DNA from: Nitrospira sp.
Lineage (GTDB): Bacteria; Nitrospirota; Nitrospiria; Nitrospirales; Nitrospiraceae
Assembly (NCBI GenBank): GCA_024760545.1
Contig: CP060501.1
Span: 2,083,501-2,147,500, forward strand
Direction of reading: 5' to 3'
Length of the DNA: 64,000 nucleotides
Shown here: in pieces, positions 1 through 64,000 of the stretch
Layout of the letters: the number at the start of each line of letters is the position of its first letter
Numbering within the stretch: the first letter of the stretch is position 1
Program-made: the position numbers and the translations under genes
The notes under the pieces: model-generated
The model's input: the letters and a program-made list of their open reading frames with translations, nothing else
Database searches by the model: none
What the model was told of the DNA's origin: nothing

Positions 1-161
1 TGGGACACCGGAAGAAGTCTTGCTCGTATCAGCCACCCGAAAAGATCATCAAAGGTCTCGAGCAGCTCTCTCGGCTCTCCTTTCACCACCAACTGGGTAT
101 TGATCAAATCCAAACACGGGTGGTTGCCCACAAACAGAAACCTCTGCGATCTGTTCTTCAT
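1..161 (-). CDS. CGNR zinc finger / ABATE-domain regulator, N-terminal part only
   Basis: The first 53 codons of a minus-strand gene that runs off the left edge. The start is an ATG at 161, preceded by AGGAAGG about six bases upstream, a good ribosome binding site. The N-terminus reads FVGNHPCLDLINT, which matches the opening of the ABATE domain (usually F.GG.PALDLVNT) in putative stress-induced regulators that end in a CGNR zinc finger. The zinc finger would lie outside the window and is not seen. It is divergent from the DsrE gene, and both share the 162-309 intergenic region. The family call is from the N-terminal motif alone. Confidence 0.6.
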   Translation of the reverse strand, partial: MKNRSQRFLFVGNHPCLDLINTQLVVKGEPRELLETFDDLFGWLIRARLLPVS

Positions 162-203
162 CGGTTTCCTTCCTCTATTGATAGATAACCTACAAAGGGC
201 TTG

Positions 204-232
204 TTGACAAGTTAGTCCTCTGTTGATATAAC
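204..232 (+). promoter_or_regulatory. Sigma-70 type promoter upstream of the DsrE gene
   Basis: TTGACA at 204-209, a 17-base spacer, then TATAAC at 227-232. This is a perfect -35 box, optimal spacing and a five-of-six -10 box. Transcription would begin near 239, leaving about 70 bases of leader before the ATG at 310. It is the only strong promoter seen between the divergent genes. Confidence 0.7.
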
Positions 233-309
233 CTTCTATCTAGTCTTTAGATGGTTAGTATGGTTCGTGGCCCCCTCTCAAAAAGGCGGCTAACTTCAAG
301 GGAGGATGT

Positions 310-684
310 ATGAAAACGGTCGTGGTGATTATGTCCGATCCAAAGAGCGGTTCAGAGGAGGCCCTCGGGAGAGTCTTCAACGCGCTGGCGCTCGCCTCGG
401 AATGCAAGCAAAAGGGCGACGAAGTCGCCGTGGTGTTCAACGGGACGGGCACCCGGTGGCCCGTCGAACTCGCCAAGCTCACGCATCCGGCCAACGCACT
501 CTACAATTCGGTTCGCGATGCGGTACAAGGCGTCTCATGCGGGTGTGCCGAGGTGTTTGGAGCGAAGGAAGGGGCTGAATCCTGTGGTGTGCCGCTCAAG
601 AACGATCATGCGCTAGCCGGAACTGCCGGCCTGTTGAGCCTGCGCCGGTATGTCGCGGAGGGATGGAACACCGTGGTGTTCTGA
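310..684 (+). CDS. DsrE/DsrF-like family protein
   Basis: A 124-residue cytoplasmic protein. It opens with a beta strand (KTVVVIMSDP) and has the alternating alpha/beta layout of the DsrE fold, with about the usual family length. Family members act in sulfur transfer or as small peroxiredoxin-like subunits. A cysteine-bearing segment (VSCGCAEVFG, then ESCG) lies around residues 77-94, near where DsrE proteins carry their active cysteine, but I cannot say which cysteine would act. The start is supported by GGGAGG upstream of the ATG and by the promoter at 204-232. The next gene begins 70 bases downstream on the same strand, so the two probably form one transcript. Confidence 0.75.
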   Translation: MKTVVVIMSDPKSGSEEALGRVFNALALASECKQKGDEVAVVFNGTGTRWPVELAKLTHPANALYNSVRDAVQGVSCGCAEVFGAKEGAESCGVPLKNDHALAGTAGLLSLRRYVAEGWNTVVF

Positions 685-754
685 GACAGAAATAGCGGGA
701 AGATCGACGTGTAGCCAAGAGGCGTTGCAGGTCGATGTGACGGAGGATGAGACG

Positions 755-1375
755 ATGGCAATGAAATATCTGGATCTGGCGATCACGGAGTCGGTACGCC
801 GAGCACAGAAGTACTATTATGGCCATGCGGCCAGAATCGCCGATGCGCCGGACCGCGATCCACTCGGCGAAGCGGAGATCGAGTTCATTGCGGCAAGAGA
901 CAGCTTCTACTTGGGCACCGTCAACGAAAACGGATGGCCCTATGTCCAGCATCGAGGAGGGCCGAAAGGATTTTTGCACGTTCTCAACCCGGCCACGCTG
1001 GTGTTCGCCGACTACCGGGGCAATCGACAACTCTTGAGCACGGGTAATCTATCGGTCAACAACCGCGTGTCGCTGTTCCTTATGGACTATAAAAATCGGG
1101 AGCGGCTTAAAATTTTCGGATATGCCCGCGTCGAAGATGCACGGTCGCATCCGGAACTCGTGTCGCAACTCTCGATCGTAACCTCGGTGCCGAATGTGGA
1201 GCGACTCGTGGTCATCGACGTCGTGTCGTTCGACTGGAACTGCTCGAAGTACATCACGCCCAGATATTCGGTAGAAGAAGTCGAAGAGCTTGCGGGCTCC
1301 CTCCGGGCACACATCGCCGCGTTGGAAACCGCTCTCCATGCGGCAAGAACGGGATCGGCGCTCCCTGCGGGATGA
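755..1375 (+). CDS. Pyridoxamine 5'-phosphate oxidase family (FMN-binding split barrel) protein
   Basis: A 206-residue protein starting at ATG 755, which has CGGAGG seven bases upstream; an upstream in-frame start at 650 would overlap the DsrE gene and lacks a binding site. The core (FYLGTVNENGWPYVQHRGG, then a VFADYRGN segment and an NNRVSLFLMDY strand) is typical of the PNPOx split-barrel fold that binds FMN or F420. The C-terminal 40 residues form a helix rich in E, A and L. Family members of this size act on unknown substrates and are often linked to stress or detoxification, so no substrate can be named. It is convergent with the large unknown operon that follows. Confidence 0.8.
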   Translation: MAMKYLDLAITESVRRAQKYYYGHAARIADAPDRDPLGEAEIEFIAARDSFYLGTVNENGWPYVQHRGGPKGFLHVLNPATLVFADYRGNRQLLSTGNLSVNNRVSLFLMDYKNRERLKIFGYARVEDARSHPELVSQLSIVTSVPNVERLVVIDVVSFDWNCSKYITPRYSVEEVEELAGSLRAHIAALETALHAARTGSALPAG

Positions 1376-1417
1376 ACATCGAGTTGTGAGTCTTGTTCCG
1401 CTTCCTCGACGAATCGC

Positions 1418-3157
1418 TTATGACAGCGACGAATCTCCGGGCGACTGTGCTGAATCGAAGCGCAAGCCGCTCGAGCCTTCGCCTCGTCCAGGCTGCTTCC
1501 GTCGCCCGATCCACAAATAAGTCGATCCATCGGTCCAGCGGGCATATTGGTACGTACGCGTGACCCGGACCCCTTCGCGGGGAACCTCTTCATCCTGCAG
1601 GAGCAGTTCTCGCCCCGGTTCAAGGATGCGTCCGAGTGGTTCCAGCAATCGACCCAGTTCTCCGGCTTCTATCTCCGGAATGACACCACGCTTGAGTCGA
1701 ATGGAATCGCCTGCCAGAACGGGGAGCAGCGGGATCCAATACTCCGGCACTGTCGTGCCCAGCCGATAGATCAGTGCGTCGACCTCCGCGCCCTCAACGG
1801 GAGAAGTTGGGTCCTCCTGCTCCTTCTGATGCTGAGCCTCTTGGTACGCTTCATACCGGTCGAGAGGGTCTCCTGCTTCACTTTCGACGATTCGCTCGAC
1901 TCCCCATGCGACATTGGCCATCTCGTCTCGCAGAAACAACACCTCCTCACAGGGCTGGCTGTGCAAGCTGGGGCCCAACACCGGGGGGAGAAAGAAAAGG
2001 CGTTGAGAATCGTCGGTAAGCCCAAACATCTGCCATGGCGATATCGGTCCCTCCACCTGGCTTGTGTGAGGAATGAGGATGCGCTCGCCGAACGTATTCG
2101 TGACGACAAGTGCTCGAATCTGACAGAGTGATCCGACAGGCAATTCAATCGGGATCGCAAACCAGTCGTTACTGTATTCGAGGGCGAACTTCACCAAGAG
2201 CAGCCTGGCCAGGTCATAAGGCGCCGCATTGATTTGCGCCAAATTGACGGCGCCCTCTTCGAAGTCCCAGAATCGGGAGGACGGCATGCCACGAAACGTC
2301 ACCGGGGCGGGAAGAAACGCGCGGGAGATGGAAGCTCTCGCCTCGCCGGCCCCCAAGGTCTCACCCGGACGGACAACGAACGAAAACCAGTCCAGTGTGC
2401 CTTCGAAGTATTCCGGCGCCGCGAGTACGACCTCTCCGTCTCCTGTCTTGCCGGAGACAGCAAACTCATATTCCATCCTTTCAGGAATCCACGCCGCCGG
2501 GACACCAGGCTGGTGAAACAACGTATCGTACCAGGTGAGCCATGCGGTGATGCCCTGGATGACTTTTTGCCGGTTATTACCGGTGATTTGATCGAACGGA
2601 GATTCCTGAAAGAACTCTTCCAGGGCATTGCGCGTACGCAGTGCGGCGAGTCGCGTACGGAGTCGAACTCCGTCCAAGGCACGCCCCCCTACCACCTGAA
2701 GAAACTGCTGACTGTCACTGTCCAGGCGACGGCGTTGCTCAGCGGATGGTTTGGCGAGCACATATTCGCTGCTCAACCAGACGGAGCGAGAGAGACCCGC
2801 TCCACTGAGATCAAGCAATCGAAGCAAGTGCTGTCCCGTCTTGACGGATTGCCTCCAGTTGCGTGCTCCGTCAGAGACGACCGATTCGCATTCCACCAAC
2901 GTCTCAAGCGGCACTGCAGAAGCCTCATAGCTGCTCGCCGGCTGTGTTTCGGAAGGAGCGCCGGGACGATACCGAGTCACCAAAGCGGTGTCCGCCACGA
3001 CGTGCGTGGATGCCGCCGAACCGGCATCTTCGCCTTTGAATTCACCGAATTGCCACTGCCGAGCCAGCATCCAGAGTGGATCGTGAATGCGTGCTTGCAG
3101 GCCATCCTGCAAATCAGGATTTGTCGTAGTCGGTTCAATGCGAATCTGTGACGCCAT
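1418..3157 (-). CDS. Conserved protein of unknown function, last gene of the six-gene operon
   Basis: 579 residues, no signal peptide and no membrane segment. The start ATG at 3157 lies two bases after the stop of the 1772-residue gene and has GGAGAC upstream, overlapping that stop, so translation is coupled. Residues 22-46 contain a motif (DPLWMLARQWQFGEFKGED) that I recall from other unannotated bacterial proteins; I cannot name a family. The rest is mixed alpha/beta with many W and F residues, and a stretch around residues 325-370 is rich in beta strands. The protein ends in a low-complexity, Ser/Gly-rich tail. Function unknown. Its constant place behind the giant gene suggests a shared complex, which is an inference. 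Confidence 0.8.
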   Translation of the reverse strand: MASQIRIEPTTTNPDLQDGLQARIHDPLWMLARQWQFGEFKGEDAGSAASTHVVADTALVTRYRPGAPSETQPASSYEASAVPLETLVECESVVSDGARNWRQSVKTGQHLLRLLDLSGAGLSRSVWLSSEYVLAKPSAEQRRRLDSDSQQFLQVVGGRALDGVRLRTRLAALRTRNALEEFFQESPFDQITGNNRQKVIQGITAWLTWYDTLFHQPGVPAAWIPERMEYEFAVSGKTGDGEVVLAAPEYFEGTLDWFSFVVRPGETLGAGEARASISRAFLPAPVTFRGMPSSRFWDFEEGAVNLAQINAAPYDLARLLLVKFALEYSNDWFAIPIELPVGSLCQIRALVVTNTFGERILIPHTSQVEGPISPWQMFGLTDDSQRLFFLPPVLGPSLHSQPCEEVLFLRDEMANVAWGVERIVESEAGDPLDRYEAYQEAQHQKEQEDPTSPVEGAEVDALIYRLGTTVPEYWIPLLPVLAGDSIRLKRGVIPEIEAGELGRLLEPLGRILEPGRELLLQDEEVPREGVRVTRTYQYARWTDGSTYLWIGRRKQPGRGEGSSGLRFDSAQSPGDSSLS

Positions 3158-3159
3158 CG

Positions 3160-6100
3160 CTAGTCTCCGGTCGAACGGTCAATGACACTGGAAAGGTCAA
3201 TGCTGGTCCCATCGAAGAGCAGGGCCGGCATCGAGAGATCGGTGGCCGCCGATCCGCCGGGATCCGATGATCGCTTACCCGCATAGTCCCATGTTGCTGT
3301 GCCGTCCCACAGAGTGAACGCCAGACCGTCCACTGCCCGTCCTTCCAATCCCACCAAGGCGGCCGGGACTTCCAAACGCACCCATCGGCCCGCCGGAGGA
3401 AGGAGTCCCATGAATTGACGGCTTACCGTGCCGTCACTTCCCCACGGGATCAAATTTTCTCCCCAATAGGCACGGTGTTCCCATGTACCGTCGTGCCACT
3501 GCAGCATGAGCTGACGCGGCAAGCGTTGCGGATCGAGGTACACGTGAGCAAACAATCGATCGCCCACACTCACGAACAACGGAAACTTCGCGCCTTGAAA
3601 GAAATGTTGATGGAGTTCCGGCACAAGAGCCGATTGATGGGCTTTTCTTCCCGAGAGAGGGTCCGGGTGGGCACGAATCCATGTCCAGCCTTCCCCGTCT
3701 CCGAATGGGCTGGCGCCGGCAGGCAGCTCGTCGTCAACCCAAATTGTTTCTCCCCGACTTTCAGGTGCGACCGCTCGTAGGCGCATCAGATCGGTCGTCT
3801 CCTGCATGATGGCCTCGAGACTGTTCAGATCCCAGACTTCTCGCTGATCGGCGGAGACGGCGAGAAGCAACGCCTGCGGGGGAGCGCTGTTCGGACCGTC
3901 GTAGTGAAACGCGACACCTGTGGTCTCCTGAGGGCTTGGAACGACCTCCACCCATTCATCGATCAGTAGTCCTGTCAGCGGCTGATCGAAGCGAATCGCT
4001 TGACCGAACGGAATTTGTGCCACGAGCGACAGGCGCCCCCGAGGAATGGATTGATTAGGCCCGCTTGGCAACGCCACCCACCGATCCTGCCCTGCAAAGG
4101 GCAATTGGCCGACCTGGAGATTGAGATGCGCCTGCTCCCCAAGCGTCTCGGCATACAGCATCGCCGTCTCCAGGCGCATCGCACCCTGGCGAACATGGGC
4201 CACGCGTTGGAACCAGGTGACGGCTGCCAGCGGATCGTTGCCTTGCAAGGAGAGACTCGCGTCGAACGTTTCGGTCAATTGCGCGGCATTGGCCGGTGCG
4301 ATGTGGGGAAGCGCGAGAAAATCCGATCCGAAGACAGTCTTCAATCGAGCAAGGTCATGCTCCCGCTGCTCCTCAGACAGCGCATGTGCGCGATCGAACG
4401 CACGATCGGCATCGGCAATACGAGACAGCCGTCCTTGCATTTCTGCAGCAACAGAACGCACCTGCGCGAGCAAGAGCGATTGCACCTCCAAGCCCGACCC
4501 CACCGCATCCAACGGAACGGCTGCCGGGATGCCGAATGCCGCGCTTCGCATCAATCCCGTGCGAAGTGTTTCGAGATCGAGCGCGGCGTCGGCGCTCTCA
4601 CTAGGCGGAAGCATCCGCTGAAGATTTTGGCTCGCTTCTGTGAACGACCGCACGGCCTGATCCACTCGGCGACTCAGCTCTAGACTCTGGACGCCTGATA
4701 CAGCCGGTGACTCCGGAAGCGAGAGATCACGTCCATCGATCGACCGCGCGTTGGCAAACAACCGACGCAGGGTGCGGGTCATTTCGAGGAACTCCCCTAC
4801 GCTGACGACATCACTCGGCCAATCGGGGTCACGCTCGAAGCGCAGTCGGATCTGTACCTGAGCGGGGATCGTGGCCGGTCGCGTACGGAGCATGTGATTC
4901 GACCAACGCTGCTCCAGTTCCGCGCGTTGCGCGTGCGCCTGTCCCTCTGCCATGAACACCGCGTCGAGCGGCGAAAGTTTCAGCGCTGCGAGTTCGCCTT
5001 CGAGCGTGTGAACGACGCCGGCGGTTGCGGGATCGACGTAATCAATTCGACAGCGGACCTTGGCGGGATTCGGCAGAAGGGTGGCAGCCCAGGCGTTGAG
5101 TGTCGGCTCTGCAGCGGCGCGCACCTGCTCAGGGCCGGTCGGCCACGTCGAGATCGTTCCCCCGGGTGTCGCAGGAAACAACACGCAGAGACGATGTGTC
5201 AAGCCGATGCCGCTTCGTGGGGTGCGAATGACATCCAATTCGGGAGGCGGCAACTCACCCGTGGCGATGGCATCCAGCGTCGCCCCGGAACGAAGCGGAT
5301 TACCTTGAACGAGTTGATACACACTTTCCGCCACCACCGTGTCACCCACGGCATCGACAAGATCGTCCAGGCTTTTCAGCTGTTCGATCAATGCATTGAA
5401 ATCAGTTGTGCCGGGATTCGGAAAGCCCAGCGTCGTATTGCCGAATGGGATGGTCGTGACGTCCCAGCGCGGCTGACCTGAGGGACTTGACTGACTGTCC
5501 TTCCACCTGCGGTGCAGATCCAGACCGTCCACGACATTGTTGGCCGGCAAGGCCTCAAGGGCTTGGTTCCACCGTTGGGCCAGCAGTGTCGCCAATTCAT
5601 TTCTCGCCGCCGCCAGGCCGGCTTCGGCCCTGCCCGCTAGGCCCTCCTCCTTGTCGATCGCCTGCCGCTCGAACTGTGCGGCAAGCTCCTCGTTGTGCGC
5701 AATCGCGCGTTCTGCCGCGGGAATCGACTCGAGAATCGTAGCATCAAGAAGTCTCGCCGTTGCTTGTTCTGCGTGTGCGTGGTCTGTATCACGGGCGTTC
5801 ACCACAGCGCGGGCTACAGCAGCCTGGGCGATAGCCGTAGAACGATTTTGATCGAGCTCTTCAAGGCGGTTGGCCCATAGGTCCGCGTCCCGTTGCTCGA
5901 GTAATTCAACGGTCATGCGGCCGCTTACCACATCACCTATACGACCCTCCGGCTTCGCGCTCTCGTGCTGGGCCAAGGTCTGAGCAATCTGTCCAACGAG
6001 TGCCTCGGCATTCTGGGCCTGCTGCGCTGTCGCTGCGATGGTGTCGAGCTCGGCGCGATAACTCTGCAGCAGCCCTTCCCGTTCGGTCTTGAGGGACCTC

Positions 6101-8478
6101 ACATCCGTCGCGCTTTGAGCCGCCTGATCCCGCTTCATCCGCAACACCGCAACCTCTTGCGCGAGCCTTTCAGCCAGCACGACTTTCCGGCGCGCATCGG
6201 CAAGCCGGTCATCCTCTTTCAGGCTCGCCAACGCCCGGAATCGGTGGATAAAGCGATCAAGTCCGCTTTCATGGAGCCCTCGCTCGAAGCGATACCCGAG
6301 CAAGGAGGCCAGCGATTGCCCTTGGCGGACTCCGTCAAGCATCCATTTAGCTCGATGGACGCGATCGGACGAGAGATTGACGGCAAACGGACTGTCTTTT
6401 CCATCACCAGTCTGCTTATGAGACAGATAGCCGCTTCGCAGGATCGCAGCCGTCGCCGCGTGGGCAAGAGAGGGCGTATGGACATGGCCTTGGTTGCCGT
6501 TCGCCAAGAAGAGAGGAGCCTCTACCCCTGCAGGAGGCGAGGAGACTGCTTGAAGCGGAACCGCCGCACGCCGCACGTCCTCCACCCAGCCATAGGCTCC
6601 AATGCGAATTCCTGTCGGCTGAGACGTTCGAAGAGCGGCCAGCCGTCTGGTGGCCAACGAGGTGCCCCACGCATCGAGCCGCAACGTTGTGAGGTCGATC
6701 ACTTCGGCAAGCAACGACTGTCGTACATCGTCCGGCAAGGTCAACAGAAAATTCAGTGCGGGATCGGGATGAGCGGCCAAGGCCTGCTTCAGCAGCAGAT
6801 CTCGAAGCGATGCAGCGACAAGCGGTAGCGGGACCGGCGGAGTCCGGCTCGCATCCGAGAATTCTCGTTGGGCATACCCAGCCGAGGTCGCCTGCTGAGC
6901 CAACAACGCAACCGGGTTGTCCTCCGTCAGCGTGCTGAGTGCGCGGGGGATGAGTTGGCGGCGTATCTGACGCTGCTCGAGCCACCAACTTGCCAGTCCT
7001 GGTTCTGGACCAGTGGTCACGTTGGAGGTCCAACGGTCGAACGCGGCCACGGGCAAGATGCCGTATGGTTGTGTGTCGACCCGCAAGACCGGGAAAGGAC
7101 CGCGCGCCCGCACAAACCCCATGAAGTGCTCGCGGAGCATATCTTGACTGATAGAAGCAGACAGTTGCCGCAACAAGGCGCTGTCGCAGGCAGATAACAG
7201 CGCCGTGTTCATGGCCTCAGCGTGACGTTGATCCGTGCCATCTGCTCCACGAACGTGTGCAAAGACGGCAAGGGGCAGTCCCAAGGCTTGCGCCGTCAGT
7301 TGACCGTCGGATCCGGCTTGGGCCAGCGATGCTTCCCGTTCAACGGCAAACGTCACGTCGGCATCTCGGCCGGAACGATATCCAGATGAGCTCTCAGCCG
7401 TGTTGTTGGTCGGTGTATTCTGGCCGATGAACGCTACGCCGTCGGAATAATGGTGCGCATCGAAAAGACTGGCGAGTCGCGCAGCGGTCGCCGGAGCATC
7501 CAGTGAAGCTTTGATTCCAAGGACAACCACACGTTCAAAACCAGCCTTGACCTGTTCTTCGGTGAGGACGATTCGAACCCCCATGCCGACTGATTCGGCC
7601 GTTGCAAAATCGATCATCCAACGCATGCCTTCATCGATGGGCAGGTTGTCATGGTCAGGGAGAGCCCCGGTCTCTTGCGGAGCGGGACCCACCGCCAACT
7701 GATCGGGAATCTGATTGCCCCATGCGGTAATCAGCGGGCGTTCGCCGCGATAGGCGAGCACGACCCACCGGTCCGGTAGGACTCGCGTATGGGGAGCGCG
7801 GGTCCACACATCGGCTCGCCGTCCAGGAGACCTCGATTGACCGGGGTCCAACGCCGTGGCAATCCACGCTGCGCGTGGTGAGCCGAATCGGTCCGCAAGT
7901 TGCCGCCAGGCTTGCCGGTTTATCTCTGCCGGATCTTGGCCTTGGGGAATGGTGGTGACCCGCGTCCAATACTCCCGTCCCCACTGTTCTTCCTCGACGG
8001 TCAACTCCGGCTCATGCGAATCGACGTGAATGTCATCGGGATAGACACGCACCAAGAGTTCGGTGCCGGCTTCACCGCTTCTCGCCATGAATCTGGTTTC
8101 CAGACGGACGGGCAACAACAAGAGTGGTTGTGCGGTGGCCACTCTCCCGCTCAAGCGGTCCGTCCCGAGAAGTCGCGCGGTTGCGGCATCGCGAGCGGTC
8201 CGGTGGTCGGTCAGCCGGGCCGATAGGGTGGCGACCTTGTTCTTCGCTTGCTCCACTGCTCGCTGCGCCACAGGAATTTGCTGCTGCACCTGCGCCAGCT
8301 CGCTCTGCCATTGTGCCCGATCACTCGTCAGTTTGGTCACGAGCCGCTTGGCCGCTTGGGCATTCAGGACAGCACGGCTATGTATCCGCTGAAGTCCCAG
8401 TAGCCGTGTCCTCCAGGCGCGCAGCACCGCGGGGCGGACACGATCCGGAATTTCAGGTCCCTCACCGATCGGCTTCAC
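3160..8478 (-). CDS. Giant 1772-residue conserved unknown protein with two coiled coils
   Basis: Fifth gene of the operon, GTG start at 8478 with AAAAGGA upstream, 24 bases after the coiled-coil gene. Residues 35-105 form a coiled coil. Next comes a conserved-looking block at about 120-173 (LLPVRLETRF, then LLVRVYPDDI and HVDSHEPELT), which I recall from other unannotated proteins. A second long coiled coil rich in A, E, Q and R fills about residues 750-850, and a third alanine-rich helical stretch about 870-1000. The C-terminal third holds beta-rich segments with several tryptophans (for example WTWIRAHPDPLSG), possibly a binding domain. No signal peptide, membrane segment or known catalytic motif is visible. 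The size and mixed coil/beta layout suggest a structural scaffold; function unknown. Confidence 0.8.
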   Translation of the reverse strand: MKPIGEGPEIPDRVRPAVLRAWRTRLLGLQRIHSRAVLNAQAAKRLVTKLTSDRAQWQSELAQVQQQIPVAQRAVEQAKNKVATLSARLTDHRTARDAATARLLGTDRLSGRVATAQPLLLLPVRLETRFMARSGEAGTELLVRVYPDDIHVDSHEPELTVEEEQWGREYWTRVTTIPQGQDPAEINRQAWRQLADRFGSPRAAWIATALDPGQSRSPGRRADVWTRAPHTRVLPDRWVVLAYRGERPLITAWGNQIPDQLAVGPAPQETGALPDHDNLPIDEGMRWMIDFATAESVGMGVRIVLTEEQVKAGFERVVVLGIKASLDAPATAARLASLFDAHHYSDGVAFIGQNTPTNNTAESSSGYRSGRDADVTFAVEREASLAQAGSDGQLTAQALGLPLAVFAHVRGADGTDQRHAEAMNTALLSACDSALLRQLSASISQDMLREHFMGFVRARGPFPVLRVDTQPYGILPVAAFDRWTSNVTTGPEPGLASWWLEQRQIRRQLIPRALSTLTEDNPVALLAQQATSAGYAQREFSDASRTPPVPLPLVAASLRDLLLKQALAAHPDPALNFLLTLPDDVRQSLLAEVIDLTTLRLDAWGTSLATRRLAALRTSQPTGIRIGAYGWVEDVRRAAVPLQAVSSPPAGVEAPLFLANGNQGHVHTPSLAHAATAAILRSGYLSHKQTGDGKDSPFAVNLSSDRVHRAKWMLDGVRQGQSLASLLGYRFERGLHESGLDRFIHRFRALASLKEDDRLADARRKVVLAERLAQEVAVLRMKRDQAAQSATDVRSLKTEREGLLQSYRAELDTIAATAQQAQNAEALVGQIAQTLAQHESAKPEGRIGDVVSGRMTVELLEQRDADLWANRLEELDQNRSTAIAQAAVARAVVNARDTDHAHAEQATARLLDATILESIPAAERAIAHNEELAAQFERQAIDKEEGLAGRAEAGLAAARNELATLLAQRWNQALEALPANNVVDGLDLHRRWKDSQSSPSGQPRWDVTTIPFGNTTLGFPNPGTTDFNALIEQLKSLDDLVDAVGDTVVAESVYQLVQGNPLRSGATLDAIATGELPPPELDVIRTPRSGIGLTHRLCVLFPATPGGTISTWPTGPEQVRAAAEPTLNAWAATLLPNPAKVRCRIDYVDPATAGVVHTLEGELAALKLSPLDAVFMAEGQAHAQRAELEQRWSNHMLRTRPATIPAQVQIRLRFERDPDWPSDVVSVGEFLEMTRTLRRLFANARSIDGRDLSLPESPAVSGVQSLELSRRVDQAVRSFTEASQNLQRMLPPSESADAALDLETLRTGLMRSAAFGIPAAVPLDAVGSGLEVQSLLLAQVRSVAAEMQGRLSRIADADRAFDRAHALSEEQREHDLARLKTVFGSDFLALPHIAPANAAQLTETFDASLSLQGNDPLAAVTWFQRVAHVRQGAMRLETAMLYAETLGEQAHLNLQVGQLPFAGQDRWVALPSGPNQSIPRGRLSLVAQIPFGQAIRFDQPLTGLLIDEWVEVVPSPQETTGVAFHYDGPNSAPPQALLLAVSADQREVWDLNSLEAIMQETTDLMRLRAVAPESRGETIWVDDELPAGASPFGDGEGWTWIRAHPDPLSGRKAHQSALVPELHQHFFQGAKFPLFVSVGDRLFAHVYLDPQRLPRQLMLQWHDGTWEHRAYWGENLIPWGSDGTVSRQFMGLLPPAGRWVRLEVPAALVGLEGRAVDGLAFTLWDGTATWDYAGKRSSDPGGSAATDLSMPALLFDGTSIDLSSVIDRSTGD

Positions 8479-8502
8479 GCGGGTATTCCTTTTCTCATCA
8501 TC

Positions 8503-9315
8503 TTAGAGAGGCCCTTCGTCAAATGCGGCTGTGATGTTGGTTTCAGCTTCGGCCAGTTCGCGCTGTGCCGATTGGAGTCTCGCTTGAGCATCGGGAAGCC
8601 TCGTCGTCGCGTCCGCGATTCGGTTCATGAGATCATCACGGCGAGCGATGAGGCCGCGCAACTGTTCTTCGGCGTCTTCCTGTTCGAGACGTGCCTGAAC
8701 GCGCGCATCTTCCAACTCAAACACGCGCACCGAAAGTTCTGCGGCCAACTGCTCCACCGTTTTACGGTCGAGCGGCTCTCGGTCGATCTGCGCGTTCACA
8801 TCGGCGATGTTCGTGATCCGCTGTTGCAGCGTCTGCTGACGCGCCTGGACTTCGGCAATCGCGGTCTGCGTGGCGACGACTCCCGCTTGTGCGTCGCCCA
8901 CCTGTCGCTCGGCCCCCTGCACGACCGCCCGTGCCTGAGCCACAGCAGCCTGGCCGCCTCCCAGTCTCGCACGAGTAGCCGCCGCCTGCGTTCGAGCCAG
9001 GTCTCTTTGTCGCTTGAGAGCAGCAAGCAGTCGTCGCCACTCCAGCGGTGAGATACCCGGCTCAGGCTCGGAAGCGTCGAGAATTTGCTGATCCAAATCA
9101 GCCACCCGACTGTCCGCATCGTTGACCGCATCCTGTAATGGAGAAACTTCCGCTTGTCTCTGTGCCAGCTGTGCCTGCGCCACAGATACTTGCGCCTGCG
9201 CGGCGGTCACTGCTTGCTGTTGAGCGCTCAGCTTGGTGGTCAGAGCGGATTGCTCCACGACGACAGCCTGTAATTCAGCCTGAAGTCGCGTTCGTTCTTC
9301 TTCCAAGTAGGGCAT
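8503..9315 (-). CDS. 270-residue coiled-coil protein
   Basis: Starts at ATG 9315 with GGGAGAG upstream, 21 bases after the previous stop. Nearly the whole protein is alpha-helical coiled coil, with runs such as LAQRQAEVSPLQDAV and LQQRITNIADVNAQI. A short break at about residues 80-92 (SEPEPGISPLEW) would make a hairpin of two antiparallel arms. No signal peptide or membrane segment is present. Composition (A, Q, E, R rich) resembles the coils in the adjacent 1772-residue protein, so the two may pair; that is an inference. Short coiled-coil genes of this kind cannot be given a function from sequence. Confidence 0.8.
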   Translation of the reverse strand: MPYLEEERTRLQAELQAVVVEQSALTTKLSAQQQAVTAAQAQVSVAQAQLAQRQAEVSPLQDAVNDADSRVADLDQQILDASEPEPGISPLEWRRLLAALKRQRDLARTQAAATRARLGGGQAAVAQARAVVQGAERQVGDAQAGVVATQTAIAEVQARQQTLQQRITNIADVNAQIDREPLDRKTVEQLAAELSVRVFELEDARVQARLEQEDAEEQLRGLIARRDDLMNRIADATTRLPDAQARLQSAQRELAEAETNITAAFDEGPL

Positions 9316-9336
9316 GGTGCGCTCTCCCGTAATGCG

Positions 9337-11955
9337 CTACGTCCGTAACCACGTTCTGGCGTGGATGGCCACGCGGAAGGGCGGCTGCCGCGTGATCGAT
9401 GCCATGTGCGCCGAGTTCTTCCCCCAGAGGATGTTGTCACGCACGACGTTTTTCAACAGTCCATCGATGGGCACATAGACAAGTTGCTTGAATGTCTCTT
9501 CACTTGAGGCCAAGTTGCCCCACGAGAGATCGGACCAATGGTCCGGTGTGCCGCCGAACGTTTTGGCCACATCCAATCCAAATCGCGGTTCCGTTGGTTG
9601 CTCTTGGAGCACGAAGAACCAGCCGGGATGACCGCTGTTCTGGCTATTATCCGCACCACGCACGATGGATTTGGTTAAGGCAAACCCGAGCATGGTGGTA
9701 TCCGGCGCCTGCGTGGCTCGAAACATGGGATACAGCTCATTGGTGCCCAATTCACGGCGGGTGCCGTCGGCCGACCAGATCCCCTCTACGGCGTAGACCA
9801 TGGCACGAGGATAGCGGCGAAGCAAATCTCCGCGAATCAAGAGGACCAGCTGGCCTTCGCTCGATCCCTGTGCCCCATGACTGCCAAGATGGCTTTCGTC
9901 ACTCCATGTCGCAATTGCAGTGATATCCCGGCGGGCCTCGCGCTCTTGCTCGCTGCCCTCAAGCAGATCCCCCTGGGCGTCCCAAAACTGGCGAAAGTAA
10001 GTGCCGCGCTGATCGGTTGGGAACCCTCGCCACAACAGCTCACGGCTCATTTCGTGGTTGAGGCCCACCATATAAGCTTCGATGAATGAGGGATTCGTTT
10101 GGAGCAACGCGATACTGTTGGCGGGGACCTGATCCATGCCGGGCAGCAGCATATCGGGGAACGCATCCCGCATTGGCTCATACATGGGTTGGGGAAAGGT
10201 CGGGGCAAAAAGGGCGACGTCGATGCTTTCGGCGGAAGGGACCGTTTCACGCACTGCTGTCAGTACGGTTGCCTTGGGATCGAGCTGCGTCAGGATGTTC
10301 GCTTTCAGTCCGGCCCAGTCGGCAGCCAACTGAATGCGTCGATGCGTCTCGCTCAGCGTTGCGGCGGCAAACAGACGAGACGTGTCCGCCTCGCGTCTGC
10401 TGAATGGGGCAGGAATCTGGTTGCTCAGACGCGCGGCATCGATGTGGCCGAGCCGTGTGGCCAGCGGCCCGCGAGGCCGATTGAAACGACGAAAGGTACC
10501 CGAAAGCGCGGCATGTCCGACTAGACGCCGAGGATCGGACGGTAACCCGGCCGGCGGCGCCAAATCTTTGAGGCTACCAAGCGTAGGACCGGCGAACTGG
10601 AGCAGTCTCGAAGGATCGAGAGACGCCAGATGTTTTTTCACCAGCGAGCCGCCGACCGTTTCGGCCAACTGCGCACGCTTCAAGCGCAGATTGTCCTGCT
10701 TCTTTTTTTCGAGCTGATCCCACGCCGATGCCATAAGCTGTTCTTGATCCTGCTGCACGACATAGGTGCCCAGACCAGCCGCGACACGATACCGGGGGTC
10801 CGAATTCAGTTCGCGAAACCAATGTGGAGGCTGACTTGCCGCTGGAACCGTTTCCTGTTTCGCGTACCACTGACCGTAGAGCGGCGGGCCCAACGTGGCC
10901 GGTGTACCGGTCGAATTGAGGGAAGCCGGAATATTGAGAATCGTGCGAAGGGAGTTTTGAAAGGCAGTACGTGCCGGTTCCGGCCAGTCGCGCGGGTTCG
11001 TTTCGGGGGTCCGAAGCGCTCCTTCGAGATCAAGCACGGTCCCGTCAGACCCTCTCGGCTTGGAGGGCATTCCCCAACCCGGCGCGCTGATGTCGAGTTG
11101 GCGCAATCCGATGGTCTCGGGAAGCGGCTTCGCTTCAATACGCCGGGCAAGCGATTCAAAATCGCCTTCAATCCCTGTACGGAATTCCCAGTGGAAATAG
11201 ACCGGCAGCGTGAGAGTAGCGGTTGTGCCTGCTCCTGAACTTGCAGACCAGGCCGCCTTCATGGCCTGTTCCTCTTCGGGCGTAACGGCCTCGCCAAGAC
11301 CGGTTTTCAGACCAACCTCGAAGGTTGGTACCAGACAAGCATAGTACGCCGTGTTGGGATCGAGACGACGCGGACTGAGAAGTCGTGACAGAGTTCGCTC
11401 GGGGTGTTGATTCAAAATCTGCTTGAGTGCCGGATGTGGCGACGGATCGGGAGGGGCTTGGTCGCTCGACACGATTTGCGCGTGTGCCCAGGCCCAAGAT
11501 TCTTCGAGATTGGGTAATTCCCCTCGTGGGCACTCGAGTACCGAGAGTGGTTTACCGGCATCCGTCGTGAGTGTCGCTCCCTCCTTTTTCACGACAATCA
11601 AGCAAATCCACGGAAGGAGTCGTCGATTGCCATCCGCGTTCGCGGGAGTGAAAAGCCAGGGGAAATCCGGCCGATCGAATTCGATACTCGGGAAATAGTT
11701 CGGCTCGAAATCGGTCATGAAACGAGGCGGCTCGAGCCGAATCACTTCTCGAGCATCCAGACCCGTCACATCGCCGGGTCCATAGAGCTGCGCGTCGATG
11801 TCAACGGGCTGGCCGTCGTTCACCCGCAAACGGACGGGATACTCAAGGCGCCCGGCGTTCGTAGCAGGTGATCCTCCAACATTCGACAAGTCCGCGAGAA
11901 GTCCCTGTCTCAACCAGGAAAAGAATCGATATGTGGCTTGCGGCAGATCGGGCAT
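9337..11955 (-). CDS. 872-residue conserved unknown protein
   Basis: ATG at 11955 with GGAAGG about a dozen bases upstream, 20 bases after the stop of the beta-rich gene. Residues 38-125 form a beta-rich N-terminal domain (RLEYPVRLRV, PPRFMTDFEPNYFPS, FPWLFTP). Near residue 635 is a motif, NHEMSRELLWRGFPTDQRGT, which I remember as recurring in unannotated proteins from several phyla. It contains a His-Glu pair but not a complete metallopeptidase signature. The C-terminal part (GFALTKS, GWFFVLQEQPTEPRFG) is well structured. No signal peptide, membrane segment or catalytic site could be recognised. It is probably a partner of the 579- and 1772-residue proteins in a common assembly, by gene order only. 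Confidence 0.8.
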   Translation of the reverse strand: MPDLPQATYRFFSWLRQGLLADLSNVGGSPATNAGRLEYPVRLRVNDGQPVDIDAQLYGPGDVTGLDAREVIRLEPPRFMTDFEPNYFPSIEFDRPDFPWLFTPANADGNRRLLPWICLIVVKKEGATLTTDAGKPLSVLECPRGELPNLEESWAWAHAQIVSSDQAPPDPSPHPALKQILNQHPERTLSRLLSPRRLDPNTAYYACLVPTFEVGLKTGLGEAVTPEEEQAMKAAWSASSGAGTTATLTLPVYFHWEFRTGIEGDFESLARRIEAKPLPETIGLRQLDISAPGWGMPSKPRGSDGTVLDLEGALRTPETNPRDWPEPARTAFQNSLRTILNIPASLNSTGTPATLGPPLYGQWYAKQETVPAASQPPHWFRELNSDPRYRVAAGLGTYVVQQDQEQLMASAWDQLEKKKQDNLRLKRAQLAETVGGSLVKKHLASLDPSRLLQFAGPTLGSLKDLAPPAGLPSDPRRLVGHAALSGTFRRFNRPRGPLATRLGHIDAARLSNQIPAPFSRREADTSRLFAAATLSETHRRIQLAADWAGLKANILTQLDPKATVLTAVRETVPSAESIDVALFAPTFPQPMYEPMRDAFPDMLLPGMDQVPANSIALLQTNPSFIEAYMVGLNHEMSRELLWRGFPTDQRGTYFRQFWDAQGDLLEGSEQEREARRDITAIATWSDESHLGSHGAQGSSEGQLVLLIRGDLLRRYPRAMVYAVEGIWSADGTRRELGTNELYPMFRATQAPDTTMLGFALTKSIVRGADNSQNSGHPGWFFVLQEQPTEPRFGLDVAKTFGGTPDHWSDLSWGNLASSEETFKQLVYVPIDGLLKNVVRDNILWGKNSAHMASITRQPPFRVAIHARTWLRT

Positions 11956-11975
11956 GGAGTCTGGGTCCCTTCCGG

Positions 11976-14900
11976 TTACGCCACGAGCTCAGCGGCGCGA
12001 TAGCGGGCTCGGCCGTGGCGGCGCAGCACGGCTTGGCCCGCCGCCCCAAAGACGGCCGCCCGCGTCAGCACCGCCGCCGGCAGGGTGTAGCCCGGCTGCG
12101 CCGGCTCCGGCGGCCGCGTCGGATCGAGGATGAGGGTCTCATACCGCAGCGGACCGGTAAGCGCCGGGTCCTCGTCAAAGGCCACCGTGTCCGGCGTGAG
12201 GCTCAGCCCCGCCTCGTGCGTCTCAAAGGCCGGCCGCGCGAGCAGTTCGTCGTCCCGCAAATCCTCAAATTGCGCCAAGGCAAACGGCTCCTGCACCGGG
12301 GTGGTCGACACCGGTTGCGGCGTCGCACTGCGATTGGTGGCGGTGACGGTCACGGTGGTGGGGCCGCCGCGCAACGGCGCGGTGCCGAGTTTCGTAATCC
12401 GGCGCTTGAGCGGGACCACCCGCTCGCGCACGGTCAGCTCCGCTAACGGGTGCACCCGCAGGGTTTGTGCGGCGAGTGTCGTCTCGCGCAGGGTGACGAT
12501 GGTGGGCTCGGTGCGCGGGAGTGTCGCGCTCCAGTTGCGGCGGTCCCGGAGGGCGTCGGTGACCAAGGCCAGCACATCGACGGCCGCAGGCAACGGGGGC
12601 ACGGTCCGGGAGCCGAACTGCCGCTCAAAATGCACGGACACTTTGAAGAACAGAATTTTGATGGTGGCCTTGCCCTCTACCTGCCAGGGCGTGGGACCAG
12701 CGAGCATCCCGCTGAACGAGATCCCCATCAGCAGACGGCCCCGGTAGCGCAAGGCAATGGCCGCCGCGACATCGACTTGAAACGCCAACGGCGCCAGTTG
12801 CACGAGGGCATCGAAGCTCAGCATGCCGTCGAAGCTGAAGCCGCCGCCCGCCGCATGCAAATCCACGCGGGCTCCGAACTGCACGGTGTTGGAGGTGACG
12901 GCGAGATAGGCCTGGCAACGCAGCTGCAAGTTGTCGCCATCGGCCAGGGTCAGCGCGAGGCGGCTGAGGACGGGCAGGCCCGCCGGCGCCGGAAATCGTG
13001 GATGGACTCCTCCGATGGCCAGCACGAGGTTCGGCTGGCTCCCCCAGCGGGCGCGCAGGGCCATGTCCCCGGTCAGGGTGAAGTCCAGGATGCGCGAGTC
13101 GTAGAGCGTGGCATCGAGGGCCACGGTGCCTTCATTGAAATCCAGCACGCCTAAGGCATCCATGCGGATCTGGACCAGCGGATGACTCTGGTTGGGCAGC
13201 AGGACTTGCAGCCGGCCCAGCACGATGAGGCGCACCGGTGTCGGCAGTTCGAGCAGCACCGCCAGATCGAGGGTCAACAAGGTGGGCGTGCCCCAGCGCA
13301 GTTGGACCATCGGGCCCAGGACATGCCGCCCGGGGGCGGGTGGGAACACGGCCCGCAGGTCGCTCACGAGTTGCGGCGCGTTCCGCACCGGATCACGGGG
13401 AAACAGCAGTGAATCCAGGGTGCCGGTCTTGAGTCCTTGGCGCACGGTCTCGGTGCGCACGGTGCGGTTGATGCCCAGCAGGCCCCCGATGCCGGTCAGG
13501 GTAAAGCCAAAGCCCAGGGGAATGGGCGTGAACCCCTCGGCGGTGATGAGCAGCACGAGGGAGTAGCCCTTGCTCCCATCGGGCAACCGGGTGCTCAAGA
13601 GCCCGATCGCCTTCACGGCGATGCGTTCGCCCAATTCAAGCTGCAGCACCCCGCCGTACTCGCCCTTCGCCGGGTCGAAGAACAGGAATCCGCCCCCCGC
13701 CACCCCCGGCCCATTAATCGCCAATCCCACCCCACTCGGCGGCTTGAAGCTCGGAGAGAGGTCGAACAAGCCGAGGTTTCCTTCTCTGAAAGATACGCTG
13801 ACGGTCACGCCAAGTCGCTCGATCGTGGCAGTGATTGGCCCGATGCTGAGGCTTCCGTTTATGCTCGCTTCTATATCGAATCCGTCCTCTTGAACATCGA
13901 AACCCAGATGGAGAGCCTGCAGATGTAATGGACCGACCGATTTGTTCAGAGACAGACTGATATCCAATCCGCCGGCTCCTTGGAAGTAGATGCCTCGTTG
14001 GCTCGTCCAGCCGAGCAGGAGGTCGAATGGCGTGTTGATTCGATCTCGACCAATCGTTCCGACTAGAAATCCGTCGGCTTCGGACAACGGCATCACCACG
14101 TCAGCGCCGGTGAGAGCAAGTTCAAGAAAACTTTCGTGGCTGGTATCCGTGCTCTTGTCAAACCCACCTTTGAACGAAATCTGTCGGACCGTCAGAGCCG
14201 AACCGCCGGGAAATGAGACCAAGGTAAAAGGCGTGCCGTCGGGGTGACCATGACGGAAACCCATCATGACGCGGCCGTTCGCGAGCTTTCCCAAGCTGGG
14301 GGCAGTGTGAACCTGTAACGGCAGGTTGGGTCGGAGAATCATCGCCGTACGTCTGAGCACGTCGGCCTGAGCAGAGAGTTCAATGACCGTATCTTCGACT
14401 ATATGCAGGGGGATTTCGCCATCCACTTGTCCCCGTATGATCGGTAACAGCCCAATGCCACCGTCCTCGGCATTCGGCGAGGTCGGCCTCGCGCCAAACA
14501 ATGACAGCCCGACAATCAGTCCCCCGATGTCGCCGACTTGTTCGTAGAGATGAGTGATCAGTTGGAGGGATGAATCTGTTTCATCTTCGCGCAGCCGGCG
14601 ACCGAGAAGAATCTCTTCGGCACGACGTTCCATGGCTTGAAACCGAACCGTCGAGCCGAGTGCACGTAACACCTGACCAATTCGATTAACAAGATCCTCG
14701 ACGGCAAAATGGGAAGTGCCCCACCCGTATGTTTCTCGCAGATGTCGTGATGGATCTGACAGTAATGCCTTCAGATGATTGTAATGAACGATGGCGCGAA
14801 TGTGCTCGACCTGATGGATGCTCTCATCGGCTGCGAAATGTTTGAACTCGAAAATGTTCATCAGATGGAGAACGGCGGAAGCTAGCGGAGATGTACTGGA

Positions 14901-15317
14901 GAGATAACTGGTCAGCAGCAAATCGAAGATTCGTCTAGGAAGCTGCGTATGAATGTTGGTGCGGGAAATATAATCGCCTTGCACGGCGAGGCGCGTCGGC
15001 AGCTCGTCGGAATATCGGTTGATGTCCTGGACCAGTTTCCCCATGGCGCTCGCAAGTTCCCCGACGCGAACCGCCATCAATACCTCATCCTCCCATTCGG
15101 CTTCGGAAGACTCCAAGACGATATGGAGCTTGGCGAGAAAGTTCGTCAGGTCGATCCCGGTCAGCCCTATCTCTTCCAGTCCGGGTGGGAGCTTCCATCC
15201 CAGAAAGTTGACGAATGCGTTGGCCGAGGCGGAAGTCCGCGCGACTTCCTTGAGGATCGACAGGGCCTTACCGAGCCCGAGCGCCGAATTGGTGACCGTA
15301 TTCCCCATGCTCGACAC
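11976..15317 (-). CDS. 1113-residue beta-rich protein, DUF6603-like
   Basis: GTG start at 15317 immediately after the PLD gene stop, with GGAG inside the end of that gene; an in-frame ATG at 15308 is an alternative. The N-terminal 300 residues are mostly helical (long segments around residues 60-130 and 165-250). From about residue 330 onward the protein is a long run of amphipathic beta strands with a Gly-rich centre (GVGLAINGPG, then VKAIGLLSTRLPDGS and GFTLTGIGGLLGINR). That centre matches what I remember of proteins carrying DUF6603, a family without known function. Sequence after about residue 526 (below 13740) is markedly richer in G+C than the N-terminal part. Function unknown; long strand arrays of this kind can form lipid-binding grooves or fibres, but this is speculation. 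Confidence 0.8.
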   Translation of the reverse strand: MSSMGNTVTNSALGLGKALSILKEVARTSASANAFVNFLGWKLPPGLEEIGLTGIDLTNFLAKLHIVLESSEAEWEDEVLMAVRVGELASAMGKLVQDINRYSDELPTRLAVQGDYISRTNIHTQLPRRIFDLLLTSYLSSTSPLASAVLHLMNIFEFKHFAADESIHQVEHIRAIVHYNHLKALLSDPSRHLRETYGWGTSHFAVEDLVNRIGQVLRALGSTVRFQAMERRAEEILLGRRLREDETDSSLQLITHLYEQVGDIGGLIVGLSLFGARPTSPNAEDGGIGLLPIIRGQVDGEIPLHIVEDTVIELSAQADVLRRTAMILRPNLPLQVHTAPSLGKLANGRVMMGFRHGHPDGTPFTLVSFPGGSALTVRQISFKGGFDKSTDTSHESFLELALTGADVVMPLSEADGFLVGTIGRDRINTPFDLLLGWTSQRGIYFQGAGGLDISLSLNKSVGPLHLQALHLGFDVQEDGFDIEASINGSLSIGPITATIERLGVTVSVSFREGNLGLFDLSPSFKPPSGVGLAINGPGVAGGGFLFFDPAKGEYGGVLQLELGERIAVKAIGLLSTRLPDGSKGYSLVLLITAEGFTPIPLGFGFTLTGIGGLLGINRTVRTETVRQGLKTGTLDSLLFPRDPVRNAPQLVSDLRAVFPPAPGRHVLGPMVQLRWGTPTLLTLDLAVLLELPTPVRLIVLGRLQVLLPNQSHPLVQIRMDALGVLDFNEGTVALDATLYDSRILDFTLTGDMALRARWGSQPNLVLAIGGVHPRFPAPAGLPVLSRLALTLADGDNLQLRCQAYLAVTSNTVQFGARVDLHAAGGGFSFDGMLSFDALVQLAPLAFQVDVAAAIALRYRGRLLMGISFSGMLAGPTPWQVEGKATIKILFFKVSVHFERQFGSRTVPPLPAAVDVLALVTDALRDRRNWSATLPRTEPTIVTLRETTLAAQTLRVHPLAELTVRERVVPLKRRITKLGTAPLRGGPTTVTVTATNRSATPQPVSTTPVQEPFALAQFEDLRDDELLARPAFETHEAGLSLTPDTVAFDEDPALTGPLRYETLILDPTRPPEPAQPGYTLPAAVLTRAAVFGAAGQAVLRRHGRARYRAAELVA

Positions 15318-17423
15318 CTACTGCTCCAACTTCCCGGTTGCGAAGTCGAACTTGTCAGCCGCAGAACGAATCCTGAGATCGTTCGTCTTCACACCCAGCG
15401 CGCGGAGATAGGGCTCGGACTCCTTTTCCGGCTGCCAGGCGAGAATCTTCGCCGGGTGTTTCGTCCGTTGGGTAGCCGGTTTCGATGGTTCGAGCTGAAG
15501 ATTCTTGGATTTATCTTCAGCGCGCTGATTCCAGAACTCAACCCAGCCGGACCCTGGAGTCGGAGGCAGTGACGTGAGGCCAAGATGTTCACCCCAGAGT
15601 GATTGGCGAAACGCGGTGACGGTCTGGTTGGGAACCGCCGAATCAGGCTGCTTCTCGCATATCACCACGTTCAACTCCGTCGAGCGAGTCGGCTGCCTTG
15701 TCTGGCCAGGATTGGCATGTTGTGTCGGCCGTGCTGTTCCAATCTTGACGGCTGCGACAATAGCGATGACGAGCGGACTTAACAGCCAGATGACGATGCC
15801 CATCATCAGTTTCTTCCACCATTTCCCGTCCTCGATCTGATCGGCCAGCTTCTCTTCCACAATAGTGGACAGCTGAATCTGGTTCAGAGATGCGCCGTCC
15901 AAGTTAGCGCTACCCACCGTCGCCCACACATCATCAACGATCGCCACTTTGCTGTGGACATAAATGGGCATGATCTCGTATTTCTGGGCGGTTTCTTGAC
16001 AACTCCAGATGGTGAAGAGGCCGAGGCGCTTCTTTACCAGCGGCTCTCCCAATGCTTTGACGAGATCGGAGCGGAACTGCTTGATCAATTGAATTTGCTT
16101 TTCCGGATAACCGGAAACATCCGGTTTGGCGTTCATGACGAGAATGACTTCCAACTTGGACGCTTCCTGCATCCGCATTCGCTCAAGCAAGGCGTCGAAG
16201 ATCTCCGGCGCGGTAAAATACTGATCTTCGAGATAGACAAAGTTTTTGGCCTGAGCGATGGCGCGTTGGTAAGCCTCCAGCGCGCCGGTTTCTCCATGAG
16301 GAAGCGCAGGTCCCCCCGTGTGTGAAGTCGTAAATGTTCCGCCCGGGAGGGTACGAATGACCTGAACGCCGATGCCCGGTTGGGCTGCCGCGGCCTGTCC
16401 CGTGGCGGGAGAGAGCGCAGATGATGATGAGTCCGCCGCATTCCATATGGTCGTGAATGTACGGTCGATATGCTCAACGGCCGGCCCTTCCACTTTCACA
16501 CTGATGTCATGAATCAAGGAACCGCGATGGCGACGATCTTGAATCATATGGTCAGGAGCCCCGAAGTATGATTGCGACATGGTAGAGCCCAATACAAAGG
16601 CCGTCTTCCCGTCGAGAATAACCGCCTTCGCATGCATAAAGGACGGAAGGTTGAGCGGGGAAAGAAAAATGGGGAACGAACGGACTCTGGCGCTGCTGTT
16701 CTTGAAGAAATCCTCCACCAAGCCGTCGGTGTCGGCGCCGAAGATTCTGCCGAACAGGGGAACATCCTGAACAAGAATGTTGATGGACGCAAGCGTGGCG
16801 GCTTTGGTCTTGAGGATTTCATGCACTCTCAACCCATTGACCGGCACATTCTCGGGCGGCGGGTCGGGAACGAATTTAGTGATCAGATTCTTCCCCAGCC
16901 AAAAATTCATGTTCATGAAATGGATAGACGTGCCGGCTTTATTGATGTCATCGGTCAGCAGAGGAAACAGTTTCTCCCCGTCTTTCAAAATGACCACTTC
17001 GTTGCCGGTGGTCCAGGTGATGGGAGTCCCATCGGCACGAAGATTGGGATTAGTGGGGTCGAGCGTGGCGTTAGTCACCAGCCAGCCTTCGATATTGGCC
17101 CGATGGATGTTGATCGTGGTGAGAGTCAGCGTGCCGTCGGTGACGTCCTTGTGCTCGGCGGTCTGATGCAACAATCGCAACCCCGGCCCGTAGATCCTCA
17201 CGACGATGTCGGGGTTTCTGTCGAGTACCCAGGCCCGGTATTGGTCAGGAGAGTACGCAATGCTGAACGATCCATTGTCATCACTGAAGACCGCCTTGGA
17301 GTCCTTGTTAAGGATCTCCTCGGAAAACAGCGGATCGAAATCCACCGCGACGATCGCGAGGCCTTTGATCCCCTTATCCGTTCCGGCGTAGACGACGCGG
17401 CCCTGAACGCTTGTATTGGCCAT
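15318..17423 (-). CDS. Phospholipase D superfamily protein with N-terminal beta domain and a membrane segment
   Basis: 701 residues, first gene of the operon. Residues 1-110 resemble a carboxypeptidase-regulatory or transthyretin-like beta sandwich. Two complete HKD motifs follow: H264-x-K266-x4-D271 and H490-x-K492-x4-D497, each followed by a GS pair (GST, GSAN), as required for a pseudo-dimeric PLD active site. A hydrophobic segment spans about residues 539-560 after a WWKK anchor, and a basic/polar tail of about 140 residues follows. PLD enzymes cut or transfer phosphodiester bonds in lipids or nucleic acids; the substrate cannot be told here. ATG at 17423; the binding site is weak. The promoter at 17465-17493 lies just upstream. 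It sets this operon apart as a possible effector with partners. Confidence 0.85.
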   Translation of the reverse strand: MANTSVQGRVVYAGTDKGIKGLAIVAVDFDPLFSEEILNKDSKAVFSDDNGSFSIAYSPDQYRAWVLDRNPDIVVRIYGPGLRLLHQTAEHKDVTDGTLTLTTINIHRANIEGWLVTNATLDPTNPNLRADGTPITWTTGNEVVILKDGEKLFPLLTDDINKAGTSIHFMNMNFWLGKNLITKFVPDPPPENVPVNGLRVHEILKTKAATLASINILVQDVPLFGRIFGADTDGLVEDFFKNSSARVRSFPIFLSPLNLPSFMHAKAVILDGKTAFVLGSTMSQSYFGAPDHMIQDRRHRGSLIHDISVKVEGPAVEHIDRTFTTIWNAADSSSSALSPATGQAAAAQPGIGVQVIRTLPGGTFTTSHTGGPALPHGETGALEAYQRAIAQAKNFVYLEDQYFTAPEIFDALLERMRMQEASKLEVILVMNAKPDVSGYPEKQIQLIKQFRSDLVKALGEPLVKKRLGLFTIWSCQETAQKYEIMPIYVHSKVAIVDDVWATVGSANLDGASLNQIQLSTIVEEKLADQIEDGKWWKKLMMGIVIWLLSPLVIAIVAAVKIGTARPTQHANPGQTRQPTRSTELNVVICEKQPDSAVPNQTVTAFRQSLWGEHLGLTSLPPTPGSGWVEFWNQRAEDKSKNLQLEPSKPATQRTKHPAKILAWQPEKESEPYLRALGVKTNDLRIRSAADKFDFATGKLEQ

Positions 17424-17464
17424 GTTGGTGGCCCAGAAGGAAATGCGGATGTGTTGGTTTACGG

Positions 17465-17493
17465 AAACTACTCTGGTCGATGAATGGTGTCAA
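17465..17493 (-). promoter_or_regulatory. Putative promoter of the six-gene operon
   Basis: On the minus strand, TTGACA (17493-17488), a 17-base spacer, then TAGTTT (17470-17465). The -35 box is perfect and the spacing ideal, while the -10 box matches three of six. The start point would be near 17458, about 35 bases before the PLD gene. No other promoter-like pair was seen between here and 1418, in keeping with one long transcript. Confidence 0.5.
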
Positions 17494-17569
17494 CCTGCCG
17501 TGTCCTAGACCCACAAGTGAAATGCAGGAGATAGCGTATATTTGGATGACGGAGATCTGAATGACGAAG

Positions 17570-17592
17570 GGGCTCTCCCTACAGGAGAGCCC
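17570..17592 (-). terminator. Hairpin, probable terminator after the OmpA-like gene
   Basis: A perfect nine-base-pair inverted repeat, GGGCTCTCC / GGAGAGCCC, with a five-base loop, 37 bases beyond the stop of the OmpA-like lipoprotein gene. On the minus strand it is followed by CTTCGTCATT, a poor U-tract, so termination may be partial or helped by Rho. It separates the lipoprotein gene from the promoter of the six-gene operon. Confidence 0.55.
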
Positions 17593-17628
17593 TTCTGTTA
17601 ACGGAAAGCGCACACACTTTTTTCTCGA

Positions 17629-18651
17629 CTACTTGACGATAACCTCAACTCGTCGATTCTTGGCTCGGCCCTCTGCCGTGTTGTTGTTTGCAACCGGATT
17701 GCTTTCTCCATGACCAGCAGCCGACAGGTTGCTGGTGAGCCCTCCGCCACGTAAAGCCTGGGCTGCGCTCTCCGCGCGAGCGTCCGATAGCTCCTTATTC
17801 GTCGGAAATTTTTTCTTTAAAGCACTCCTGATCGGAACATTGTCGGTGTAGCCGGCCACATGGACCTGCTTTTCCGGAAAGTCTTTCAGGACGCCACCCA
17901 CTCGTTGCAAGGCATCGGCTCCGGCACGCTTGAGTTGATCTTGGCCTGAGTCAAAGAGATAACCGGAAGCCAAGTTGATCAGAAGACGCTCGCTGTTCAG
18001 ATCGACCGCAATATTACCCTTGGCGATCTCAGGACGGAGAGCTCGGATCAGCCCACGCTGCGCCTCTTGCAGCTTCGCCGTTTCAGCGGACAAGTCGCCC
18101 CGCAGACCAGCGAGTTCCTTGTCACGATCGGCGAGCTGGCTTTCCAGATCAGCCACACGCTGGTTGGCGGCCGCGAGTTCTGCGGCAAGCCGGTCCTTAT
18201 CCCCACTGTGTTGCCGGGCGGCGGCCAGTTCCGCCGCGAGGCCATCCTTCTCCATTTGCGCTGCCGATAGTTGACTGGCGAGAGTCACAGAGTCGCCGGT
18301 ACTGGAGCGTAAGGCGACGATCTCCCGATCGCGGTCGGCGAGCTGTCTCTCCAAATCGCTCACGCGGTTGCTCAGCGTTCCATTTTGCTTCCGAGCCGCT
18401 TCCAGTTCATCGGCCAATCGTTGCCGATCTCGTTCCAGGGCCGCCAGACGGGCAGCCATTTCTTGTGATGCATCAGGCGGGACGACCTTTGCAGTTGAAG
18501 GGCACCCCGAGCCTTGGTGATAGCCGTACCATTGGTCGATACACACGGTCGGCTGCTTGATATACGCATCGGGGTGCTGCTTCAGAAATGATGAACAACC
18601 CATCAAGGCAACCAAGATCGCCATGCCTATTGCCGTCTTAAGTGTCCTCAT
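17629..18651 (-). CDS. OmpA-family lipoprotein with periplasmic coiled coil
   Basis: 340 residues from ATG 18651, which has AAGGAG eight bases upstream; an in-frame upstream start would cover the binding site. The signal peptide ends in a lipobox (LMGC), so the protein is lipid-anchored. Residues about 75-205 are a coiled coil with an internal repeat (LADRDREIVAL and LADRDKELAGL). The C-terminal 130 residues form an OmpA/MotB-type peptidoglycan-binding domain (GYTDNVPIRS, a RAESAAQ helix and the closing NRRVEV). It should tether an envelope layer to the cell wall across the periplasm. It follows mscL by 71 bases on the same strand. Confidence 0.88.
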   Translation of the reverse strand: MRTLKTAIGMAILVALMGCSSFLKQHPDAYIKQPTVCIDQWYGYHQGSGCPSTAKVVPPDASQEMAARLAALERDRQRLADELEAARKQNGTLSNRVSDLERQLADRDREIVALRSSTGDSVTLASQLSAAQMEKDGLAAELAAARQHSGDKDRLAAELAAANQRVADLESQLADRDKELAGLRGDLSAETAKLQEAQRGLIRALRPEIAKGNIAVDLNSERLLINLASGYLFDSGQDQLKRAGADALQRVGGVLKDFPEKQVHVAGYTDNVPIRSALKKKFPTNKELSDARAESAAQALRGGGLTSNLSAAGHGESNPVANNNTAEGRAKNRRVEVIVK

Positions 18652-18722
18652 GATGATCTCCTTACCTTCCAGGCACGTGACATACGCCACGCAACCTTCA
18701 CGCTCCGTGTATCGCTGTCACG

Positions 18723-19145
18723 CTACTGTCGGCTCTTCAACAGATCGCGGATCTCCATCAACAATTTCTCTTCGTTAGTTGGTGCCGGTGGAGCAGGCGG
18801 TGGTGGCGGCGGTGCCTCTTGCCTAAACCGGTTCACCTGCTTGACCAGGATGAAAATGACAAAGGCGATAATGATGAAGTCGAACACGCTTTGGAGAAAG
18901 ACTCCGTAATTGAGCGTCGGAGCCCCGGCGGCTTTTGCGGCGGCTAAGGATGGAGGTGATGTTCGAGACAGGTCGATGAAGAGACTGGAAAAATCCACTT
19001 TTCCCATCAGCAGTCCCATCGGGGGCATGAGAACGTCGCTGACGAGTGACGACACGATCTTGCCGAACGCTCCACCGATGATGACACCGATCGCCATGTC
19101 TAGGACGTTGCCCTTCATGGCAAACTCTTTGAACTCTTTCAGCAT
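18723..19145 (-). CDS. mscL: Large-conductance mechanosensitive channel MscL
   Basis: 140 residues. The N-terminal amphipathic helix and first membrane helix ([22 protein letters not shown]) are diagnostic. A periplasmic loop and the second helix ([19 protein letters not shown]) follow, then a cytoplasmic helix ([14 protein letters not shown]). MscL opens under extreme membrane tension to release solutes during osmotic downshock. A proline-rich linker ([11 protein letters not shown]) joins the second membrane helix to the C-terminal bundle, a variation seen in some MscL proteins. The ATG at 19145 has AAAGGAGGAG just upstream. Confidence 0.97.
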
Positions 19146-19420
19146 GCTGCTCCTCCTTTGAGAAAGCGGATCAGTGCGACACCGTAAATAGCCTCAGACT
19201 TTCAATTGTCGGTCATTGCGCGTGGAAGTTTCAAGACAAGGAGAACGATAGGCTCGACGGATACTAACAATCTCGTCCAGTGAGGCTGCACAAAGGGAAC
19301 GGTCGAGGCGTAATCTTTCTCACCCACCCGTCTCGAGTCGCTTTCGCAGCTCTTGTCCGTTGGTGCGTTGAGACCTACACATTATGAGAGCGACGCCGGA
19401 GCTTTTGCAGCATGCTCAGC

Positions 19421-20524
19421 CTATCGTTTACGAGTCGTATCGAAGGCATAGCCGAGCGTGAGCAGGTACAAATTGTCCGTATCGCTGGTGCCGGCAGGCG
19501 GCCGATTGTTGTATCGCGTGGTCACCTGGAATCCGCTCGCCAGACTACCTAAAATCCTCAAGCGAAACCCGTTATCCATCGTGTAGTAAAAATCCGAGAA
19601 GGTTTGGAGAGACGGGAAAATTTCGTTGTAATGATAGAGCGTGACACGGCCGTCGAACAGGGGCCAATCCAATTTCATGGCCACACGCCCGCGAAAACTT
19701 GCCTTATCCGGAAACGGATCACGAAAGTCTTCATTGAAATATGACGGACCCGCTTCAGTGTACAAGGTCATGTCTTTAAAAATGCCGTCGTAGTCTCCGC
19801 GCTCAATCCATTGATACCCCGCACCGCTGGAGATCGCAGTTCTCAGCTTCAAGTTTTGTAATCGGTCGTTCTCAAAATAGGCCGACGTATACCAGAAAAA
19901 CCGTTTAGTGACGAAGAAGTCGAGTTTGATCGTCCCTCGAGCATTCCGAGTGATAAGGCTGCCCGCATTGTCGCCATAGACGTAGCGGCCCAGCAATGTC
20001 AACCGAAGCTGCTCGCTTCGAGCCACAAGATCGCCCAGCACGCTGATGTTCCGGAGTTGGCTATTTCCTGTGGCTTGTGAGTACCCGGCATTCAAACTAC
20101 CGGTGTAAATGACCGGGGGTTGGACCATAGGGTTTACTTGAGTCACCGTATCCATCGGTACCGTCACCGTACTTACTGTCGGCCCTCCCTTGAGTTTCAT
20201 CATTCCAGGGTCGCTCTCTTCGACGGTTCCGACCAGAACGGATCCTTCCTTCAAATGAAAGGGAATAGGATGAGAGACGGTCAGTTTACTGACCGCTTCC
20301 CACTTCACCTTGATGATGTCGCTCACCATGGAGTTTTTAATCTGAAGTATCCCGCCCGTCATCTCTATCACTCCACCATAGATCACACTGCCGTCTTTCA
20401 AGGTCACGACGTCCAGTGCCGGAGCTGAAGCCGGTTGCGCTGAGGTGGACTCATCGGCAGCAGAAGCGACGTTCCCCATCATGAAGAGAAGCATCATTAC
20501 GGCAAACAGAACCGACTGCTTCAT
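19421..20524 (-). CDS. DUF481 family outer-membrane barrel protein
   Basis: 367 residues with a clear signal peptide cleaved after ASA at about residue 22. Two small SH3-like beta repeats follow (VVTLKDGSVIYGGVI and FHLKEGSVLVGTVEE), then a domain of alternating strands matching DUF481 (salt-induced YdiY type), starting at about residue 140 (GSLNAGYSQATGNS) and running to the end (LYLLTLGYAFDT). Such proteins are thought to form outer-membrane beta barrels of unknown role. The ATG at 20524 has AAGGAGGA seven bases upstream. It lies alone between mscL and the MscS gene, with about 270-320 bases of non-coding DNA on each side. Confidence 0.85.
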   Translation of the reverse strand: MKQSVLFAVMMLLFMMGNVASAADESTSAQPASAPALDVVTLKDGSVIYGGVIEMTGGILQIKNSMVSDIIKVKWEAVSKLTVSHPIPFHLKEGSVLVGTVEESDPGMMKLKGGPTVSTVTVPMDTVTQVNPMVQPPVIYTGSLNAGYSQATGNSQLRNISVLGDLVARSEQLRLTLLGRYVYGDNAGSLITRNARGTIKLDFFVTKRFFWYTSAYFENDRLQNLKLRTAISSGAGYQWIERGDYDGIFKDMTLYTEAGPSYFNEDFRDPFPDKASFRGRVAMKLDWPLFDGRVTLYHYNEIFPSLQTFSDFYYTMDNGFRLRILGSLASGFQVTTRYNNRPPAGTSDTDNLYLLTLGYAFDTTRKR

Positions 20525-20846
20525 GTATCCTCCTTCGTAACTCGGAACCCATCGAGACGGTGAACTTTAGGGCTATACCGTGTTTGCCATGACACCGCAG
20601 CAGATGGATGCCGCGTGCAGCACTCGCCGCTTCGGATCTTCTGGAGATTCTCAAGCGTGTAGGGATTCTTACAGGCGAGTGGTTATAGCACTGGTAGGCA
20701 TATCCGAATTCGCGTACCTCTTATCGCATAATTTCCATTCAGGCTCGAGATGAAGGCGCACCTTGGCGCCGGTAACAACTCATAAGACCGATCGCTGAGA
20801 CTTCGAGTCGCACACAGCCACACCGTGGGTTTTTTCACGACCGCTC
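20525..20846. other. Intergenic stretch, nothing recognised
   Basis: Non-coding DNA between the DUF481 gene and the MscS gene. Only the binding site of the DUF481 gene at its left edge could be named. A TATAAC-like box is present on the minus strand near 20690 but has no -35 partner at a workable distance. No small ORF with a binding site, repeat or RNA was seen. Confidence 0.5.
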
Positions 20847-21650
20847 TTATCCGTTCACTAAGTGGACGGTAAGACTCGCTGTCGGTAGCGCGATCCCTCG
20901 TTCCTGGAATCGTTCAAGAATTAATTTGTTCAGCTCTCTCTGAGTCGAACTGTAATCCGCCACAGCCGTCCAAGGCTCTACGGCGATAACCACGGCCAGG
21001 GATGACTCCCCGAGAGACGACACTCCTATTGAAGGAACAGGGTCTTTCATGACCGATGGATGCCGATTGAGGACATCCCGAACCAGAGCCAGGGCCTCAT
21101 CAAGATTCGCATTCGCCGATACGGGAATGGTCAACCGCATCTGACGGATGGTTCCAAAGTTGTGCAGAATCTCTCCGACGATTTTTCTGTTGGGAATGAT
21201 CACGCGGGAGTGGTCCGCGTGCATCAGTGTCGTCGTGAAGATATCGATCACCACGACGTCGCCGTGGACCCCGAGCAGTGAAATATGTTCGCCGACCTTA
21301 TAGGGCTTGCTGAAGATAATCGAGAGCCCGGCCATCACGTTGCTCAGCACCCCCTGCAAGGCCAACCCGATCCCCACGCCGGCGACTCCGACGCCGGCGA
21401 TCAGCGGGGCAATGGGCACACCGAGCGTCTGAAGGGCGATCATCGCGGTAAAGAGCATTACCACGATCTTGACGATGCGGACCAGAAGCAGACGCACCGG
21501 CGGTTCAAGGGTCTGCCGTTCCAACGCGTGTTGTGCCAAATTCCCGGCCCAGCGAGACACCATGACACCGGCGATGAAGATCCCAATCGCAACCGCGGCC
21601 TGCAGCCCATACTGCACGGCATACTGCGTGAGCGTATCTACGACATTCAT
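20847..21650 (-). CDS. Small-conductance mechanosensitive channel (MscS family)
   Basis: 267 residues, close to the length of E. coli MscS. Three hydrophobic helices occupy residues about 15-110. The third is the Gly/Ala-rich pore helix (PLIAGVGVAGVGIGLALQGV). The beta domain follows (KPYKVGEHISLLGVHGDVVVI, then VIIPNRKIVGE, the usual IPN motif), and an alpha/beta C-terminal domain finishes the protein. It releases small solutes on osmotic downshock. The start ATG lies 15 bases after the stop of the AsmA gene, so the two are probably transcribed together; the binding site is weak. Confidence 0.93.
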   Translation of the reverse strand: MNVVDTLTQYAVQYGLQAAVAIGIFIAGVMVSRWAGNLAQHALERQTLEPPVRLLLVRIVKIVVMLFTAMIALQTLGVPIAPLIAGVGVAGVGIGLALQGVLSNVMAGLSIIFSKPYKVGEHISLLGVHGDVVVIDIFTTTLMHADHSRVIIPNRKIVGEILHNFGTIRQMRLTIPVSANANLDEALALVRDVLNRHPSVMKDPVPSIGVSSLGESSLAVVIAVEPWTAVADYSSTQRELNKLILERFQERGIALPTASLTVHLVNG

Positions 21651-21665
21651 AGAAATCAGCTTTCG

Positions 21666-23315
21666 TTAACGGCCTAAAATCCCTTTGAGCAGCTCTTGTC
21701 CCTCTTTCTTCAAGTCCTCTGGTTTGGTCGTGCCCTTGAGCAATCCCCCCACAGTTTCTTCCACCTTCTTCTTCACCTGCTCCTGTACCTTCCCGGTTAT
21801 ACCCTTGAGATCAACTCCATACGACGGTGCTTGCGCGGTGCCGGTAATCGTGAGCGGCAGGTTCAATCGGCCGTCTTTCAACGCGAGCTTGACGACAGGT
21901 GACGCTCCGGCAATCTTCTGACTCGCCTCCTGAGACAGGTTGAGATTCACGAGCAGATTCAACCGCTGATCGAATCCGATGGTCCCCCCGCCGGTCGCCT
22001 GAAAATCATGACTGTCCATCAGGAGACGCTGTACGTTGATGATCCCCTGCTTGATGACGAGATCCGTTTCGATCGTCGAAAACGCCGTCGCTTTGGCATC
22101 GTCGAGTGAAATGCCGACAACCTTAAGGGCGGACATCGCTTCTTGAAGGAGATTCACTCCCTCAATCTTCCCATCCTTCACCGCCATGTGACCGGTTCCT
22201 TCCAACGCCTTTGTCAGGTCCGGCATGGAGAATCCCTTGCCTTGCAGCGAAAGATCGGCGCCTGCCGTCCCGCTGATAGAGATCGGTGTCTCCGCGAAAG
22301 CATTGAGCGCCGGACCAAGCTGTACGCTCTGAACCGTAACGCCACCCTTGAAAGGCGGCGCATCGGACCCGGCGATCACTTTGCCCTGCCCCTTGATCTG
22401 GCCGTCGAATAGTTGGAACGACAGGGCATTCAGCTTGGCTTCCTGTCCCCTTACTTCCGCCGCGATCTGGAAATTCTTCACGTCGACCGGCTTTTTGAGC
22501 GGGAGCGCCACCGGAAGGTTCGCAGTATTGATCACCGGGGAAGTGATGTTGATGTTGGCATCATTCCCGGCGGCTTTGCCTGTAATCGTGAAGTCCGTCT
22601 TTCCTACACCAAGCTGGAAATTGATCGCGTCTATATCCATCGTCTCTTTCAGCGGGCCGAACGTACCATCGAGTTTCACCGGTATGTTGAACGGCTGTAC
22701 GTGTGAGAGGAAATGCAAGGTCGGAGTTTGACCGAGTCGAACATCGCGAAGGAGCACCTCCATATCTTGCAGCACGTACTCAGTCGGTTGGGCGGCCGAG
22801 AGATCACGATACGTTAATCTTGCGCCGTCGATTGAAACTCGGTCCACAGCCAACAGCGCGAGAATCTTGAGCGGACCTTCCGTCGAAGGTATTGGGGCAC
22901 GCGAAGGCGTTTCAGGCACCGGCACGCCTTTGCGGCCGATCGTCGAGGCGTTCAGGACACCTTTCTTGTTCTTGATCACCGTGATAACGGGATCGCGAAG
23001 CGTGATTTCTTCCACCTCGACCTTGCCGCTCAGCAACGGCATCAACTTCACCCCCACCTCCAACGAGGAGAGCGATGCAAACGGACCTGAGCCAAAAGTC
23101 GGATCGTCCAGTACCGTGAACCCTGCCACGCGCGCGCCGATCCTCGGCCAAACCGTCAAGCGAATATCTTGCAACTGGACCTTGCGATTGAGGGCGTCTT
23201 CGATGAGCGGCTTATATTGGTCTTGATACTTGTTGAGATCGATGAAGAAGGGAAGCGCGAGCACAACGCCGACGAGGAGAACGACTAGGACGAGCAAGCC
23301 TATCAGGATCTTCAT
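21666..23315 (-). CDS. AsmA family protein
   Basis: 549 residues from ATG 23315, which has GGAGG upstream; the longer ORF to 23369 runs through the promoter. One N-terminal membrane helix (LIGLLVLVVLLVGVVLALPF) is followed by the AsmA signature (FIDLNKYQDQYKPLIEDAL, then RKVQL). The long remainder is beta strands, ending in a helical tail (QVKKKVEETVGGLL). AsmA-like proteins sit in the inner membrane and reach across the periplasm; several are now linked to phospholipid transport to the outer membrane. The MscS gene follows after 15 bases. Confidence 0.9.
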   Translation of the reverse strand: MKILIGLLVLVVLLVGVVLALPFFIDLNKYQDQYKPLIEDALNRKVQLQDIRLTVWPRIGARVAGFTVLDDPTFGSGPFASLSSLEVGVKLMPLLSGKVEVEEITLRDPVITVIKNKKGVLNASTIGRKGVPVPETPSRAPIPSTEGPLKILALLAVDRVSIDGARLTYRDLSAAQPTEYVLQDMEVLLRDVRLGQTPTLHFLSHVQPFNIPVKLDGTFGPLKETMDIDAINFQLGVGKTDFTITGKAAGNDANINITSPVINTANLPVALPLKKPVDVKNFQIAAEVRGQEAKLNALSFQLFDGQIKGQGKVIAGSDAPPFKGGVTVQSVQLGPALNAFAETPISISGTAGADLSLQGKGFSMPDLTKALEGTGHMAVKDGKIEGVNLLQEAMSALKVVGISLDDAKATAFSTIETDLVIKQGIINVQRLLMDSHDFQATGGGTIGFDQRLNLLVNLNLSQEASQKIAGASPVVKLALKDGRLNLPLTITGTAQAPSYGVDLKGITGKVQEQVKKKVEETVGGLLKGTTKPEDLKKEGQELLKGILGR

Positions 23316-23340
23316 CTTGATCGCCTCCAGGTAAAAATTG

Positions 23341-23369
23341 AGTATATAAACGGATTTCGTGTGAGTCAA
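23341..23369 (-). promoter_or_regulatory. Promoter of the AsmA-MscS pair
   Basis: On the minus strand, TTGACT (23369-23364), a 17-base spacer, then TATACT (23346-23341). Both boxes match five of six. Transcription would start near 23335, about 20 bases before the ATG at 23315 and just ahead of its GGAGG. Confidence 0.7.
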
Positions 23370-23561
23370 ACGATCAGCGACATAGACAACGATCGCATAG
23401 GATTCCAGAGCATCGACTGTTTAAGAAGTCGTCTCGGCTGATGAAACAGTGGCGGGGCTGCGGAAAAGTTGCCAGGAGAAAGTGGTCCGGCGCTGTCGAC
23501 TCTACCTGTCGGCCATGATGGAAGAGACTGCAGAGGCGAATGTATGCATTCACTGCCTTTT

Positions 23562-23592
23562 GACTGAGGAGGACAACGAGTCCTCCTCAGTC
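23562..23592. terminator. Perfect 13-base-pair hairpin after the small secreted protein gene
   Basis: GACTGAGGAGGAC at 23562-23574 and its exact complement at 23580-23592, with the five-base loop AACGA. It starts 18 bases past the stop at 23610 on the minus strand. A run of four T sits on its plus-strand left side, which reads as A on the minus strand, so it lacks the U-tract of a classical terminator in that direction. It may end or protect the 3' end of the small gene's mRNA. Confidence 0.5.
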
Positions 23593-23609
23593 TCGAATCG
23601 GCTCAATTC

Positions 23610-23846
23610 TCAGTGGTTCATCGGCTTGGCGTAGGGGTACTGCGTGCCCCCGGACCCACTGCTTTGGATGACATCTACTCTGCCCTGCTGTCCTTGAGGA
23701 TTACTGTCCGATTGCGTCGCCGTCCCTTTCAGTGTCTCGATGATGTCCACCCTATGGGAATCCGCAAAGCTCTCGGAAGCGTTTACGATTCCAGTAACGG
23801 CGAATAATGCTAAGAATCCTATTGCCACACTACACATCCCTCTCAT
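23610..23846 (-). CDS. Small secreted protein of unknown function
   Basis: 78 residues from ATG 23846, preceded by CAGGAGGG at a good distance; an upstream in-frame start at 23891 has no binding site. Residues 1-23 are a clear signal peptide (ending in NASE). The mature part is about 55 residues, hydrophilic, and repeats a short pattern: HRVDIIE near its start and GRVDVIQ later, joined by a Gln/Ser/Gly-rich linker. It contains no cysteine after cleavage. No family recognised. The strong binding site, the signal peptide and the following hairpin argue that it is a real gene. Confidence 0.6.
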   Translation of the reverse strand: MRGMCSVAIGFLALFAVTGIVNASESFADSHRVDIIETLKGTATQSDSNPQGQQGRVDVIQSSGSGGTQYPYAKPMNH

Positions 23847-24286
23847 GAATCCCTCCTGTGTGATGAAGTGAGCGCGAATAATGACTGCCAAAACACACAG
23901 CAGCTATCGTGCCGTTCTCATGTGTTCGGACGGTGTGTCCTAACGCATTGATTGGTTTGATTTACGAACTTTTCTGCTTGTTCGAATTGTGGCAGGACGG
24001 AACAAGTGTCCAGCGAGAATGTCTGGCTGATTGGACAATGAACAGGCGATTGGCGCCAGGAAGGGAACCCGAGCGCAAGGTGGAAACAAGACAGCACCTT
24101 CGTGAGACTTTTTGGAACAGACCTAGACAGGCGTCGACGGAGTCGTCACTTCATCATTGCACCGGAACTGCTGCACCAGACGGCCGGGGATGAGCGATGG
24201 AAGGAGTGGCCGCAGTGCGGTTGACTTTGGTTGTGCCTGGTGATTAGGTTCGACCTGAACAGTGATCACGTGAGGGAGGTGGCCCC
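23847..24286. other. Intergenic stretch, only a weak promoter candidate
   Basis: About 440 bases between divergent genes. A possible plus-strand promoter, TTGACT at 24221-24226 and TTAGGT at 24244-24249 with a 17-base gap, could serve the HPF-like gene; the -10 box is poor. A few short ORFs occur but none has a convincing binding site. Nothing else was recognised. Confidence 0.4.
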
Positions 24287-24601
24287 ATGCAGATTCAGGT
24301 TAATACGGACAATAACCTCCGAGGGCGTGAAGCGATCGTTGCCCTCGCTCACACCAGCATCGAGGGCGCGGTAGGCCGATTTCGTGATCGGATTACCCGC
24401 GTCGAGACGCATCTGAGTGACACCAACAGTCACAAAACCAAGGGTGACGACATCCGGTGTGTGCTCGAAGCCAGACTGGCCGGTCACCAGCCCATCGCTG
24501 TAAGCCATCAGGCATCGACTGTCGAGCTGGCCCTCAGCGGAGCTGCGGACAAACTCGAGCGGTCGATCGAAAGCACGCTCGGCCGCCTCAAAGATCGATA
24601 A
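24287..24601 (+). CDS. Short HPF/RaiA-type ribosome-associated protein
   Basis: 104 residues. The opening strand (MQIQVNTDNNLRG), the helix at about 18-36 and the strand pair holding DTNSHKTKGDDIRCVLEA fit the S30AE fold of hibernation promoting factors, which bind the 30S decoding centre and silence ribosomes in slow growth. The short form lacks the C-terminal dimerisation domain of long HPF. It is more diverged than E. coli HPF, so a role outside the ribosome is possible. The start is fixed by GGGAGGTGG upstream of the ATG. It stands alone on the plus strand. Confidence 0.7.
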   Translation: MQIQVNTDNNLRGREAIVALAHTSIEGAVGRFRDRITRVETHLSDTNSHKTKGDDIRCVLEARLAGHQPIAVSHQASTVELALSGAADKLERSIESTLGRLKDR

Positions 24602-24728
24602 CCCAACAAGGGCTCCGCTTTCTCGATGATGTACGCGGGAGTCTTGCCTCGTCCCTTCAGAACGATTGTGCTAGGATACCCGCCGTGCGCTTGCCTCATC
24701 AGATTCGCATCGTCTCAGGCTGACTGCC

Positions 24729-25757
24729 ATGACGCCCTCGACTGCCACACGTTCTTCCGACTATCGCTTTTTGCTTCTTATCATCCCCCCGGTGTTCATC
24801 CTCCTGCTCTCGACGAGTCTGTTTGAATTCAGCTCCAACATCACGGTGGATAATTTCCACAATCTCACAAGCGGGCTGATGCAACCCGCCGTCGCGCCCT
24901 CAGAGCAGGTGTTCAATCCCACCCATTTTCTCGTGGAGGTCAAATCCCGGTATATCTGGCTGACTACCGTGGTCGTGACGCTGGTGGCCGGGGTCTATGC
25001 CCTGATCCTGTGTGGGCTCACCATCTACCAGTCTCATCCACGGCCACGGCTGCTCGTGGTCACCGCCGTGGGGATCTTGTTTGCCTCGATCGGAGTGGTC
25101 TTTATCTGGGCACTCGATGAGAGGCATGCGCTCTACCGAGCCGTCTTCAGCTTTAGCTACGACAACCTGCGCCAGGCCGGGCCCCACCGGATCAGCGAGG
25201 ACCTCTTACGCTATATTATGGCAGTTGTATCTACCGTGAACGTGCAAGCCATGGTGGTGCCGGTGGTAACCCTGCTCGCCGCTTGCAGCACCCTCGCGCC
25301 GCCACGCACGGGCAAGCAGCCCGATCCTGAGTTTTGCGCGTCGCAGATGAAACGGTTGAAGGAGGTGCTGACGGCGGCCTCAGCGATTCTCGTCGCCGGG
25401 GTGTTACACATGGGAGCCTGGCTGCGGTGGCCGGCGGCATTGATGTCCGGGAAGGACGCTCAGGAAGCGGTGCTGGGCGCAGCCTTGGCCATCACGCTGT
25501 TTTGGGGCGTCACCTTTACCTTGATGTTGGTTTCAACATATCTCCCCGCAGCCCTCCTCCTAGCAAAGCGGGCGCAGGCTTTGCTACAAGAAAGCTCCTC
25601 CAAACAGGCGGTGCCGGAACCGGAGCAGTGGCTCAAAGATCATGGTCTGTTCCTGTCCCTGCAGGACCACTTCCCCCAATTTGGCCTCATGCTCGCTCCG
25701 CTGCTCGCCAGCCCCTTAAGCTCCCTGCTACTTGCTCCGCTCACGCCGACGGAATAA
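24729..25757 (+). CDS. Multi-pass membrane protein of unknown function
   Basis: 342 residues with about five hydrophobic helices: residues about 13-30, 78-100, 107-127, around 173-187 (VVPVVTLLAA), 215-235 and 250-275. The segments between them are short and carry no known motif. The C-terminal 60 residues are hydrophilic, then end in a Leu/Pro-rich stretch. I do not recognise the family. It begins 127 bases after the HPF-like gene on the same strand; the binding site is weak, and ATG 24729 was taken because it starts just before the first hydrophobic helix. Confidence 0.65.
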   Translation: MTPSTATRSSDYRFLLLIIPPVFILLLSTSLFEFSSNITVDNFHNLTSGLMQPAVAPSEQVFNPTHFLVEVKSRYIWLTTVVVTLVAGVYALILCGLTIYQSHPRPRLLVVTAVGILFASIGVVFIWALDERHALYRAVFSFSYDNLRQAGPHRISEDLLRYIMAVVSTVNVQAMVVPVVTLLAACSTLAPPRTGKQPDPEFCASQMKRLKEVLTAASAILVAGVLHMGAWLRWPAALMSGKDAQEAVLGAALAITLFWGVTFTLMLVSTYLPAALLLAKRAQALLQESSSKQAVPEPEQWLKDHGLFLSLQDHFPQFGLMLAPLLASPLSSLLLAPLTPTE

Positions 25758-26016
25758 CCACGTAAGGTTAGCTCATCGCCCTTGTTCCGATGACGATGTC
25801 GAGTAGCCATTCGACTGCCGACTACGTTCGATCCATCACATCAAATCTCACCTCTCGTCAGACCACCAGCAACCTCCATGGTTTGTCGTGAACCGAAAGC
25901 CGAAGGTCTGTGCATATGAGAGAGCAAGGGCTCTCCCGAGTGATGCCGGAGTCATGGACTCGATATGCTGATGACCAGCGGCGGCGTCCACCGGTCAGCA
26001 TTACACAGGAGGACTT

Positions 26017-26436
26017 ATGGGTGAGTATGAGCACACAGCCACCATCAATTGTCGCGCACAAAAGGTATTCGAGTTTGCCGCTGACGTGAGGAACTTTCCT
26101 CTTTACTTGCCCACCGTCAGAAACGTCATCAAACAAGGCAGCGAGCATGTCCGTGTGCAGGGCGAGGCGAGAGGGCTTCAATATGCTTCAGACGGCATGT
26201 ACCATGTGGACTATATCCGTAAACGAATGGAATGGGGCTCTGACAGCGACGATCAATATAGCGGTTGGTTAGAAGTGAAGGGGAACGATACGACCGCCAC
26301 AGTCACTGTTCATGTAACGTTCGAGCCGCATCGGGACTACGATCCCACAATACATGAAGGTTTGGAGAACGCATTAGCTTCGATCAAGAACTTGTGCGAA
26401 GGGACGGGTGGCAAGGTCGAGGCGTACGCTGCATGA
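26017..26436 (+). CDS. SRPBCC / START-like domain protein
   Basis: 139 residues, the full length of a single polyketide cyclase or START-like domain. The sequence starts with the typical first strand (YEHTATINCRAQKVFEFAAD) and the VFEFAADVRNFPLYLP helix. A run of strands follows, then a long C-terminal helix (EGLENALASIKNLCEG). Such domains hold hydrophobic ligands in a central cavity. Substrate unknown. CAGGAGG six bases before the ATG supports the start. The gene stands alone and is convergent with the methyltransferase gene. Confidence 0.8.
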   Translation: MGEYEHTATINCRAQKVFEFAADVRNFPLYLPTVRNVIKQGSEHVRVQGEARGLQYASDGMYHVDYIRKRMEWGSDSDDQYSGWLEVKGNDTTATVTVHVTFEPHRDYDPTIHEGLENALASIKNLCEGTGGKVEAYAA

Positions 26437-26495
26437 CTTTATCTACTTCATATTTGCGCTTCGGCGAGCCAGGAGACGGACGATGGAGCCTCACA

Positions 26496-27935
26496 TTACC
26501 GGCAGGCGAAGTGCTGGTACTCGATGGGACCTGAAGGGGCGCTTAAGGCCATCCTCATCGTGTGTCGGTCGTAGCCGATTTCTTCCAAATCCGTTTGTGC
26601 GTCGCTCAGTTCTTCTTCCGTCAGATAGGCCACGGTGTCGGGGATTCCGTTGTCTTTGAGTGAGCGCAAGATCGCGCCCAACGTGTCCCGTTCTTCCGGC
26701 GGGATGTTGGCCCCTAACGGAAATTCGAGCTGCCGACGATAGGGACTCTCAAATGTGTTATTCAACGCCCGTATCGTTTTCAGCACGAGCCGATCTTGCT
26801 CCCAGGGTTGTAGTTTCGGTCCCGCGGAGGGATGGGTCGCCAGCAGATCCATCAGTGTGATCACGTTGGTATTCAACGATCGCCCCACGAATTCACGCTG
26901 CGGTTCGAATGTCGTTTGCTTCATCCCCACATGCTTGGCCACGGCCTCAATTAACGCGAAGTTGATCATGAAGCTGTATTGGCCACCGAACTGGCCATAG
27001 CAAGGTTTTTCCGGATCGTTCAAGACGTTCATATCGGCCGTGCCGGCATCGAACGCGCTGAACCCGATGGCGTCCGGAGCCATGACCCGCTTGGCCTCCT
27101 TCAAGGTTGCGAATGCCCCGACATTCACGGGCACCAGGACATCTTGGTCGATGGACTGCAGAAATTCCACGATGATCTTCCGATATGGGACATCTTTCCA
27201 TTCGATTTTGCGATACTCTTTTTCCCACACCAATCCATCGAGGAACGGAGGGCATGTCTTGAGCGCATCGAGATCTTTGTCCTGAAAAGCCCGCACGAAT
27301 GTCGACCAATCCTGAATCTCGGCATGCAGCGACTCGCTGAGGTTGGGACGGATAAACTCTTCTTCGACCTCGCCGCCGTGTTTCGCCAACAATTTCGTCG
27401 GTAAATCGTTCCACAGCTCATTGCAGATGATGCGGTCGACGGTTCCATCATCTATTCCCGCCATATCCTCGCTTGACCCACGATAGGTGTCGACGTGATC
27501 CCGATGGGCTGCCAGGTCAGGATGCGCTAGAGCCCCATCCAACACCGTTTGTTTCCAATCGACCATGACATATTGCACACGTGGATAGATCGTGCCTTGT
27601 TTATCGAGGGCCTTGAGATGACTGAGGAAGCACGCAGCCAGATTCCCGTTGCCGGGTCCTAGCTCCAGGATGGTCAAGCGTCTTGTGTCATCCGTCTCCC
27701 TGCCGGCAGAGGACGGTTGACGATTTTCTGATTTGTCGCGCGTTACGACGCGCTCGTAATAATCGGCCGCCAGCGCATGTGCCAGACGGAAGTCCGCTGA
27801 CGCGAAGGTCTGATAATAGGATCGGAGCTTGTCCCCGCGCAGCCCATAGAAGAGCTGGTTGAGATGGGTCTGCCATTGATCGAGCGGCTTATAGTCCCCG
27901 ATCAGCTGTGGAAGGGCGTCGGCATCCTGCAACAT
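26496..27935 (-). CDS. SAM-dependent methyltransferase, MidA/NDUFAF7-like
   Basis: 479 residues. Motif I of a Rossmann methyltransferase is clear at about residues 90-100 (ILELGPGNGNLAACFL), followed by the acidic end of strand 2 (YVMVDWKQ) and a later CNELWNDLP segment that matches the NELLDALP motif of the MidA/DUF185 family. In mitochondria the family member NDUFAF7 methylates an arginine of complex I; bacterial members have unproven substrates. The C-terminal 130 residues are family-specific and helical. The gene is longer than typical MidA (about 350-400). It is divergent from the secreted protein gene at 28077. Confidence 0.7.
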   Translation of the reverse strand: MLQDADALPQLIGDYKPLDQWQTHLNQLFYGLRGDKLRSYYQTFASADFRLAHALAADYYERVVTRDKSENRQPSSAGRETDDTRRLTILELGPGNGNLAACFLSHLKALDKQGTIYPRVQYVMVDWKQTVLDGALAHPDLAAHRDHVDTYRGSSEDMAGIDDGTVDRIICNELWNDLPTKLLAKHGGEVEEEFIRPNLSESLHAEIQDWSTFVRAFQDKDLDALKTCPPFLDGLVWEKEYRKIEWKDVPYRKIIVEFLQSIDQDVLVPVNVGAFATLKEAKRVMAPDAIGFSAFDAGTADMNVLNDPEKPCYGQFGGQYSFMINFALIEAVAKHVGMKQTTFEPQREFVGRSLNTNVITLMDLLATHPSAGPKLQPWEQDRLVLKTIRALNNTFESPYRRQLEFPLGANIPPEERDTLGAILRSLKDNGIPDTVAYLTEEELSDAQTDLEEIGYDRHTMRMALSAPSGPIEYQHFACR

Positions 27936-28076
27936 GTTTTATGGTCCCCGGCAATTGGTCTGTGAAATGGGTCGTACGGTGGGCGAAATCCTAACAGATG
28001 GCCAGAAAACGCTGCAATGGGCAACTCGCCCGATGGTCGATTGACAGGATTGCCTTAAGAGGTGTAGCAGACAGTC

Positions 28077-28640
28077 ATGAGGAATGAGGCCTTCCGTCTT
28101 GGCGGAATTGTGATCGCAGGATGCCTTCTGTGGTACCAAGCAGCTGTGGCTGAAGACCTGCCGCTCAGCGGAAACCTCCCGATCTCCGAGTTCCAAAACC
28201 GCTCACAGGACGTGAAAGCGTATGATTTCGACGCGCCCCCACAGGGGATGTTTCGTTCGATTACCACGGCAGAAGGATTTGAAGAGCAACTGAGCTGGCG
28301 CCAGACCCACGAAATCGTGCCGATCAAACCGACCGATCAGTTTGTCCCCGATGTGCCAGCCGTTTTTATTGTGTTCTCGTTGCATCAGCATTATCAGTCC
28401 TTCACCGTGTTCGGCCGTTGCACGCCCGAAACGGTGACAGATGTCGCACCGGACACGATCGTCAGCGAGGACGCCATGCGCATCGCCTTGGAAGATGATA
28501 GCGGCTATCTCAAATTGTCGCCTCCGCAGGGTGGTTGGAAACCCGGCCGGTACAAAGTGGAGATTCATACGGGCGAGCAAGTCAACGAAACGAGTTTAAT
28601 GGGCACGATGCGTTTCACCGTCGTGGTATCCGGTGGGTAG
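28077..28640 (+). CDS. Secreted protein of unknown function
   Basis: 187 residues with a signal peptide (hydrophobic core around residues 9-22, cleavage near AVAE). The mature part is beta-rich and polar. The C-terminal portion (WKPGRYKVEIHTGE, then a closing TMRFTVVV strand) looks like an immunoglobulin-type fold that presents a ligand or substrate. I do not recognise the family. It precedes the GT2-LAB_N-GT39 genes by about 120 bases, but a promoter at 28683 lies between, so it may not share their transcript. Confidence 0.65.
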   Translation: MRNEAFRLGGIVIAGCLLWYQAAVAEDLPLSGNLPISEFQNRSQDVKAYDFDAPPQGMFRSITTAEGFEEQLSWRQTHEIVPIKPTDQFVPDVPAVFIVFSLHQHYQSFTVFGRCTPETVTDVAPDTIVSEDAMRIALEDDSGYLKLSPPQGGWKPGRYKVEIHTGEQVNETSLMGTMRFTVVVSGG

Positions 28641-28682
28641 TTGGGTCGATTCTCATGCGTCAGGCCCATCGCTGTCGCGTGT

Positions 28683-28712
28683 TTGACCCTCCCTTTGACC
28701 TTCCGTTAGAAT
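28683..28712 (+). promoter_or_regulatory. Promoter of the glycolipid module
   Basis: TTGACC at 28683-28688, an 18-base spacer and TAGAAT at 28707-28712 (both five of six). Transcription would begin near 28719, some 45 bases before the glycosyltransferase start at 28763. Confidence 0.5.
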
Positions 28713-28762
28713 GCGCGCCTGACTAACCGACTCTCCGGCCGTTCCTGGAGTTTTTGTGGATT

Positions 28763-29497
28763 ATGACGCCGCCATCCTGCCCTTGGGCCTCAGTGATCAT
28801 CCCGATCAAGGATGAACGAGACAACCTGTCTCCCCTCATCACCGGTCTCTTGAAAGTCATGGATTCGCATGAACTGTCGCGCTCCCGCCCTTACGAGATC
28901 CTCTTCGTGGACGACGGCAGCAGCGACGGCAGCAGCGACGAGCTGGACCGATTGGCGCGCGAACATTCCAATGTGCGGGTGTTCCACTTCGACCGGAATT
29001 ATGGCAAAACCTGTGCGCTGGAAGCCGGTTTTCACCAATCCTCCGGCGAGATCATTATCCAAATAGACGGCGATCTCCAGCAAGACAGCGAAGACATCTT
29101 GAAACTCCTCCCTTATACGGCGTCGCACGACGTGGTGTGTGGGTGGAGGCAACAGCGGCAAGACGGCGTGGTGAAGAAACTCTCGTCCAAGATTGCGAAT
29201 CGGGTGCGGAATGTCTTTACCCATGACGGCATGCACGACACGGGTTGCCCCCTCAAGATCTTCCGACGGCCTGTCTTGGAGCGGATCCGGCTCTTCGAAG
29301 GGATGCACCGGTTTTTTCCTGCGCTTGCCTTGATGCATGGATTCAAGGTGACGGAGGTGCCGGTCAGACATTATCCGCGCCTCCATGGCGTGTCCAAGTA
29401 CGGAATGGGCAATCGCCTGTTCAAGTCGCTGTACGACCTGATCGCGGTGCGATGGATGCAGGATCGCGTGTTGCTCTACAAATTTCGTGACAAGTGA
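28763..29497 (+). CDS. Glycosyltransferase family 2, DPM1-like polyprenyl-phosphate glycosyltransferase
   Basis: 244 residues from ATG 28763; an in-frame TTG at 28754 is an alternative. The fold is GT-A: ASVIIPIKDERDNL at the start, the DDGSSDGSS nucleotide-sugar motif near residue 50 and the DGDLQQD metal site near residue 95. No membrane helices follow, so it resembles the soluble catalytic subunit of dolichol- or undecaprenyl-phosphate glycosyltransferases (as ArnC/DPM1 lacking its membrane part). With LAB_N and GT39 downstream, the likely job is making a lipid-linked sugar donor that GT39 uses. The sugar is unknown. Confidence 0.82.
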   Translation: MTPPSCPWASVIIPIKDERDNLSPLITGLLKVMDSHELSRSRPYEILFVDDGSSDGSSDELDRLAREHSNVRVFHFDRNYGKTCALEAGFHQSSGEIIIQIDGDLQQDSEDILKLLPYTASHDVVCGWRQQRQDGVVKKLSSKIANRVRNVFTHDGMHDTGCPLKIFRRPVLERIRLFEGMHRFFPALALMHGFKVTEVPVRHYPRLHGVSKYGMGNRLFKSLYDLIAVRWMQDRVLLYKFRDK

Positions 29498-29570
29498 CGT
29501 GAACCATTACGACCGAAGGGGATGCCTTTTCGGTCCGAAACGACGATGACGGCTGCCTTTCCGACACCTC

Positions 29571-29861
29571 ATGACGACTGAGACAATCTGGCTCGGTATC
29601 GGCTTCCTCGGCCAAGGGCTCTTTTTTGGTCGTTGGTTGGTTCAGTGGATCGCCTCCGAGCGAAGCTCGGAAAGCCGCGTGCCCATTTCCTTTTGGTACA
29701 TGAGTCTCATTGGAGGGCTGATTACGCTCGCCTACGCGATCTATCGAATGGACCCAGTCTTTATTTCCGGACAAGGGCTCGGAGCGGTTGTGTATCTGCG
29801 CAACCTAGCCCTGATTTACCGCGCGGATCAAACCAAGAACCAGTCCGGGCCTCAGACATGA
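29571..29861 (+). CDS. LAB_N domain small membrane protein
   Basis: 96 residues with three hydrophobic helices (about residues 5-24, 40-58 and 66-85). The signature is that of the lipid A biosynthesis N-terminal domain (LGQGLFFGRWLVQWIASE, then SRVPISFWYMSLIGG). In Enterobacteria this domain is part of a larger lipid A protein; here it stands alone. Stand-alone LAB_N proteins commonly lie between GT2 and GT39 genes, as here, and may help move or present lipid-linked sugars. The start ATG follows the GT2 gene by 73 bases. Confidence 0.85.
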   Translation: MTTETIWLGIGFLGQGLFFGRWLVQWIASERSSESRVPISFWYMSLIGGLITLAYAIYRMDPVFISGQGLGAVVYLRNLALIYRADQTKNQSGPQT

Positions 29862-29924
29862 GAAACCGGGTCACCAGCCGCAGGCGGACCCGTTCCGTCG
29901 CTCACAGATAGCGACCACGTCTCC

Positions 29925-31685
29925 ATGGATCGTACCCCTTCTCAATCCATACAGCTGCTGCTGCTTCTGCTCCTGTCGGGTCTGCTCTTTTTCATCGGCC
30001 TCGGCAGTATGGGCCTGACAGATCGAGACGAAGGCCGCAATGCGGAAGCCGGCCGTGAAATGTTCGCCTCGGGCGATCTGATCACCCCGACCTTCAATGG
30101 CGAGCTGCGCGTCGCCAAACCGGTCTTCGTGTACTGGCTGATGACGCTGTCCTACCATCTGTTCGGCGTGAACGAGTTTGCCGCACGTGCGCCATCAGCC
30201 TTGTTTGGAGTGGCGTTGATCCTGATGCACTATCTGTTTCTCTCCCGGCTGCGTGGCCCAACCGTCGGTCTGTTCGGCGCGTTGATGTTGCTGCTGAATA
30301 TCGAAATGCTGGCGCTTGGACGCATGGCGATCACCGATAGCGTCTTAATCTTCTTTACGACCATGTCGCTCTACGGCTTTTGGCTCGGCCTCCACGAATC
30401 AGGCGCTGGACGTCATTGGATCTGGGGCTTTTATGCCGGGATGGCTTTCGCGACCTTGACAAAAGGACCTGTGGGATTCGCCGTGCCCCTGATCACGGCC
30501 CTACTCTATCTCGCCGCAACACGGCAATGGCTGCTCTTTTGGCAAAGAGGCGCGCCCATCCTCGGCACCTTGCTGTTCGTCGTCTTAGCCGGTCCTTGGT
30601 ATGCCGCCATGTTCCTCATCCATGGAGATGCCTACTCCTCTCAAGCGAAGGTCCACACGGTGGGACGATTCCTCAGTCCGATGGAAGGGCACGGAGGAGG
30701 ATGGTGGTTCTATTTTCCCGTTTTGTTGCTCGGTTTTTATCCTTGGAGTGCCTTTTTGCCTGCTGCATTCTATCGAGCGTATGGGAGCTGGCGGGAGGCC
30801 CGTTCGGCTGGAAACCACAAGGACGATTCCCCTGAAGCGAGCGAACCATCAGGGTCCGGCAATGAATTGGAATGGTTCTCGGCACTGTGGATCGTCGGAA
30901 CGTTCATCTTCTTTAGTCTCTCATCCACCCGTCTGCCCCACTATATCGGCCCGTTGTTTCCGGCCTGCGCGCTTCTGGCTGCATTGTATTGGGCTCAAGG
31001 CTTGAAGGAACCTTCCACAAAAGGACTCCGCGGGTCGATTCACTTCATGATGGGGATCGGCTATCTGGTCGCAATCGCGTTGGCAAGCGCCCCGTCCTTG
31101 TTCCACACATTTTCCGGGAAGATGATTAAAGAGTTTCCTCTCGCCACTCAATTCGATTTGGGTATCGGTCCTTATATCGGCGCAGCCATCGTTGTGGTGG
31201 CCATGGGACTGATCGGATATTTTGGGCTGAACGACGACAGACGCGGTCTCGCCTTTGGGGTTGCCGGAGGCGCGCTTGCGAGTGTCTTTCTACTCGCCAT
31301 CCTGGCGGTTGTGCCCGGTCTCAATCGATACGCCATCGCCCCTCCGCAGGAGTTGGCCTATGCGGCAGGGCTCAACCTGAACCCAACCGACCAATTCGTC
31401 ACGTTCGGCACAACGAGGCCCTCCATCGCCTTCTACGCAAGGCGGCCCGTGATCTTCATCCCCTCCGGAGAGACCGCCCGGCTACGCACGGCCTTGAGCA
31501 GGGAAGGTCGTACGATGATCCTGCTGCCGGAATCGTTTCAAGACGCCTTGCCGAAAGAGGCAGCAAATTTTCAGCCGATTCTGAAACGTTATGGCTATGT
31601 GTTGTTGGGCAATCAACAGATGGTCACCGTTCCCAAGGGCGCGGATACGGTTTCGCCGCCCCCGCCAAAAACCCTCGGTCACTAG
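29925..31685 (+). CDS. Glycosyltransferase family 39 (ArnT/PMT-like), membrane bound
   Basis: 586 residues with about 11-13 hydrophobic helices. The first periplasmic loop carries the catalytic acidic motif (DRDEGRNAEAGREM, residues about 33-46), the equivalent of the DE pair of ArnT and protein mannosyltransferases. A short C-terminal soluble domain follows the last helix. GT39 enzymes move a sugar from a polyprenyl-phosphate donor to lipid A, protein or another periplasmic acceptor. Together with the GT2 and LAB_N genes this makes a complete donor-plus-transferase set; the acceptor cannot be decided. Confidence 0.88.
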   Translation: MDRTPSQSIQLLLLLLLSGLLFFIGLGSMGLTDRDEGRNAEAGREMFASGDLITPTFNGELRVAKPVFVYWLMTLSYHLFGVNEFAARAPSALFGVALILMHYLFLSRLRGPTVGLFGALMLLLNIEMLALGRMAITDSVLIFFTTMSLYGFWLGLHESGAGRHWIWGFYAGMAFATLTKGPVGFAVPLITALLYLAATRQWLLFWQRGAPILGTLLFVVLAGPWYAAMFLIHGDAYSSQAKVHTVGRFLSPMEGHGGGWWFYFPVLLLGFYPWSAFLPAAFYRAYGSWREARSAGNHKDDSPEASEPSGSGNELEWFSALWIVGTFIFFSLSSTRLPHYIGPLFPACALLAALYWAQGLKEPSTKGLRGSIHFMMGIGYLVAIALASAPSLFHTFSGKMIKEFPLATQFDLGIGPYIGAAIVVVAMGLIGYFGLNDDRRGLAFGVAGGALASVFLLAILAVVPGLNRYAIAPPQELAYAAGLNLNPTDQFVTFGTTRPSIAFYARRPVIFIPSGETARLRTALSREGRTMILLPESFQDALPKEAANFQPILKRYGYVLLGNQQMVTVPKGADTVSPPPPKTLGH

Positions 31686-31752
31686 CCTCTGACGAGGGCG
31701 TCATCGCTCAGATCAGAGAGGAGAAACCCCTTGATCGATTTCTCGGCAGCGG

Positions 31753-32910
31753 TCACTGAAAAGGCAGAACTCCGCGGGCATCAACGAGAATCAGAGCGGC
31801 AAGGGCCAGCCCTCCCAGCAGGGCGCCTTCCCACATCACCGACCAGCCAGGCGATTCTTCGCCAGACTCATGGAAGCGGTCTCTTGCAGAGAACCAGTAC
31901 GCGAGGCAGGAAAATCCGACCGAGGAGAGTACCAGCGGTGAGGTCGTCATCGCGGCCAAACCATATGCCATAAGCAATGTGGAGGTATTCATCTGCCGAT
32001 TGGTTACCGACTCTTTCCCGCCGAACCAATAGGTTCGCCTGAGCCACAAGCCACCGACGATTGCGACTGCACCCAGAACGACAAACAGAACGCCGACGAT
32101 TCCATCGTCCATTCGGTGGGATAACGTCCAGAGCAGGGCAAATAGGGTTGAGGTTCCAATCGCCGCATACCGTAGCCCGTCTTGCAGTGAGGTGCGCCAC
32201 TGCTGCCACGGGGCAGCGGCAAGGAACCCGCTGAGGACGCCCAATATCGCCCCTCCGACAACATCGGTCGGGAAATGGGATCCGCGAAGAACGCGACTGA
32301 GGGCCACGAAAGCCGCCGCAGCGATACACAACGGCCCGAAGAGGGGAAATCGTTTGGCTAGAACTGTCGCAACCGCAAAACTGGCCGTGCTATGCCCCGA
32401 CGGAAAGGAGTCGAGCCCCGATGTCCACGAAAAGGTCATCTGCCAATCTCCCGAATGGACGAACTTCGGTCGAGGCCTCCCGATAAGGTGTTTGATCCCA
32501 TTCGCCAGTACGGCCGCGATCCCATGGGCGATCAGCGACTGGACGGCGGCGACCGTGAGAGTCGGCTTTTCGAAAGCCCAGGCGACGGCGAGGAGTATGA
32601 TGCTCATGGCCGTCAGATGCCATCCTTGGCCGATCCAGTCTCCCGTGTTACTGGTGAAGGCCATCCACGGAACAGTGAGTTGATCCCAAGGGAGATGAAT
32701 CGTCACTGATCGCACATACCGGATGACAGGCAGATCAAACTGGGCCAAGCCGAGGAAGCTGATAATCAGTGCCGCACAGGCGCAACCGAATGCAGCGAGC
32801 GATGAGGCAGTTTTCCAGGATGGTTGAGACAGCACGCTCATCGGAATGCGATCTGGAACGAGGACTTTTAAATCCCCGGAGCCGGTCACGAATCGCTCAT
32901 CGCCGATCAC
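31753..32910 (-). CDS. PAP2 family phosphatase, membrane bound
   Basis: 385 residues, GTG start at 32910, six bases after the stop of the TolB-like gene with GAGG within reach, so translation is coupled. The three PAP2 signatures are intact: KHLIGRPRP (motif 1), SFPSGHST (motif 2) and SRVLRGSHFPTDV (motif 3), with about ten hydrophobic helices around them. Such enzymes remove phosphate from lipid pyrophosphates or phosphatidic acid on the outer face of the inner membrane, for instance recycling undecaprenyl pyrophosphate. The C-terminal 120 residues add extra membrane helices beyond the PAP2 core. ATG 32841 is an alternative start without a binding site. Confidence 0.9.
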   Translation of the reverse strand: MIGDERFVTGSGDLKVLVPDRIPMSVLSQPSWKTASSLAAFGCACAALIISFLGLAQFDLPVIRYVRSVTIHLPWDQLTVPWMAFTSNTGDWIGQGWHLTAMSIILLAVAWAFEKPTLTVAAVQSLIAHGIAAVLANGIKHLIGRPRPKFVHSGDWQMTFSWTSGLDSFPSGHSTASFAVATVLAKRFPLFGPLCIAAAAFVALSRVLRGSHFPTDVVGGAILGVLSGFLAAAPWQQWRTSLQDGLRYAAIGTSTLFALLWTLSHRMDDGIVGVLFVVLGAVAIVGGLWLRRTYWFGGKESVTNRQMNTSTLLMAYGLAAMTTSPLVLSSVGFSCLAYWFSARDRFHESGEESPGWSVMWEGALLGGLALAALILVDARGVLPFQ

Positions 32911-32916
32911 CGCGCC

Positions 32917-34044
32917 TCAAGGAACCCAGTCGGCCAGAAACACGTTGAACTCGCCCGGTGCTTTCGCATTCCGATCGGATACCCACACAAGGCGTTTTCC
33001 GTCCGGTGAAAACATGGGAAAGCTATTGAAGTGACCTTCCGTGGTCAGACGTTCCAGCCCGGTTCCGTCGTCACGCACCAGATAGAGATGGAAACTGGGC
33101 CGACCTCCATTCCCTCTCGTCTCTATGTTGGAAGAAAAGATGATGCGTCTGCCGTCCGGGTGAAAATAGGGAGAGAAATTCGAGGCGCCGGTCGACGTCA
33201 CCTGCTTTTTTCCTGACCCATCGGCATTCATGACAAAAATTTCAAGCTGACCGGGTTCAACCAGCCGTTGTGCCAACAGGTCCTGGTACTTCGCCGTTTC
33301 CGTTGGGTCGGTTGGATGAGCCGCCCGATAGACGATTCGTGTGCTGTCGGGTGAAAAAAATGCCCCGCCGTCGTAGCCGACGTCATCCGTAAGACGTCGA
33401 ACATTCGTGCCGTCGAGATTCATGGCATAGAGATCGAGGTCTCCGTCCTTCACCGACGTCCACACGATGGTTTTCCCATTGGGCGCGATGGTAGCCTCCG
33501 CGTCATATCCCGGGGACGATGTCAGTCTCTGCGTCTGCTGTCCATCAAGACCGACGGCGTAGATATCGTAATCATCGAGCGCCCAGCGATACGCTCCGTC
33601 CCGTTTTGGCTTCGGAGGACAACCGGGGCCGGCGGCATGAGTGGACGAATAGAGCACCCGCCCGTCACCGGGGAAAAAGTACCCACATGTCGTCGCCCCC
33701 GCACCGGTACTGATCAGCTGGGCCGTCTCGGTTTCCAAATCCATCACATACATTTGATAACAGCCCAACCCGGTATCGGCCGGCTTTGAGGTGGCCGCTT
33801 GCGAATTCTTCGGCCAATTGTTTGTCGATTGAAAGATCAATTTGGTACCGCTGAACGAGAAATAGGCTTCGGCGTTCTGACGTCCAAATGTAAGCTGACG
33901 AATGTTGGCCAGGTGGCGTTCTATGGATCGTGATGAAACCGAGGCTGTCTTCTCTTGATCAGCCGCCAGCACAAAGGTGGGAATGCCGACTAGCACACAA
34001 AGTCCCCAGACCCAAATTGTTCCAGCCTTATGACGTCGTTTCAA
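32917..34044 (-). CDS. TolB-like beta-propeller protein (PD40 repeats), secreted
   Basis: 375 residues, TTG start at 34044 with GGAGG six bases upstream, overlapping the end of the M1-like gene by 17 bases. A signal peptide covers residues 1-27 (cleavage after VLA). Then come about six propeller blades with the PD40 pattern, for example ATIAPNGKTIVWTS, FFSPDSTRIVYRA and MFSPDGKRLVWVSD. The protein is similar to the C-terminal propeller of TolB but lacks the TolB N-domain. It is likely periplasmic and binds peptides or proteins. It probably works with the neighbouring peptidase; this is an inference from gene order. Confidence 0.85.
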   Translation of the reverse strand: MKRRHKAGTIWVWGLCVLVGIPTFVLAADQEKTASVSSRSIERHLANIRQLTFGRQNAEAYFSFSGTKLIFQSTNNWPKNSQAATSKPADTGLGCYQMYVMDLETETAQLISTGAGATTCGYFFPGDGRVLYSSTHAAGPGCPPKPKRDGAYRWALDDYDIYAVGLDGQQTQRLTSSPGYDAEATIAPNGKTIVWTSVKDGDLDLYAMNLDGTNVRRLTDDVGYDGGAFFSPDSTRIVYRAAHPTDPTETAKYQDLLAQRLVEPGQLEIFVMNADGSGKKQVTSTGASNFSPYFHPDGRRIIFSSNIETRGNGGRPSFHLYLVRDDGTGLERLTTEGHFNSFPMFSPDGKRLVWVSDRNAKAPGEFNVFLADWVP

Positions 34045-36262
34045 TCCTGACCTCCTTCACGTCCGATCCACCTGGCCACACCTCTCGTTTCGTCACGGTT
34101 CCATCCTGGAAAATCACATAGCTGTGCCAGCCATAGTAAAACAAGAGTCTCGCAACTTTTTCGACTGCGCCGGATGTCACACCATACATGACCGTGATGA
34201 CGCTACCCGGCACATTCACCCGAGGGCAGGAAAACAGCACAGCCATCTTTGGTCCGTCATAGAGCTGGCCATCGATCCGGAAACCGGCATCCTTGAGGGC
34301 TACCCGGTCACCGCAGGATTCCTGCACGATCGATTGAGCTGTTTGATACTGATCCCCCTCAACCAATACGAGGACCGATCCTTCACGCGGAAGGGCATTC
34401 TCTTTCATGGACAGGACCTTCGCTCTTTTTGATTCCGGCAGTTCTCGATCGACGATGCGGGACACGACCTGCTGCAACGGCGAGGAAGGGTCGGAAAACG
34501 CCTGCATCACTGTCTTATGCGGATCGGTTACGTAGCCGTTCAGCATCGGCGGCAGTTGGCGCCTCGCCAACCGACGAAAGGTCATCAACTGCGGGTCGAG
34601 TTCCACCCGTAGAGGCTGATTCGGAAGGACGAACTCGGCGGCGTTCGTCTGCGAATGACTCAGCGTGATCGATCTGAGTTCGACTGCGTCCTTCGTCACG
34701 ATGCGGATGGGAATCGCCATCCGAAAGGGCTTCCCATCCTGCTGAATTCGGACGGTCAGCTTCCAAGCTTCCTTTTCACCATCACCCTTACCCTTCACGC
34801 GTTGGGTACGGACATCTCCCAAAGAGAGTGCCGGGGCACCTGGCTGCTCGACCCATTGTTCGAAAAACCAGCGTAGGTCTCGGCCGCTCTCTTGAGAAAA
34901 GACCTCCTCGAGTCCGCTCCAATCCGCCGGGCGATTGCGATATCGGCCGGCGAATGTCTTCACAGCTCGCCAGAACGGCTCGTCCCCGATCTCTCCCCGA
35001 AGGAGGTGAAACACGAAGGCCGATTTCTGATATCCAATGGCGTTGTCCTTCTCGTCGTGTTTTCTGAGGAACTGCGCCACGGCATAATCCTCGTCCGGTT
35101 TCACGTAGAGATTGTACCCTTGCAGCATCATTCGTCTTTGCTCAAACGCCTGCGCGGGATCCTGAACCAACTCGTGCCAGTAGTAATTGGCCAGGTAGGT
35201 CGTCAATCCCTCAACCCAGTTGCCGTGATCATCGCGATTGAACACCGAATTCCCGATCCAGGAGTGGACGATCTCATGGCCCAACGCATAGGGTTGTATA
35301 TAGTGCCGCTTGATGCTGCCGCTGCCGAGGAGGGTGAACGACGGCATACCAAGGCCGCTCGGGAAAAAATTCTCGACCACCGCAAATTTCTCGAAGGGAT
35401 AGTCACCCAGTATCCGGACATACGCGTCGAGATATTTTGCCGTTGCCTCGAGATACTCATCCGCCAAGCCGGCATTGTCGGGAAAGAAATAGGTCAAGAG
35501 CTCCACCCGCTGCCCGGCCGGACCTTTCCATTCCCGCGATTTGACCACAAACTTGTTGGCGACGAACGTGAACGCTTCAGATTGGTCGTGGACGACCCAG
35601 GTCGAGGAGACCATTCCCGCATTCGTCGTTTCCGCGTCCTTCCGTCCCGACGCGACCACGGTCCAGTCCTGCGGAATCCGAGTCGTCACCCGATACGTAC
35701 TGAGTGAACCGGCGACATCGGGGTACCATTGGCTTTCACCGCTCAAGTACACGCCCTCCAGGCCGATATGTCCCGCGGTTTCGCTGGGTGTGACAAACCG
35801 CAAGTGACGCGGTTCCTTCGGCGGATCATTGATCTGGCCTCGATATGTCCAGACCAATGCCATCTTCCGGCTATGGTCCTTGGGAAGCGTCACACTGACT
35901 TGCTGGGTGGAAGTCCCATGGAGTTGTTTTCTCGTGAACGGAACGGCGTCACCCGACATTCCCGTTCCGCTTGGGACCGAAGGTGTTCCCATCGTGATCG
36001 ACTCGATGTTCAGTGTATGAGCAAGCGTGAACGTAACGGACATTACGCGTGGGTCAACCTCCAGTTCGATCCGATCGCTTGCGGCCAACCCATGAGCAGC
36101 GGGGGTGACCTGGACCGAGAGGTCGTGGTGAACGAGTGTGACATCCTCGTTGGATGGCAGGGCCGAAGCATCCTGGACTGAGACGACGGAAATCAACAGG
36201 AGACTAATGAGGCAAGATCGGACAGCGAGTTTCCCGATAGACATCAGGAAACTTTTTAACAC
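34028..36262 (-). CDS. M1-like zinc metallopeptidase, secreted
   Basis: 744 residues (GTG 36262, overlapping the response regulator stop; ATG 36244 also possible). A signal peptide is present. A zinc site HEIVH lies near residue 328, followed by the third ligand in WVEG. The spacing between them is one residue shorter than the HExxH-x18-E of most M1 enzymes, and GMPSFT replaces the GAMEN exopeptidase motif, so peptide cleavage mode is uncertain. The N-terminal 190 residues form a beta domain as in M1 proteins. The C-terminal part (about 520-744) is family-specific. Acting in the periplasm, it may process or chaperone envelope proteins. Downstream genes in the operon are a TolB-like propeller and a PAP2 phosphatase. 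Confidence 0.82.
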   Translation of the reverse strand: MLKSFLMSIGKLAVRSCLISLLLISVVSVQDASALPSNEDVTLVHHDLSVQVTPAAHGLAASDRIELEVDPRVMSVTFTLAHTLNIESITMGTPSVPSGTGMSGDAVPFTRKQLHGTSTQQVSVTLPKDHSRKMALVWTYRGQINDPPKEPRHLRFVTPSETAGHIGLEGVYLSGESQWYPDVAGSLSTYRVTTRIPQDWTVVASGRKDAETTNAGMVSSTWVVHDQSEAFTFVANKFVVKSREWKGPAGQRVELLTYFFPDNAGLADEYLEATAKYLDAYVRILGDYPFEKFAVVENFFPSGLGMPSFTLLGSGSIKRHYIQPYALGHEIVHSWIGNSVFNRDDHGNWVEGLTTYLANYYWHELVQDPAQAFEQRRMMLQGYNLYVKPDEDYAVAQFLRKHDEKDNAIGYQKSAFVFHLLRGEIGDEPFWRAVKTFAGRYRNRPADWSGLEEVFSQESGRDLRWFFEQWVEQPGAPALSLGDVRTQRVKGKGDGEKEAWKLTVRIQQDGKPFRMAIPIRIVTKDAVELRSITLSHSQTNAAEFVLPNQPLRVELDPQLMTFRRLARRQLPPMLNGYVTDPHKTVMQAFSDPSSPLQQVVSRIVDRELPESKRAKVLSMKENALPREGSVLVLVEGDQYQTAQSIVQESCGDRVALKDAGFRIDGQLYDGPKMAVLFSCPRVNVPGSVITVMYGVTSGAVEKVARLLFYYGWHSYVIFQDGTVTKREVWPGGSDVKEVRIETTS

Positions 36263-37041
36263 TCGCGGCAGACGAGTACAAGCTGGATCGCGGTCAGGAG
36301 GCGCTCGAGATCGACCGGTTTCAAAAGGATCTCTTGGGGTCCTAACTTCCAGGCTTCTTCGAGCAACTCCTCGTTCTGACTCCCGGTCATAATGATGATG
36401 CCGCCTGAGTAGTCTTTCTCACGTAGCGCACGGAGCACATCGATCCCCGGCAGTCCGGGCATGATCATGTCGAGCAGGATCGCATCGGGCGGCGTATCTT
36501 CCACCATCCGCAGCGCATCGTGGCCGTCTTTAACGCCGAGTGCTCGATAGCCGCGCAGGCTCAGGAACCGGACAAGGAGATCGCATACGAGCGGTTCGTC
36601 GTCGACGACCAAGATCGACTCATCGATCTGCTCAGCCACACTTCCGTTATCAAGCTGAAGTGGCACGTTGGTCGATTGGGCAGGAAGCTGTGAGATTCGA
36701 TTGACCGCTTCGACAAGGACGTCCAGGGACAGCCCTTTTCTAATGAAATCGGTTGCCCGTAGGGTCCTTGCTTGATTCTCTTGGACTTCCGTCGCGCCAC
36801 CCCCCAGGATAATCACCGGCGCTTGAGGGTCGATCGCCCGGATTTCCTTCAAAATAGTTAATCCGTCCATCTCCGGCATCCGCAGGTCCAGAAGGGTAAC
36901 CCTCGGGCGGTGGGCGCGAAATAGACTAAGACCTTCTCGTCCGCTGGTCGTCGAAATGACCCGGTACCCTAGGCGGGTGAACACGTTCTGCAACAAATCG
37001 CAGTTCATCTGATCGTCGTCCACGATCAAGAGTTTGTTCAT
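36256..37041 (-). CDS. Response regulator with two receiver domains and no output domain
   Basis: 261 residues made of two CheY-like domains. The first has phosphoacceptor D52 (LLDLRMPEMDG) and Lys102, but Gly80 replaces the usual Thr/Ser switch residue. The second has D191 (LLDMIMPGLPG), T219 and K241 (LLKPVD), all intact. No DNA-binding or enzymatic output domain follows, so it probably acts by protein contact, as in a phosphorelay or chemosensory-type system. The first domain could be a degenerate receiver. AGAGGAT lies upstream of the ATG. The gene starts 89 bases after ftsY and heads the peptidase operon; no histidine kinase is nearby. Confidence 0.9.
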   Translation of the reverse strand: MNKLLIVDDDQMNCDLLQNVFTRLGYRVISTTSGREGLSLFRAHRPRVTLLDLRMPEMDGLTILKEIRAIDPQAPVIILGGGATEVQENQARTLRATDFIRKGLSLDVLVEAVNRISQLPAQSTNVPLQLDNGSVAEQIDESILVVDDEPLVCDLLVRFLSLRGYRALGVKDGHDALRMVEDTPPDAILLDMIMPGLPGIDVLRALREKDYSGGIIIMTGSQNEELLEEAWKLGPQEILLKPVDLERLLTAIQLVLVCREC

Positions 37042-37130
37042 CGCTGCCGATCCTCTTCAAGCTGAAACCATGCTCACTGCGAAAAAAAGAATAGCACGAC
37101 ACCGGGGACAATGAGAAGAAAAGGCGTGGT

Positions 37131-38063
37131 TTATGAGCAGGAAGCCGGCTGGCCGAACAGAGCCGCCACAAACGCTTCGGCATTGAAGTCCTGCAGGTCC
37201 TCAGCTCCTTCTCCTACACCGATCAGGCGAAGGGGAAGCTTCAATTCGTCGGCAATCGCCACGACGATCCCACCTCGTGCAGTCCCGTCCAGCTTCGTCA
37301 GAACCAGCCCGGTGACGCCCACCGCATCATGGAACTGACGGGCTTGGGACAGCGCGTTCTGCCCGACGGTGGCATCCAACACCAACAACACTTCATGTGG
37401 GGCACCGGGCAATTCCTGGCCAATCACCCGTTTCACTTTCCGCAGTTCGTCCATAAGATTTGACTTCGTATGCAAGCGGCCGGCTGTATCGATCAACACC
37501 ACGTCCGCCTTCCTGGCTTTGGCCGCGACGATTCCATCGAACGCAACTGCCGCAGGATCGGCACCGTGGCGCTGGCGAATCACCTCCGCTCCGACCCGAT
37601 CACCCCACACTTGCAATTGTTCAATGGCGGCGGCCCGAAAGGTATCCCCGGCTACGAGCAGTGATCGACGCCCAGCCTGCGTCACCCGCTGTGCGATCTT
37701 GGCGATCGTAGTCGTTTTCCCGACACCATTCACCCCGACGACCAGAATGACAAACGGTCTAGGGCCTTCATTAATGAGCTGTTCCAGTGTCGTTCCCGAT
37801 ACCGTCTTCAATATGCCGTAAAGCGACCGGCTCAGGACATTCTGAAGCCCTTCCGAGGTTTTCGCCTCTGCCCCGCGTGTTTCCTCACTGACCTGCCGCA
37901 TCACGCGATCGACGACCCGAGCGCCCAGATCTGCAGTGAGGAGGGCCGCTTCAAGATCCTCAAGAAGCTCTTGGTCCGGCGCCCGTCCAAGAAAGCGATC
38001 CAGCGACTGCTGCACGATATGTCGTGTCTTGCCGAGTCCTTCGCTCAGTCGTTGAAACCATCC
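37131..38063 (-). CDS. ftsY: Signal recognition particle receptor FtsY
   Basis: 310 residues from ATG 38063, which has AAGGAT upstream. The four-helix N domain (residues about 1-90) leads into the SRP GTPase domain: the P-loop GVNGVGKTTTIAKIA, then DTFRAAA, DTAGR and TKLDGTARGG. It delivers nascent-chain complexes to the SecYEG translocon. The long acidic N-terminal A domain of E. coli FtsY is missing, as in many other bacteria. It begins five bases after the stop of ybeY and is the last gene of the phoH-ybeY-ftsY transcript. Confidence 0.96.
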   Translation of the reverse strand, partial: GWFQRLSEGLGKTRHIVQQSLDRFLGRAPDQELLEDLEAALLTADLGARVVDRVMRQVSEETRGAEAKTSEGLQNVLSRSLYGILKTVSGTTLEQLINEGPRPFVILVVGVNGVGKTTTIAKIAQRVTQAGRRSLLVAGDTFRAAAIEQLQVWGDRVGAEVIRQRHGADPAAVAFDGIVAAKARKADVVLIDTAGRLHTKSNLMDELRKVKRVIGQELPGAPHEVLLVLDATVGQNALSQARQFHDAVGVTGLVLTKLDGTARGGIVVAIADELKLPLRLIGVGEGAEDLQDFNAEAFVAALFGQPASCS

Positions 38064-38068
38064 CATTC

Positions 38069-38563
38069 TTAGCGATCCTTTGTGGGCCGTCCGGCACGAC
38101 CAGTTACGAGGCAAGGCACGGGAGCGATCATTCCAAGAACGGCTCGTTCGCGACGCGACATTCGCGCCGCTTCGCGCGCACTCCGTTCATGATCGTATCC
38201 GCAAAGATGAAGCACTCCATGTACCAAGAGCATGGCGAGCTCCTCATCGATCGATCGTCCGCCTTCTTTGGCTTGGCGAACCGCAGTCGGTAAAGAAATC
38301 ACGACATCGCCGAGCATGCCGCTCGCGGGGCGCACGCCTCCGGGCAAGACCGCCTCACGGGTAGAGAAAGCCAACACGTCCGTGGTTCGATCCTGCTTGC
38401 GATACTCACGATTCAATCGGCGTATGCGTACGTCCCCTACCAACTCTAGGCTCAACTCCGACTTCGGCTCGCCGACAGCCTTCAACACACGCTCGGCCAG
38501 ATGTACCAAGGAAGCGTGCCGCACGGCAAGTCGCGTGAGGCTCACGCGAAGATAGACACCCAT
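38069..38563 (-). CDS. ybeY: Endoribonuclease YbeY
   Basis: 164 residues. The metal-binding signature HGVLHLCGYDHE near the C-terminus and the RRLNREYRKQDRTTDVLAFS segment are diagnostic. YbeY is a zinc enzyme needed for 16S rRNA 3' end maturation and ribosome quality control. The start ATG at 38563 overlaps the phoH stop by one base (TGATG), with GGAAG upstream in the phoH 3' end; an in-frame TTG at 38566 is unlikely. Confidence 0.95.
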   Translation of the reverse strand: MGVYLRVSLTRLAVRHASLVHLAERVLKAVGEPKSELSLELVGDVRIRRLNREYRKQDRTTDVLAFSTREAVLPGGVRPASGMLGDVVISLPTAVRQAKEGGRSIDEELAMLLVHGVLHLCGYDHERSAREAARMSRRERAVLGMIAPVPCLVTGRAGRPTKDR

Positions 38564-39627
38564 CAATGAGAACTTCCGGGGAGGTCGCGAGATGACGGGC
38601 TGGTGGCCGGAGACTTGCGTGGGTTCGAGGGTTGACGCTGCGAAGCGGTACCCGGCTCGCGAGTCGATCGAGGATCACCACTCATTGACTGATGACGATC
38701 GTACGCCTTAATAATCTCTTGGACCAGTCGGTGTCTTACGACGTCTGTCTCATCGAAGTAGACGAAGGCGATCCCCTCAACATCGCGAAGTATCTCTTTA
38801 ACCTGAATGAGGCCCGAGACTCGGTCGGTCGGCAGATCCACCTGCGTGATATCCCCGGTCACCACCACTTTCGAATGGAAGCCCAGCCGGGTGAGGAACA
38901 TCTTCATCTGCTCAGCGGTTGCATTTTGCGCTTCATCCAGAATAACGAAGGAATCGTTCAGCGTTCTCCCACGCATGAAAGCCAGCGGCGCGATCTCAAT
39001 ATCCCCTCGCTCGATCAACCGGTTTGCCCGTTCCATGTCCATCATGTCGAACAGCGCGTCGTAGAGAGGCCGCAGATAGGGATTTACTTTTTCATAGATG
39101 TCGCCCGGCAGGAAGCCGAGTTTCTCCCCTGCCTCGACCGCAGGCCGGGCAAGAATGATCCGACTCACCTCCTTGTTCATCAAGGCACTGACTGCCATAG
39201 CCATGGCCAGATAGGTCTTGCCTGTTCCGGCCGGCCCGATGCCAATGACAATATCGTGCTGCTCGATCGCTTCGATGTAGACTTTTTGAGTCGGAGACTT
39301 GGGGCCGACGAAACGCTTTTTGGTCACAATCATCGCCGATTGGCCAAGCACGTCTCTGAGGGAAGCCTCGGGAGTTCGGCGCAATGCGCTGAGGGCGTGG
39401 GTGACATCTTCGGCTTGCAGAGTAATACCTTCGTTGGTCAGGGAGGCGAGTTCGAGGAGGATACGTTCTGCTTGACGGACAGCTTCAGGAAGGCCATCCA
39501 AAGTAAGTTCTTCGCCCCGTGCGGAAAGCCGTACACCCAGTTCGTCTTCAATTAGCTTGAGATGTCGGTCGTGATGACCGAACAGGACGGCGGTATTGGT
39601 GCCTTCTCGTAATTTGAGCTTACGCAC
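38563..39627 (-). CDS. PhoH-family ATPase
   Basis: 354 residues, GTG start at 39627 as the first of three coupled genes. An N-terminal KH-like region (residues about 1-100) is followed by the PhoH NTPase core: Walker A GPAGTGKTYLAMA near residue 140, Walker B FVILDEAQNAT and a VVTGDITQVDLP segment. PhoH proteins next to ybeY are common and act in RNA metabolism under stress. The C-terminal 40 residues are Ser/Pro rich and probably disordered. The GGAGGGAG upstream is about 15 bases away, long for a binding site, so the exact start is uncertain. Confidence 0.9.
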   Translation of the reverse strand: MRKLKLREGTNTAVLFGHHDRHLKLIEDELGVRLSARGEELTLDGLPEAVRQAERILLELASLTNEGITLQAEDVTHALSALRRTPEASLRDVLGQSAMIVTKKRFVGPKSPTQKVYIEAIEQHDIVIGIGPAGTGKTYLAMAMAVSALMNKEVSRIILARPAVEAGEKLGFLPGDIYEKVNPYLRPLYDALFDMMDMERANRLIERGDIEIAPLAFMRGRTLNDSFVILDEAQNATAEQMKMFLTRLGFHSKVVVTGDITQVDLPTDRVSGLIQVKEILRDVEGIAFVYFDETDVVRHRLVQEIIKAYDRHQSMSGDPRSTREPGTASQRQPSNPRKSPATSPSSRDLPGSSH

Positions 39628-39665
39628 GAGCGCGGGGTGGTCTCCCTCCCACTGTCATTGATGCG

Positions 39666-39695
39666 ATTGTAACAGACAGGAAAACACGGAGACAA
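39666..39695 (-). promoter_or_regulatory. Putative promoter of phoH-ybeY-ftsY
   Basis: On the minus strand, TTGTCT (39695-39690), an 18-base spacer and TACAAT (39671-39666). The -10 box matches five of six, the -35 box four. The start would be near 39659, about 30 bases before the phoH GTG. Confidence 0.45.
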
Positions 39696-39721
39696 GCAGA
39701 TGTACTATCTTTGATGAAACT

Positions 39722-40699
39722 TCAGGCTCCGGAACGGCTAGGAGGGGTTGGGGCAGTCAGGGTCAAGTCGAATTCCTGTGAGGCTAGCCCGCCCTGCCCG
39801 TCCTTTGCCACTACCTTGACGTGGAATGTGCCTTGTTGATCGGTTGGGATCTGCCATCCAATGTGACCTGACTCCGAGGCGATGGTCATCCCCGGCGGCG
39901 CCATTTCCAGATAATAGGTCAACTGATCGTTATCAGGATCCAACGCTTTCACCGCATAATCAAACCGTTCTTGACCGGTGGATGGAGGAGGAGTCGATAC
40001 GATCCGCGGAGCGCTGTTGCCGAGTACGAGGGGCCTGGATTTTAACGAATTGCCTGAACCTGCAGGATCAGAGGCCATCACTTCGACCGCAATCATATCG
40101 CGAGCGGCAAATCCGGTGGTATCCAGAAATGGTTCCTCCCCCTCTTTGATCACAGAGTTATTGCGGAACCATTTAAAGGTCAAGTCTACTCGATCATGGT
40201 CTGGATCATGCGCCTCAACCTGTGCTTCAAGTTTGTCGCCGGCACGAGCCATCTGGGGCGATAGCGAGACAGTCGTCACTTTCGGGGCCGTGTTCCCCAC
40301 CACCACGCTCTTCGTTCGATAAGGCTGACCTTTATTGGCACCGTCTGACGGAATAATTTCTACGAAAACCGTTTGGCCACGTCTCAACAATTCAGCCGGG
40401 AGTGTCGCGTTGGTTTGTCGAGAAACTTGGGCATTATCCACATACCATTGGTATTCGAATGAGACTGCTTCCCGTTCAGGATCCTGTCCATCAACCTGGA
40501 CCTCTACCGGTCCGGTCAGTGGAATGGGGTCATTCATGATCCTCGCAGAAGTGATCGCGGGTGGCAGATTTCCTTTGGCAGGAGCTGAACTAGTGACAGT
40601 GTTTGGAGGGGATTCGGTACAGGACACGTTGACGAATGCCGTACAGACACCCAGAGCGAAGAACCACGAATTGACAGGAGTTAAGTTGTACCTGCGCAC
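39722..40699 (-). CDS. Lipoprotein with Ig-like domains, beside the pilus genes
   Basis: About 325 residues from GTG 40699, with a GAG close upstream; an in-frame TTG at 40723 would add eight residues. A signal peptide ends in the lipobox-like FVNVSC, so the mature protein should be lipid-anchored. Three immunoglobulin-like beta sandwiches follow, each about 85-90 residues. Repeats of DPDxDxxxxxFxWF/YxV pattern are visible (DPEREAVSFEYQWYVDN, DPDHDRVDLTFKWFRNN, DPDNDQLTYYLEM), which mark the putative Ig or cadherin-like repeats. It lies 95 bases downstream of pilY1 and may be a surface partner of the pilus. Confidence 0.7.
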   Translation of the reverse strand: MRRYNLTPVNSWFFALGVCTAFVNVSCTESPPNTVTSSAPAKGNLPPAITSARIMNDPIPLTGPVEVQVDGQDPEREAVSFEYQWYVDNAQVSRQTNATLPAELLRRGQTVFVEIIPSDGANKGQPYRTKSVVVGNTAPKVTTVSLSPQMARAGDKLEAQVEAHDPDHDRVDLTFKWFRNNSVIKEGEEPFLDTTGFAARDMIAVEVMASDPAGSGNSLKSRPLVLGNSAPRIVSTPPPSTGQERFDYAVKALDPDNDQLTYYLEMAPPGMTIASESGHIGWQIPTDQQGTFHVKVVAKDGQGGLASQEFDLTLTAPTPPSRSGA

Positions 40700-40793
40700 A
40701 TTGCTCAAAGCTGTTTCTTCCAATCGCGTGATTCAGCTCATAGCACGAATGGTCCGTGCCATGAGCTGACCAAGATATTTCCCTGAAGTCATT

Positions 40794-43700
40794 TTAGTCA
40801 CGTTGATGTACCCAGTTCACATAGCGGCTGTAGTTGCCTTCGAGATTCGCGTCGCCTTGAGTGAACGCACCGGTAGACATTTGGATGTTAAAGCTACAAC
40901 CTTGGCCGCAGTGAATCGTTCCGCTTGAGGCAAGACCAGTTCCTAGCGACATCTTAGCATTCACGTTGGTATTGCCGCCGGATGTCGCCGTGCCAATAAC
41001 AGGAGCTGTCGACGCCGTTCCGGTCTTATAGAAGAGCGCGTACAAATAGCTTGCGCCATCCGACGCACAAAAGTCGTTCGTCGGGGCAAATGTTGGAAAG
41101 AATATCGACCCCGCTACCAAGGTCGGGTTGACCACGGAACGTTCGGCCGAATAGTTCGTTGTCACGAAAGTTGTTGGATTTGTGATGCTGATCGGCCCAG
41201 GCAAAGTAACACGCCAGCCATCCTTCGAGGCAACTAAGCCCATCATTGACGTCGTTCCGGTGCCGTTGAAGGTCGTGACGCCTGTATTGGTCGGATCTGT
41301 CACCTCATTCGTGCTCCCGCTGCAGACAATACAAATAACAGCCTTGGTGACATCCACGAGATCATCATCCAGACAACTCACTGTGGAAGTCTCGGTACAG
41401 GTGGCGCTCAACACAGAATCCTTGATTCCGAAAAGGCGCTGAAGGGTGTTGTCGACCTTGTCCGCATTACTGAAATACCGACCAGTTCCAAAAAATACCC
41501 ACATCTTGTCGGTATCGTCCAGGGTTACGGCCGGAGCCGACGCAGAGGGTCCGACCTCCACGGTCGTCCCAAGAGTGGTATCGTAGAACGTGTCGATCAC
41601 TTCCGTCGGAGTTCGGTTGACTCCATTGGCTATGCCCCATGTCGTTGGACTGCAAGGCGCAGCGCTACATCCCATAGTGAGACGATGGAGTTTGCCTCGC
41701 CATGGGAGGGCTCCGTCGTTGGCGGTCCGCATCATGTACGCCACATCTGTCCTCCAGTCGGAATCCTTATCGACCGTAACTATATGACCTAAGAACGATT
41801 GCCACGCGCCGACCGGCATGGTCGTCAAACTCCCGCCTGCGGCTACCTTAGGCCCTTTCTTCAGGTCTACAGTATAAAGCTTGGAAGTCTGTGGCGAAGC
41901 GGCAGTAAGATCCGCCTGATACCCGTTCGGTCCAGACCCAAATAGGACATACCACTTTTCATTGGTCGGATTGATAGGACTGTCGGTCTTCGGGTTCATG
42001 CGAGCAACCGCTGGATAACTTGTGGTCAGCCCAAGTCCACTGTCCGTAAATACCCAAAGCACCTTGGGGTCGACTTCAGGGTTGGTTACATCCAAAGCGA
42101 AGTATGCACTGTAGAATGTGCGCGGTACGCCTCCAATCGTGACCGTCATCGGTGGCGCTCCCGAGCCTGCGGCGCAGTTCCCACAGCTGCCACCCATCCG
42201 GAATCCTCCGATCAACACGGTTCCCCAACCACCCGGGTGATCAGCATCCGGCGTAAAGATTCTCGCTTCAGTAATCGTCGGCTTGAGATCGACGTAGTAC
42301 ACGTGCGTGTAATCCGTCCTGGCAAGCCACTGGAGATGAGGCAACAATTCCTGGGGAATGTAGGCCCAGAGCTCCGATCCAAGACTTAAGCCACTGGAAT
42401 TGTCTGTTGGATTCTTCGTGTACCAGCCATGCTCCGTCACGGCCGCTGTCGTGGGATCATCACCCTTGTGGTAGTAGCCTCCGTTGAATGCGTGGAGCAT
42501 CCCGTCATTCGCGCCGACATAGACCACCTGACGTCGGGTTCGATATTTTGCGTAAAAGGCTGTATAGGTAGGATCCCCAAAGGCCAAATCGTAGCGTGCC
42601 TTGGGGGCACCCACCACCGTCGGGGTTGAGTGAATCGGATCACCCAACTTCCAGACCTTGAAGTTTCCGCTTCCAACCGGAACCTCGAGCATCCTGGTTC
42701 TCAATCCCGCAATCTCATCGCCGCGAATGAAGTTAATCAAATTCGTAGCGTTGGTGCTACCGGCGCAGGTATCGGCTGCGTATCTCAAATAGCCCCGAAG
42801 CGCCACACAGTTAGCCGTACTGAAATCGATCTGTTCTGTGGGGTCGACAATCCCATCGTTATTAGTGTCTACCCACGTAATCACCTTGCGTGAGGCCGAG
42901 GCCGTGTTCGCAAGTTCTTTGCCCGCCTCCCAAATGGGCTTGATCGACTTGAGATCGCCGGTGACCGTGGGTGTCGCACTGTCGGCTACTCCGTCAGCCG
43001 GACTCGTATCGGCGTACTTGTCGACGAGTACTTTCTGATACGTTGGACTTGCGGGATTATTGTCGTAGCGCGTCGTGACGATTAGATCCGCATCGTAGGT
43101 CAACACGCCGTCCTGGTTTGTATCCTCTCTGAAATTACCGAAACCATCTACAAAGAGGGCGTGCGCGTACCCTGTCCACTTGACATTCGCGCCGCCCTGA
43201 CCGACGTCACTCGTGTAGAAATAGGCCTGATAGATCGATCCTTCACCGGTGGCGGAAGTCGCAAGCACCGAAATGGATGTGCCTGATGCACTTTTCCTCA
43301 GAATCGCGGTAATGGTCGCCATCAGTCGATCCTGCAAGTCATCGACATTGGATGACTCAAAATAGTTGTCCGGAATTCCATCCGTGCCTGGGGCACCCGT
43401 GGAATTGATGACCTTATCCCATTCCGAAACGAGATCTGGAAGATTATTGTTATTGGTATCCTCAAAGCCTCCGAGTCTCGCCGTGTGCATGAGAATCTCT
43501 CGGCCCGCGATGTTTCCGAAGGCAAAAAATGTGTAGACGGTGACATTCTGCAAGCCTGGCAGGCAGTGGCCGGTCACGCTTAAGACGGAAATGAGGCCAT
43601 CGGCAGACCCATTACAAGGCCGGAGATCATTCGTATGAGCCCAAAAGGCCACATCATCCAAGTAATGGTTTCCACTGTCATCATAATCTGTTTTATGCTC

Positions 43701-45131
43701 GCCGAGCAGAGTGGCCGTGGGAGTTGCACTATTGGTATTACAAGTCCCGTTCGGCGCATGAATCGTCGCGTTGCTTCCAGTACAATGGAGGCCGTGTTGT
43801 CCGTGAGCATAGTCCCGCAATCCGGCCGGAATATTGGTGTCCTGCGTTGGCGCTCCGTCCGTGACGAGGATAACGAAAGTTTTACAACATGCGACTTGTG
43901 TAGAAGTTGTTGCCCAGGCCGGCGTGTGGTTGCTGCCGAAAAAGTAAGGATCCCGGCCGCACCCATTCGTAATGTAGCCGGCCGGGCACGCTTCTGTGCC
44001 AGTCAGAACCGAGATTTCTGAACCCCCAATCGAACCCACTCCTGTCCCCTGGAACGCGACGCCGTTCGAATTGCCTCCCGCATAGGCAATCGGATATACA
44101 TACGATCCGGCCAAGTATGTAGAGTTGATCTGTGCAACATAGCGGGTCGTTTCATAGAGCGATTCTGAAAGAGGTGTCCAGGTCGAGGGAAATGATTCCT
44201 GGACCGCGTCGATCATGGCAGCTGTATTCGTATTAAACGTCTCCACGCCTGATCCGGAAAAGTCGATCGATTGGCGGGACCCAACACCGACCAACATGCG
44301 GGCGCCATCCCCAGCCGGTTTGAATTCAAAGAGCCCGAATCGTGCTTGGGCCCCAATCTGTTGGATGGTACCGGTCGGCTCGGCGCTATAGCCGATCTTG
44401 AGTTCGTATTTTCGCTGGCTGAAGCCATCTCCGCAGTTGCCATCAAAATTATTGTCGTTATCTACGCAGAAATAGGCGGCGTCGGTGCCGATATAGATAG
44501 TGTTTGGATTACTCCCTCTGTCAGCCGAAGGAATCCTTCCAAGATAGGTGTTGGGGCCGGCGCCGGCATTGTAGCTCACTGCGGCAAGCTCCGTATTGAT
44601 TCCGGAAGCCTGTGCTCTGACCGTCTTTAGTGCGGGAGTGCCGTTCGTAGGGCAGGTTCCATCAGCCGCACGAGCGACGAAACAATCTCCCCCAATCATC
44701 GCCTTCTTCAGAGCATCGAACCGCCGAAACGTCGCCCAGTTTAAAAAGTTTCCATCCCATTCCGTGTTACTACACGCTGTTGCCAGCGTTGCCTTGACAG
44801 TCGCAGGTTCGAAGCGCGCATCAGCGCCGGTATCGTAGGTATAGCAACGAAGAGAATCGAAGTAGCCTGACCAGTTGGTCGTGTTCGTGAATGCCAGATC
44901 GGCTGCGTCGATACAGTCCCCATCATCATTGCGGTCACAGCCGAGCCCACTCATACTGCCGGAGTTGTCCAGCACCAAAATGATGTTGGGTGCGACCTGG
45001 TCGCTGACGAACGGTGGCACGGCGAAGTATTGATCCATCGTTTGGGCTTGGCTGAAGTCGGTCCCTGCAAGACATCCCACTAACACGAACATCCTGATGG
45101 TCCCACGAAGTGCAATATCCCCGCGTTTCAT
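40794..45131 (-). CDS. pilY1: PilY1-like type IV pilus tip adhesin / biogenesis factor
   Basis: 1445 residues from ATG 45131, which has GGAGGG upstream; the ORF upstream of it is only four codons. After a signal peptide comes a von Willebrand A-type MIDAS (D55-x-S57-x-S59, in VLDNSGSM) near residue 55. The C-terminal half is a beta-propeller of the PilC/PilY1 type, with WVFTDSGLGLTTSYPAVA and GKLHRLTMG segments. Several D-x-N-x-D-G loops are present (near residues 66, 668 and 754, with a looser DTNNNN loop near 556), which are EF-hand-like calcium sites as known in PilY1. It acts at the pilus tip, controlling extension, adhesion and twitching. The four minor pilin genes and one unknown gene lie upstream in the same direction. 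Confidence 0.92.
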   Translation of the reverse strand: MKRGDIALRGTIRMFVLVGCLAGTDFSQAQTMDQYFAVPPFVSDQVAPNIILVLDNSGSMSGLGCDRNDDGDCIDAADLAFTNTTNWSGYFDSLRCYTYDTGADARFEPATVKATLATACSNTEWDGNFLNWATFRRFDALKKAMIGGDCFVARAADGTCPTNGTPALKTVRAQASGINTELAAVSYNAGAGPNTYLGRIPSADRGSNPNTIYIGTDAAYFCVDNDNNFDGNCGDGFSQRKYELKIGYSAEPTGTIQQIGAQARFGLFEFKPAGDGARMLVGVGSRQSIDFSGSGVETFNTNTAAMIDAVQESFPSTWTPLSESLYETTRYVAQINSTYLAGSYVYPIAYAGGNSNGVAFQGTGVGSIGGSEISVLTGTEACPAGYITNGCGRDPYFFGSNHTPAWATTSTQVACCKTFVILVTDGAPTQDTNIPAGLRDYAHGQHGLHCTGSNATIHAPNGTCNTNSATPTATLLGEHKTDYDDSGNHYLDDVAFWAHTNDLRPCNGSADGLISVLSVTGHCLPGLQNVTVYTFFAFGNIAGREILMHTARLGGFEDTNNNNLPDLVSEWDKVINSTGAPGTDGIPDNYFESSNVDDLQDRLMATITAILRKSASGTSISVLATSATGEGSIYQAYFYTSDVGQGGANVKWTGYAHALFVDGFGNFREDTNQDGVLTYDADLIVTTRYDNNPASPTYQKVLVDKYADTSPADGVADSATPTVTGDLKSIKPIWEAGKELANTASASRKVITWVDTNNDGIVDPTEQIDFSTANCVALRGYLRYAADTCAGSTNATNLINFIRGDEIAGLRTRMLEVPVGSGNFKVWKLGDPIHSTPTVVGAPKARYDLAFGDPTYTAFYAKYRTRRQVVYVGANDGMLHAFNGGYYHKGDDPTTAAVTEHGWYTKNPTDNSSGLSLGSELWAYIPQELLPHLQWLARTDYTHVYYVDLKPTITEARIFTPDADHPGGWGTVLIGGFRMGGSCGNCAAGSGAPPMTVTIGGVPRTFYSAYFALDVTNPEVDPKVLWVFTDSGLGLTTSYPAVARMNPKTDSPINPTNEKWYVLFGSGPNGYQADLTAASPQTSKLYTVDLKKGPKVAAGGSLTTMPVGAWQSFLGHIVTVDKDSDWRTDVAYMMRTANDGALPWRGKLHRLTMGCSAAPCSPTTWGIANGVNRTPTEVIDTFYDTTLGTTVEVGPSASAPAVTLDDTDKMWVFFGTGRYFSNADKVDNTLQRLFGIKDSVLSATCTETSTVSCLDDDLVDVTKAVICIVCSGSTNEVTDPTNTGVTTFNGTGTTSMMGLVASKDGWRVTLPGPISITNPTTFVTTNYSAERSVVNPTLVAGSIFFPTFAPTNDFCASDGASYLYALFYKTGTASTAPVIGTATSGGNTNVNAKMSLGTGLASSGTIHCGQGCSFNIQMSTGAFTQGDANLEGNYSRYVNWVHQRD

Positions 45132-45182
45132 GGCACCCTCCATTGTCTCTCTTTCGGCGTACTGACTCGCATTGATCGCTGC

Positions 45183-45533
45183 TTACCGCGGCAAAAACAG
45201 TAACATCCAGTCGATCTTGTCTGTGGTCCCTTTTTGAATGCGGTATTTCACATTGATATCCACTCTAATGCTGGTTGGCACCAATGGATCGCCATGTCGA
45301 TCAACGAGCACCGCCTCCGGTACGAGGCTGAAGGTTCGCCCGTCAATTTGAAATGTTGTCTCATAGACTGCGGTGATTGTTCCCTTGGGATAACTGTCCA
45401 TAGCGGCAGGAAGCGGCTCATCGGCACGACCTATTTGGGGTTCTCCCGTACTGGCGAAAACAATGACCGAACAAAGGATTATCAGGTTGGGAAAGTTTAG
45501 CGATGAGTGACTACCCTGACTTTTGAGATTCAT
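45183..45533 (-). CDS. Small secreted protein between pilX and pilY1
   Basis: 116 residues with a signal peptide (hydrophobic core at about residues 15-28, cleavage after RADE or nearby). The mature part is about 80 residues and beta-rich, with a DG repeat (VLVDRHGDPLVP). I do not recognise a family, although PilY1-linked small proteins exist in other pilus clusters. It is 51 bases upstream of pilY1 and 30 bases after pilX, so it shares their transcript. Its place suggests a pilus accessory role, not shown by sequence. Confidence 0.7.
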   Translation of the reverse strand: MNLKSQGSHSSLNFPNLIILCSVIVFASTGEPQIGRADEPLPAAMDSYPKGTITAVYETTFQIDGRTFSLVPEAVLVDRHGDPLVPTSIRVDINVKYRIQKGTTDKIDWMLLFLPR

Positions 45534-45563
45534 AGTGATGCCAGGCCTCCCATCCGTCTCGTC

Positions 45564-46181
45564 TTAACCGTTGGTCGCTCGTTTCACGCAACCTTCCCCT
45601 GTGGTATTAAGACAATCAAACGTCACAATCACCCGACTGGTGGCCCCGGTCGCTGCATTGGCCGCCACACAGTCCACTCGATAGAACTGATCATAGGTTG
45701 GCTTGTCTGGATCAGCAAAATCACTGCCGGTTCGTCGCTTCGAATAAAGGAAATCAATGTCCCCATTGACGATGTACCCATTCACATTCATGGTTAGATT
45801 GGGCGCGTTTCCCGTTCCAACCGCAATGTCGGAATGATTCCGTAGCGTACCGTTGATTTCCTGAGTGAACACCCCTTGATTGAGAGCCGGGACCGGTCCC
45901 TGAGGTGCAATGAGTACAGCTGCCTGACCGGTCATTTGAGGATCTTCGATCGTCAATCGAATCGCTCGAACAGCCGTCCCCACACATGCCTCGGCAGCGT
46001 CCGTTCCCTCTTCAACCATACGGACTGCTCCCGCCATTGAGTTTTCCATGCCCGTCATCGTCAGCGCTGCAACGCCGAGGGCGCCGATGATCAACATCAG
46101 CAGCATTACCGTCATGAATGCCGTGCCACGCTCATTGCTGAGCGGCCAGACTTCACTCGGAACCACACGAGAAATCCTCAT
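45564..46181 (-). CDS. pilX: PilX-like minor pilin
   Basis: 205 residues from ATG 46181, two bases after the pilW stop with AAAGG upstream; the ORF extends further upstream only as an artefact. A pre-pilin leader ends in ERG, followed by TAFMTVMLLMLIIGALGVAAL, the hydrophobic N-terminal helix of PilX. The usual +5 glutamate is absent, as in PilX/GspK. Two cysteine pairs occur further on (AEACVG, VDCVA/FDCLN/EGCVK), probably forming disulfides. It is one of the initiating minor pilins. Confidence 0.85.
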   Translation of the reverse strand: MRISRVVPSEVWPLSNERGTAFMTVMLLMLIIGALGVAALTMTGMENSMAGAVRMVEEGTDAAEACVGTAVRAIRLTIEDPQMTGQAAVLIAPQGPVPALNQGVFTQEINGTLRNHSDIAVGTGNAPNLTMNVNGYIVNGDIDFLYSKRRTGSDFADPDKPTYDQFYRVDCVAANAATGATSRVIVTFDCLNTTGEGCVKRATNG

Positions 46182-46183
46182 AG

Positions 46184-47413
46184 TTAGAGCCTTTGGTTGC
46201 GGAGTTCGATCGTTCGAGTCAGTATGCGCCGACGAAACTGAAAATAGTTCGCCTGCTGTGCCGGAGATGCGGTGTCGCCAGAAGCAAAGAGCCCATTCGC
46301 ATGGTTGTGATCGCTGATGACAGGAAAGGTCGTCGTATGCAGGGGAGTCGATTGAGCCTCTCCCATACCTTGATCTGCTCTTGTCTGACGCGCGACGATA
46401 TTGACCTGAGCTAACCGAATGGTGCTCGGTGTCATGCGGTTGCCATATGGCGCTGCAGTACCGAACCAATTTCGATTCGTGATGAAGTCAGCCTGGTCGA
46501 ACTGATTCGAAAGATTGAGATCGTCCGGCTGCAAATCAGGCCTACCACTATTGACGCGAGGGTCACAGCCATCACAAGCATAGGCCAGTTGGAGGTCTTC
46601 AACCCCGTCCATGATAGGGATGCATCCTGAATTCACCTGATTGCAGTTGGGCGGCCCACCAAGACCTACGAGAGCGGCCGGGACCGCACCACGGACGAGA
46701 CAGGGGGTAGTTCCCTGACAGAGGTTGAGGGCATCTGGGGGAGGAATCACCTGGTAGGTGATGCACTGTAGCAAATAGACTTGCGTCCCCGTCCCAAAGC
46801 CTGTGGGAGCGGGAATCGAGGGATTCAGGGTCAAGCTTCCGGGATTGACAGACTGAATCCTTGAACCAGCAACTCCGCCGATCGAAACAGACATGCCAAG
46901 CAATGCCGCCGCACCCCCAGGAATGGCATTCCCCATCGCTGTGGTCACATTGGCCGGCAGGGGTATACTCGCGATCGGCACATCCATTCCGCCAATGGTA
47001 CCTGGAGCCACCGGGACGAAGACCTGCCACAACGGCCCCACAGCGGCAATGGAGTTTGTCATTGGAACAACCATTGAGATGGTGTCCGGGCCGGTGTCCG
47101 CCCCAAGGGGGTTGTTGTCGCCTGGGATCAAGGCTGAAGGCGTCCCGTTGATGTGGCATCCACCGACCGCCGTTGAAAGACCACGCATCCCAAATCCGGC
47201 CAACTTGAGATCGGCCGTGATCATGTCCAGAGCATTCCGCGCCGTTGCCTGTGTGCTTCCTATTTGTCCGGTAATACGCGTGGTCTTCTGACTGACGACC
47301 AGAGCTCCAAACCCGGCCGCAATGATGGCTGTCGTCATAGCCGTCGCGACCATGATCTCCGTCAGTGTAAAGCCTCTCTGGCTCTGGTCCCACGAATCGG
47401 ATGATTGTCTCAT
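46184..47413 (-). CDS. pilW: PilW-like minor pilin
   Basis: 409 residues from ATG 47413 with GGGGGAC upstream, although ATG 47449 or TTG 47452, just after the pilV stop, could also start translation. The leader ends in SQRG, cleaved before FTLTEIMVATAM, a canonical class III prepilin site with glutamate at +5. The following 25-residue hydrophobic helix continues into a stalk (TQATARNALDMITADLKLAG). The large globular part carries eight or more cysteines, giving a disulfide-rich head. It would be part of the tip complex with PilV, PilX and PilY1. Confidence 0.85.
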   Translation of the reverse strand: MRQSSDSWDQSQRGFTLTEIMVATAMTTAIIAAGFGALVVSQKTTRITGQIGSTQATARNALDMITADLKLAGFGMRGLSTAVGGCHINGTPSALIPGDNNPLGADTGPDTISMVVPMTNSIAAVGPLWQVFVPVAPGTIGGMDVPIASIPLPANVTTAMGNAIPGGAAALLGMSVSIGGVAGSRIQSVNPGSLTLNPSIPAPTGFGTGTQVYLLQCITYQVIPPPDALNLCQGTTPCLVRGAVPAALVGLGGPPNCNQVNSGCIPIMDGVEDLQLAYACDGCDPRVNSGRPDLQPDDLNLSNQFDQADFITNRNWFGTAAPYGNRMTPSTIRLAQVNIVARQTRADQGMGEAQSTPLHTTTFPVISDHNHANGLFASGDTASPAQQANYFQFRRRILTRTIELRNQRL

Positions 47414-47458
47414 TGCGAGTCCCCCGCGTATCCCCTTGGTGGTACTCATCAAGAAGTC

Positions 47459-47986
47459 TTATTCCGGCTCAATCAGCGTTTGGAATGCCACCGCTCTTGC
47501 CCGTTGTCCTGCTGCACGATCATTCCACTGAAGCCGTACTGTGACCTGTACTGCGCTTGAATCAGCTCTCAGTGGGATCACAGGAGCAGCTTGGACCGTA
47601 CCTCGTGCATTCAGCAGGTTTGTGGCTAAAACCAAAGTTCGCCACTGAGTACAATCACCTTGGATCGCTCTTGTCGCTGCTAGCGACGGCGCGACCGAGA
47701 AAAATGGCATGGCTGGCTGGGGGGCAGGAATCCCGCCCGCTAAACAGTTCCCCGGTCCAGTGGTATCCAAATTGTTATAGGCCCAAGCGAAGCGCCGATT
47801 ACTTTGGATTCTCTCCACCATGTCGGCCGCGACATTGGTGACAATAGACAAGTCGTTGGCATCGACGTTCTTCGTAAATGACACGCCTTGCATGGCGGCC
47901 ATGCCCATGACTCCCACACCGAGGATGGCCGCGGAGATCATGACCTCAGCCAACGTAAATCCTTTTTCGTTGCGTACTTTCAACAT
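47459..47986 (-). CDS. pilV: PilV-like minor pilin
   Basis: 175 residues from ATG 47986, with AAGG upstream. Leader MLKVRNEKG, then FTLAEVMISAAILGVGVMG, a perfect prepilin cleavage site and +5 glutamate. The globular part ends near residue 175 with IEPE. The stop is seven bases before the extended pilW start, so the two genes are coupled. Confidence 0.9.
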   Translation of the reverse strand: MLKVRNEKGFTLAEVMISAAILGVGVMGMAAMQGVSFTKNVDANDLSIVTNVAADMVERIQSNRRFAWAYNNLDTTGPGNCLAGGIPAPQPAMPFFSVAPSLAATRAIQGDCTQWRTLVLATNLLNARGTVQAAPVIPLRADSSAVQVTVRLQWNDRAAGQRARAVAFQTLIEPE

Positions 47987-48002
47987 TCGCCTACCTTCTT
48001 GT

Positions 48003-48515
48003 TCACGATGTTTCATTGATGATGCACGGATTAATTGCTTGTCGACACCAGGTCACCTTTCCAGAGGGCATCAATGAAATTGTGTAAATGAGATTAGGGT
48101 CTCGCGTGCTCTGCAGCTGAACTGTTTGAACAGCGAGAGGAGCGGTACTCAACCCTCGAGGAGTAAAACCGAGTGGGTTCACGGGTAAGGGCATTATGAA
48201 TCTCACGTTCTGGGGGAGAGTTTCGGTGCCCAAGGGAGCGGTAAATGCCACTGTGTCAAGTCCCGCTGGAACACTCGCCGGGGTAGCTGCGATCAGGATA
48301 TTGCGGCTGATTGCCGAAGAGCGTGCAAGGACCAACCGGTTATAGAGACTGGTCGTAGCTTGATAGAGCTCATGCTTTGCGTACATCTGAAGAAAATTCG
48401 GAACAGACACTGCAGCCGCGATGCCTATAATCGCCCCGACTATGGCGATTTCTACCAGAGTGAAACCACTTTCGTTTGAACGGAGTTTGCTCATGGTTTT
48501 TGCTGTTTGCTTCAT
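48003..48515 (-). CDS. fimT: FimT/GspH-like minor pilin, first gene of pilus set 1
   Basis: 170 residues from ATG 48515, preceded by GGAGACGCC. The leader MKQTAKTMSKLRSNESG is followed by FTLVEIAIVGAIIGIAAAVS, a typical prepilin N-terminus. The rest follows the GspH/FimT layout (YLYQATTSLYNRLVLARSSAISRN helix, then beta strands), ending with a cysteine pair. It heads the fimT-pilV-pilW-pilX-unknown-pilY1 series and probably marks the first gene of that transcript. Confidence 0.9.
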   Translation of the reverse strand: MKQTAKTMSKLRSNESGFTLVEIAIVGAIIGIAAAVSVPNFLQMYAKHELYQATTSLYNRLVLARSSAISRNILIAATPASVPAGLDTVAFTAPLGTETLPQNVRFIMPLPVNPLGFTPRGLSTAPLAVQTVQLQSTRDPNLIYTISLMPSGKVTWCRQAINPCIINETS

Positions 48516-48782
48516 GGCGTCTCCTAATCGAGCAAGGGGCATGCCGTCCCGGACACGTCATTTCCTTCACCTAACTGCTTGATTTGATGACAATCCTTAT
48601 CCGGCGAGACCCATTGCTCGCGGCCATTTTTCGCGCGAATGCACGACAATTTTCGGCTGGGACGCTGTACTGTTTCGAACGGGAGAGCGGATATCGCTGG
48701 TTGACAGAATGCGCAATCACCACTAGGGTTCTTGTTGAGGCAACTGCGGATGAGCAACGCGAATCAAGCGCAGGGAATCTAA

Positions 48783-49124
48783 ATGCCGGCTCGTGAGCGG
48801 TGGATGACACAAGAGTCTCGTAAGGTCCCACGGTTCGCCATCCAACTTCCTTGCAAATTTGGCAATGTTCCTCACACGACGGAGGGAACTGCCCTCAACC
48901 TTTCGTCACAGGGATGTGCCATCACGGCGGAGCACCTTCCCGCCGTCTCGACCTATGTTTCTCTGGAGCTCGATTTTCTAAACGGAGAGGCGCCGGCTGA
49001 TATTGAACTGGCAGCCGTTCGTTGGGTTTCAGGGCATCGGTGCGGCCTGGAATTTATCAAGGTTTCGCCCGAGATGCTCTTGAAGCTGAAGACGTTCGTA
49101 TCGATCTTGGAGCGGACCCCTTAA
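48783..49124 (+). CDS. PilZ-domain protein (c-di-GMP binding)
   Basis: 113 residues; AGGGAATC lies seven bases before the ATG. The PilZ signature is present: R-x3-R in the RKVPRF segment and N-x-S-x2-G (LNLSSQGCAI), the two parts of the c-di-GMP contact. The single domain fills the protein. It stands alone on the plus strand between the two pilus gene sets, both transcribed away from or toward it, so it may tune pilus assembly in answer to c-di-GMP; that is an inference. Confidence 0.8.
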   Translation: MPARERWMTQESRKVPRFAIQLPCKFGNVPHTTEGTALNLSSQGCAITAEHLPAVSTYVSLELDFLNGEAPADIELAAVRWVSGHRCGLEFIKVSPEMLLKLKTFVSILERTP

Positions 49125-49156
49125 CGGGCTCAGTGGTTTCGCATGTCCTGTTCGCG

Positions 49157-50983
49157 CTACTTTATCGCTACGGCGCGGACCTGCCGGTATGTCGTAACAC
49201 CCTTCAGCACCTTTTGAATGCCATTCTGCAGCAGCGTGACCATTCCATCGCGCATGGCTACGCTCAGGATTTCAGCCGTTCTCGCCTTCCCTTGAATCAG
49301 GTTTTTGATATCTTCAGACCCAACCAGGAGTTCATGCAACGCGACCCGTCCCTTAAACCCACTGTGATTGCAAACCTCACAGCCCTTTCCACGATAGAGC
49401 GTGAAGTCGTCGGTATACGTGACACCGAGCTTATCCCAATAGCGCGCTCCGTAGCCTTGCATCAGCTCGTCGTATTCCTGTTGAGTCGGGTGATAGCTCT
49501 CTTTGCACTGGAGGCAAAGGCGCTTACAGAGACGCATTGCGAGGATTCCCAACATTGCATCGGCAAAATTGAAGGAATCGCATCCCATATCCAATAATCG
49601 AGTGATGGTTTCGACCGCACTGTTGGTATGCAGCGTGCTCATCACCAAATGACCGGTGAGCGATGCTTCTATCGCAATGTCGGCCGTTTCTTTATCACGC
49701 ATCTCTCCGATCATGATCACGTCCGGGTCGGCTCGAAGAAAGGCGCGCATTGCGGAGGCAAAGGTAAACCCGATCTTTGGATGCACCTGCACTTGCCTGA
49801 GACCTTCCTGTGTGATCTCGATGGGGTCTTCGGCCGTCCAAATTTTTCGCTCATCGGTGTTGATGTGGTGCATGACCGCGTGCAGCGTGGTGGTTTTCCC
49901 GGAGCCGGTCGGTCCTACACAGAGAAAAATTCCATGTGGACGCTCGGAAAGTGCCTGGACGGTCTCCAAAACGTCCGGCGAAAAGTCCATCGCCTCCAAC
50001 GGCATCGTTTCCTTGGCGCTCAGAAGACGCAGCACGACATCTTCATTGCTTCCTGCGGTCGGCAATGTGGCGACACGTAATTCGATTTCCCGATCCTTCG
50101 CCAATTTATAGCGGATCTTTCCGTCTTGAGGTTTCCTCCGCTCGGCAATATCCAAGTTGGCCATGATCTTCAGACGCGAGACAATGGCTCGTCGATAGAC
50201 AGCCGGGATCCGCATGTACGTAAAACACGTCCCATCGACACGGAACCGCACGGCTGTTTCCTTGCGATCCGAATAGGGTTCGACGTGCACATCGGACGCC
50301 CCTAATCGATAGGCCTCGGCGATAATCTGGTTGGTCAGGCGCACAATGGCTGAATCGTTTTCATCGATTTCGCCGGATTCGGCATCACCGTTTCGCTCGA
50401 TACCGGCTTCATCGACTAGTTCCCCAAGGATCTCAGTGATCGAGCCGCCATTGGCCTGCCCTGTTGCGACAAGGAGGTATTGCTCGATGTCCCTTCGAAG
50501 CCCGACAGAGAAGCGGACCGTCGTGCCGGGGAACGCGCGACGGATATCGAGACCTTTTTCTAAGTCGTGGGGATCGTTGATGACGATATCAAGCACGGTT
50601 CCCTGTCGCTTCATGGGAATCCAGGAGTTCCTTCTGAGGTAATCGAAACTGAGGTTCTTTAACAGTTCCGGGTCGATGACGGTCCGCTCGTCATAGGGGA
50701 CATAGGGACATTGATAGAATTCGCTGAGCGTCGATCCGAGTGCGGCTCTCGGCACGCGATACTTTTCGAGCAAGATGGTTTCCAGATCGACTTCCCTTGA
50801 TAACGATTCCTCCACCGCCGATTCGAGTTCGGTCTGACTGATGAGGCCTCGATAAGCGATACAGTCCAAAAGACTGCGTGCCATCGTCATCTTGCGAGGT
50901 GGTTTGGCCATCTGGGGTTTTTTCAGACAGGCGGCAGAAAGAACGTGCCGTTTACCATGCGCTTCAGCACCGTGCGTGATCAT
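49157..50983 (-). CDS. GspE/PilB-family assembly ATPase
   Basis: 608 residues from ATG 50983, with AAGGAT upstream. The N-terminal 150 residues hold the GspE-N (MshEN) type domain (LLDCIAYRGLISQTELESAV, then YQCPYVPYDERTVIDPELLKNL). The ATPase core has Walker A GPTGSGKTTTLHAV, the Asp box (TAEDPIEI), Walker B (DVIMIGEMRD) and the His box (TLHTNSAVETITRLLD). A zinc-binding CxxC pair follows (CLQC, CEVC). It powers pilin or pseudopilin assembly; MshEN domains bind c-di-GMP. It ends the fimT2-pilV2-pilW2-pilX2 series, and no PilC platform protein is in the window. Confidence 0.92.
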   Translation of the reverse strand: MITHGAEAHGKRHVLSAACLKKPQMAKPPRKMTMARSLLDCIAYRGLISQTELESAVEESLSREVDLETILLEKYRVPRAALGSTLSEFYQCPYVPYDERTVIDPELLKNLSFDYLRRNSWIPMKRQGTVLDIVINDPHDLEKGLDIRRAFPGTTVRFSVGLRRDIEQYLLVATGQANGGSITEILGELVDEAGIERNGDAESGEIDENDSAIVRLTNQIIAEAYRLGASDVHVEPYSDRKETAVRFRVDGTCFTYMRIPAVYRRAIVSRLKIMANLDIAERRKPQDGKIRYKLAKDREIELRVATLPTAGSNEDVVLRLLSAKETMPLEAMDFSPDVLETVQALSERPHGIFLCVGPTGSGKTTTLHAVMHHINTDERKIWTAEDPIEITQEGLRQVQVHPKIGFTFASAMRAFLRADPDVIMIGEMRDKETADIAIEASLTGHLVMSTLHTNSAVETITRLLDMGCDSFNFADAMLGILAMRLCKRLCLQCKESYHPTQQEYDELMQGYGARYWDKLGVTYTDDFTLYRGKGCEVCNHSGFKGRVALHELLVGSEDIKNLIQGKARTAEILSVAMRDGMVTLLQNGIQKVLKGVTTYRQVRAVAIK

Positions 50984-51083
50984 TCTATCTCATCCTTCGT
51001 CATCGACAATAAGAAGTTGCTTTTATGTCCTGTGTCGCTCGCCTTAATCGTTCGCCGAGACAACGACGGGCAGCGTAAGCAAT

Positions 51084-52553
51084 TCAGTAGCGTGCCATCC
51101 ATGTGCCTGGGGCCCGATACACGACCGGCAACCCTCGGAACAGACCTTGTCCGAGTTCGTGCTCATACCACACTTCGAACGTGCCTCTTGAACTCGATTG
51201 CGCAATCGTCTCCCCGGCAACCACAGCTCCATACAGTCTCACTCTTCCCGCAACCGTGATGGTACCGCTGGCATACAGCACTCCGTTGAAATGTATGCCC
51301 GAGAGTTGAACGAGTGTTCGGGCAGGATCATCGCCCTGGCCCGTCTTTGGAGGGCTGAGAGCCGGGACGGACGAACCAAGTCCATTTGGAGCAAGCACGA
51401 CATGACCCTGCATCACCACGGTACCCTCTACGTATGAGGTCTGCAGTTTGAGGGTGCCGAGATTGTCGAGACGCGGCGCGGTTTGGTCGAGCGTGTCGAT
51501 AAAAATCAGACCGCGATGATCCCCAGGTGCTTGGGACCGGAGTACCTCATCAGGAGATAACCCATGTCCAGGTTCTACGACACCTTGGGGATACAGAAGC
51601 CCATCGCGATCAATGCCGAAGTACCGACCAAACCGTTTTGCCAGTCGCTTCAGGTGTTCGTAGTTCCACTGATCGAGGCGAACTCCGGGAATAGGATTCT
51701 GGGCCTCATGAAGATTGTGTGGGAGACTAGGGGTTTGACTCGACGGGGGTTGGGTTATTTGAACGTTTCCTCCTACCCAGGCTTGCATCCAACGATCCTC
51801 CCGTTGAGACGTCTCGTCGTATCCTTGCCCCGTCACAGGAGCGAACGAACTGAGTGTGGGGATGTCGCCGCCTTGCCTTAGAACAAGGTCTTCACCGACC
51901 CGTAAATCGCCCCAATGTACACTCACGGGCGACTCACTTCCCGGTCGGAACACGCCCAAGGACTTACGCACCTGGACAGCGGCTTTCAGGGGCGGCACGT
52001 CCAGCGCGCCAAGCTGAAGGGAAACGGATTGCCGGACAGGCGGATTGGTATGGGTTGCAATGGTGGCGTCGACGGTGCACAGAAGACCCGGATTCGAGGG
52101 CGCGTACACTTTGAGTTCTTCCACATGTCCAAGGTGTTGCATGACACGAAACATCCCGGCCTCAGGATCATTGAATACCTGATTCTCCGAAGCGTTCTCT
52201 GCATGGAAGAGATAATCCGGCTGATTCGCTGTTCCCACAAATTGTGAGCGGCCGGTGGGGTCGAAAAATGAAGGAGCCCCTTCTGCATCACGATTTCTTT
52301 TTTCAAGCTGGGACGCAATCCTTGGTGTCACGGCAGTCGACCTCGGGTCGTGAAACCAGGCGACCACGAGTTCGCTGGCCGCATCGGCAAGTTGCTGGGC
52401 AACGGCTGCTTGGTTTCCGGCATTGGCACTGATGGCCTCCTGCCCGGCCAGATTCAGAAGTGTCGTGGCCAGTAGGGATAAGATCAGCACGATCACCATA
52501 GCTCCTAGAAGCGCAATCCCCTGCTGGCCTATGTTGGTGTCACTCGGCAACAT
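51084..52553 (-). CDS. PilX-like pilin-related protein of set 2
   Basis: 489 residues. A prepilin-type N-terminus MLPSDTNIGQQG is followed by IALLGAMVIVLILSLLATTL, matching PilX/GspK more than the standard pilin (no +5 glutamate). The large soluble part (over 400 residues) is beta-rich (LVQLSGIHFNGVLYASGTI, AGRVRLYGAVVAGE) and has only one or two cysteines. It is about 2.4 times longer than PilX of set 1 and may form a bigger cap. It lies 100 bases upstream of the ATPase and 13 bases downstream of pilW2. Confidence 0.75.
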   Translation of the reverse strand: MLPSDTNIGQQGIALLGAMVIVLILSLLATTLLNLAGQEAISANAGNQAAVAQQLADAASELVVAWFHDPRSTAVTPRIASQLEKRNRDAEGAPSFFDPTGRSQFVGTANQPDYLFHAENASENQVFNDPEAGMFRVMQHLGHVEELKVYAPSNPGLLCTVDATIATHTNPPVRQSVSLQLGALDVPPLKAAVQVRKSLGVFRPGSESPVSVHWGDLRVGEDLVLRQGGDIPTLSSFAPVTGQGYDETSQREDRWMQAWVGGNVQITQPPSSQTPSLPHNLHEAQNPIPGVRLDQWNYEHLKRLAKRFGRYFGIDRDGLLYPQGVVEPGHGLSPDEVLRSQAPGDHRGLIFIDTLDQTAPRLDNLGTLKLQTSYVEGTVVMQGHVVLAPNGLGSSVPALSPPKTGQGDDPARTLVQLSGIHFNGVLYASGTITVAGRVRLYGAVVAGETIAQSSSRGTFEVWYEHELGQGLFRGLPVVYRAPGTWMARY

Positions 52554-52566
52554 GTCTCGTCTCCTC

Positions 52567-53325
52567 CTATGATCGAATGCTCACTTCGCGGACCATTCTA
52601 TGCAGGAACTGGTTGGACTGAATTTCCAGAACAACCCGCCTTACCAGTTGCGGTTGATTCGTTTTCTGTCCCATCTCGTCCCAGTACGAAAACCTAAGAT
52701 CATCGAGTTCCCCAATGAGCTCACTCGCGCCTCCATCGACCATGCGCATGAGGTTCGACGTGTCTTCCTTCTCGTGCTTCACGTAATAGAGAACTCGATT
52801 GTGTACTTCAATGGCGGCTCCAGCCGGAAATGACGCCCCAACCGGCTCTGCCAGGGTCAACTGATATCGTTGTCCACCGCGAGAGAGTCGATGCGATTCG
52901 CAGGTGCGCGGGCTACACACAATGACTGTCTTTCCTTCACCCCATCCACGCCCATCCTGCACCGGAATGACGGATTGGCCGGGATGAATGGCGCCGGTCG
53001 TGGTCGTCCGATAGGCGCTGAGATTGGCTTGAAACGCAAACTCATCGGGAGCCGCCTTGACGATCGAGTCAGCCGTCGCTAATCGAGCTTCCTGCTCAAA
53101 TACTTCCAGCCCCAATCGTAGATCCTGCTGATGTTTCAATGTCCGGTGCTGCTTCTCTGCATGGGCATGGACCACATTGAAAACACTCAGCGCTGCGGCC
53201 AGCACAGCCGCCCCCACGGCCAAACTGATCATCAACTCGGTCAGACAGACTCCGTGCACGTTGACCAGGGCATGGAAGCAAGCCTGACGTCTCAGGTCAG
53301 AAGTGATAGCGCCGTCACGGCTCAT
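52567..53325 (-). CDS. PilW-like minor pilin of set 2
   Basis: 252 residues; start ATG 53325 overlaps the pilV2 stop by four bases (ATGA). The N-terminal helix follows a diverged leader (ALVNVHG, then VCLTELMISLAVGAAVLAAAL). The +1 residue is Val instead of Phe/Met, the leader is long, and the +5 glutamate (CLTE) is present, so processing by PilD should still be possible. The globular part shows one cysteine pair. It is smaller than PilW of set 1 and shares little sequence with it beyond the N-terminal helix. Confidence 0.75.
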   Translation of the reverse strand: MSRDGAITSDLRRQACFHALVNVHGVCLTELMISLAVGAAVLAAALSVFNVVHAHAEKQHRTLKHQQDLRLGLEVFEQEARLATADSIVKAAPDEFAFQANLSAYRTTTTGAIHPGQSVIPVQDGRGWGEGKTVIVCSPRTCESHRLSRGGQRYQLTLAEPVGASFPAGAAIEVHNRVLYYVKHEKEDTSNLMRMVDGGASELIGELDDLRFSYWDEMGQKTNQPQLVRRVVLEIQSNQFLHRMVREVSIRS

Positions 53326-53807
53326 TGTTGCCCCACATATCCGGGATTGGCTCGAATAGTCGCCACATAGATTTCTCTCGGTTGCCCTCTTAGCCCAGGA
53401 TAGGAAGCGACCGCTCGGATCGTCACCATTCCAGAGCCGCTGAGTGGTCCAGGACGCTGACTTTCGATGGTCCACACTACCGTCACTCCGTCGCGCTCAT
53501 GCATGGCCGTATAGATCCCATCGCCCGCAGTGACATCGTAACCCCGGCCGTCATCGACCATGAACGTTTCGGGAACGCCATCACGATCCAGGTCATCTTC
53601 CAGAAGAGACTGCCAGCGAACAGAACGCTTCACTTCCAATCTGGCCTGGGCTAGTTCCAACGCCTTATTGCTCAGGCCGCCCTGTTGCAGATGTTTCGAC
53701 GAAACCTCCACCGCACCCAGAGCCCCCATTAATGCGATTCCGGAGATCATCATCGCGACCATCACCTCGACGAGACTGAAGCCATTCTGCTGAGGTGAGT
53801 CGCTCAT
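53322..53807 (-). CDS. PilV-like minor pilin of set 2
   Basis: 161 residues. The leader MSDSPQQNG is followed by FSLVEVMVAMMISGIALMG, a canonical prepilin site. The head carries the segment DGVPETFMVDDGRGYDVTAGDG and a WTIESQRPGPLSG strand pair. The ATG at 53807 overlaps the fimT2 stop by four bases, and its own stop overlaps the next start, so the three genes are coupled. It resembles PilV of set 1 in size and N-terminal helix only. Confidence 0.85.
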   Translation of the reverse strand: MSDSPQQNGFSLVEVMVAMMISGIALMGALGAVEVSSKHLQQGGLSNKALELAQARLEVKRSVRWQSLLEDDLDRDGVPETFMVDDGRGYDVTAGDGIYTAMHERDGVTVVWTIESQRPGPLSGSGMVTIRAVASYPGLRGQPREIYVATIRANPGYVGQQ

Positions 53808-54235
53808 AGGATTGATACCCGACCCGTGAGGCTCACGGTGAGTGATTGGGTCTGGCCTTCATGGCTGCGGAGTTGGATCGTCGTGGCAGTGGCCGAGCGT
53901 CCGCTTGGATGAAACTGGATCTCGAGTCCGGAGCTTGGCTCCTCGATCACAAGACCCTTCCCCCCATAGCGATACACATGGTGAATGGTGCCGCCATTGA
54001 CAAACTGCGTGATCAGTTCCTGTTGCTCCATATCGATGAGAATCCGAACCCGATCGCGATAGGTCAACGCAAGCTGCTTCGCAAGACGGAGTTCAGAGGC
54101 AACCTCTTCCGTGGTGCAGCGGACCTGCGTACGGGAGTTGAGGCCCAAGAAGCTGGGAATCGCCATGATCGAGACCATTCCGATGATTCCCACAACGACC
54201 ATCAGCTCCGTCAATGTCTTGCCTTCTTCCTTCAT
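53804..54235 (-). CDS. FimT/GspH-like minor pilin of set 2
   Basis: 143 residues. The leader is just MKEEG and the mature protein would begin KTLTELMVVVGIIGMVSIMA, keeping Glu+5 and the hydrophobic helix, but with Lys instead of Phe at +1. The rest has the GspH layout: the helix EEVASELRLAKQLALTYRD, then strands (RVRILIDMEQQELITQF, GLEIQFHPSGRSATA). It heads the four overlapping genes of set 2. No promoter could be named in the 288 bases upstream. Confidence 0.85.
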   Translation of the reverse strand: MKEEGKTLTELMVVVGIIGMVSIMAIPSFLGLNSRTQVRCTTEEVASELRLAKQLALTYRDRVRILIDMEQQELITQFVNGGTIHHVYRYGGKGLVIEEPSSGLEIQFHPSGRSATATTIQLRSHEGQTQSLTVSLTGRVSIL

Positions 54236-54523
54236 ATCTTCCTCACTGTGACCGCTCCGGTGAGCTTGGCCGATCGCTATGTCAAGAGTCGTGCCGCTCA
54301 GGGATAGATCGTTCGCGGGTCATGTCCTGACAACGATTGGGGGGATCGGAATGCTCTAAACCATGGAATCAAGGAAAGAAAACGGAGAAGGCGTGGAATA
54401 ACGAAGAAGGGACAGTGTCAGAAGAGAAAGAGATCGCGGAAGAGCACAACTATACACCAATAGATACAGTTCCTTACGGAAGAGATACAGTGACTAAACG
54501 CTCAGAAGTGGCCATGGGAGTCA

Positions 54524-55309
54524 TTAGCCAGCCAGCACCCCTTGATACCAGTCGAGAAGAGATTGCCCAAAGAAGAGCGCCACCAAGGCGCCGCACACAA
54601 GAAACGGCCCGAATGGAATGTAGTCTTCTCGCCTGATTACTCGTGCGACGATGAGCGTCACGCCGACGAGCGACCCTAAGAAAGACCCCACCATGATCGT
54701 CATCAGCGCGGGTTTCCACCCAAGAAACGCCCCGATCATAGCGAGCAGCTTGATGTCTCCCCCTCCCATGCCCTCTTTTCCAAAGACATAAGGGCTGGCC
54801 CACGCTAAGAGCCATAGAATTCCTCCTCCGACGAGAACTCCCAATAACCCGTTCAGAAAGCCGAGCGGAAGAATTGTCGCTGCACTGATGAGACCTACAA
54901 TGATTCCGGGGAACGTAACGGCATTGGGAATCATCTTATGAGAAAGATCCGTTCCGGCTACGACGAGGAGAGCCGAATAGAGCAATCCATACGCCATGGC
55001 AGCCCAGCTAAGACCGAAGAACCAAAGGACCCCGACATAACCCAAAGCATTCACAATCTCCACCAACGGATAGCGGAAGGGAATCGGCACTGAACACTGT
55101 CGACATCGGCCGGCCAGAACCAGATAACTCACAACGGGAATGTTATCGTACCAAGCGATCGAGTGGGAGCAGGTCGGGCAATGAGATCCCGGCCACACAA
55201 TCGACTCCTGCCGTGGAAGACGGTAAATACACACATTTAAAAAGCTGCCGATGAGGCCGCCGAAAAGGCCGGCAATCACCAACGGCAGTAGAGTTTGGCT
55301 CTCATGCAT
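54524..55309 (-). CDS. pilD: Prepilin peptidase PilD
   Basis: 261 residues with about eight membrane helices. The N-terminal cytoplasmic loop has the two zinc-type CxxC pairs (CPTC near residue 44, CRQC near residue 69), known from the methylase part of PilD. The catalytic aspartates are in TDLSHKMIPN and GMGGGDIKL. It removes prepilin leaders, methylates the new N-terminus and would serve all eight minor pilins here. The gene faces the same way as set 2, 288 bases upstream of fimT2. Confidence 0.96.
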   Translation of the reverse strand: MHESQTLLPLVIAGLFGGLIGSFLNVCIYRLPRQESIVWPGSHCPTCSHSIAWYDNIPVVSYLVLAGRCRQCSVPIPFRYPLVEIVNALGYVGVLWFFGLSWAAMAYGLLYSALLVVAGTDLSHKMIPNAVTFPGIIVGLISAATILPLGFLNGLLGVLVGGGILWLLAWASPYVFGKEGMGGGDIKLLAMIGAFLGWKPALMTIMVGSFLGSLVGVTLIVARVIRREDYIPFGPFLVCGALVALFFGQSLLDWYQGVLAG

Positions 55310-55450
55310 AATTGCTCAGAGTGCTTTCCTTACCCAGCAACCCTACTAGGGCCGAAGGCCCTGCATTTACAATCGCAATCGATCATTTCATAATGACTGC
55401 ATTGTGCTTTGTTTGGTCCATGTCGAGTATACCTGAAATGTATCCCTATC

Positions 55451-55492
55451 AAAGGAGAACTCATCCTTATGAAAGGAGAACTCATCATCATG
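55451..55492 (+). repeat. Tandem duplication of a 21-base binding-site-plus-ATG unit
   Basis: Two 21-base units, 55451-55471 and 55472-55492, that differ at two bases (CTT versus ATC just before the ATG). Each contains AAAGGAG, followed about eleven bases later by an ATG. The duplication therefore gives the LuxR-type gene two in-frame starts, each with its own strong binding site. Confidence 0.8.
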
Positions 55493-55768
55493 GCTAAAGC
55501 GACTGCGAAGCCTAGGCCTCGAAAATCTCTTGCCGACCTTGAACCTCCTCCTCGCGTAAAGCGTCCTGAATCGCTCACGTCACGGGAACAGGAAATCCTG
55601 GAATTGATATGGGCAGGATTTAAGAACAAGGAGATCGGTCAACGCTTGAAGATCAGCGTCAAGACCGTCGAGGCACACCGCGCCAATATGATGAAGAAAA
55701 TGCGGGTATCGAATACGGCTCAATTACTGAAGACCGCCATCCAGGGGGGCGCGCTCAGAGTTCGGTAG
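55490..55768 (+). CDS. Small LuxR-type HTH regulator
   Basis: 92 residues from ATG 55490, or 99 from ATG 55469; both have AAAGGAG upstream. After a basic Pro/Arg-rich N-terminus, the LuxR/GerE helix-turn-helix is complete: SLTSREQEILELIWAGFKN, then the recognition helix SVKTVEAHRANMMKKM. There is no receiver or ligand domain, so it may be constitutive or respond through partners, unlike NarL-type regulators. Its last 14 bases overlap the 3' end of rlmB on the opposite strand. No target can be named. Confidence 0.82.
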   Translation: MAKATAKPRPRKSLADLEPPPRVKRPESLTSREQEILELIWAGFKNKEIGQRLKISVKTVEAHRANMMKKMRVSNTAQLLKTAIQGGALRVR

Positions 55769-56546
55769 CATCGTCCCGGTTCTGGTTACCGGAACGGCGC
55801 TGACGAACCGTTTCGAACAGGACTACCGCGGCGGCTGCCGACACATTCAACGATTGGACCTGGCCTCTCAAAGGAATTCGGATACATTCGTCGCAATGCT
55901 GCAAAACTCCCGGCCGAATGCCTGTTCCCTCACCTCCCAAGACTAGCCCGATGGGTCCTCGCAGATCGACGTCGGTGAATACCTTGTTTGCCGACGGCGT
56001 GACTCCGTAGATCCAGACTCCAGCCGTCTTCAACGACTCGAGCAATCTGCTCAGATTCGTCACACGCGCCACAGGAATGTGATCGATCGCTCCGGCTGAA
56101 GCTTTCGCAACTACCGACGTGAGCCCGGCGGCTCTTCGTTCGGGAACAAATACACCGTGAGCACCGGCTCCCTCCGCCGTCCGAAGCACCGCTCCAAGGT
56201 TGTGTGGGTCTTCTACCCCGTCCAAGATGACCAAGAGCGGCTGCTCATGGCGTTGCGCTGCGCGAGCCAGAATTGAATCCTCCGTCTGATAGGCTTTTGC
56301 CGCGGCAAATGCCACGACGCCTTGGTGCTTGCCATTGGGTATGAGGCGGTCAAGAGCGGTCAGAGGCTGGACATGAATTGGAACATGACGAGATCGAGCC
56401 AGTTGCACCAGATCGGCAAACTGTTTATTGGTCCGAAGAACCAGCACGCGCTGCAATGGCCGGTGACCGGCCTTCAGGGCTTCGCGTACGGTATGGAGGC
56501 CATAGAGAATCTCCTGTCCGTCAGCGTTTCCAGCGGCTGGTGCCAT
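55755..56546 (-). CDS. rlmB: 23S rRNA 2'-O-ribose methyltransferase RlmB / TrmH family
   Basis: 263 residues; the start ATG at 56546 lies 26 bases inside the end of cysS. The N-terminal substrate-binding domain (ILYGLHTVREALKAG) and the SPOUT domain are clear: LDGVEDPHNLGAVLRTAEGAG, then LVLGGEGTGIRP and LNVSAAAAVVLFE. Family members methylate G2251 of 23S rRNA or a tRNA ribose. The C-terminus carries a basic tail (RQRRSGNQNRDD). It is translated with cysS in one run. Confidence 0.9.
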   Translation of the reverse strand: MAPAAGNADGQEILYGLHTVREALKAGHRPLQRVLVLRTNKQFADLVQLARSRHVPIHVQPLTALDRLIPNGKHQGVVAFAAAKAYQTEDSILARAAQRHEQPLLVILDGVEDPHNLGAVLRTAEGAGAHGVFVPERRAAGLTSVVAKASAGAIDHIPVARVTNLSRLLESLKTAGVWIYGVTPSANKVFTDVDLRGPIGLVLGGEGTGIRPGVLQHCDECIRIPLRGQVQSLNVSAAAAVVLFETVRQRRSGNQNRDDATEL

Positions 56547-57987
56547 CCGGTTTGTCCTCGATGATGATTCCTTGAGCTGCGAGCAATTTCCTGATCTCGT
56601 CTGCCCGCATAAAATCTTTCCGACTGCGAGCCTGTTTCCGTTCTATCAGCAGCATTTCAATGTCCGTTTCAGATAGGACCGTTCGAACCGTTGCGGTCTC
56701 CATGGCATTGGCCGACAACGCGTCAGAAGCTGAGTCGTGAAACTGCCACTTGTCCAACCGAAACAACCCCAACAGATTGCCCATGGCGCGAAATTCATCT
56801 CTGGCAATCTGTCGCGCTTTCGTGGAAATCCCCCGATCCAGGAGTTTATTGATGTCGCTTCGCAGTTTCTGAAACTCAGCAACGGCCATCGGTGTATTCA
56901 TGTCGTCATCCATTGCTGCTCTGAAAGAGTTCTTAAAGCGCTGGACCGACTGTTCCAGGTCTCGGTCCGCAACCGAATTCTCATCGGACTCGCCGAGACG
57001 TCCAAAGAGGTCATAGAAACCATTCAGGGCGTTTTTGGCCTCTTTCAATGCTTGATCAGAAAAATCGAGCGGCCCATGGTAATGGGTTGAAAGAAGAAAG
57101 TACCGGAGAATTTCCCCAGTCACCTCTTCCGACCATTCAGATTTCTCGAAGATCTCACGAACCGTGAAGAAATTGCCGAGCGAATTGGACATCTTCTCCT
57201 GATTAATCTGCACGAAGCCGTTGTGCACCCAATAGCGCGCGAATGTTTTCCCCGTTGCGCCGCAAGACTGAGCCATTTCGTTTTCATGGTGGGGGAAAAT
57301 CAGGTCCATTCCGCCGCCATGGATGTCGAAGGTTTCACCGAGATGTTTGATCGACATCGCCGAACATTCGATATGCCAGCCCGGCCGGCCAAGTCCCCAC
57401 GGGCTCGCCCATGCCGGCTCGCCCGGCTTGCTGCTCTTCCACAACGCAAAGTCCATCGGGTGATGTTTTCGTGCATCGACATCCACACGCGCACCGGCTT
57501 GCATGTCTTCGAGTCGTCGTTTTGACAAACGTCCGTATTCGGGATATTTCGAGACTTCAAAATACACATCGCCGTCCACGACGTAGGCCAAACCCTTCCT
57601 AACCAGCGCTTCCGTCAATTGAATGATGTCGGCCATATGCTCAGTGGCCTTCGGCTCTTCCGTCGCCGGCCTGATACCCAACTTTCGCATATCTTCCTGG
57701 TATGCCCGTATGTACTTCGCGGTAACCACATCACAGGAAATACCTTGTTCGTTCGCGCGCTTGATGATCTTGTCGTCCACATCTGTGAAGTTTTTCACGA
57801 AGGTCACGGCATAGCCGCTATATTCCAAGTAACGTCGCAGCACATCAAACACCAATGCACTCCGCGCATGGCCGATATGGCAATAGTCGTAGACCGTTAC
57901 GCCGCAGACATACATGCGGACTTTCTTTGGCTCGATGGGTTCGAAAGGTTCTCGCTTCCGGGTGAGGGTATTGAACAACTTGAGCAT
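56521..57987 (-). CDS. cysS: Cysteinyl-tRNA synthetase
   Basis: 488 residues. Class I signatures: C28 in [16 protein letters not shown] (HIGH motif at 37-40, C28 a zinc ligand), later GWHIECS and HHENEMAQS for the zinc site. The KMSKS loop reads KMSNS here. It charges tRNA-Cys. The ATG at 57987 lies five bases after the DedA stop, with GAGG upstream. The C-terminal anticodon-binding part is at about residues 330-460. Confidence 0.96.
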
Positions 57988-57992
57988 ACGGC

Positions 57993-58622
57993 TTAGGCCT
58001 CTGGATTCATACGCCGCTTGGGCCAGTGAGACCAGAGGAAGTACCCTACGGCCAAAGCAAGCACGAGTCCAATTACGATGTCGAATTGATGAAAATAGTC
58101 ACGCAGATGCTCCCACTGTTCCCCCATGCGGAGGCCGATGTAGGCCAGCAGATAGCACCAGGGCAGAGCGCCGACAAAGGTGAAGAGGACGAACCGGGGG
58201 AAATTCATCCTCGCAATGCCCGCCGGAAGCGAAATGAACGTGCGCACAACCGGAAGCATGCGGCTAAAAAAGACAGCGGCCTCGCCGTATTTGGCGAACC
58301 AGCGATCGGCAACATCGAGATCATGATGCGATAGGAGGAAATAGGGCCCATAGCGCTCCGCAAACGGCCTCCCTCCCCACACACCCGCATAGTACGCCAC
58401 GATCGAACCAAGAACATTGCCGACCGCGCCGGCCAGCGTTACTCCCAGCATGGTGAATTCCCCGGTCATCACAAGGTAACCGGAGAAGGGCATGATGATC
58501 TCGCTCGGCAAGGGAATGCACGCACTCTCGACAGCCATGGTAAAGATGATGCCCGCATAGCCGAATTTCGAAATACAGGCAATGATGAATCGGCTCAGCT
58601 CACTGATGACAGCTTCGATCAA
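57993..58622 (-). CDS. DedA family membrane protein
   Basis: 209 residues if the start is TTG 58622, nine bases into the surE-DedA gap; a longer ORF reaches 58715 inside surE. DedA signatures: VESACIPLPSEIIMPFSGYL near residue 30 and RMLPVVRTFISLPAGIARM near residue 115, with about five hydrophobic helices. Bacterial DedA proteins recycle lipid carriers, such as undecaprenyl phosphate, across the inner membrane. The strong GGAGG lies only one base before the TTG, an unusual spacing, so the true start is open. Confidence 0.85.
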   Translation of the reverse strand: MIEAVISELSRFIIACISKFGYAGIIFTMAVESACIPLPSEIIMPFSGYLVMTGEFTMLGVTLAGAVGNVLGSIVAYYAGVWGGRPFAERYGPYFLLSHHDLDVADRWFAKYGEAAVFFSRMLPVVRTFISLPAGIARMNFPRFVLFTFVGALPWCYLLAYIGLRMGEQWEHLRDYFHQFDIVIGLVLALAVGYFLWSHWPKRRMNPEA

Positions 58623-58630
58623 TCCTCCTA

Positions 58631-59443
58631 TCACACACCCGACTCCTCCGTAGGGCCAATGGCAAACCGCGATGCGGATGACCGTGTGACATCGCGTTTG
58701 ATCATCGGCTCCCACGCACGGAACTGATCAAGTACTCCATGGTGAGTACTATCCAAACGGATCGGCGTGATGGAGACAAACCCCTCTTCGATCGCCTCGT
58801 GATCGGCGTCCTTACTGCGACTCCATGATATGCGCTTGCCGGCAATCCAATAATACTTGCGTCCGTGTGGATCAAGCTTCTCGATAATCGGATTATCGAA
58901 TCGCCTGCGGCTGAGGCAGGTGACCCGCACCCCCCTGACTCCCCGTCTCGACCGATCCGGGATATTGACGTTCAGCAGCGTCTCTTCAGGAAGGCCGCGA
59001 GCAAGGATGAGCCGCGCGACACGTACGGCATAGGTGGCACCCACTTCAAAACGGAATTTCTCAGCCCCTTCTTGGGATACCGCCAGGGATGGCACGCCCA
59101 GAATAGTCCCTTCCACTGCCGCGGAAACGGTCCCCGAATACATCACATCATCACCGAGGTTGACACCTTTATTGATGCCGGACACTACGAGGTGAGGCCG
59201 TTTGGGCATGACTTTGAGCAGTGCTAGATTCACACAATCCACCGGTGTCCCATTGACGGAGAAGATACGCGCCGCGACTCGATGGAGTCGCAAGGGTTTG
59301 TGCAGTGTAACCGCATGCGCGACGGCGGTCCGTTCGCGATCCGGAGCCACAACCCACACCTCACCGATCGCGGCAAGAGACTTGGCCAGAACGGCGATTC
59401 CCGGTGAGTGGATCCCGTCATCGTTGGTCACAAGGATGCGCAT
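58631..59443 (-). CDS. surE: 5'/3'-nucleotidase SurE
   Basis: 270 residues. The N-terminal NDDG motif (LVTNDDGIHSPGI, with D8-D9), a central SGINKGVNLGDDVMYSGTVSA and the GTILGVPSLAVS segment are the SurE signature. It removes phosphate from nucleoside monophosphates and polyphosphates and helps stationary-phase survival. It lies 103 bases downstream of the tRNA-Pro gene, after the terminator hairpins, so it is likely transcribed from its own start. The C-terminal 60 residues have diverged from E. coli SurE. Confidence 0.95.
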   Translation of the reverse strand: MRILVTNDDGIHSPGIAVLAKSLAAIGEVWVVAPDRERTAVAHAVTLHKPLRLHRVAARIFSVNGTPVDCVNLALLKVMPKRPHLVVSGINKGVNLGDDVMYSGTVSAAVEGTILGVPSLAVSQEGAEKFRFEVGATYAVRVARLILARGLPEETLLNVNIPDRSRRGVRGVRVTCLSRRRFDNPIIEKLDPHGRKYYWIAGKRISWSRSKDADHEAIEEGFVSITPIRLDSTHHGVLDQFRAWEPMIKRDVTRSSASRFAIGPTEESGV

Positions 59444-59457
59444 GGTCCGCTTTCAAC

Positions 59458-59481
59458 AAAAAGAGCTGCCTGAGGCAGCTC
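59458..59481 (-). terminator. Rho-independent terminator after tRNA-Pro
   Basis: An eight-base-pair stem GAGCTGCC / GGCAGCTC with a three-base loop (59463-59481), followed on the minus strand by TTTTTG (59462-59457). It lies about 65 bases downstream of the tRNA and just before surE, and is the clearest classical terminator in the window. Confidence 0.85.
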
Positions 59482-59489
59482 CGGGGTTG

Positions 59490-59521
59490 GAACTGAGTGA
59501 TACGAGTCCATCACTCAGTTC
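59490..59521 (-). terminator. Second hairpin between tRNA-Pro and the terminator
   Basis: A perfect 12-base-pair stem, GAACTGAGTGAT and its complement, with an eight-base loop. It lies 25 bases beyond the tRNA 3' end and 8 bases before the terminator. It lacks a U-tract of its own, so it may help processing of the tRNA 3' trailer rather than ending transcription. Confidence 0.5.
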
Positions 59522-59546
59522 TCCGCACGCTCAATAGTGGGTAAAC

Positions 59547-59623
59547 TGGTCGGGGCGGCGGGATTTGAACCCACGACCACTCGCACCCCAAGCGAGTGCG
59601 CTACCGGGCTGCGCTACGCCCCG
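59547..59623 (-). tRNA. tRNA-Pro(GGG)
   Basis: 77 bases including an encoded 3' CCA. The acceptor stem is CGGGGCG / CGCCCCG, D stem GCGC / GCGC, anticodon stem CTCGC / GCGAG with loop TTGGGGT (anticodon GGG at 34-36, reading CCC and CCU), and T arm with TTCAAAT. All stems pair fully apart from one G-U in the T stem. It lies between surE and merR, with no gene-internal overlap. Confidence 0.98.
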
Positions 59624-59698
59624 ACATGTTTCTATCTCCGTTGGTTCTCATCCTCGCCTATGATCTCGGATCTCGGCAACCATCGCCGATGACACGCA

Positions 59699-60046
59699 TC
59701 ATGGATGCGATTCGATGATCTTGAGAATAACTTGCAGGTCTCCTCTCAACTTTTTCGCGACGTCCTTGGTACTCAGTTTTCGAGAGGCAGCCCGTCCGCG
59801 ACGGACCCAATACCGCTTTACTCCCTCCAAGGTGTGCCCCTCGTCATAAAGCATCCGCTTGATTTGCAGCACGGTTTCGACGTCCCGTTGAACATAGAGA
59901 CGTTGATTGCCTCGACTCTTCTTGGGTTTCAAAAAGGTGAATTGTGATTCCCAGAAACGGAGCACATACGCGGGAAGCTTCGTTAGCTGACTCACCTCTC
60001 CGATTTTATAGAAAACCTTACTCCCCAGCCTGGGCTCAGTTCCCAT
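59699..60046 (-). CDS. MerR-family transcriptional regulator
   Basis: 115 residues from ATG 60046, with GTGAGG upstream. The winged helix-turn-helix of MerR is intact (YKIGEVSQLTKLPAYVLRFWE, then KSRGNQRLYVQRDVETVLQI). The protein has only a short C-terminal helix and no effector domain, as in the MerR partners of ihfA found in many Gram-negative genomes. Conserved neighbourhood with ihfA and a tRNA-Pro supports a housekeeping role. Targets unknown. Confidence 0.9.
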   Translation of the reverse strand: MGTEPRLGSKVFYKIGEVSQLTKLPAYVLRFWESQFTFLKPKKSRGNQRLYVQRDVETVLQIKRMLYDEGHTLEGVKRYWVRRGRAASRKLSTKDVAKKLRGDLQVILKIIESHP

Positions 60047-60243
60047 GACCGGCCTCACGGTGCGCGTTGTGGTTGTTCAGTGGAGCTGAGCTGATCGTCG
60101 ATCTGTCTGTTATTTTTACGCAGGATGATCAAAAAGATCGCCATTGAGGCCGCAACGAACGAGAAGCCGAGTCGTACCGTGCATCGTACGGTGAGACCTT
60201 GAGTGACGCAAACACGAAGCGGGCGGTCTTTTTCAGCATCCTG

Positions 60244-60519
60244 CTATGAATTGACGTATTTCTTGAACACTTGGCTTGGCCGAAATGTCACGACGCGACG
60301 AGGGGTAATCCCGATTTCTTCTCCAGTCCTCGGGTTTCGTCCCTTACGGGCACCCTTGCTCCGCACAACAAAATTTCCAAACCCGGCAATTTTGACCGAT
60401 TCTCCCTTCTGCAGGACAGACTTGAGCAGATTCAGCACAAACTCCACAATATCAGCCGCTTCATTCTTCGAAATGCCGACCTGCTTGAAAATTTCGTCAG
60501 CGATATCCGCCTTTCTCAT
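60244..60519 (-). CDS. ihfA: Integration host factor alpha subunit (IHF/HU family)
   Basis: 91 residues from ATG 60519, with AGGGGGG upstream. DNA-bending signature: GFGNFVVRSKGARKGRNPRT with the RNPRTG tip that carries the intercalating Pro, and closing ITPRRVVTFRPSQVFK. The helices at the start (ADIADEIFKQVGISKNEAADIVEFV) and the arm sequence match IhfA more than HU or IhfB. It binds and sharply bends DNA at specific sites. It is followed at a distance by merR on the same strand and driven by the promoter at 60599-60627. Confidence 0.92.
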   Translation of the reverse strand: MRKADIADEIFKQVGISKNEAADIVEFVLNLLKSVLQKGESVKIAGFGNFVVRSKGARKGRNPRTGEEIGITPRRVVTFRPSQVFKKYVNS

Positions 60520-60598
60520 GCCACCCCCCTACGTGACCACTGCAACTCACCGCGCTTCAATCTTGCGGACCAACCCCGCAATGCGATGAGTTTTGCTT

Positions 60599-60627
60599 AA
60601 GTTACGTGAGGTTACACAACCTGTCAA
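60599..60627 (-). promoter_or_regulatory. Promoter of ihfA
   Basis: On the minus strand, TTGACA (60627-60622), a 17-base spacer, TAACTT (60604-60599). The -35 box is perfect and the -10 box matches three of six. The start would be near 60592, about 75 bases before the ihfA ATG. It lies in the gap after the cimA stop at 60660. Confidence 0.55.
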
Positions 60628-60659
60628 GAATAAATTTGGCGAATGCTTACGAAAATCAT

Positions 60660-62309
60660 CTAGTCCTTGGCAAGAAGTTTGTACTCGATGCTATCCGCCA
60701 GAGCCTGCCAGGTGGCTTCGATGATGTTCTCCGAGACCCCAACCGTCCCCCATTTATCTTTGTGGTCTCCGGATTCGATCAATACGCGTACCTTTGACTC
60801 AGTCCCTCTATTGGCCGCCAACACACGTACCTTGTAGTCGAGAAGTTTCACCTCTCGAAGTTGCGGGTAGAATTTTTCCAACGCCTTGCGTAATGCATGG
60901 TCGAGGGCGTTTACCGGTCCAGCACCGATGGCTGCCGTATGTTCAACCACTTCACCGACCTTAACCATCACTGTCGCCTCGGAAAGGGGCGTTCCATCTT
61001 CCTGCTTCTTCTCGACGATGACGCGAAACCCAAGCAATTGAAACGAAGGTCTGTGGCTCCCCATCGCCTTCCGCATCAACAGCTCAAACGATCCTTCAGC
61101 GCCTTCGAATTGATAGCCTTGGTTCTCTCGATCCTTCAACGTATGGATCAGTTCATCGACTTTGGCGTGGTTCTTTGAAAGCTTGATGCCGTAAGTTTCG
61201 ATTTTGTCGAGCAGACCGCTCCGTCCTCCGTAGTCAGAAATGAGCATCCGCTGCCGATTACCGACTCGGACCGGATCGACATGTTCATAGGTGGCCGAAT
61301 TCTTGAGCACGGCATGAATGTGCACTCCGCCTTTATGTGCAAACGCGGCATCACCGACATAGGGTTGATGTTTGTTCGGCATCAGATTCGCGATCTCGGT
61401 GACGAAACCTGCAACATCCTTCAGATGGCTCAATCGATCGGTCAGGACAGGATGTTTCATCTTCAACTCTAAATTGGGAATAATCGAACAGAGATTTGCA
61501 TTCCCGCACCGTTCCCCAATCCCATTGATCGTTCCCTGTACCTGCACGATACCGGTCTCGATCGCGACGAGCGAGTTCGCCACCGCCATTTCGCAGTCGT
61601 TATGCGCGTGAATCCCGAGCGGGACCCGACATTCGCGTTGAACCACACGGCAGATCTCTCGGATTTCCCACGGCATCGATCCACCGTTGGTATCGCAGAG
61701 AATCACCCGTTCTGCCCCGGCCTCCACCGCTTTTCTGAGGGTGGTGAGCGCATACTCGGGGTTGGTCTTGTATCCATCGAAGAAATGCTCTGCATCATAG
61801 AACACCCGGCGCCCCTTCCCGCGCAAGTACGCAATGGAATCTGCGATCAATTCTAAGTTCGTTGTCAGCGAGATTCCGAGCGCATCGGTCACGTGCAGCG
61901 ACCAGGTTTTCCCAAAGAGCGTGATCGTTTTTGTCTCGGCGGCAAGCAACGCCTGGAGGTTGGGATCTTTTCGAGCGGTATTGCTGGCTTTCCTGGTCGA
62001 TCCGAACGCGATGACGTCCGCGTGCTTGAGCGGAATGGTCTTGATGATTCTGAAAAACTCAATGTCTTTTGGATTCGCCCCGGGCCAGCCACCCTCGATA
62101 AAATGAACGCCCAGATCATCCAATTTTTGCGCAATGCGGACCTTGTCGTCGGCTGAGAAACTGACGTCCTCCGCCTGGGCTCCGTCGCGCAAGGTGGTGT
62201 CATAGATTTCCAGTAATGCTGTGTGATCCGCAGCCGGTTTTTGCTCAAAAATCGGCTGGTGCTCACGAGAAGCTCGGGGGAAGCGAGGCTGAGATGTTTT
62301 TCGAGCCAT
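60660..62309 (-). CDS. cimA: Citramalate synthase
   Basis: 549 residues. The DRE-TIM core is complete: D37-TTLRDGAQAED, the CDTNGG near residue 220, and HAHNDCEMAVANSL plus GIGERCGNANL. The C-terminal 180 residues form the LeuA regulatory domain (LDYKVRVL, ending in SIEYKLLA). The length and domain order fit (R)-citramalate synthase of the direct isoleucine route from pyruvate and acetyl-CoA, rather than 2-isopropylmalate or homocitrate synthase. Its stop is 141 bases upstream of ihfA, with the ihfA promoter between them, and it follows lysC by about 117 bases. Confidence 0.9.
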   Translation of the reverse strand: MARKTSQPRFPRASREHQPIFEQKPAADHTALLEIYDTTLRDGAQAEDVSFSADDKVRIAQKLDDLGVHFIEGGWPGANPKDIEFFRIIKTIPLKHADVIAFGSTRKASNTARKDPNLQALLAAETKTITLFGKTWSLHVTDALGISLTTNLELIADSIAYLRGKGRRVFYDAEHFFDGYKTNPEYALTTLRKAVEAGAERVILCDTNGGSMPWEIREICRVVQRECRVPLGIHAHNDCEMAVANSLVAIETGIVQVQGTINGIGERCGNANLCSIIPNLELKMKHPVLTDRLSHLKDVAGFVTEIANLMPNKHQPYVGDAAFAHKGGVHIHAVLKNSATYEHVDPVRVGNRQRMLISDYGGRSGLLDKIETYGIKLSKNHAKVDELIHTLKDRENQGYQFEGAEGSFELLMRKAMGSHRPSFQLLGFRVIVEKKQEDGTPLSEATVMVKVGEVVEHTAAIGAGPVNALDHALRKALEKFYPQLREVKLLDYKVRVLAANRGTESKVRVLIESGDHKDKWGTVGVSENIIEATWQALADSIEYKLLAKD

Positions 62310-62426
62310 GGGAAGAAAGGGTATCAGGTCGTCAGGTGGTCTGTCGAGACTGGAACGGATGAGTCTTCCGTGCCTCCCATCAGATAGAATCCTTACGACT
62401 GTAAGCGCCCCATGACGACAAAAGAA

Positions 62427-63644
62427 CTATGCCGCATCGAGATCGAATGCCGAGTGGAGAGATCGCATAGCCAATTCGAGATACTTTTCATCGATGACAC
62501 AAGAAATTTTGATCTCAGAGGTGCTGATCATCATAATGTTGATCCCTTCTCGAGAGAGGACCTCGAACATCTTGGCCGCAACCCCCGAGTGGGACCGCAT
62601 CCCCACTCCGATGAGCGAGACTTTGGCGATTGTTTCGGTCACCGATACTGACTTGGCCTCAATGTCCTTCGCCACTGCCTGAATGATCGGCACAGCGTTC
62701 TTCAGATCGGCACGCGGGACGGTAAAGGAGAGGTCCGTCATGGCTGCCTGGCTGATGTTCTGAATGATCATATCGACATTGATGTGGGCCTCCGCGACAG
62801 GTCCAAAAATCCTGGCGGCAATCCCCGGTTTGTCCGGTACTCCAATGATCGTAATCTTCGCCTGATTGCGATCTCCGGTGACACCGGCGATAGCTGCCGC
62901 TTCCATGTCCACATCTTCCTTCGTCACGAGCGTTCCCTTTCCTGCTTTGAAGCTGGAATTCACCTCGACCGGGACATTGAATTTGGCCGCGAACTCGACC
63001 GATCTCGTTTGGAGAACTTTTGCCCCGAGACTGGCCATTTCCAGCATTTCTTCGTAGGCGATCCTCTCGATCCGTCTCGCCGCAGGGACGATGTTGGGAT
63101 CCGCCGTGTAGACGCCATCCACATCGGTAAAGATAATACACCGGTCGGCTTTCAGAGCCGCTGCCAATGCGACCGCTGAGAGATCAGAACCCCCACGTCC
63201 GAGCGTCGTGACATCCGAGCGCTCATTGATCCCCTGGAATCCAGCCACAATGGGGATCACCCCTTGTTCCAGAGCCTCACGGATGCGATCTGCCGTCACG
63301 CGCGCGATCCGCGCCTTCGTATGTGCGCTATCGGTAATGATCCCGACCTGCCGACCGGTAAAGGACCGGGCATTGATGTCTCGTCCTCGTAATTCCATCG
63401 CCAACAGTGCGATGGTGACTCGTTCTCCCGTTGAAAGCAGCATGTCCAATTCGCGTTCATCGGGAGCGGCCGTCACCGCGTGTGCCAGCTTGATGAGTCG
63501 ATCTGTCTCACCGCTCATCGCGGAGAGCACGACCACGACTCGATTTCCATCCCGCTGTGTCTGAGCCACGCGGTCGGCGACACGATGGATTCGCTCAATC
63601 GTCCCGACCGAAGTCCCGCCGTATTTTTGGACGATCAGCGCCAC
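62427..63644 (-). CDS. lysC: Aspartate kinase
   Basis: 405 residues. The N-terminal catalytic signature [13 protein letters not shown] and the [13 protein letters not shown] and [12 protein letters not shown]-like segments (here [12 protein letters not shown]) are clear. Two ACT domains follow from about residue 265 ([17 protein letters not shown] and [17 protein letters not shown]). It phosphorylates aspartate, the first step to Lys, Thr, Met and diaminopimelate; ACT domains give feedback inhibition. It starts five bases after the stop of apgM, so the two are coupled. Confidence 0.96.
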
Positions 63645-63649
63645 GGTCG

Positions 63650-64000
63650 TCAGTGCTTTACGAAGAACTTGTTTATAAACTTGGTGGCGTCGCGAGCAGG
63701 CATGTTTGCGGCAAACGCATCGGCTTCTGTGAAGCGGCGGCCGACGGCCTCCGAACCTTTTCCACCTCCCTCACCAAACGCATAAAACGCCTGATCTTCG
63801 GCTGCTGCAGCCTGATCGCACAGCACGAGGAACCGATAGGGGCCTTGACTGGCCAACCCTTCCACTAACGGAGCGACAAGGTTGCGATCGAAGTCTTCGA
63901 TCCCGCGAACTTTGGCCTTCATATCCGTACCATGTGTGATCTCATCCGTTAACTCGGCATGAACATAGACGAAATCCTTCTTGACGAACTCCTCCAGGGC
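63650..64000 (-). CDS. apgM: Cofactor-independent phosphoglycerate mutase (archaeal type), C-terminal part
   Basis: 117 codons of the 3' end; the gene runs off the right edge. The visible part carries [21 protein letters not shown], corresponding to the H and D metal ligands late in the alkaline phosphatase-like fold of apgM, then the [16 protein letters not shown] helix and [20 protein letters not shown]. The usual (S/T)DHGTP motif appears replaced by CDQAA. The enzyme interconverts 2- and 3-phosphoglycerate without a cofactor. The stop lies five bases before lysC, in a common Nitrospira-like order. Confidence 0.75.

Follow-up and report, generated by a model that had tools for sequence, protein, structure and literature searches.

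A proposed modular enzyme-scaffold locus in Nitrospira with a constant half likely enriched in G+C by biased gene conversion

Introduction

Concerted evolution, biased gene conversion, and modular polymorphic proteins are each known already. Rhs genes, for instance, have a GC-rich core and an AT-rich tip. Rhs and other polymorphic toxins consist of a constant part joined in frame to variable modules that are exchanged by recombination, and the variable part is compositionally unlike the constant part (PMC3482391). Both features recur in the Nitrospira locus described here, as do hydrolase activities. However, the layout is a mirror image, because the variable module is N-terminal, the enzyme is encoded by a separate upstream gene, and no toxin is found at the C terminus. 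Rhs/YD repeats are also absent (DUF6603 is the only Pfam match in the protein, and NCBIfam gives nothing), and no known delivery gene was recognized.

Tandem paralogues of T7SS immunity genes offer a second parallel, in that conserved blocks direct recombination through which variable parts are gained, lost, and reshuffled, as here (PMC9484751). Those genes are small, and the abstract of that account describes no GC step in them, whereas the present locus has a 590-codon constant domain and front halves that are linked to enzymes. In tuf and nifH, two copies are kept near-identical by gene conversion (PMC8223754), and the same is seen in relatives of our locus, but at this locus the converted tract ends at a module seam, beyond which the two copies are unrelated to each other.

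A relationship between G+C content and recombination that is independent of codon selection has been reported for bacteria (PMC4450053), and the arms of primate X palindromes, which share >99% identity, are GC-richer than their flanks (PMC8981503). As in both of those systems, G+C is high here where recombination is frequent; what differs is that the effect is large (from 0.68 to 0.93 at four-fold degenerate sites), that it lies inside one bacterial gene, and that single-copy genes in the same operons serve as controls, with the bias itself being deduced. The bias is contested in bacteria, where Bobay and Ochman, as cited in PMC8223754, reported AT-biased conversion. As far as shown by the literature searched, in which DUF6603 is not mentioned, the combination of these processes, the mirror-image layout, and the family are undescribed.

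A G+C step inside one open frame

The stretch of DNA analyzed, here called the window, comprises 64,000 nucleotides from a comammox Nitrospira genome with six amoC, two amoA, one hao, and two nxrB genes (nxrB and hao named from sequence). The only DUF6603 gene of this genome lies at 11976-15317 on the minus strand and encodes 1113 amino acids. A first-pass annotation had reported that G+C shifts sharply within this gene near 13740, reaches 65-83% in single rows, and falls again where the gene ends at 11976, with the reading frame kept throughout, and our measurements bear out each of these points. GC3 steps from 0.61 to 0.85 at codon 513 (support range, 511-538; position 13778), with a log-likelihood gain of 40, where 25 other window genes gave no more than 7.1. 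G+C at four-fold degenerate sites (GC4) steps from 0.68 to 0.93 at codon 522 (515-563; about 13751). Position 13740 corresponds to about codon 527 and falls inside the seam described below, the 200-base G+C profile of the gene has a maximum of 0.75, consistent with the row values, and background is regained at the stop codon, the adjoining downstream gene having a GC4 of 0.69. A single open frame runs all through. Since the step is present at four-fold degenerate sites, it is synonymous, and amino acid composition was ruled out as its source.

Among 176 open reading frames (ORFs) of at least 200 amino acids, taken from 13 pieces of the same genome, this step is the strongest within a gene (gain, 39), followed by one at the over-extended start of hao (gain, 21.1). 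The back half of the DUF6603 gene is the only 394-site stretch in that sample with a GC4 above 0.81, and its front half and neighbor genes lie near the genome mean of about 0.67.

Organization of the locus

All parts of the locus are on the minus strand. Immediately upstream of the DUF6603 gene, 15318..17423 encodes a 701-amino-acid phospholipase D (PLD)-like enzyme (Pfam PLDc_2, 2.2e-12; PLDc, 5.4e-8) in which the HKD motif occurs twice, as HAKAVILD (residue 264) and as HSKVAIVD (residue 490). This enzyme is the first part of a variable cassette, the second being the front half of the DUF6603 gene (codons 1 to ~522; 13752..15317; GC4, 0.68), for which a helical domain followed by beta strands is predicted. 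A seam zone at codons 512-545 (13683..13784) leads into the constant, GC-rich back half (11976..13751; GC4, 0.93), which holds most of DUF6603 and a C-terminal tail. The DUF6603 profile (PF20248) matches residues 457-1023 over positions 1-501 of 502 (E value, 2e-139; 465.9 bits against a cut-off of 27).

Four conserved genes follow downstream. They encode an 872-amino-acid protein without a Pfam family (9337..11955; GC4, 0.69), a coiled-coil-like protein of 270 amino acids (8503..9315), a 1772-amino-acid protein without a family match that has relatives downstream of DUF6603 in Nitrospira and Actinobacteria (3160..8478), and a 579-amino-acid protein, also without a family match (1418..3157), whose N terminus resembles that of the product encoded after the 1772-type gene in five other loci (L018-L020, L023, and L024). 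The order in the window is therefore PLD, DUF6603, 872, 270, 1772, 579, and a near-identical locus is present in Nitrospira sp. BO4. In two-copy genomes, the order is enzyme 1, DUF6603 copy 1, enzyme 2, DUF6603 copy 2, 872, 270, 1772, and recombination between two back halves would be expected to produce the arrangement in the window.

The locus maps show no small conserved gene after the cassette that might encode immunity, although immunity genes need not belong to a known family. PADLOC, PHROGs, and NCBIfam yielded no system name for the locus; hits to anti-phage defense components were confined to generic PLD (DrmC, weak) and subtilase matches, with none for DUF6603 or the 872, 1772, and 579 proteins. 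A phage origin of the gene was likewise set aside after no match was found in phage records. No secretion signal was obvious by eye at the N termini of the cluster proteins. Separately, OmpA-like lipoprotein genes related to the single one at 17629-18690 of the window occur in tandem beside the locus in two relatives (L073:1945-3936 and L075:2884-4993).

Exchange of front halves with their enzymes

DUF6603 loci were gathered from 20 genomes of the same phylum, one of which belongs to the window's own species and 11 of which have two copies. Trees were quick searches under one model, which support the grouping but not the fine branching. The front-half tree sorts perfectly by the enzyme family encoded upstream, with six types separated by five changes, the minimum. 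The types are PLD, which precedes every type-A front half, subtilase S8, M64 peptidase, PhoD-like, and two that are unassigned; catalytic motifs are present in the PLD, S8, and M64 enzymes. The 872-gene tree instead follows genomes and pairs the window with CG24A, and the back-half tree places the two copies of one genome as closest relatives in 9 of 11 cases (L066 is unresolved, and the copies of L064 lie apart). As judged from these trees, the back half and the downstream genes follow the genome, and the front half follows the upstream enzyme family.

CG24A, a sister species and the nearest relative of the window, provides the clearest case. Its back half and 872 protein are 88% and 84% identical in amino acids to those of the window (76% and 67% for Nitrospira defluvii), but its front half is unrelated to the window's, and a PhoD-like enzyme stands in place of PLD. 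Identity between the two breaks at codon 523, at 13751. As CG24A retains the back half and the 872 gene but has neither the front half nor the enzyme of the window, it is the front half together with its enzyme that was exchanged. Cassettes of close relatives thus differ at the seam, with the window species carrying one copy and the PLD cassette, and we hold the seam and the modular exchange to be highly probable.

These results turn around part of the earlier interpretation, in which the C-terminal half had been proposed as the exchanged part: it shares the history of the downstream gene, and the opposite half moved. A recombination seam inside the gene is upheld, but the high-G+C donor that was proposed with it is not, as the relatives above 50% identity that our searches found are all Nitrospira. 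Import of the back half from a GC-rich relative or another bacterium would account for a step that is both sharp and synonymous, and in one group of relatives (g12), GC4 is indeed somewhat raised (about 0.72-0.92) across most of the cluster. Nevertheless, a search of genome contigs and of the phylum found no close back-half relatives outside Nitrospira, the nearest being actinobacterial loci at just 40% identity. Moreover, the distances of the back half and of the 872 gene to CG24A and N. defluvii are proportional, yet only the back half is GC-rich, and the trees do not put the window's back half in a higher-GC clade away from its 872 gene. Four-fold sites have also largely been replaced since the split from CG24A with GC4 still at 0.93, unlike the result of a one-time import, which we regard as very improbable.

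Concerted evolution of back halves in relatives

In all 11 two-copy genomes, the back halves of the two copies share 86-100% DNA identity (about 99-100% in eight genomes and 86-97% in three), compared to 39-44% for the front halves. The break in identity falls at codons 512-545 in 10 of the 11 genomes and at codon 427 in the remaining one (L077), and it coincides with the G+C step. By comparison, most blocks of the window's back half are roughly 20-35% divergent from those of other species. Near-identity within genomes combined with this divergence between species indicates that the copies of one genome evolve together. Copies are more alike within than between genomes in nine of the 11 two-copy relatives, the window genome having one copy, and concerted evolution of the back halves is very probable. 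Repeated gene conversion or repeated re-duplication thus keeps a genome's copies of this constant part almost the same as far as a fixed seam.

The second of these routes deserves consideration. Recent, repeated duplication and loss of the constant part with new cassettes, in place of continuing conversion and with high G+C of unrelated cause, would be in keeping with the single copies in the window and in CG24A. It would also fit L077, where a truncated 872 copy (the first ~100 codons, L077:13563-13880) lies downstream of the extra DUF6603 copy and is the footprint of a recent 2558-base duplication. However, the front halves and enzymes of both cassettes recur in many species with their order unchanged (PLD or PhoD, then S8), which implies that the pair is old and the back halves are young, and the pairs at 86-97% identity look like partial conversion. 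As the general explanation, re-duplication therefore seems unlikely to us.

Many homologues show the same G+C step, including those of single-copy L078 and L080, and back-half GC4 exceeds 872-gene GC4 in 19 of the 19 Nitrospirota loci compared. Taken alone, this breadth would suit an ancient composition bias of the domain without any exchange. The trees of the two halves disagree, though, single-copy L073, L079, L081, and L082 have little or no step between halves, and paralogue identity breaks at the seam, all of which make such a bias barely credible. The test proposed at the outset, in which the same shift in homologues and one shared tree for both halves would favor ancient bias over transfer, gave a split result: the shift is indeed shared by homologues, but the tree is not shared by the halves, so that neither simple transfer nor ancient bias fits.

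As a side observation, contigs of many draft genomes (G371, G369, G225, G217, G245, G360, and G291) end inside the DUF6603 back half. Such breaks are as expected of an identical repeat, and DUF6603 copy number is probably under-counted.

Maintenance of high G+C content

In the back half, four-fold identity of the window to CG24A is 0.60, where saturation would give 0.47, and GC4 is still 0.94 and 0.92 in the two. Lineage-specific changes in the back half comprise 43 swaps between G and C (S>S) and 11 losses of G or C (S>W), whereas the 872 gene has 16 S>S and 42 S>W changes (Fisher P = 3e-8). That these sites have largely turned over since the split with GC4 still above 0.9 argues that high G+C in the back half is maintained.

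One process that could maintain it is selection for GC-ending codons on the back half only, acting through translation speed, translation accuracy, or mRNA structure. Genes that are presumably highly expressed (tuf, amoA, amoC, nxrB, and single-copy hao) also have a GC4 above 0.9. Both halves of the DUF6603 gene are translated equally often, however, and ribosomal protein genes (0.56-0.72), fusA, and amoB have values close to background. Nor is any particular set of codons favored: G and C endings are about equally used in the back half (0.47 and 0.46), GGG and CGG are the codons preferred in tuf, and many changes are of the S>S kind. Codon selection is accordingly improbable, a little more so than re-duplication. 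The suggestion of the first-pass annotation that the half is under different selection is, if read as expression-linked codon choice, not favored by the same evidence; biased gene conversion, which leaves a pattern like that of selection, fits better.

Other homogenized duplicates in the same genome

Further duplicates that are homogenized in this genome likewise have an extreme GC4. The tuf copies are 100% identical with a GC4 of 0.96, and the adjoining, apparently single-copy fusA is at 0.62. In 14 genomes of the phylum, tuf has a GC4 of 0.90-0.99, even where its neighbors are near 0.45. For amoC, GC4 follows identity to the nearest copy: 0.97-0.98 in four copies at 99-100%, 0.88 at 91%, and 0.80 at 80%. 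The amoA copies have a GC4 of 0.93-0.95, compared to 0.62 for the apparently single-copy amoB of the same operon. The duplicated amoC-amoA tract (L149:7734-10769 and L152:1924-3699) is 96.9% identical over 1791 bases and ends just after amoA; amoB, which directly follows and has no match in the second operon, drops to 0.62 from 0.95 in amoA. The amoA/amoB border is a second sharp G+C step at the edge of a homogenized tract. Similarly, the nxrB copies (L233/L234; C1:4094651-4095937 and 2267899-2269185) are 100% identical with a GC4 of 0.97, and the adjoining nxrA copies, which are mostly 60-99% identical per 150 columns, are at 0.83. The nxr genes were located via composition, as the PF14711 and narG profiles did not find them.

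In a sample of 1.97 Mb, which is not fully blind because the tuf and amo pieces were included on purpose, nine of 1367 ORF entries have a GC4 of at least 0.90, and all nine are tuf, amoC, amoA, nxrB, or hao. Only hao (L099:3549-5180; genome position 1303549-1305180) departs from the association of extreme GC4 with homogenized duplicates, being single copy with a GC4 of 0.93-0.96; a second copy is thus not necessary for high GC4. A 75-base hao-like piece was noted at C1:145374-145448. Duplication alone is also insufficient, since other duplicates at 91-96% identity, some of them perhaps mobile, have an ordinary GC4 of 0.46-0.79. Two copies of a gene block about 55 kb apart, at L225:214-2641 and L227:15375-17188 (92.5% identity; GC4, 0.63-0.79), resemble a mobile or plasmid-like element that has been duplicated.

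High G+C at synonymous sites is, with the exception of hao, limited to converted tracts, as seen at the DUF6603 seam, at tuf/fusA, amoCA/amoB, and nxrB/nxrA, and along the amoC gradient. It also appears independent of selection for particular codons, given the 43 S>S versus 11 S>W changes, the use of both G and C endings, and the background values of ribosomal protein genes. Several observations count against this reading. In the window genome, which has one copy, no conversion between copies is ongoing now, single-copy L078 and L080 are stepped too, and the identical back-half pair of L077, which the truncated 872 copy marks as a recent duplication, has a GC4 of only 0.70. Furthermore, tuf, amo, and nxrB presumably rank with the most highly expressed genes, which makes expression a partial confounder. 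GC-biased gene conversion is nonetheless the best, if unproven, reason for the high G+C, and we consider it fairly probable.

Protein model and wider distribution

The predicted model of the window's DUF6603 protein (mean pLDDT, 64; pTM, 0.40) has a helical front (residues 2-244), an antiparallel beta run (348-901), and a disordered tail (905-1113), and the seam coincides with, or directly follows, a low-confidence interstrand loop (512-515). A fold search returned porin-like matches with Z scores up to 14.7, but with a root mean square deviation of about 10 Å over 262 residues for a model of this pTM; these are generic barrel-like or beta-sheet look-alikes, and we assign no fold family. A sequence search of solved structures gave chance coiled-coil matches only, and the model of the 872-amino-acid protein (mean pLDDT, 31) was left out of the analysis.

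Plasmids of Streptomyces, haloarchaea, Gemmatirosa, Paraburkholderia, Rhizobium, and Nocardia carry DUF6603 homologues, several of which have a large gene upstream and large uncharacterized genes downstream. Their presence in Streptomyces and haloarchaea makes an outer-membrane role unlikely. A PhoD-like gene lies upstream of one haloarchaeal homologue, and M64-like genes lie upstream of two actinobacterial ones. On a Natrinema plasmid (L091:12152-16995), the upstream gene and front half have a GC4 of 0.40 and the rest is at 0.79 (step gain, 43). This step is about 130 codons nearer the start and represents a separate intragenic step, in an archaeon.

Conclusions and significance

We consider it likely that the G+C shift is best explained by a modular enzyme-scaffold locus whose constant part was enriched in G+C by biased gene conversion. 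The front half and the hydrolase gene directly upstream form one exchangeable cassette, and the DUF6603 back half is a chassis that does not vary and remains joined to the 872-270-1772-579 block downstream. Many relatives carry two cassettes side by side, each ending in its own chassis copy, and GC-biased conversion between the copies may have driven the chassis to a GC4 of about 0.93. The front half and the neighbors would have been left near the genome mean, hence the sharp shift.

Functionally, the front half may act as an adaptor for its enzyme, and the chassis, with its long antiparallel beta structure, may plug the enzyme into a common complex. The back half would dock to the conserved downstream proteins, so that interchangeable hydrolases could be loaded on one scaffold. 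These adaptor and scaffold roles could as easily be wrong as right. We propose, more tentatively still, that the locus represents an undescribed but widespread modular system of bacteria and haloarchaea, in which hydrolases with their own adaptor halves share a DUF6603 chassis and a downstream complex, with copies driven by conversion to extreme G+C, and that the same process operates in tuf, amoCA, and nxrB.

Whether bacterial gene conversion favors G+C is a disputed question. If the proposal is true, tuf, amoCA, and nxrB in Nitrospira would supply direct, within-operon evidence for GC-biased conversion in bacteria. With converted and unconverted parts inside one gene or operon of one genome, the effect of copy homogenization can be told apart from those of expression and mutation bias. 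In addition, the locus defines an unnamed modular family in which four unrelated kinds of enzyme travel with matching scaffold front halves. Finally, intragenic G+C steps can be used elsewhere to find conversion seams and swappable modules.
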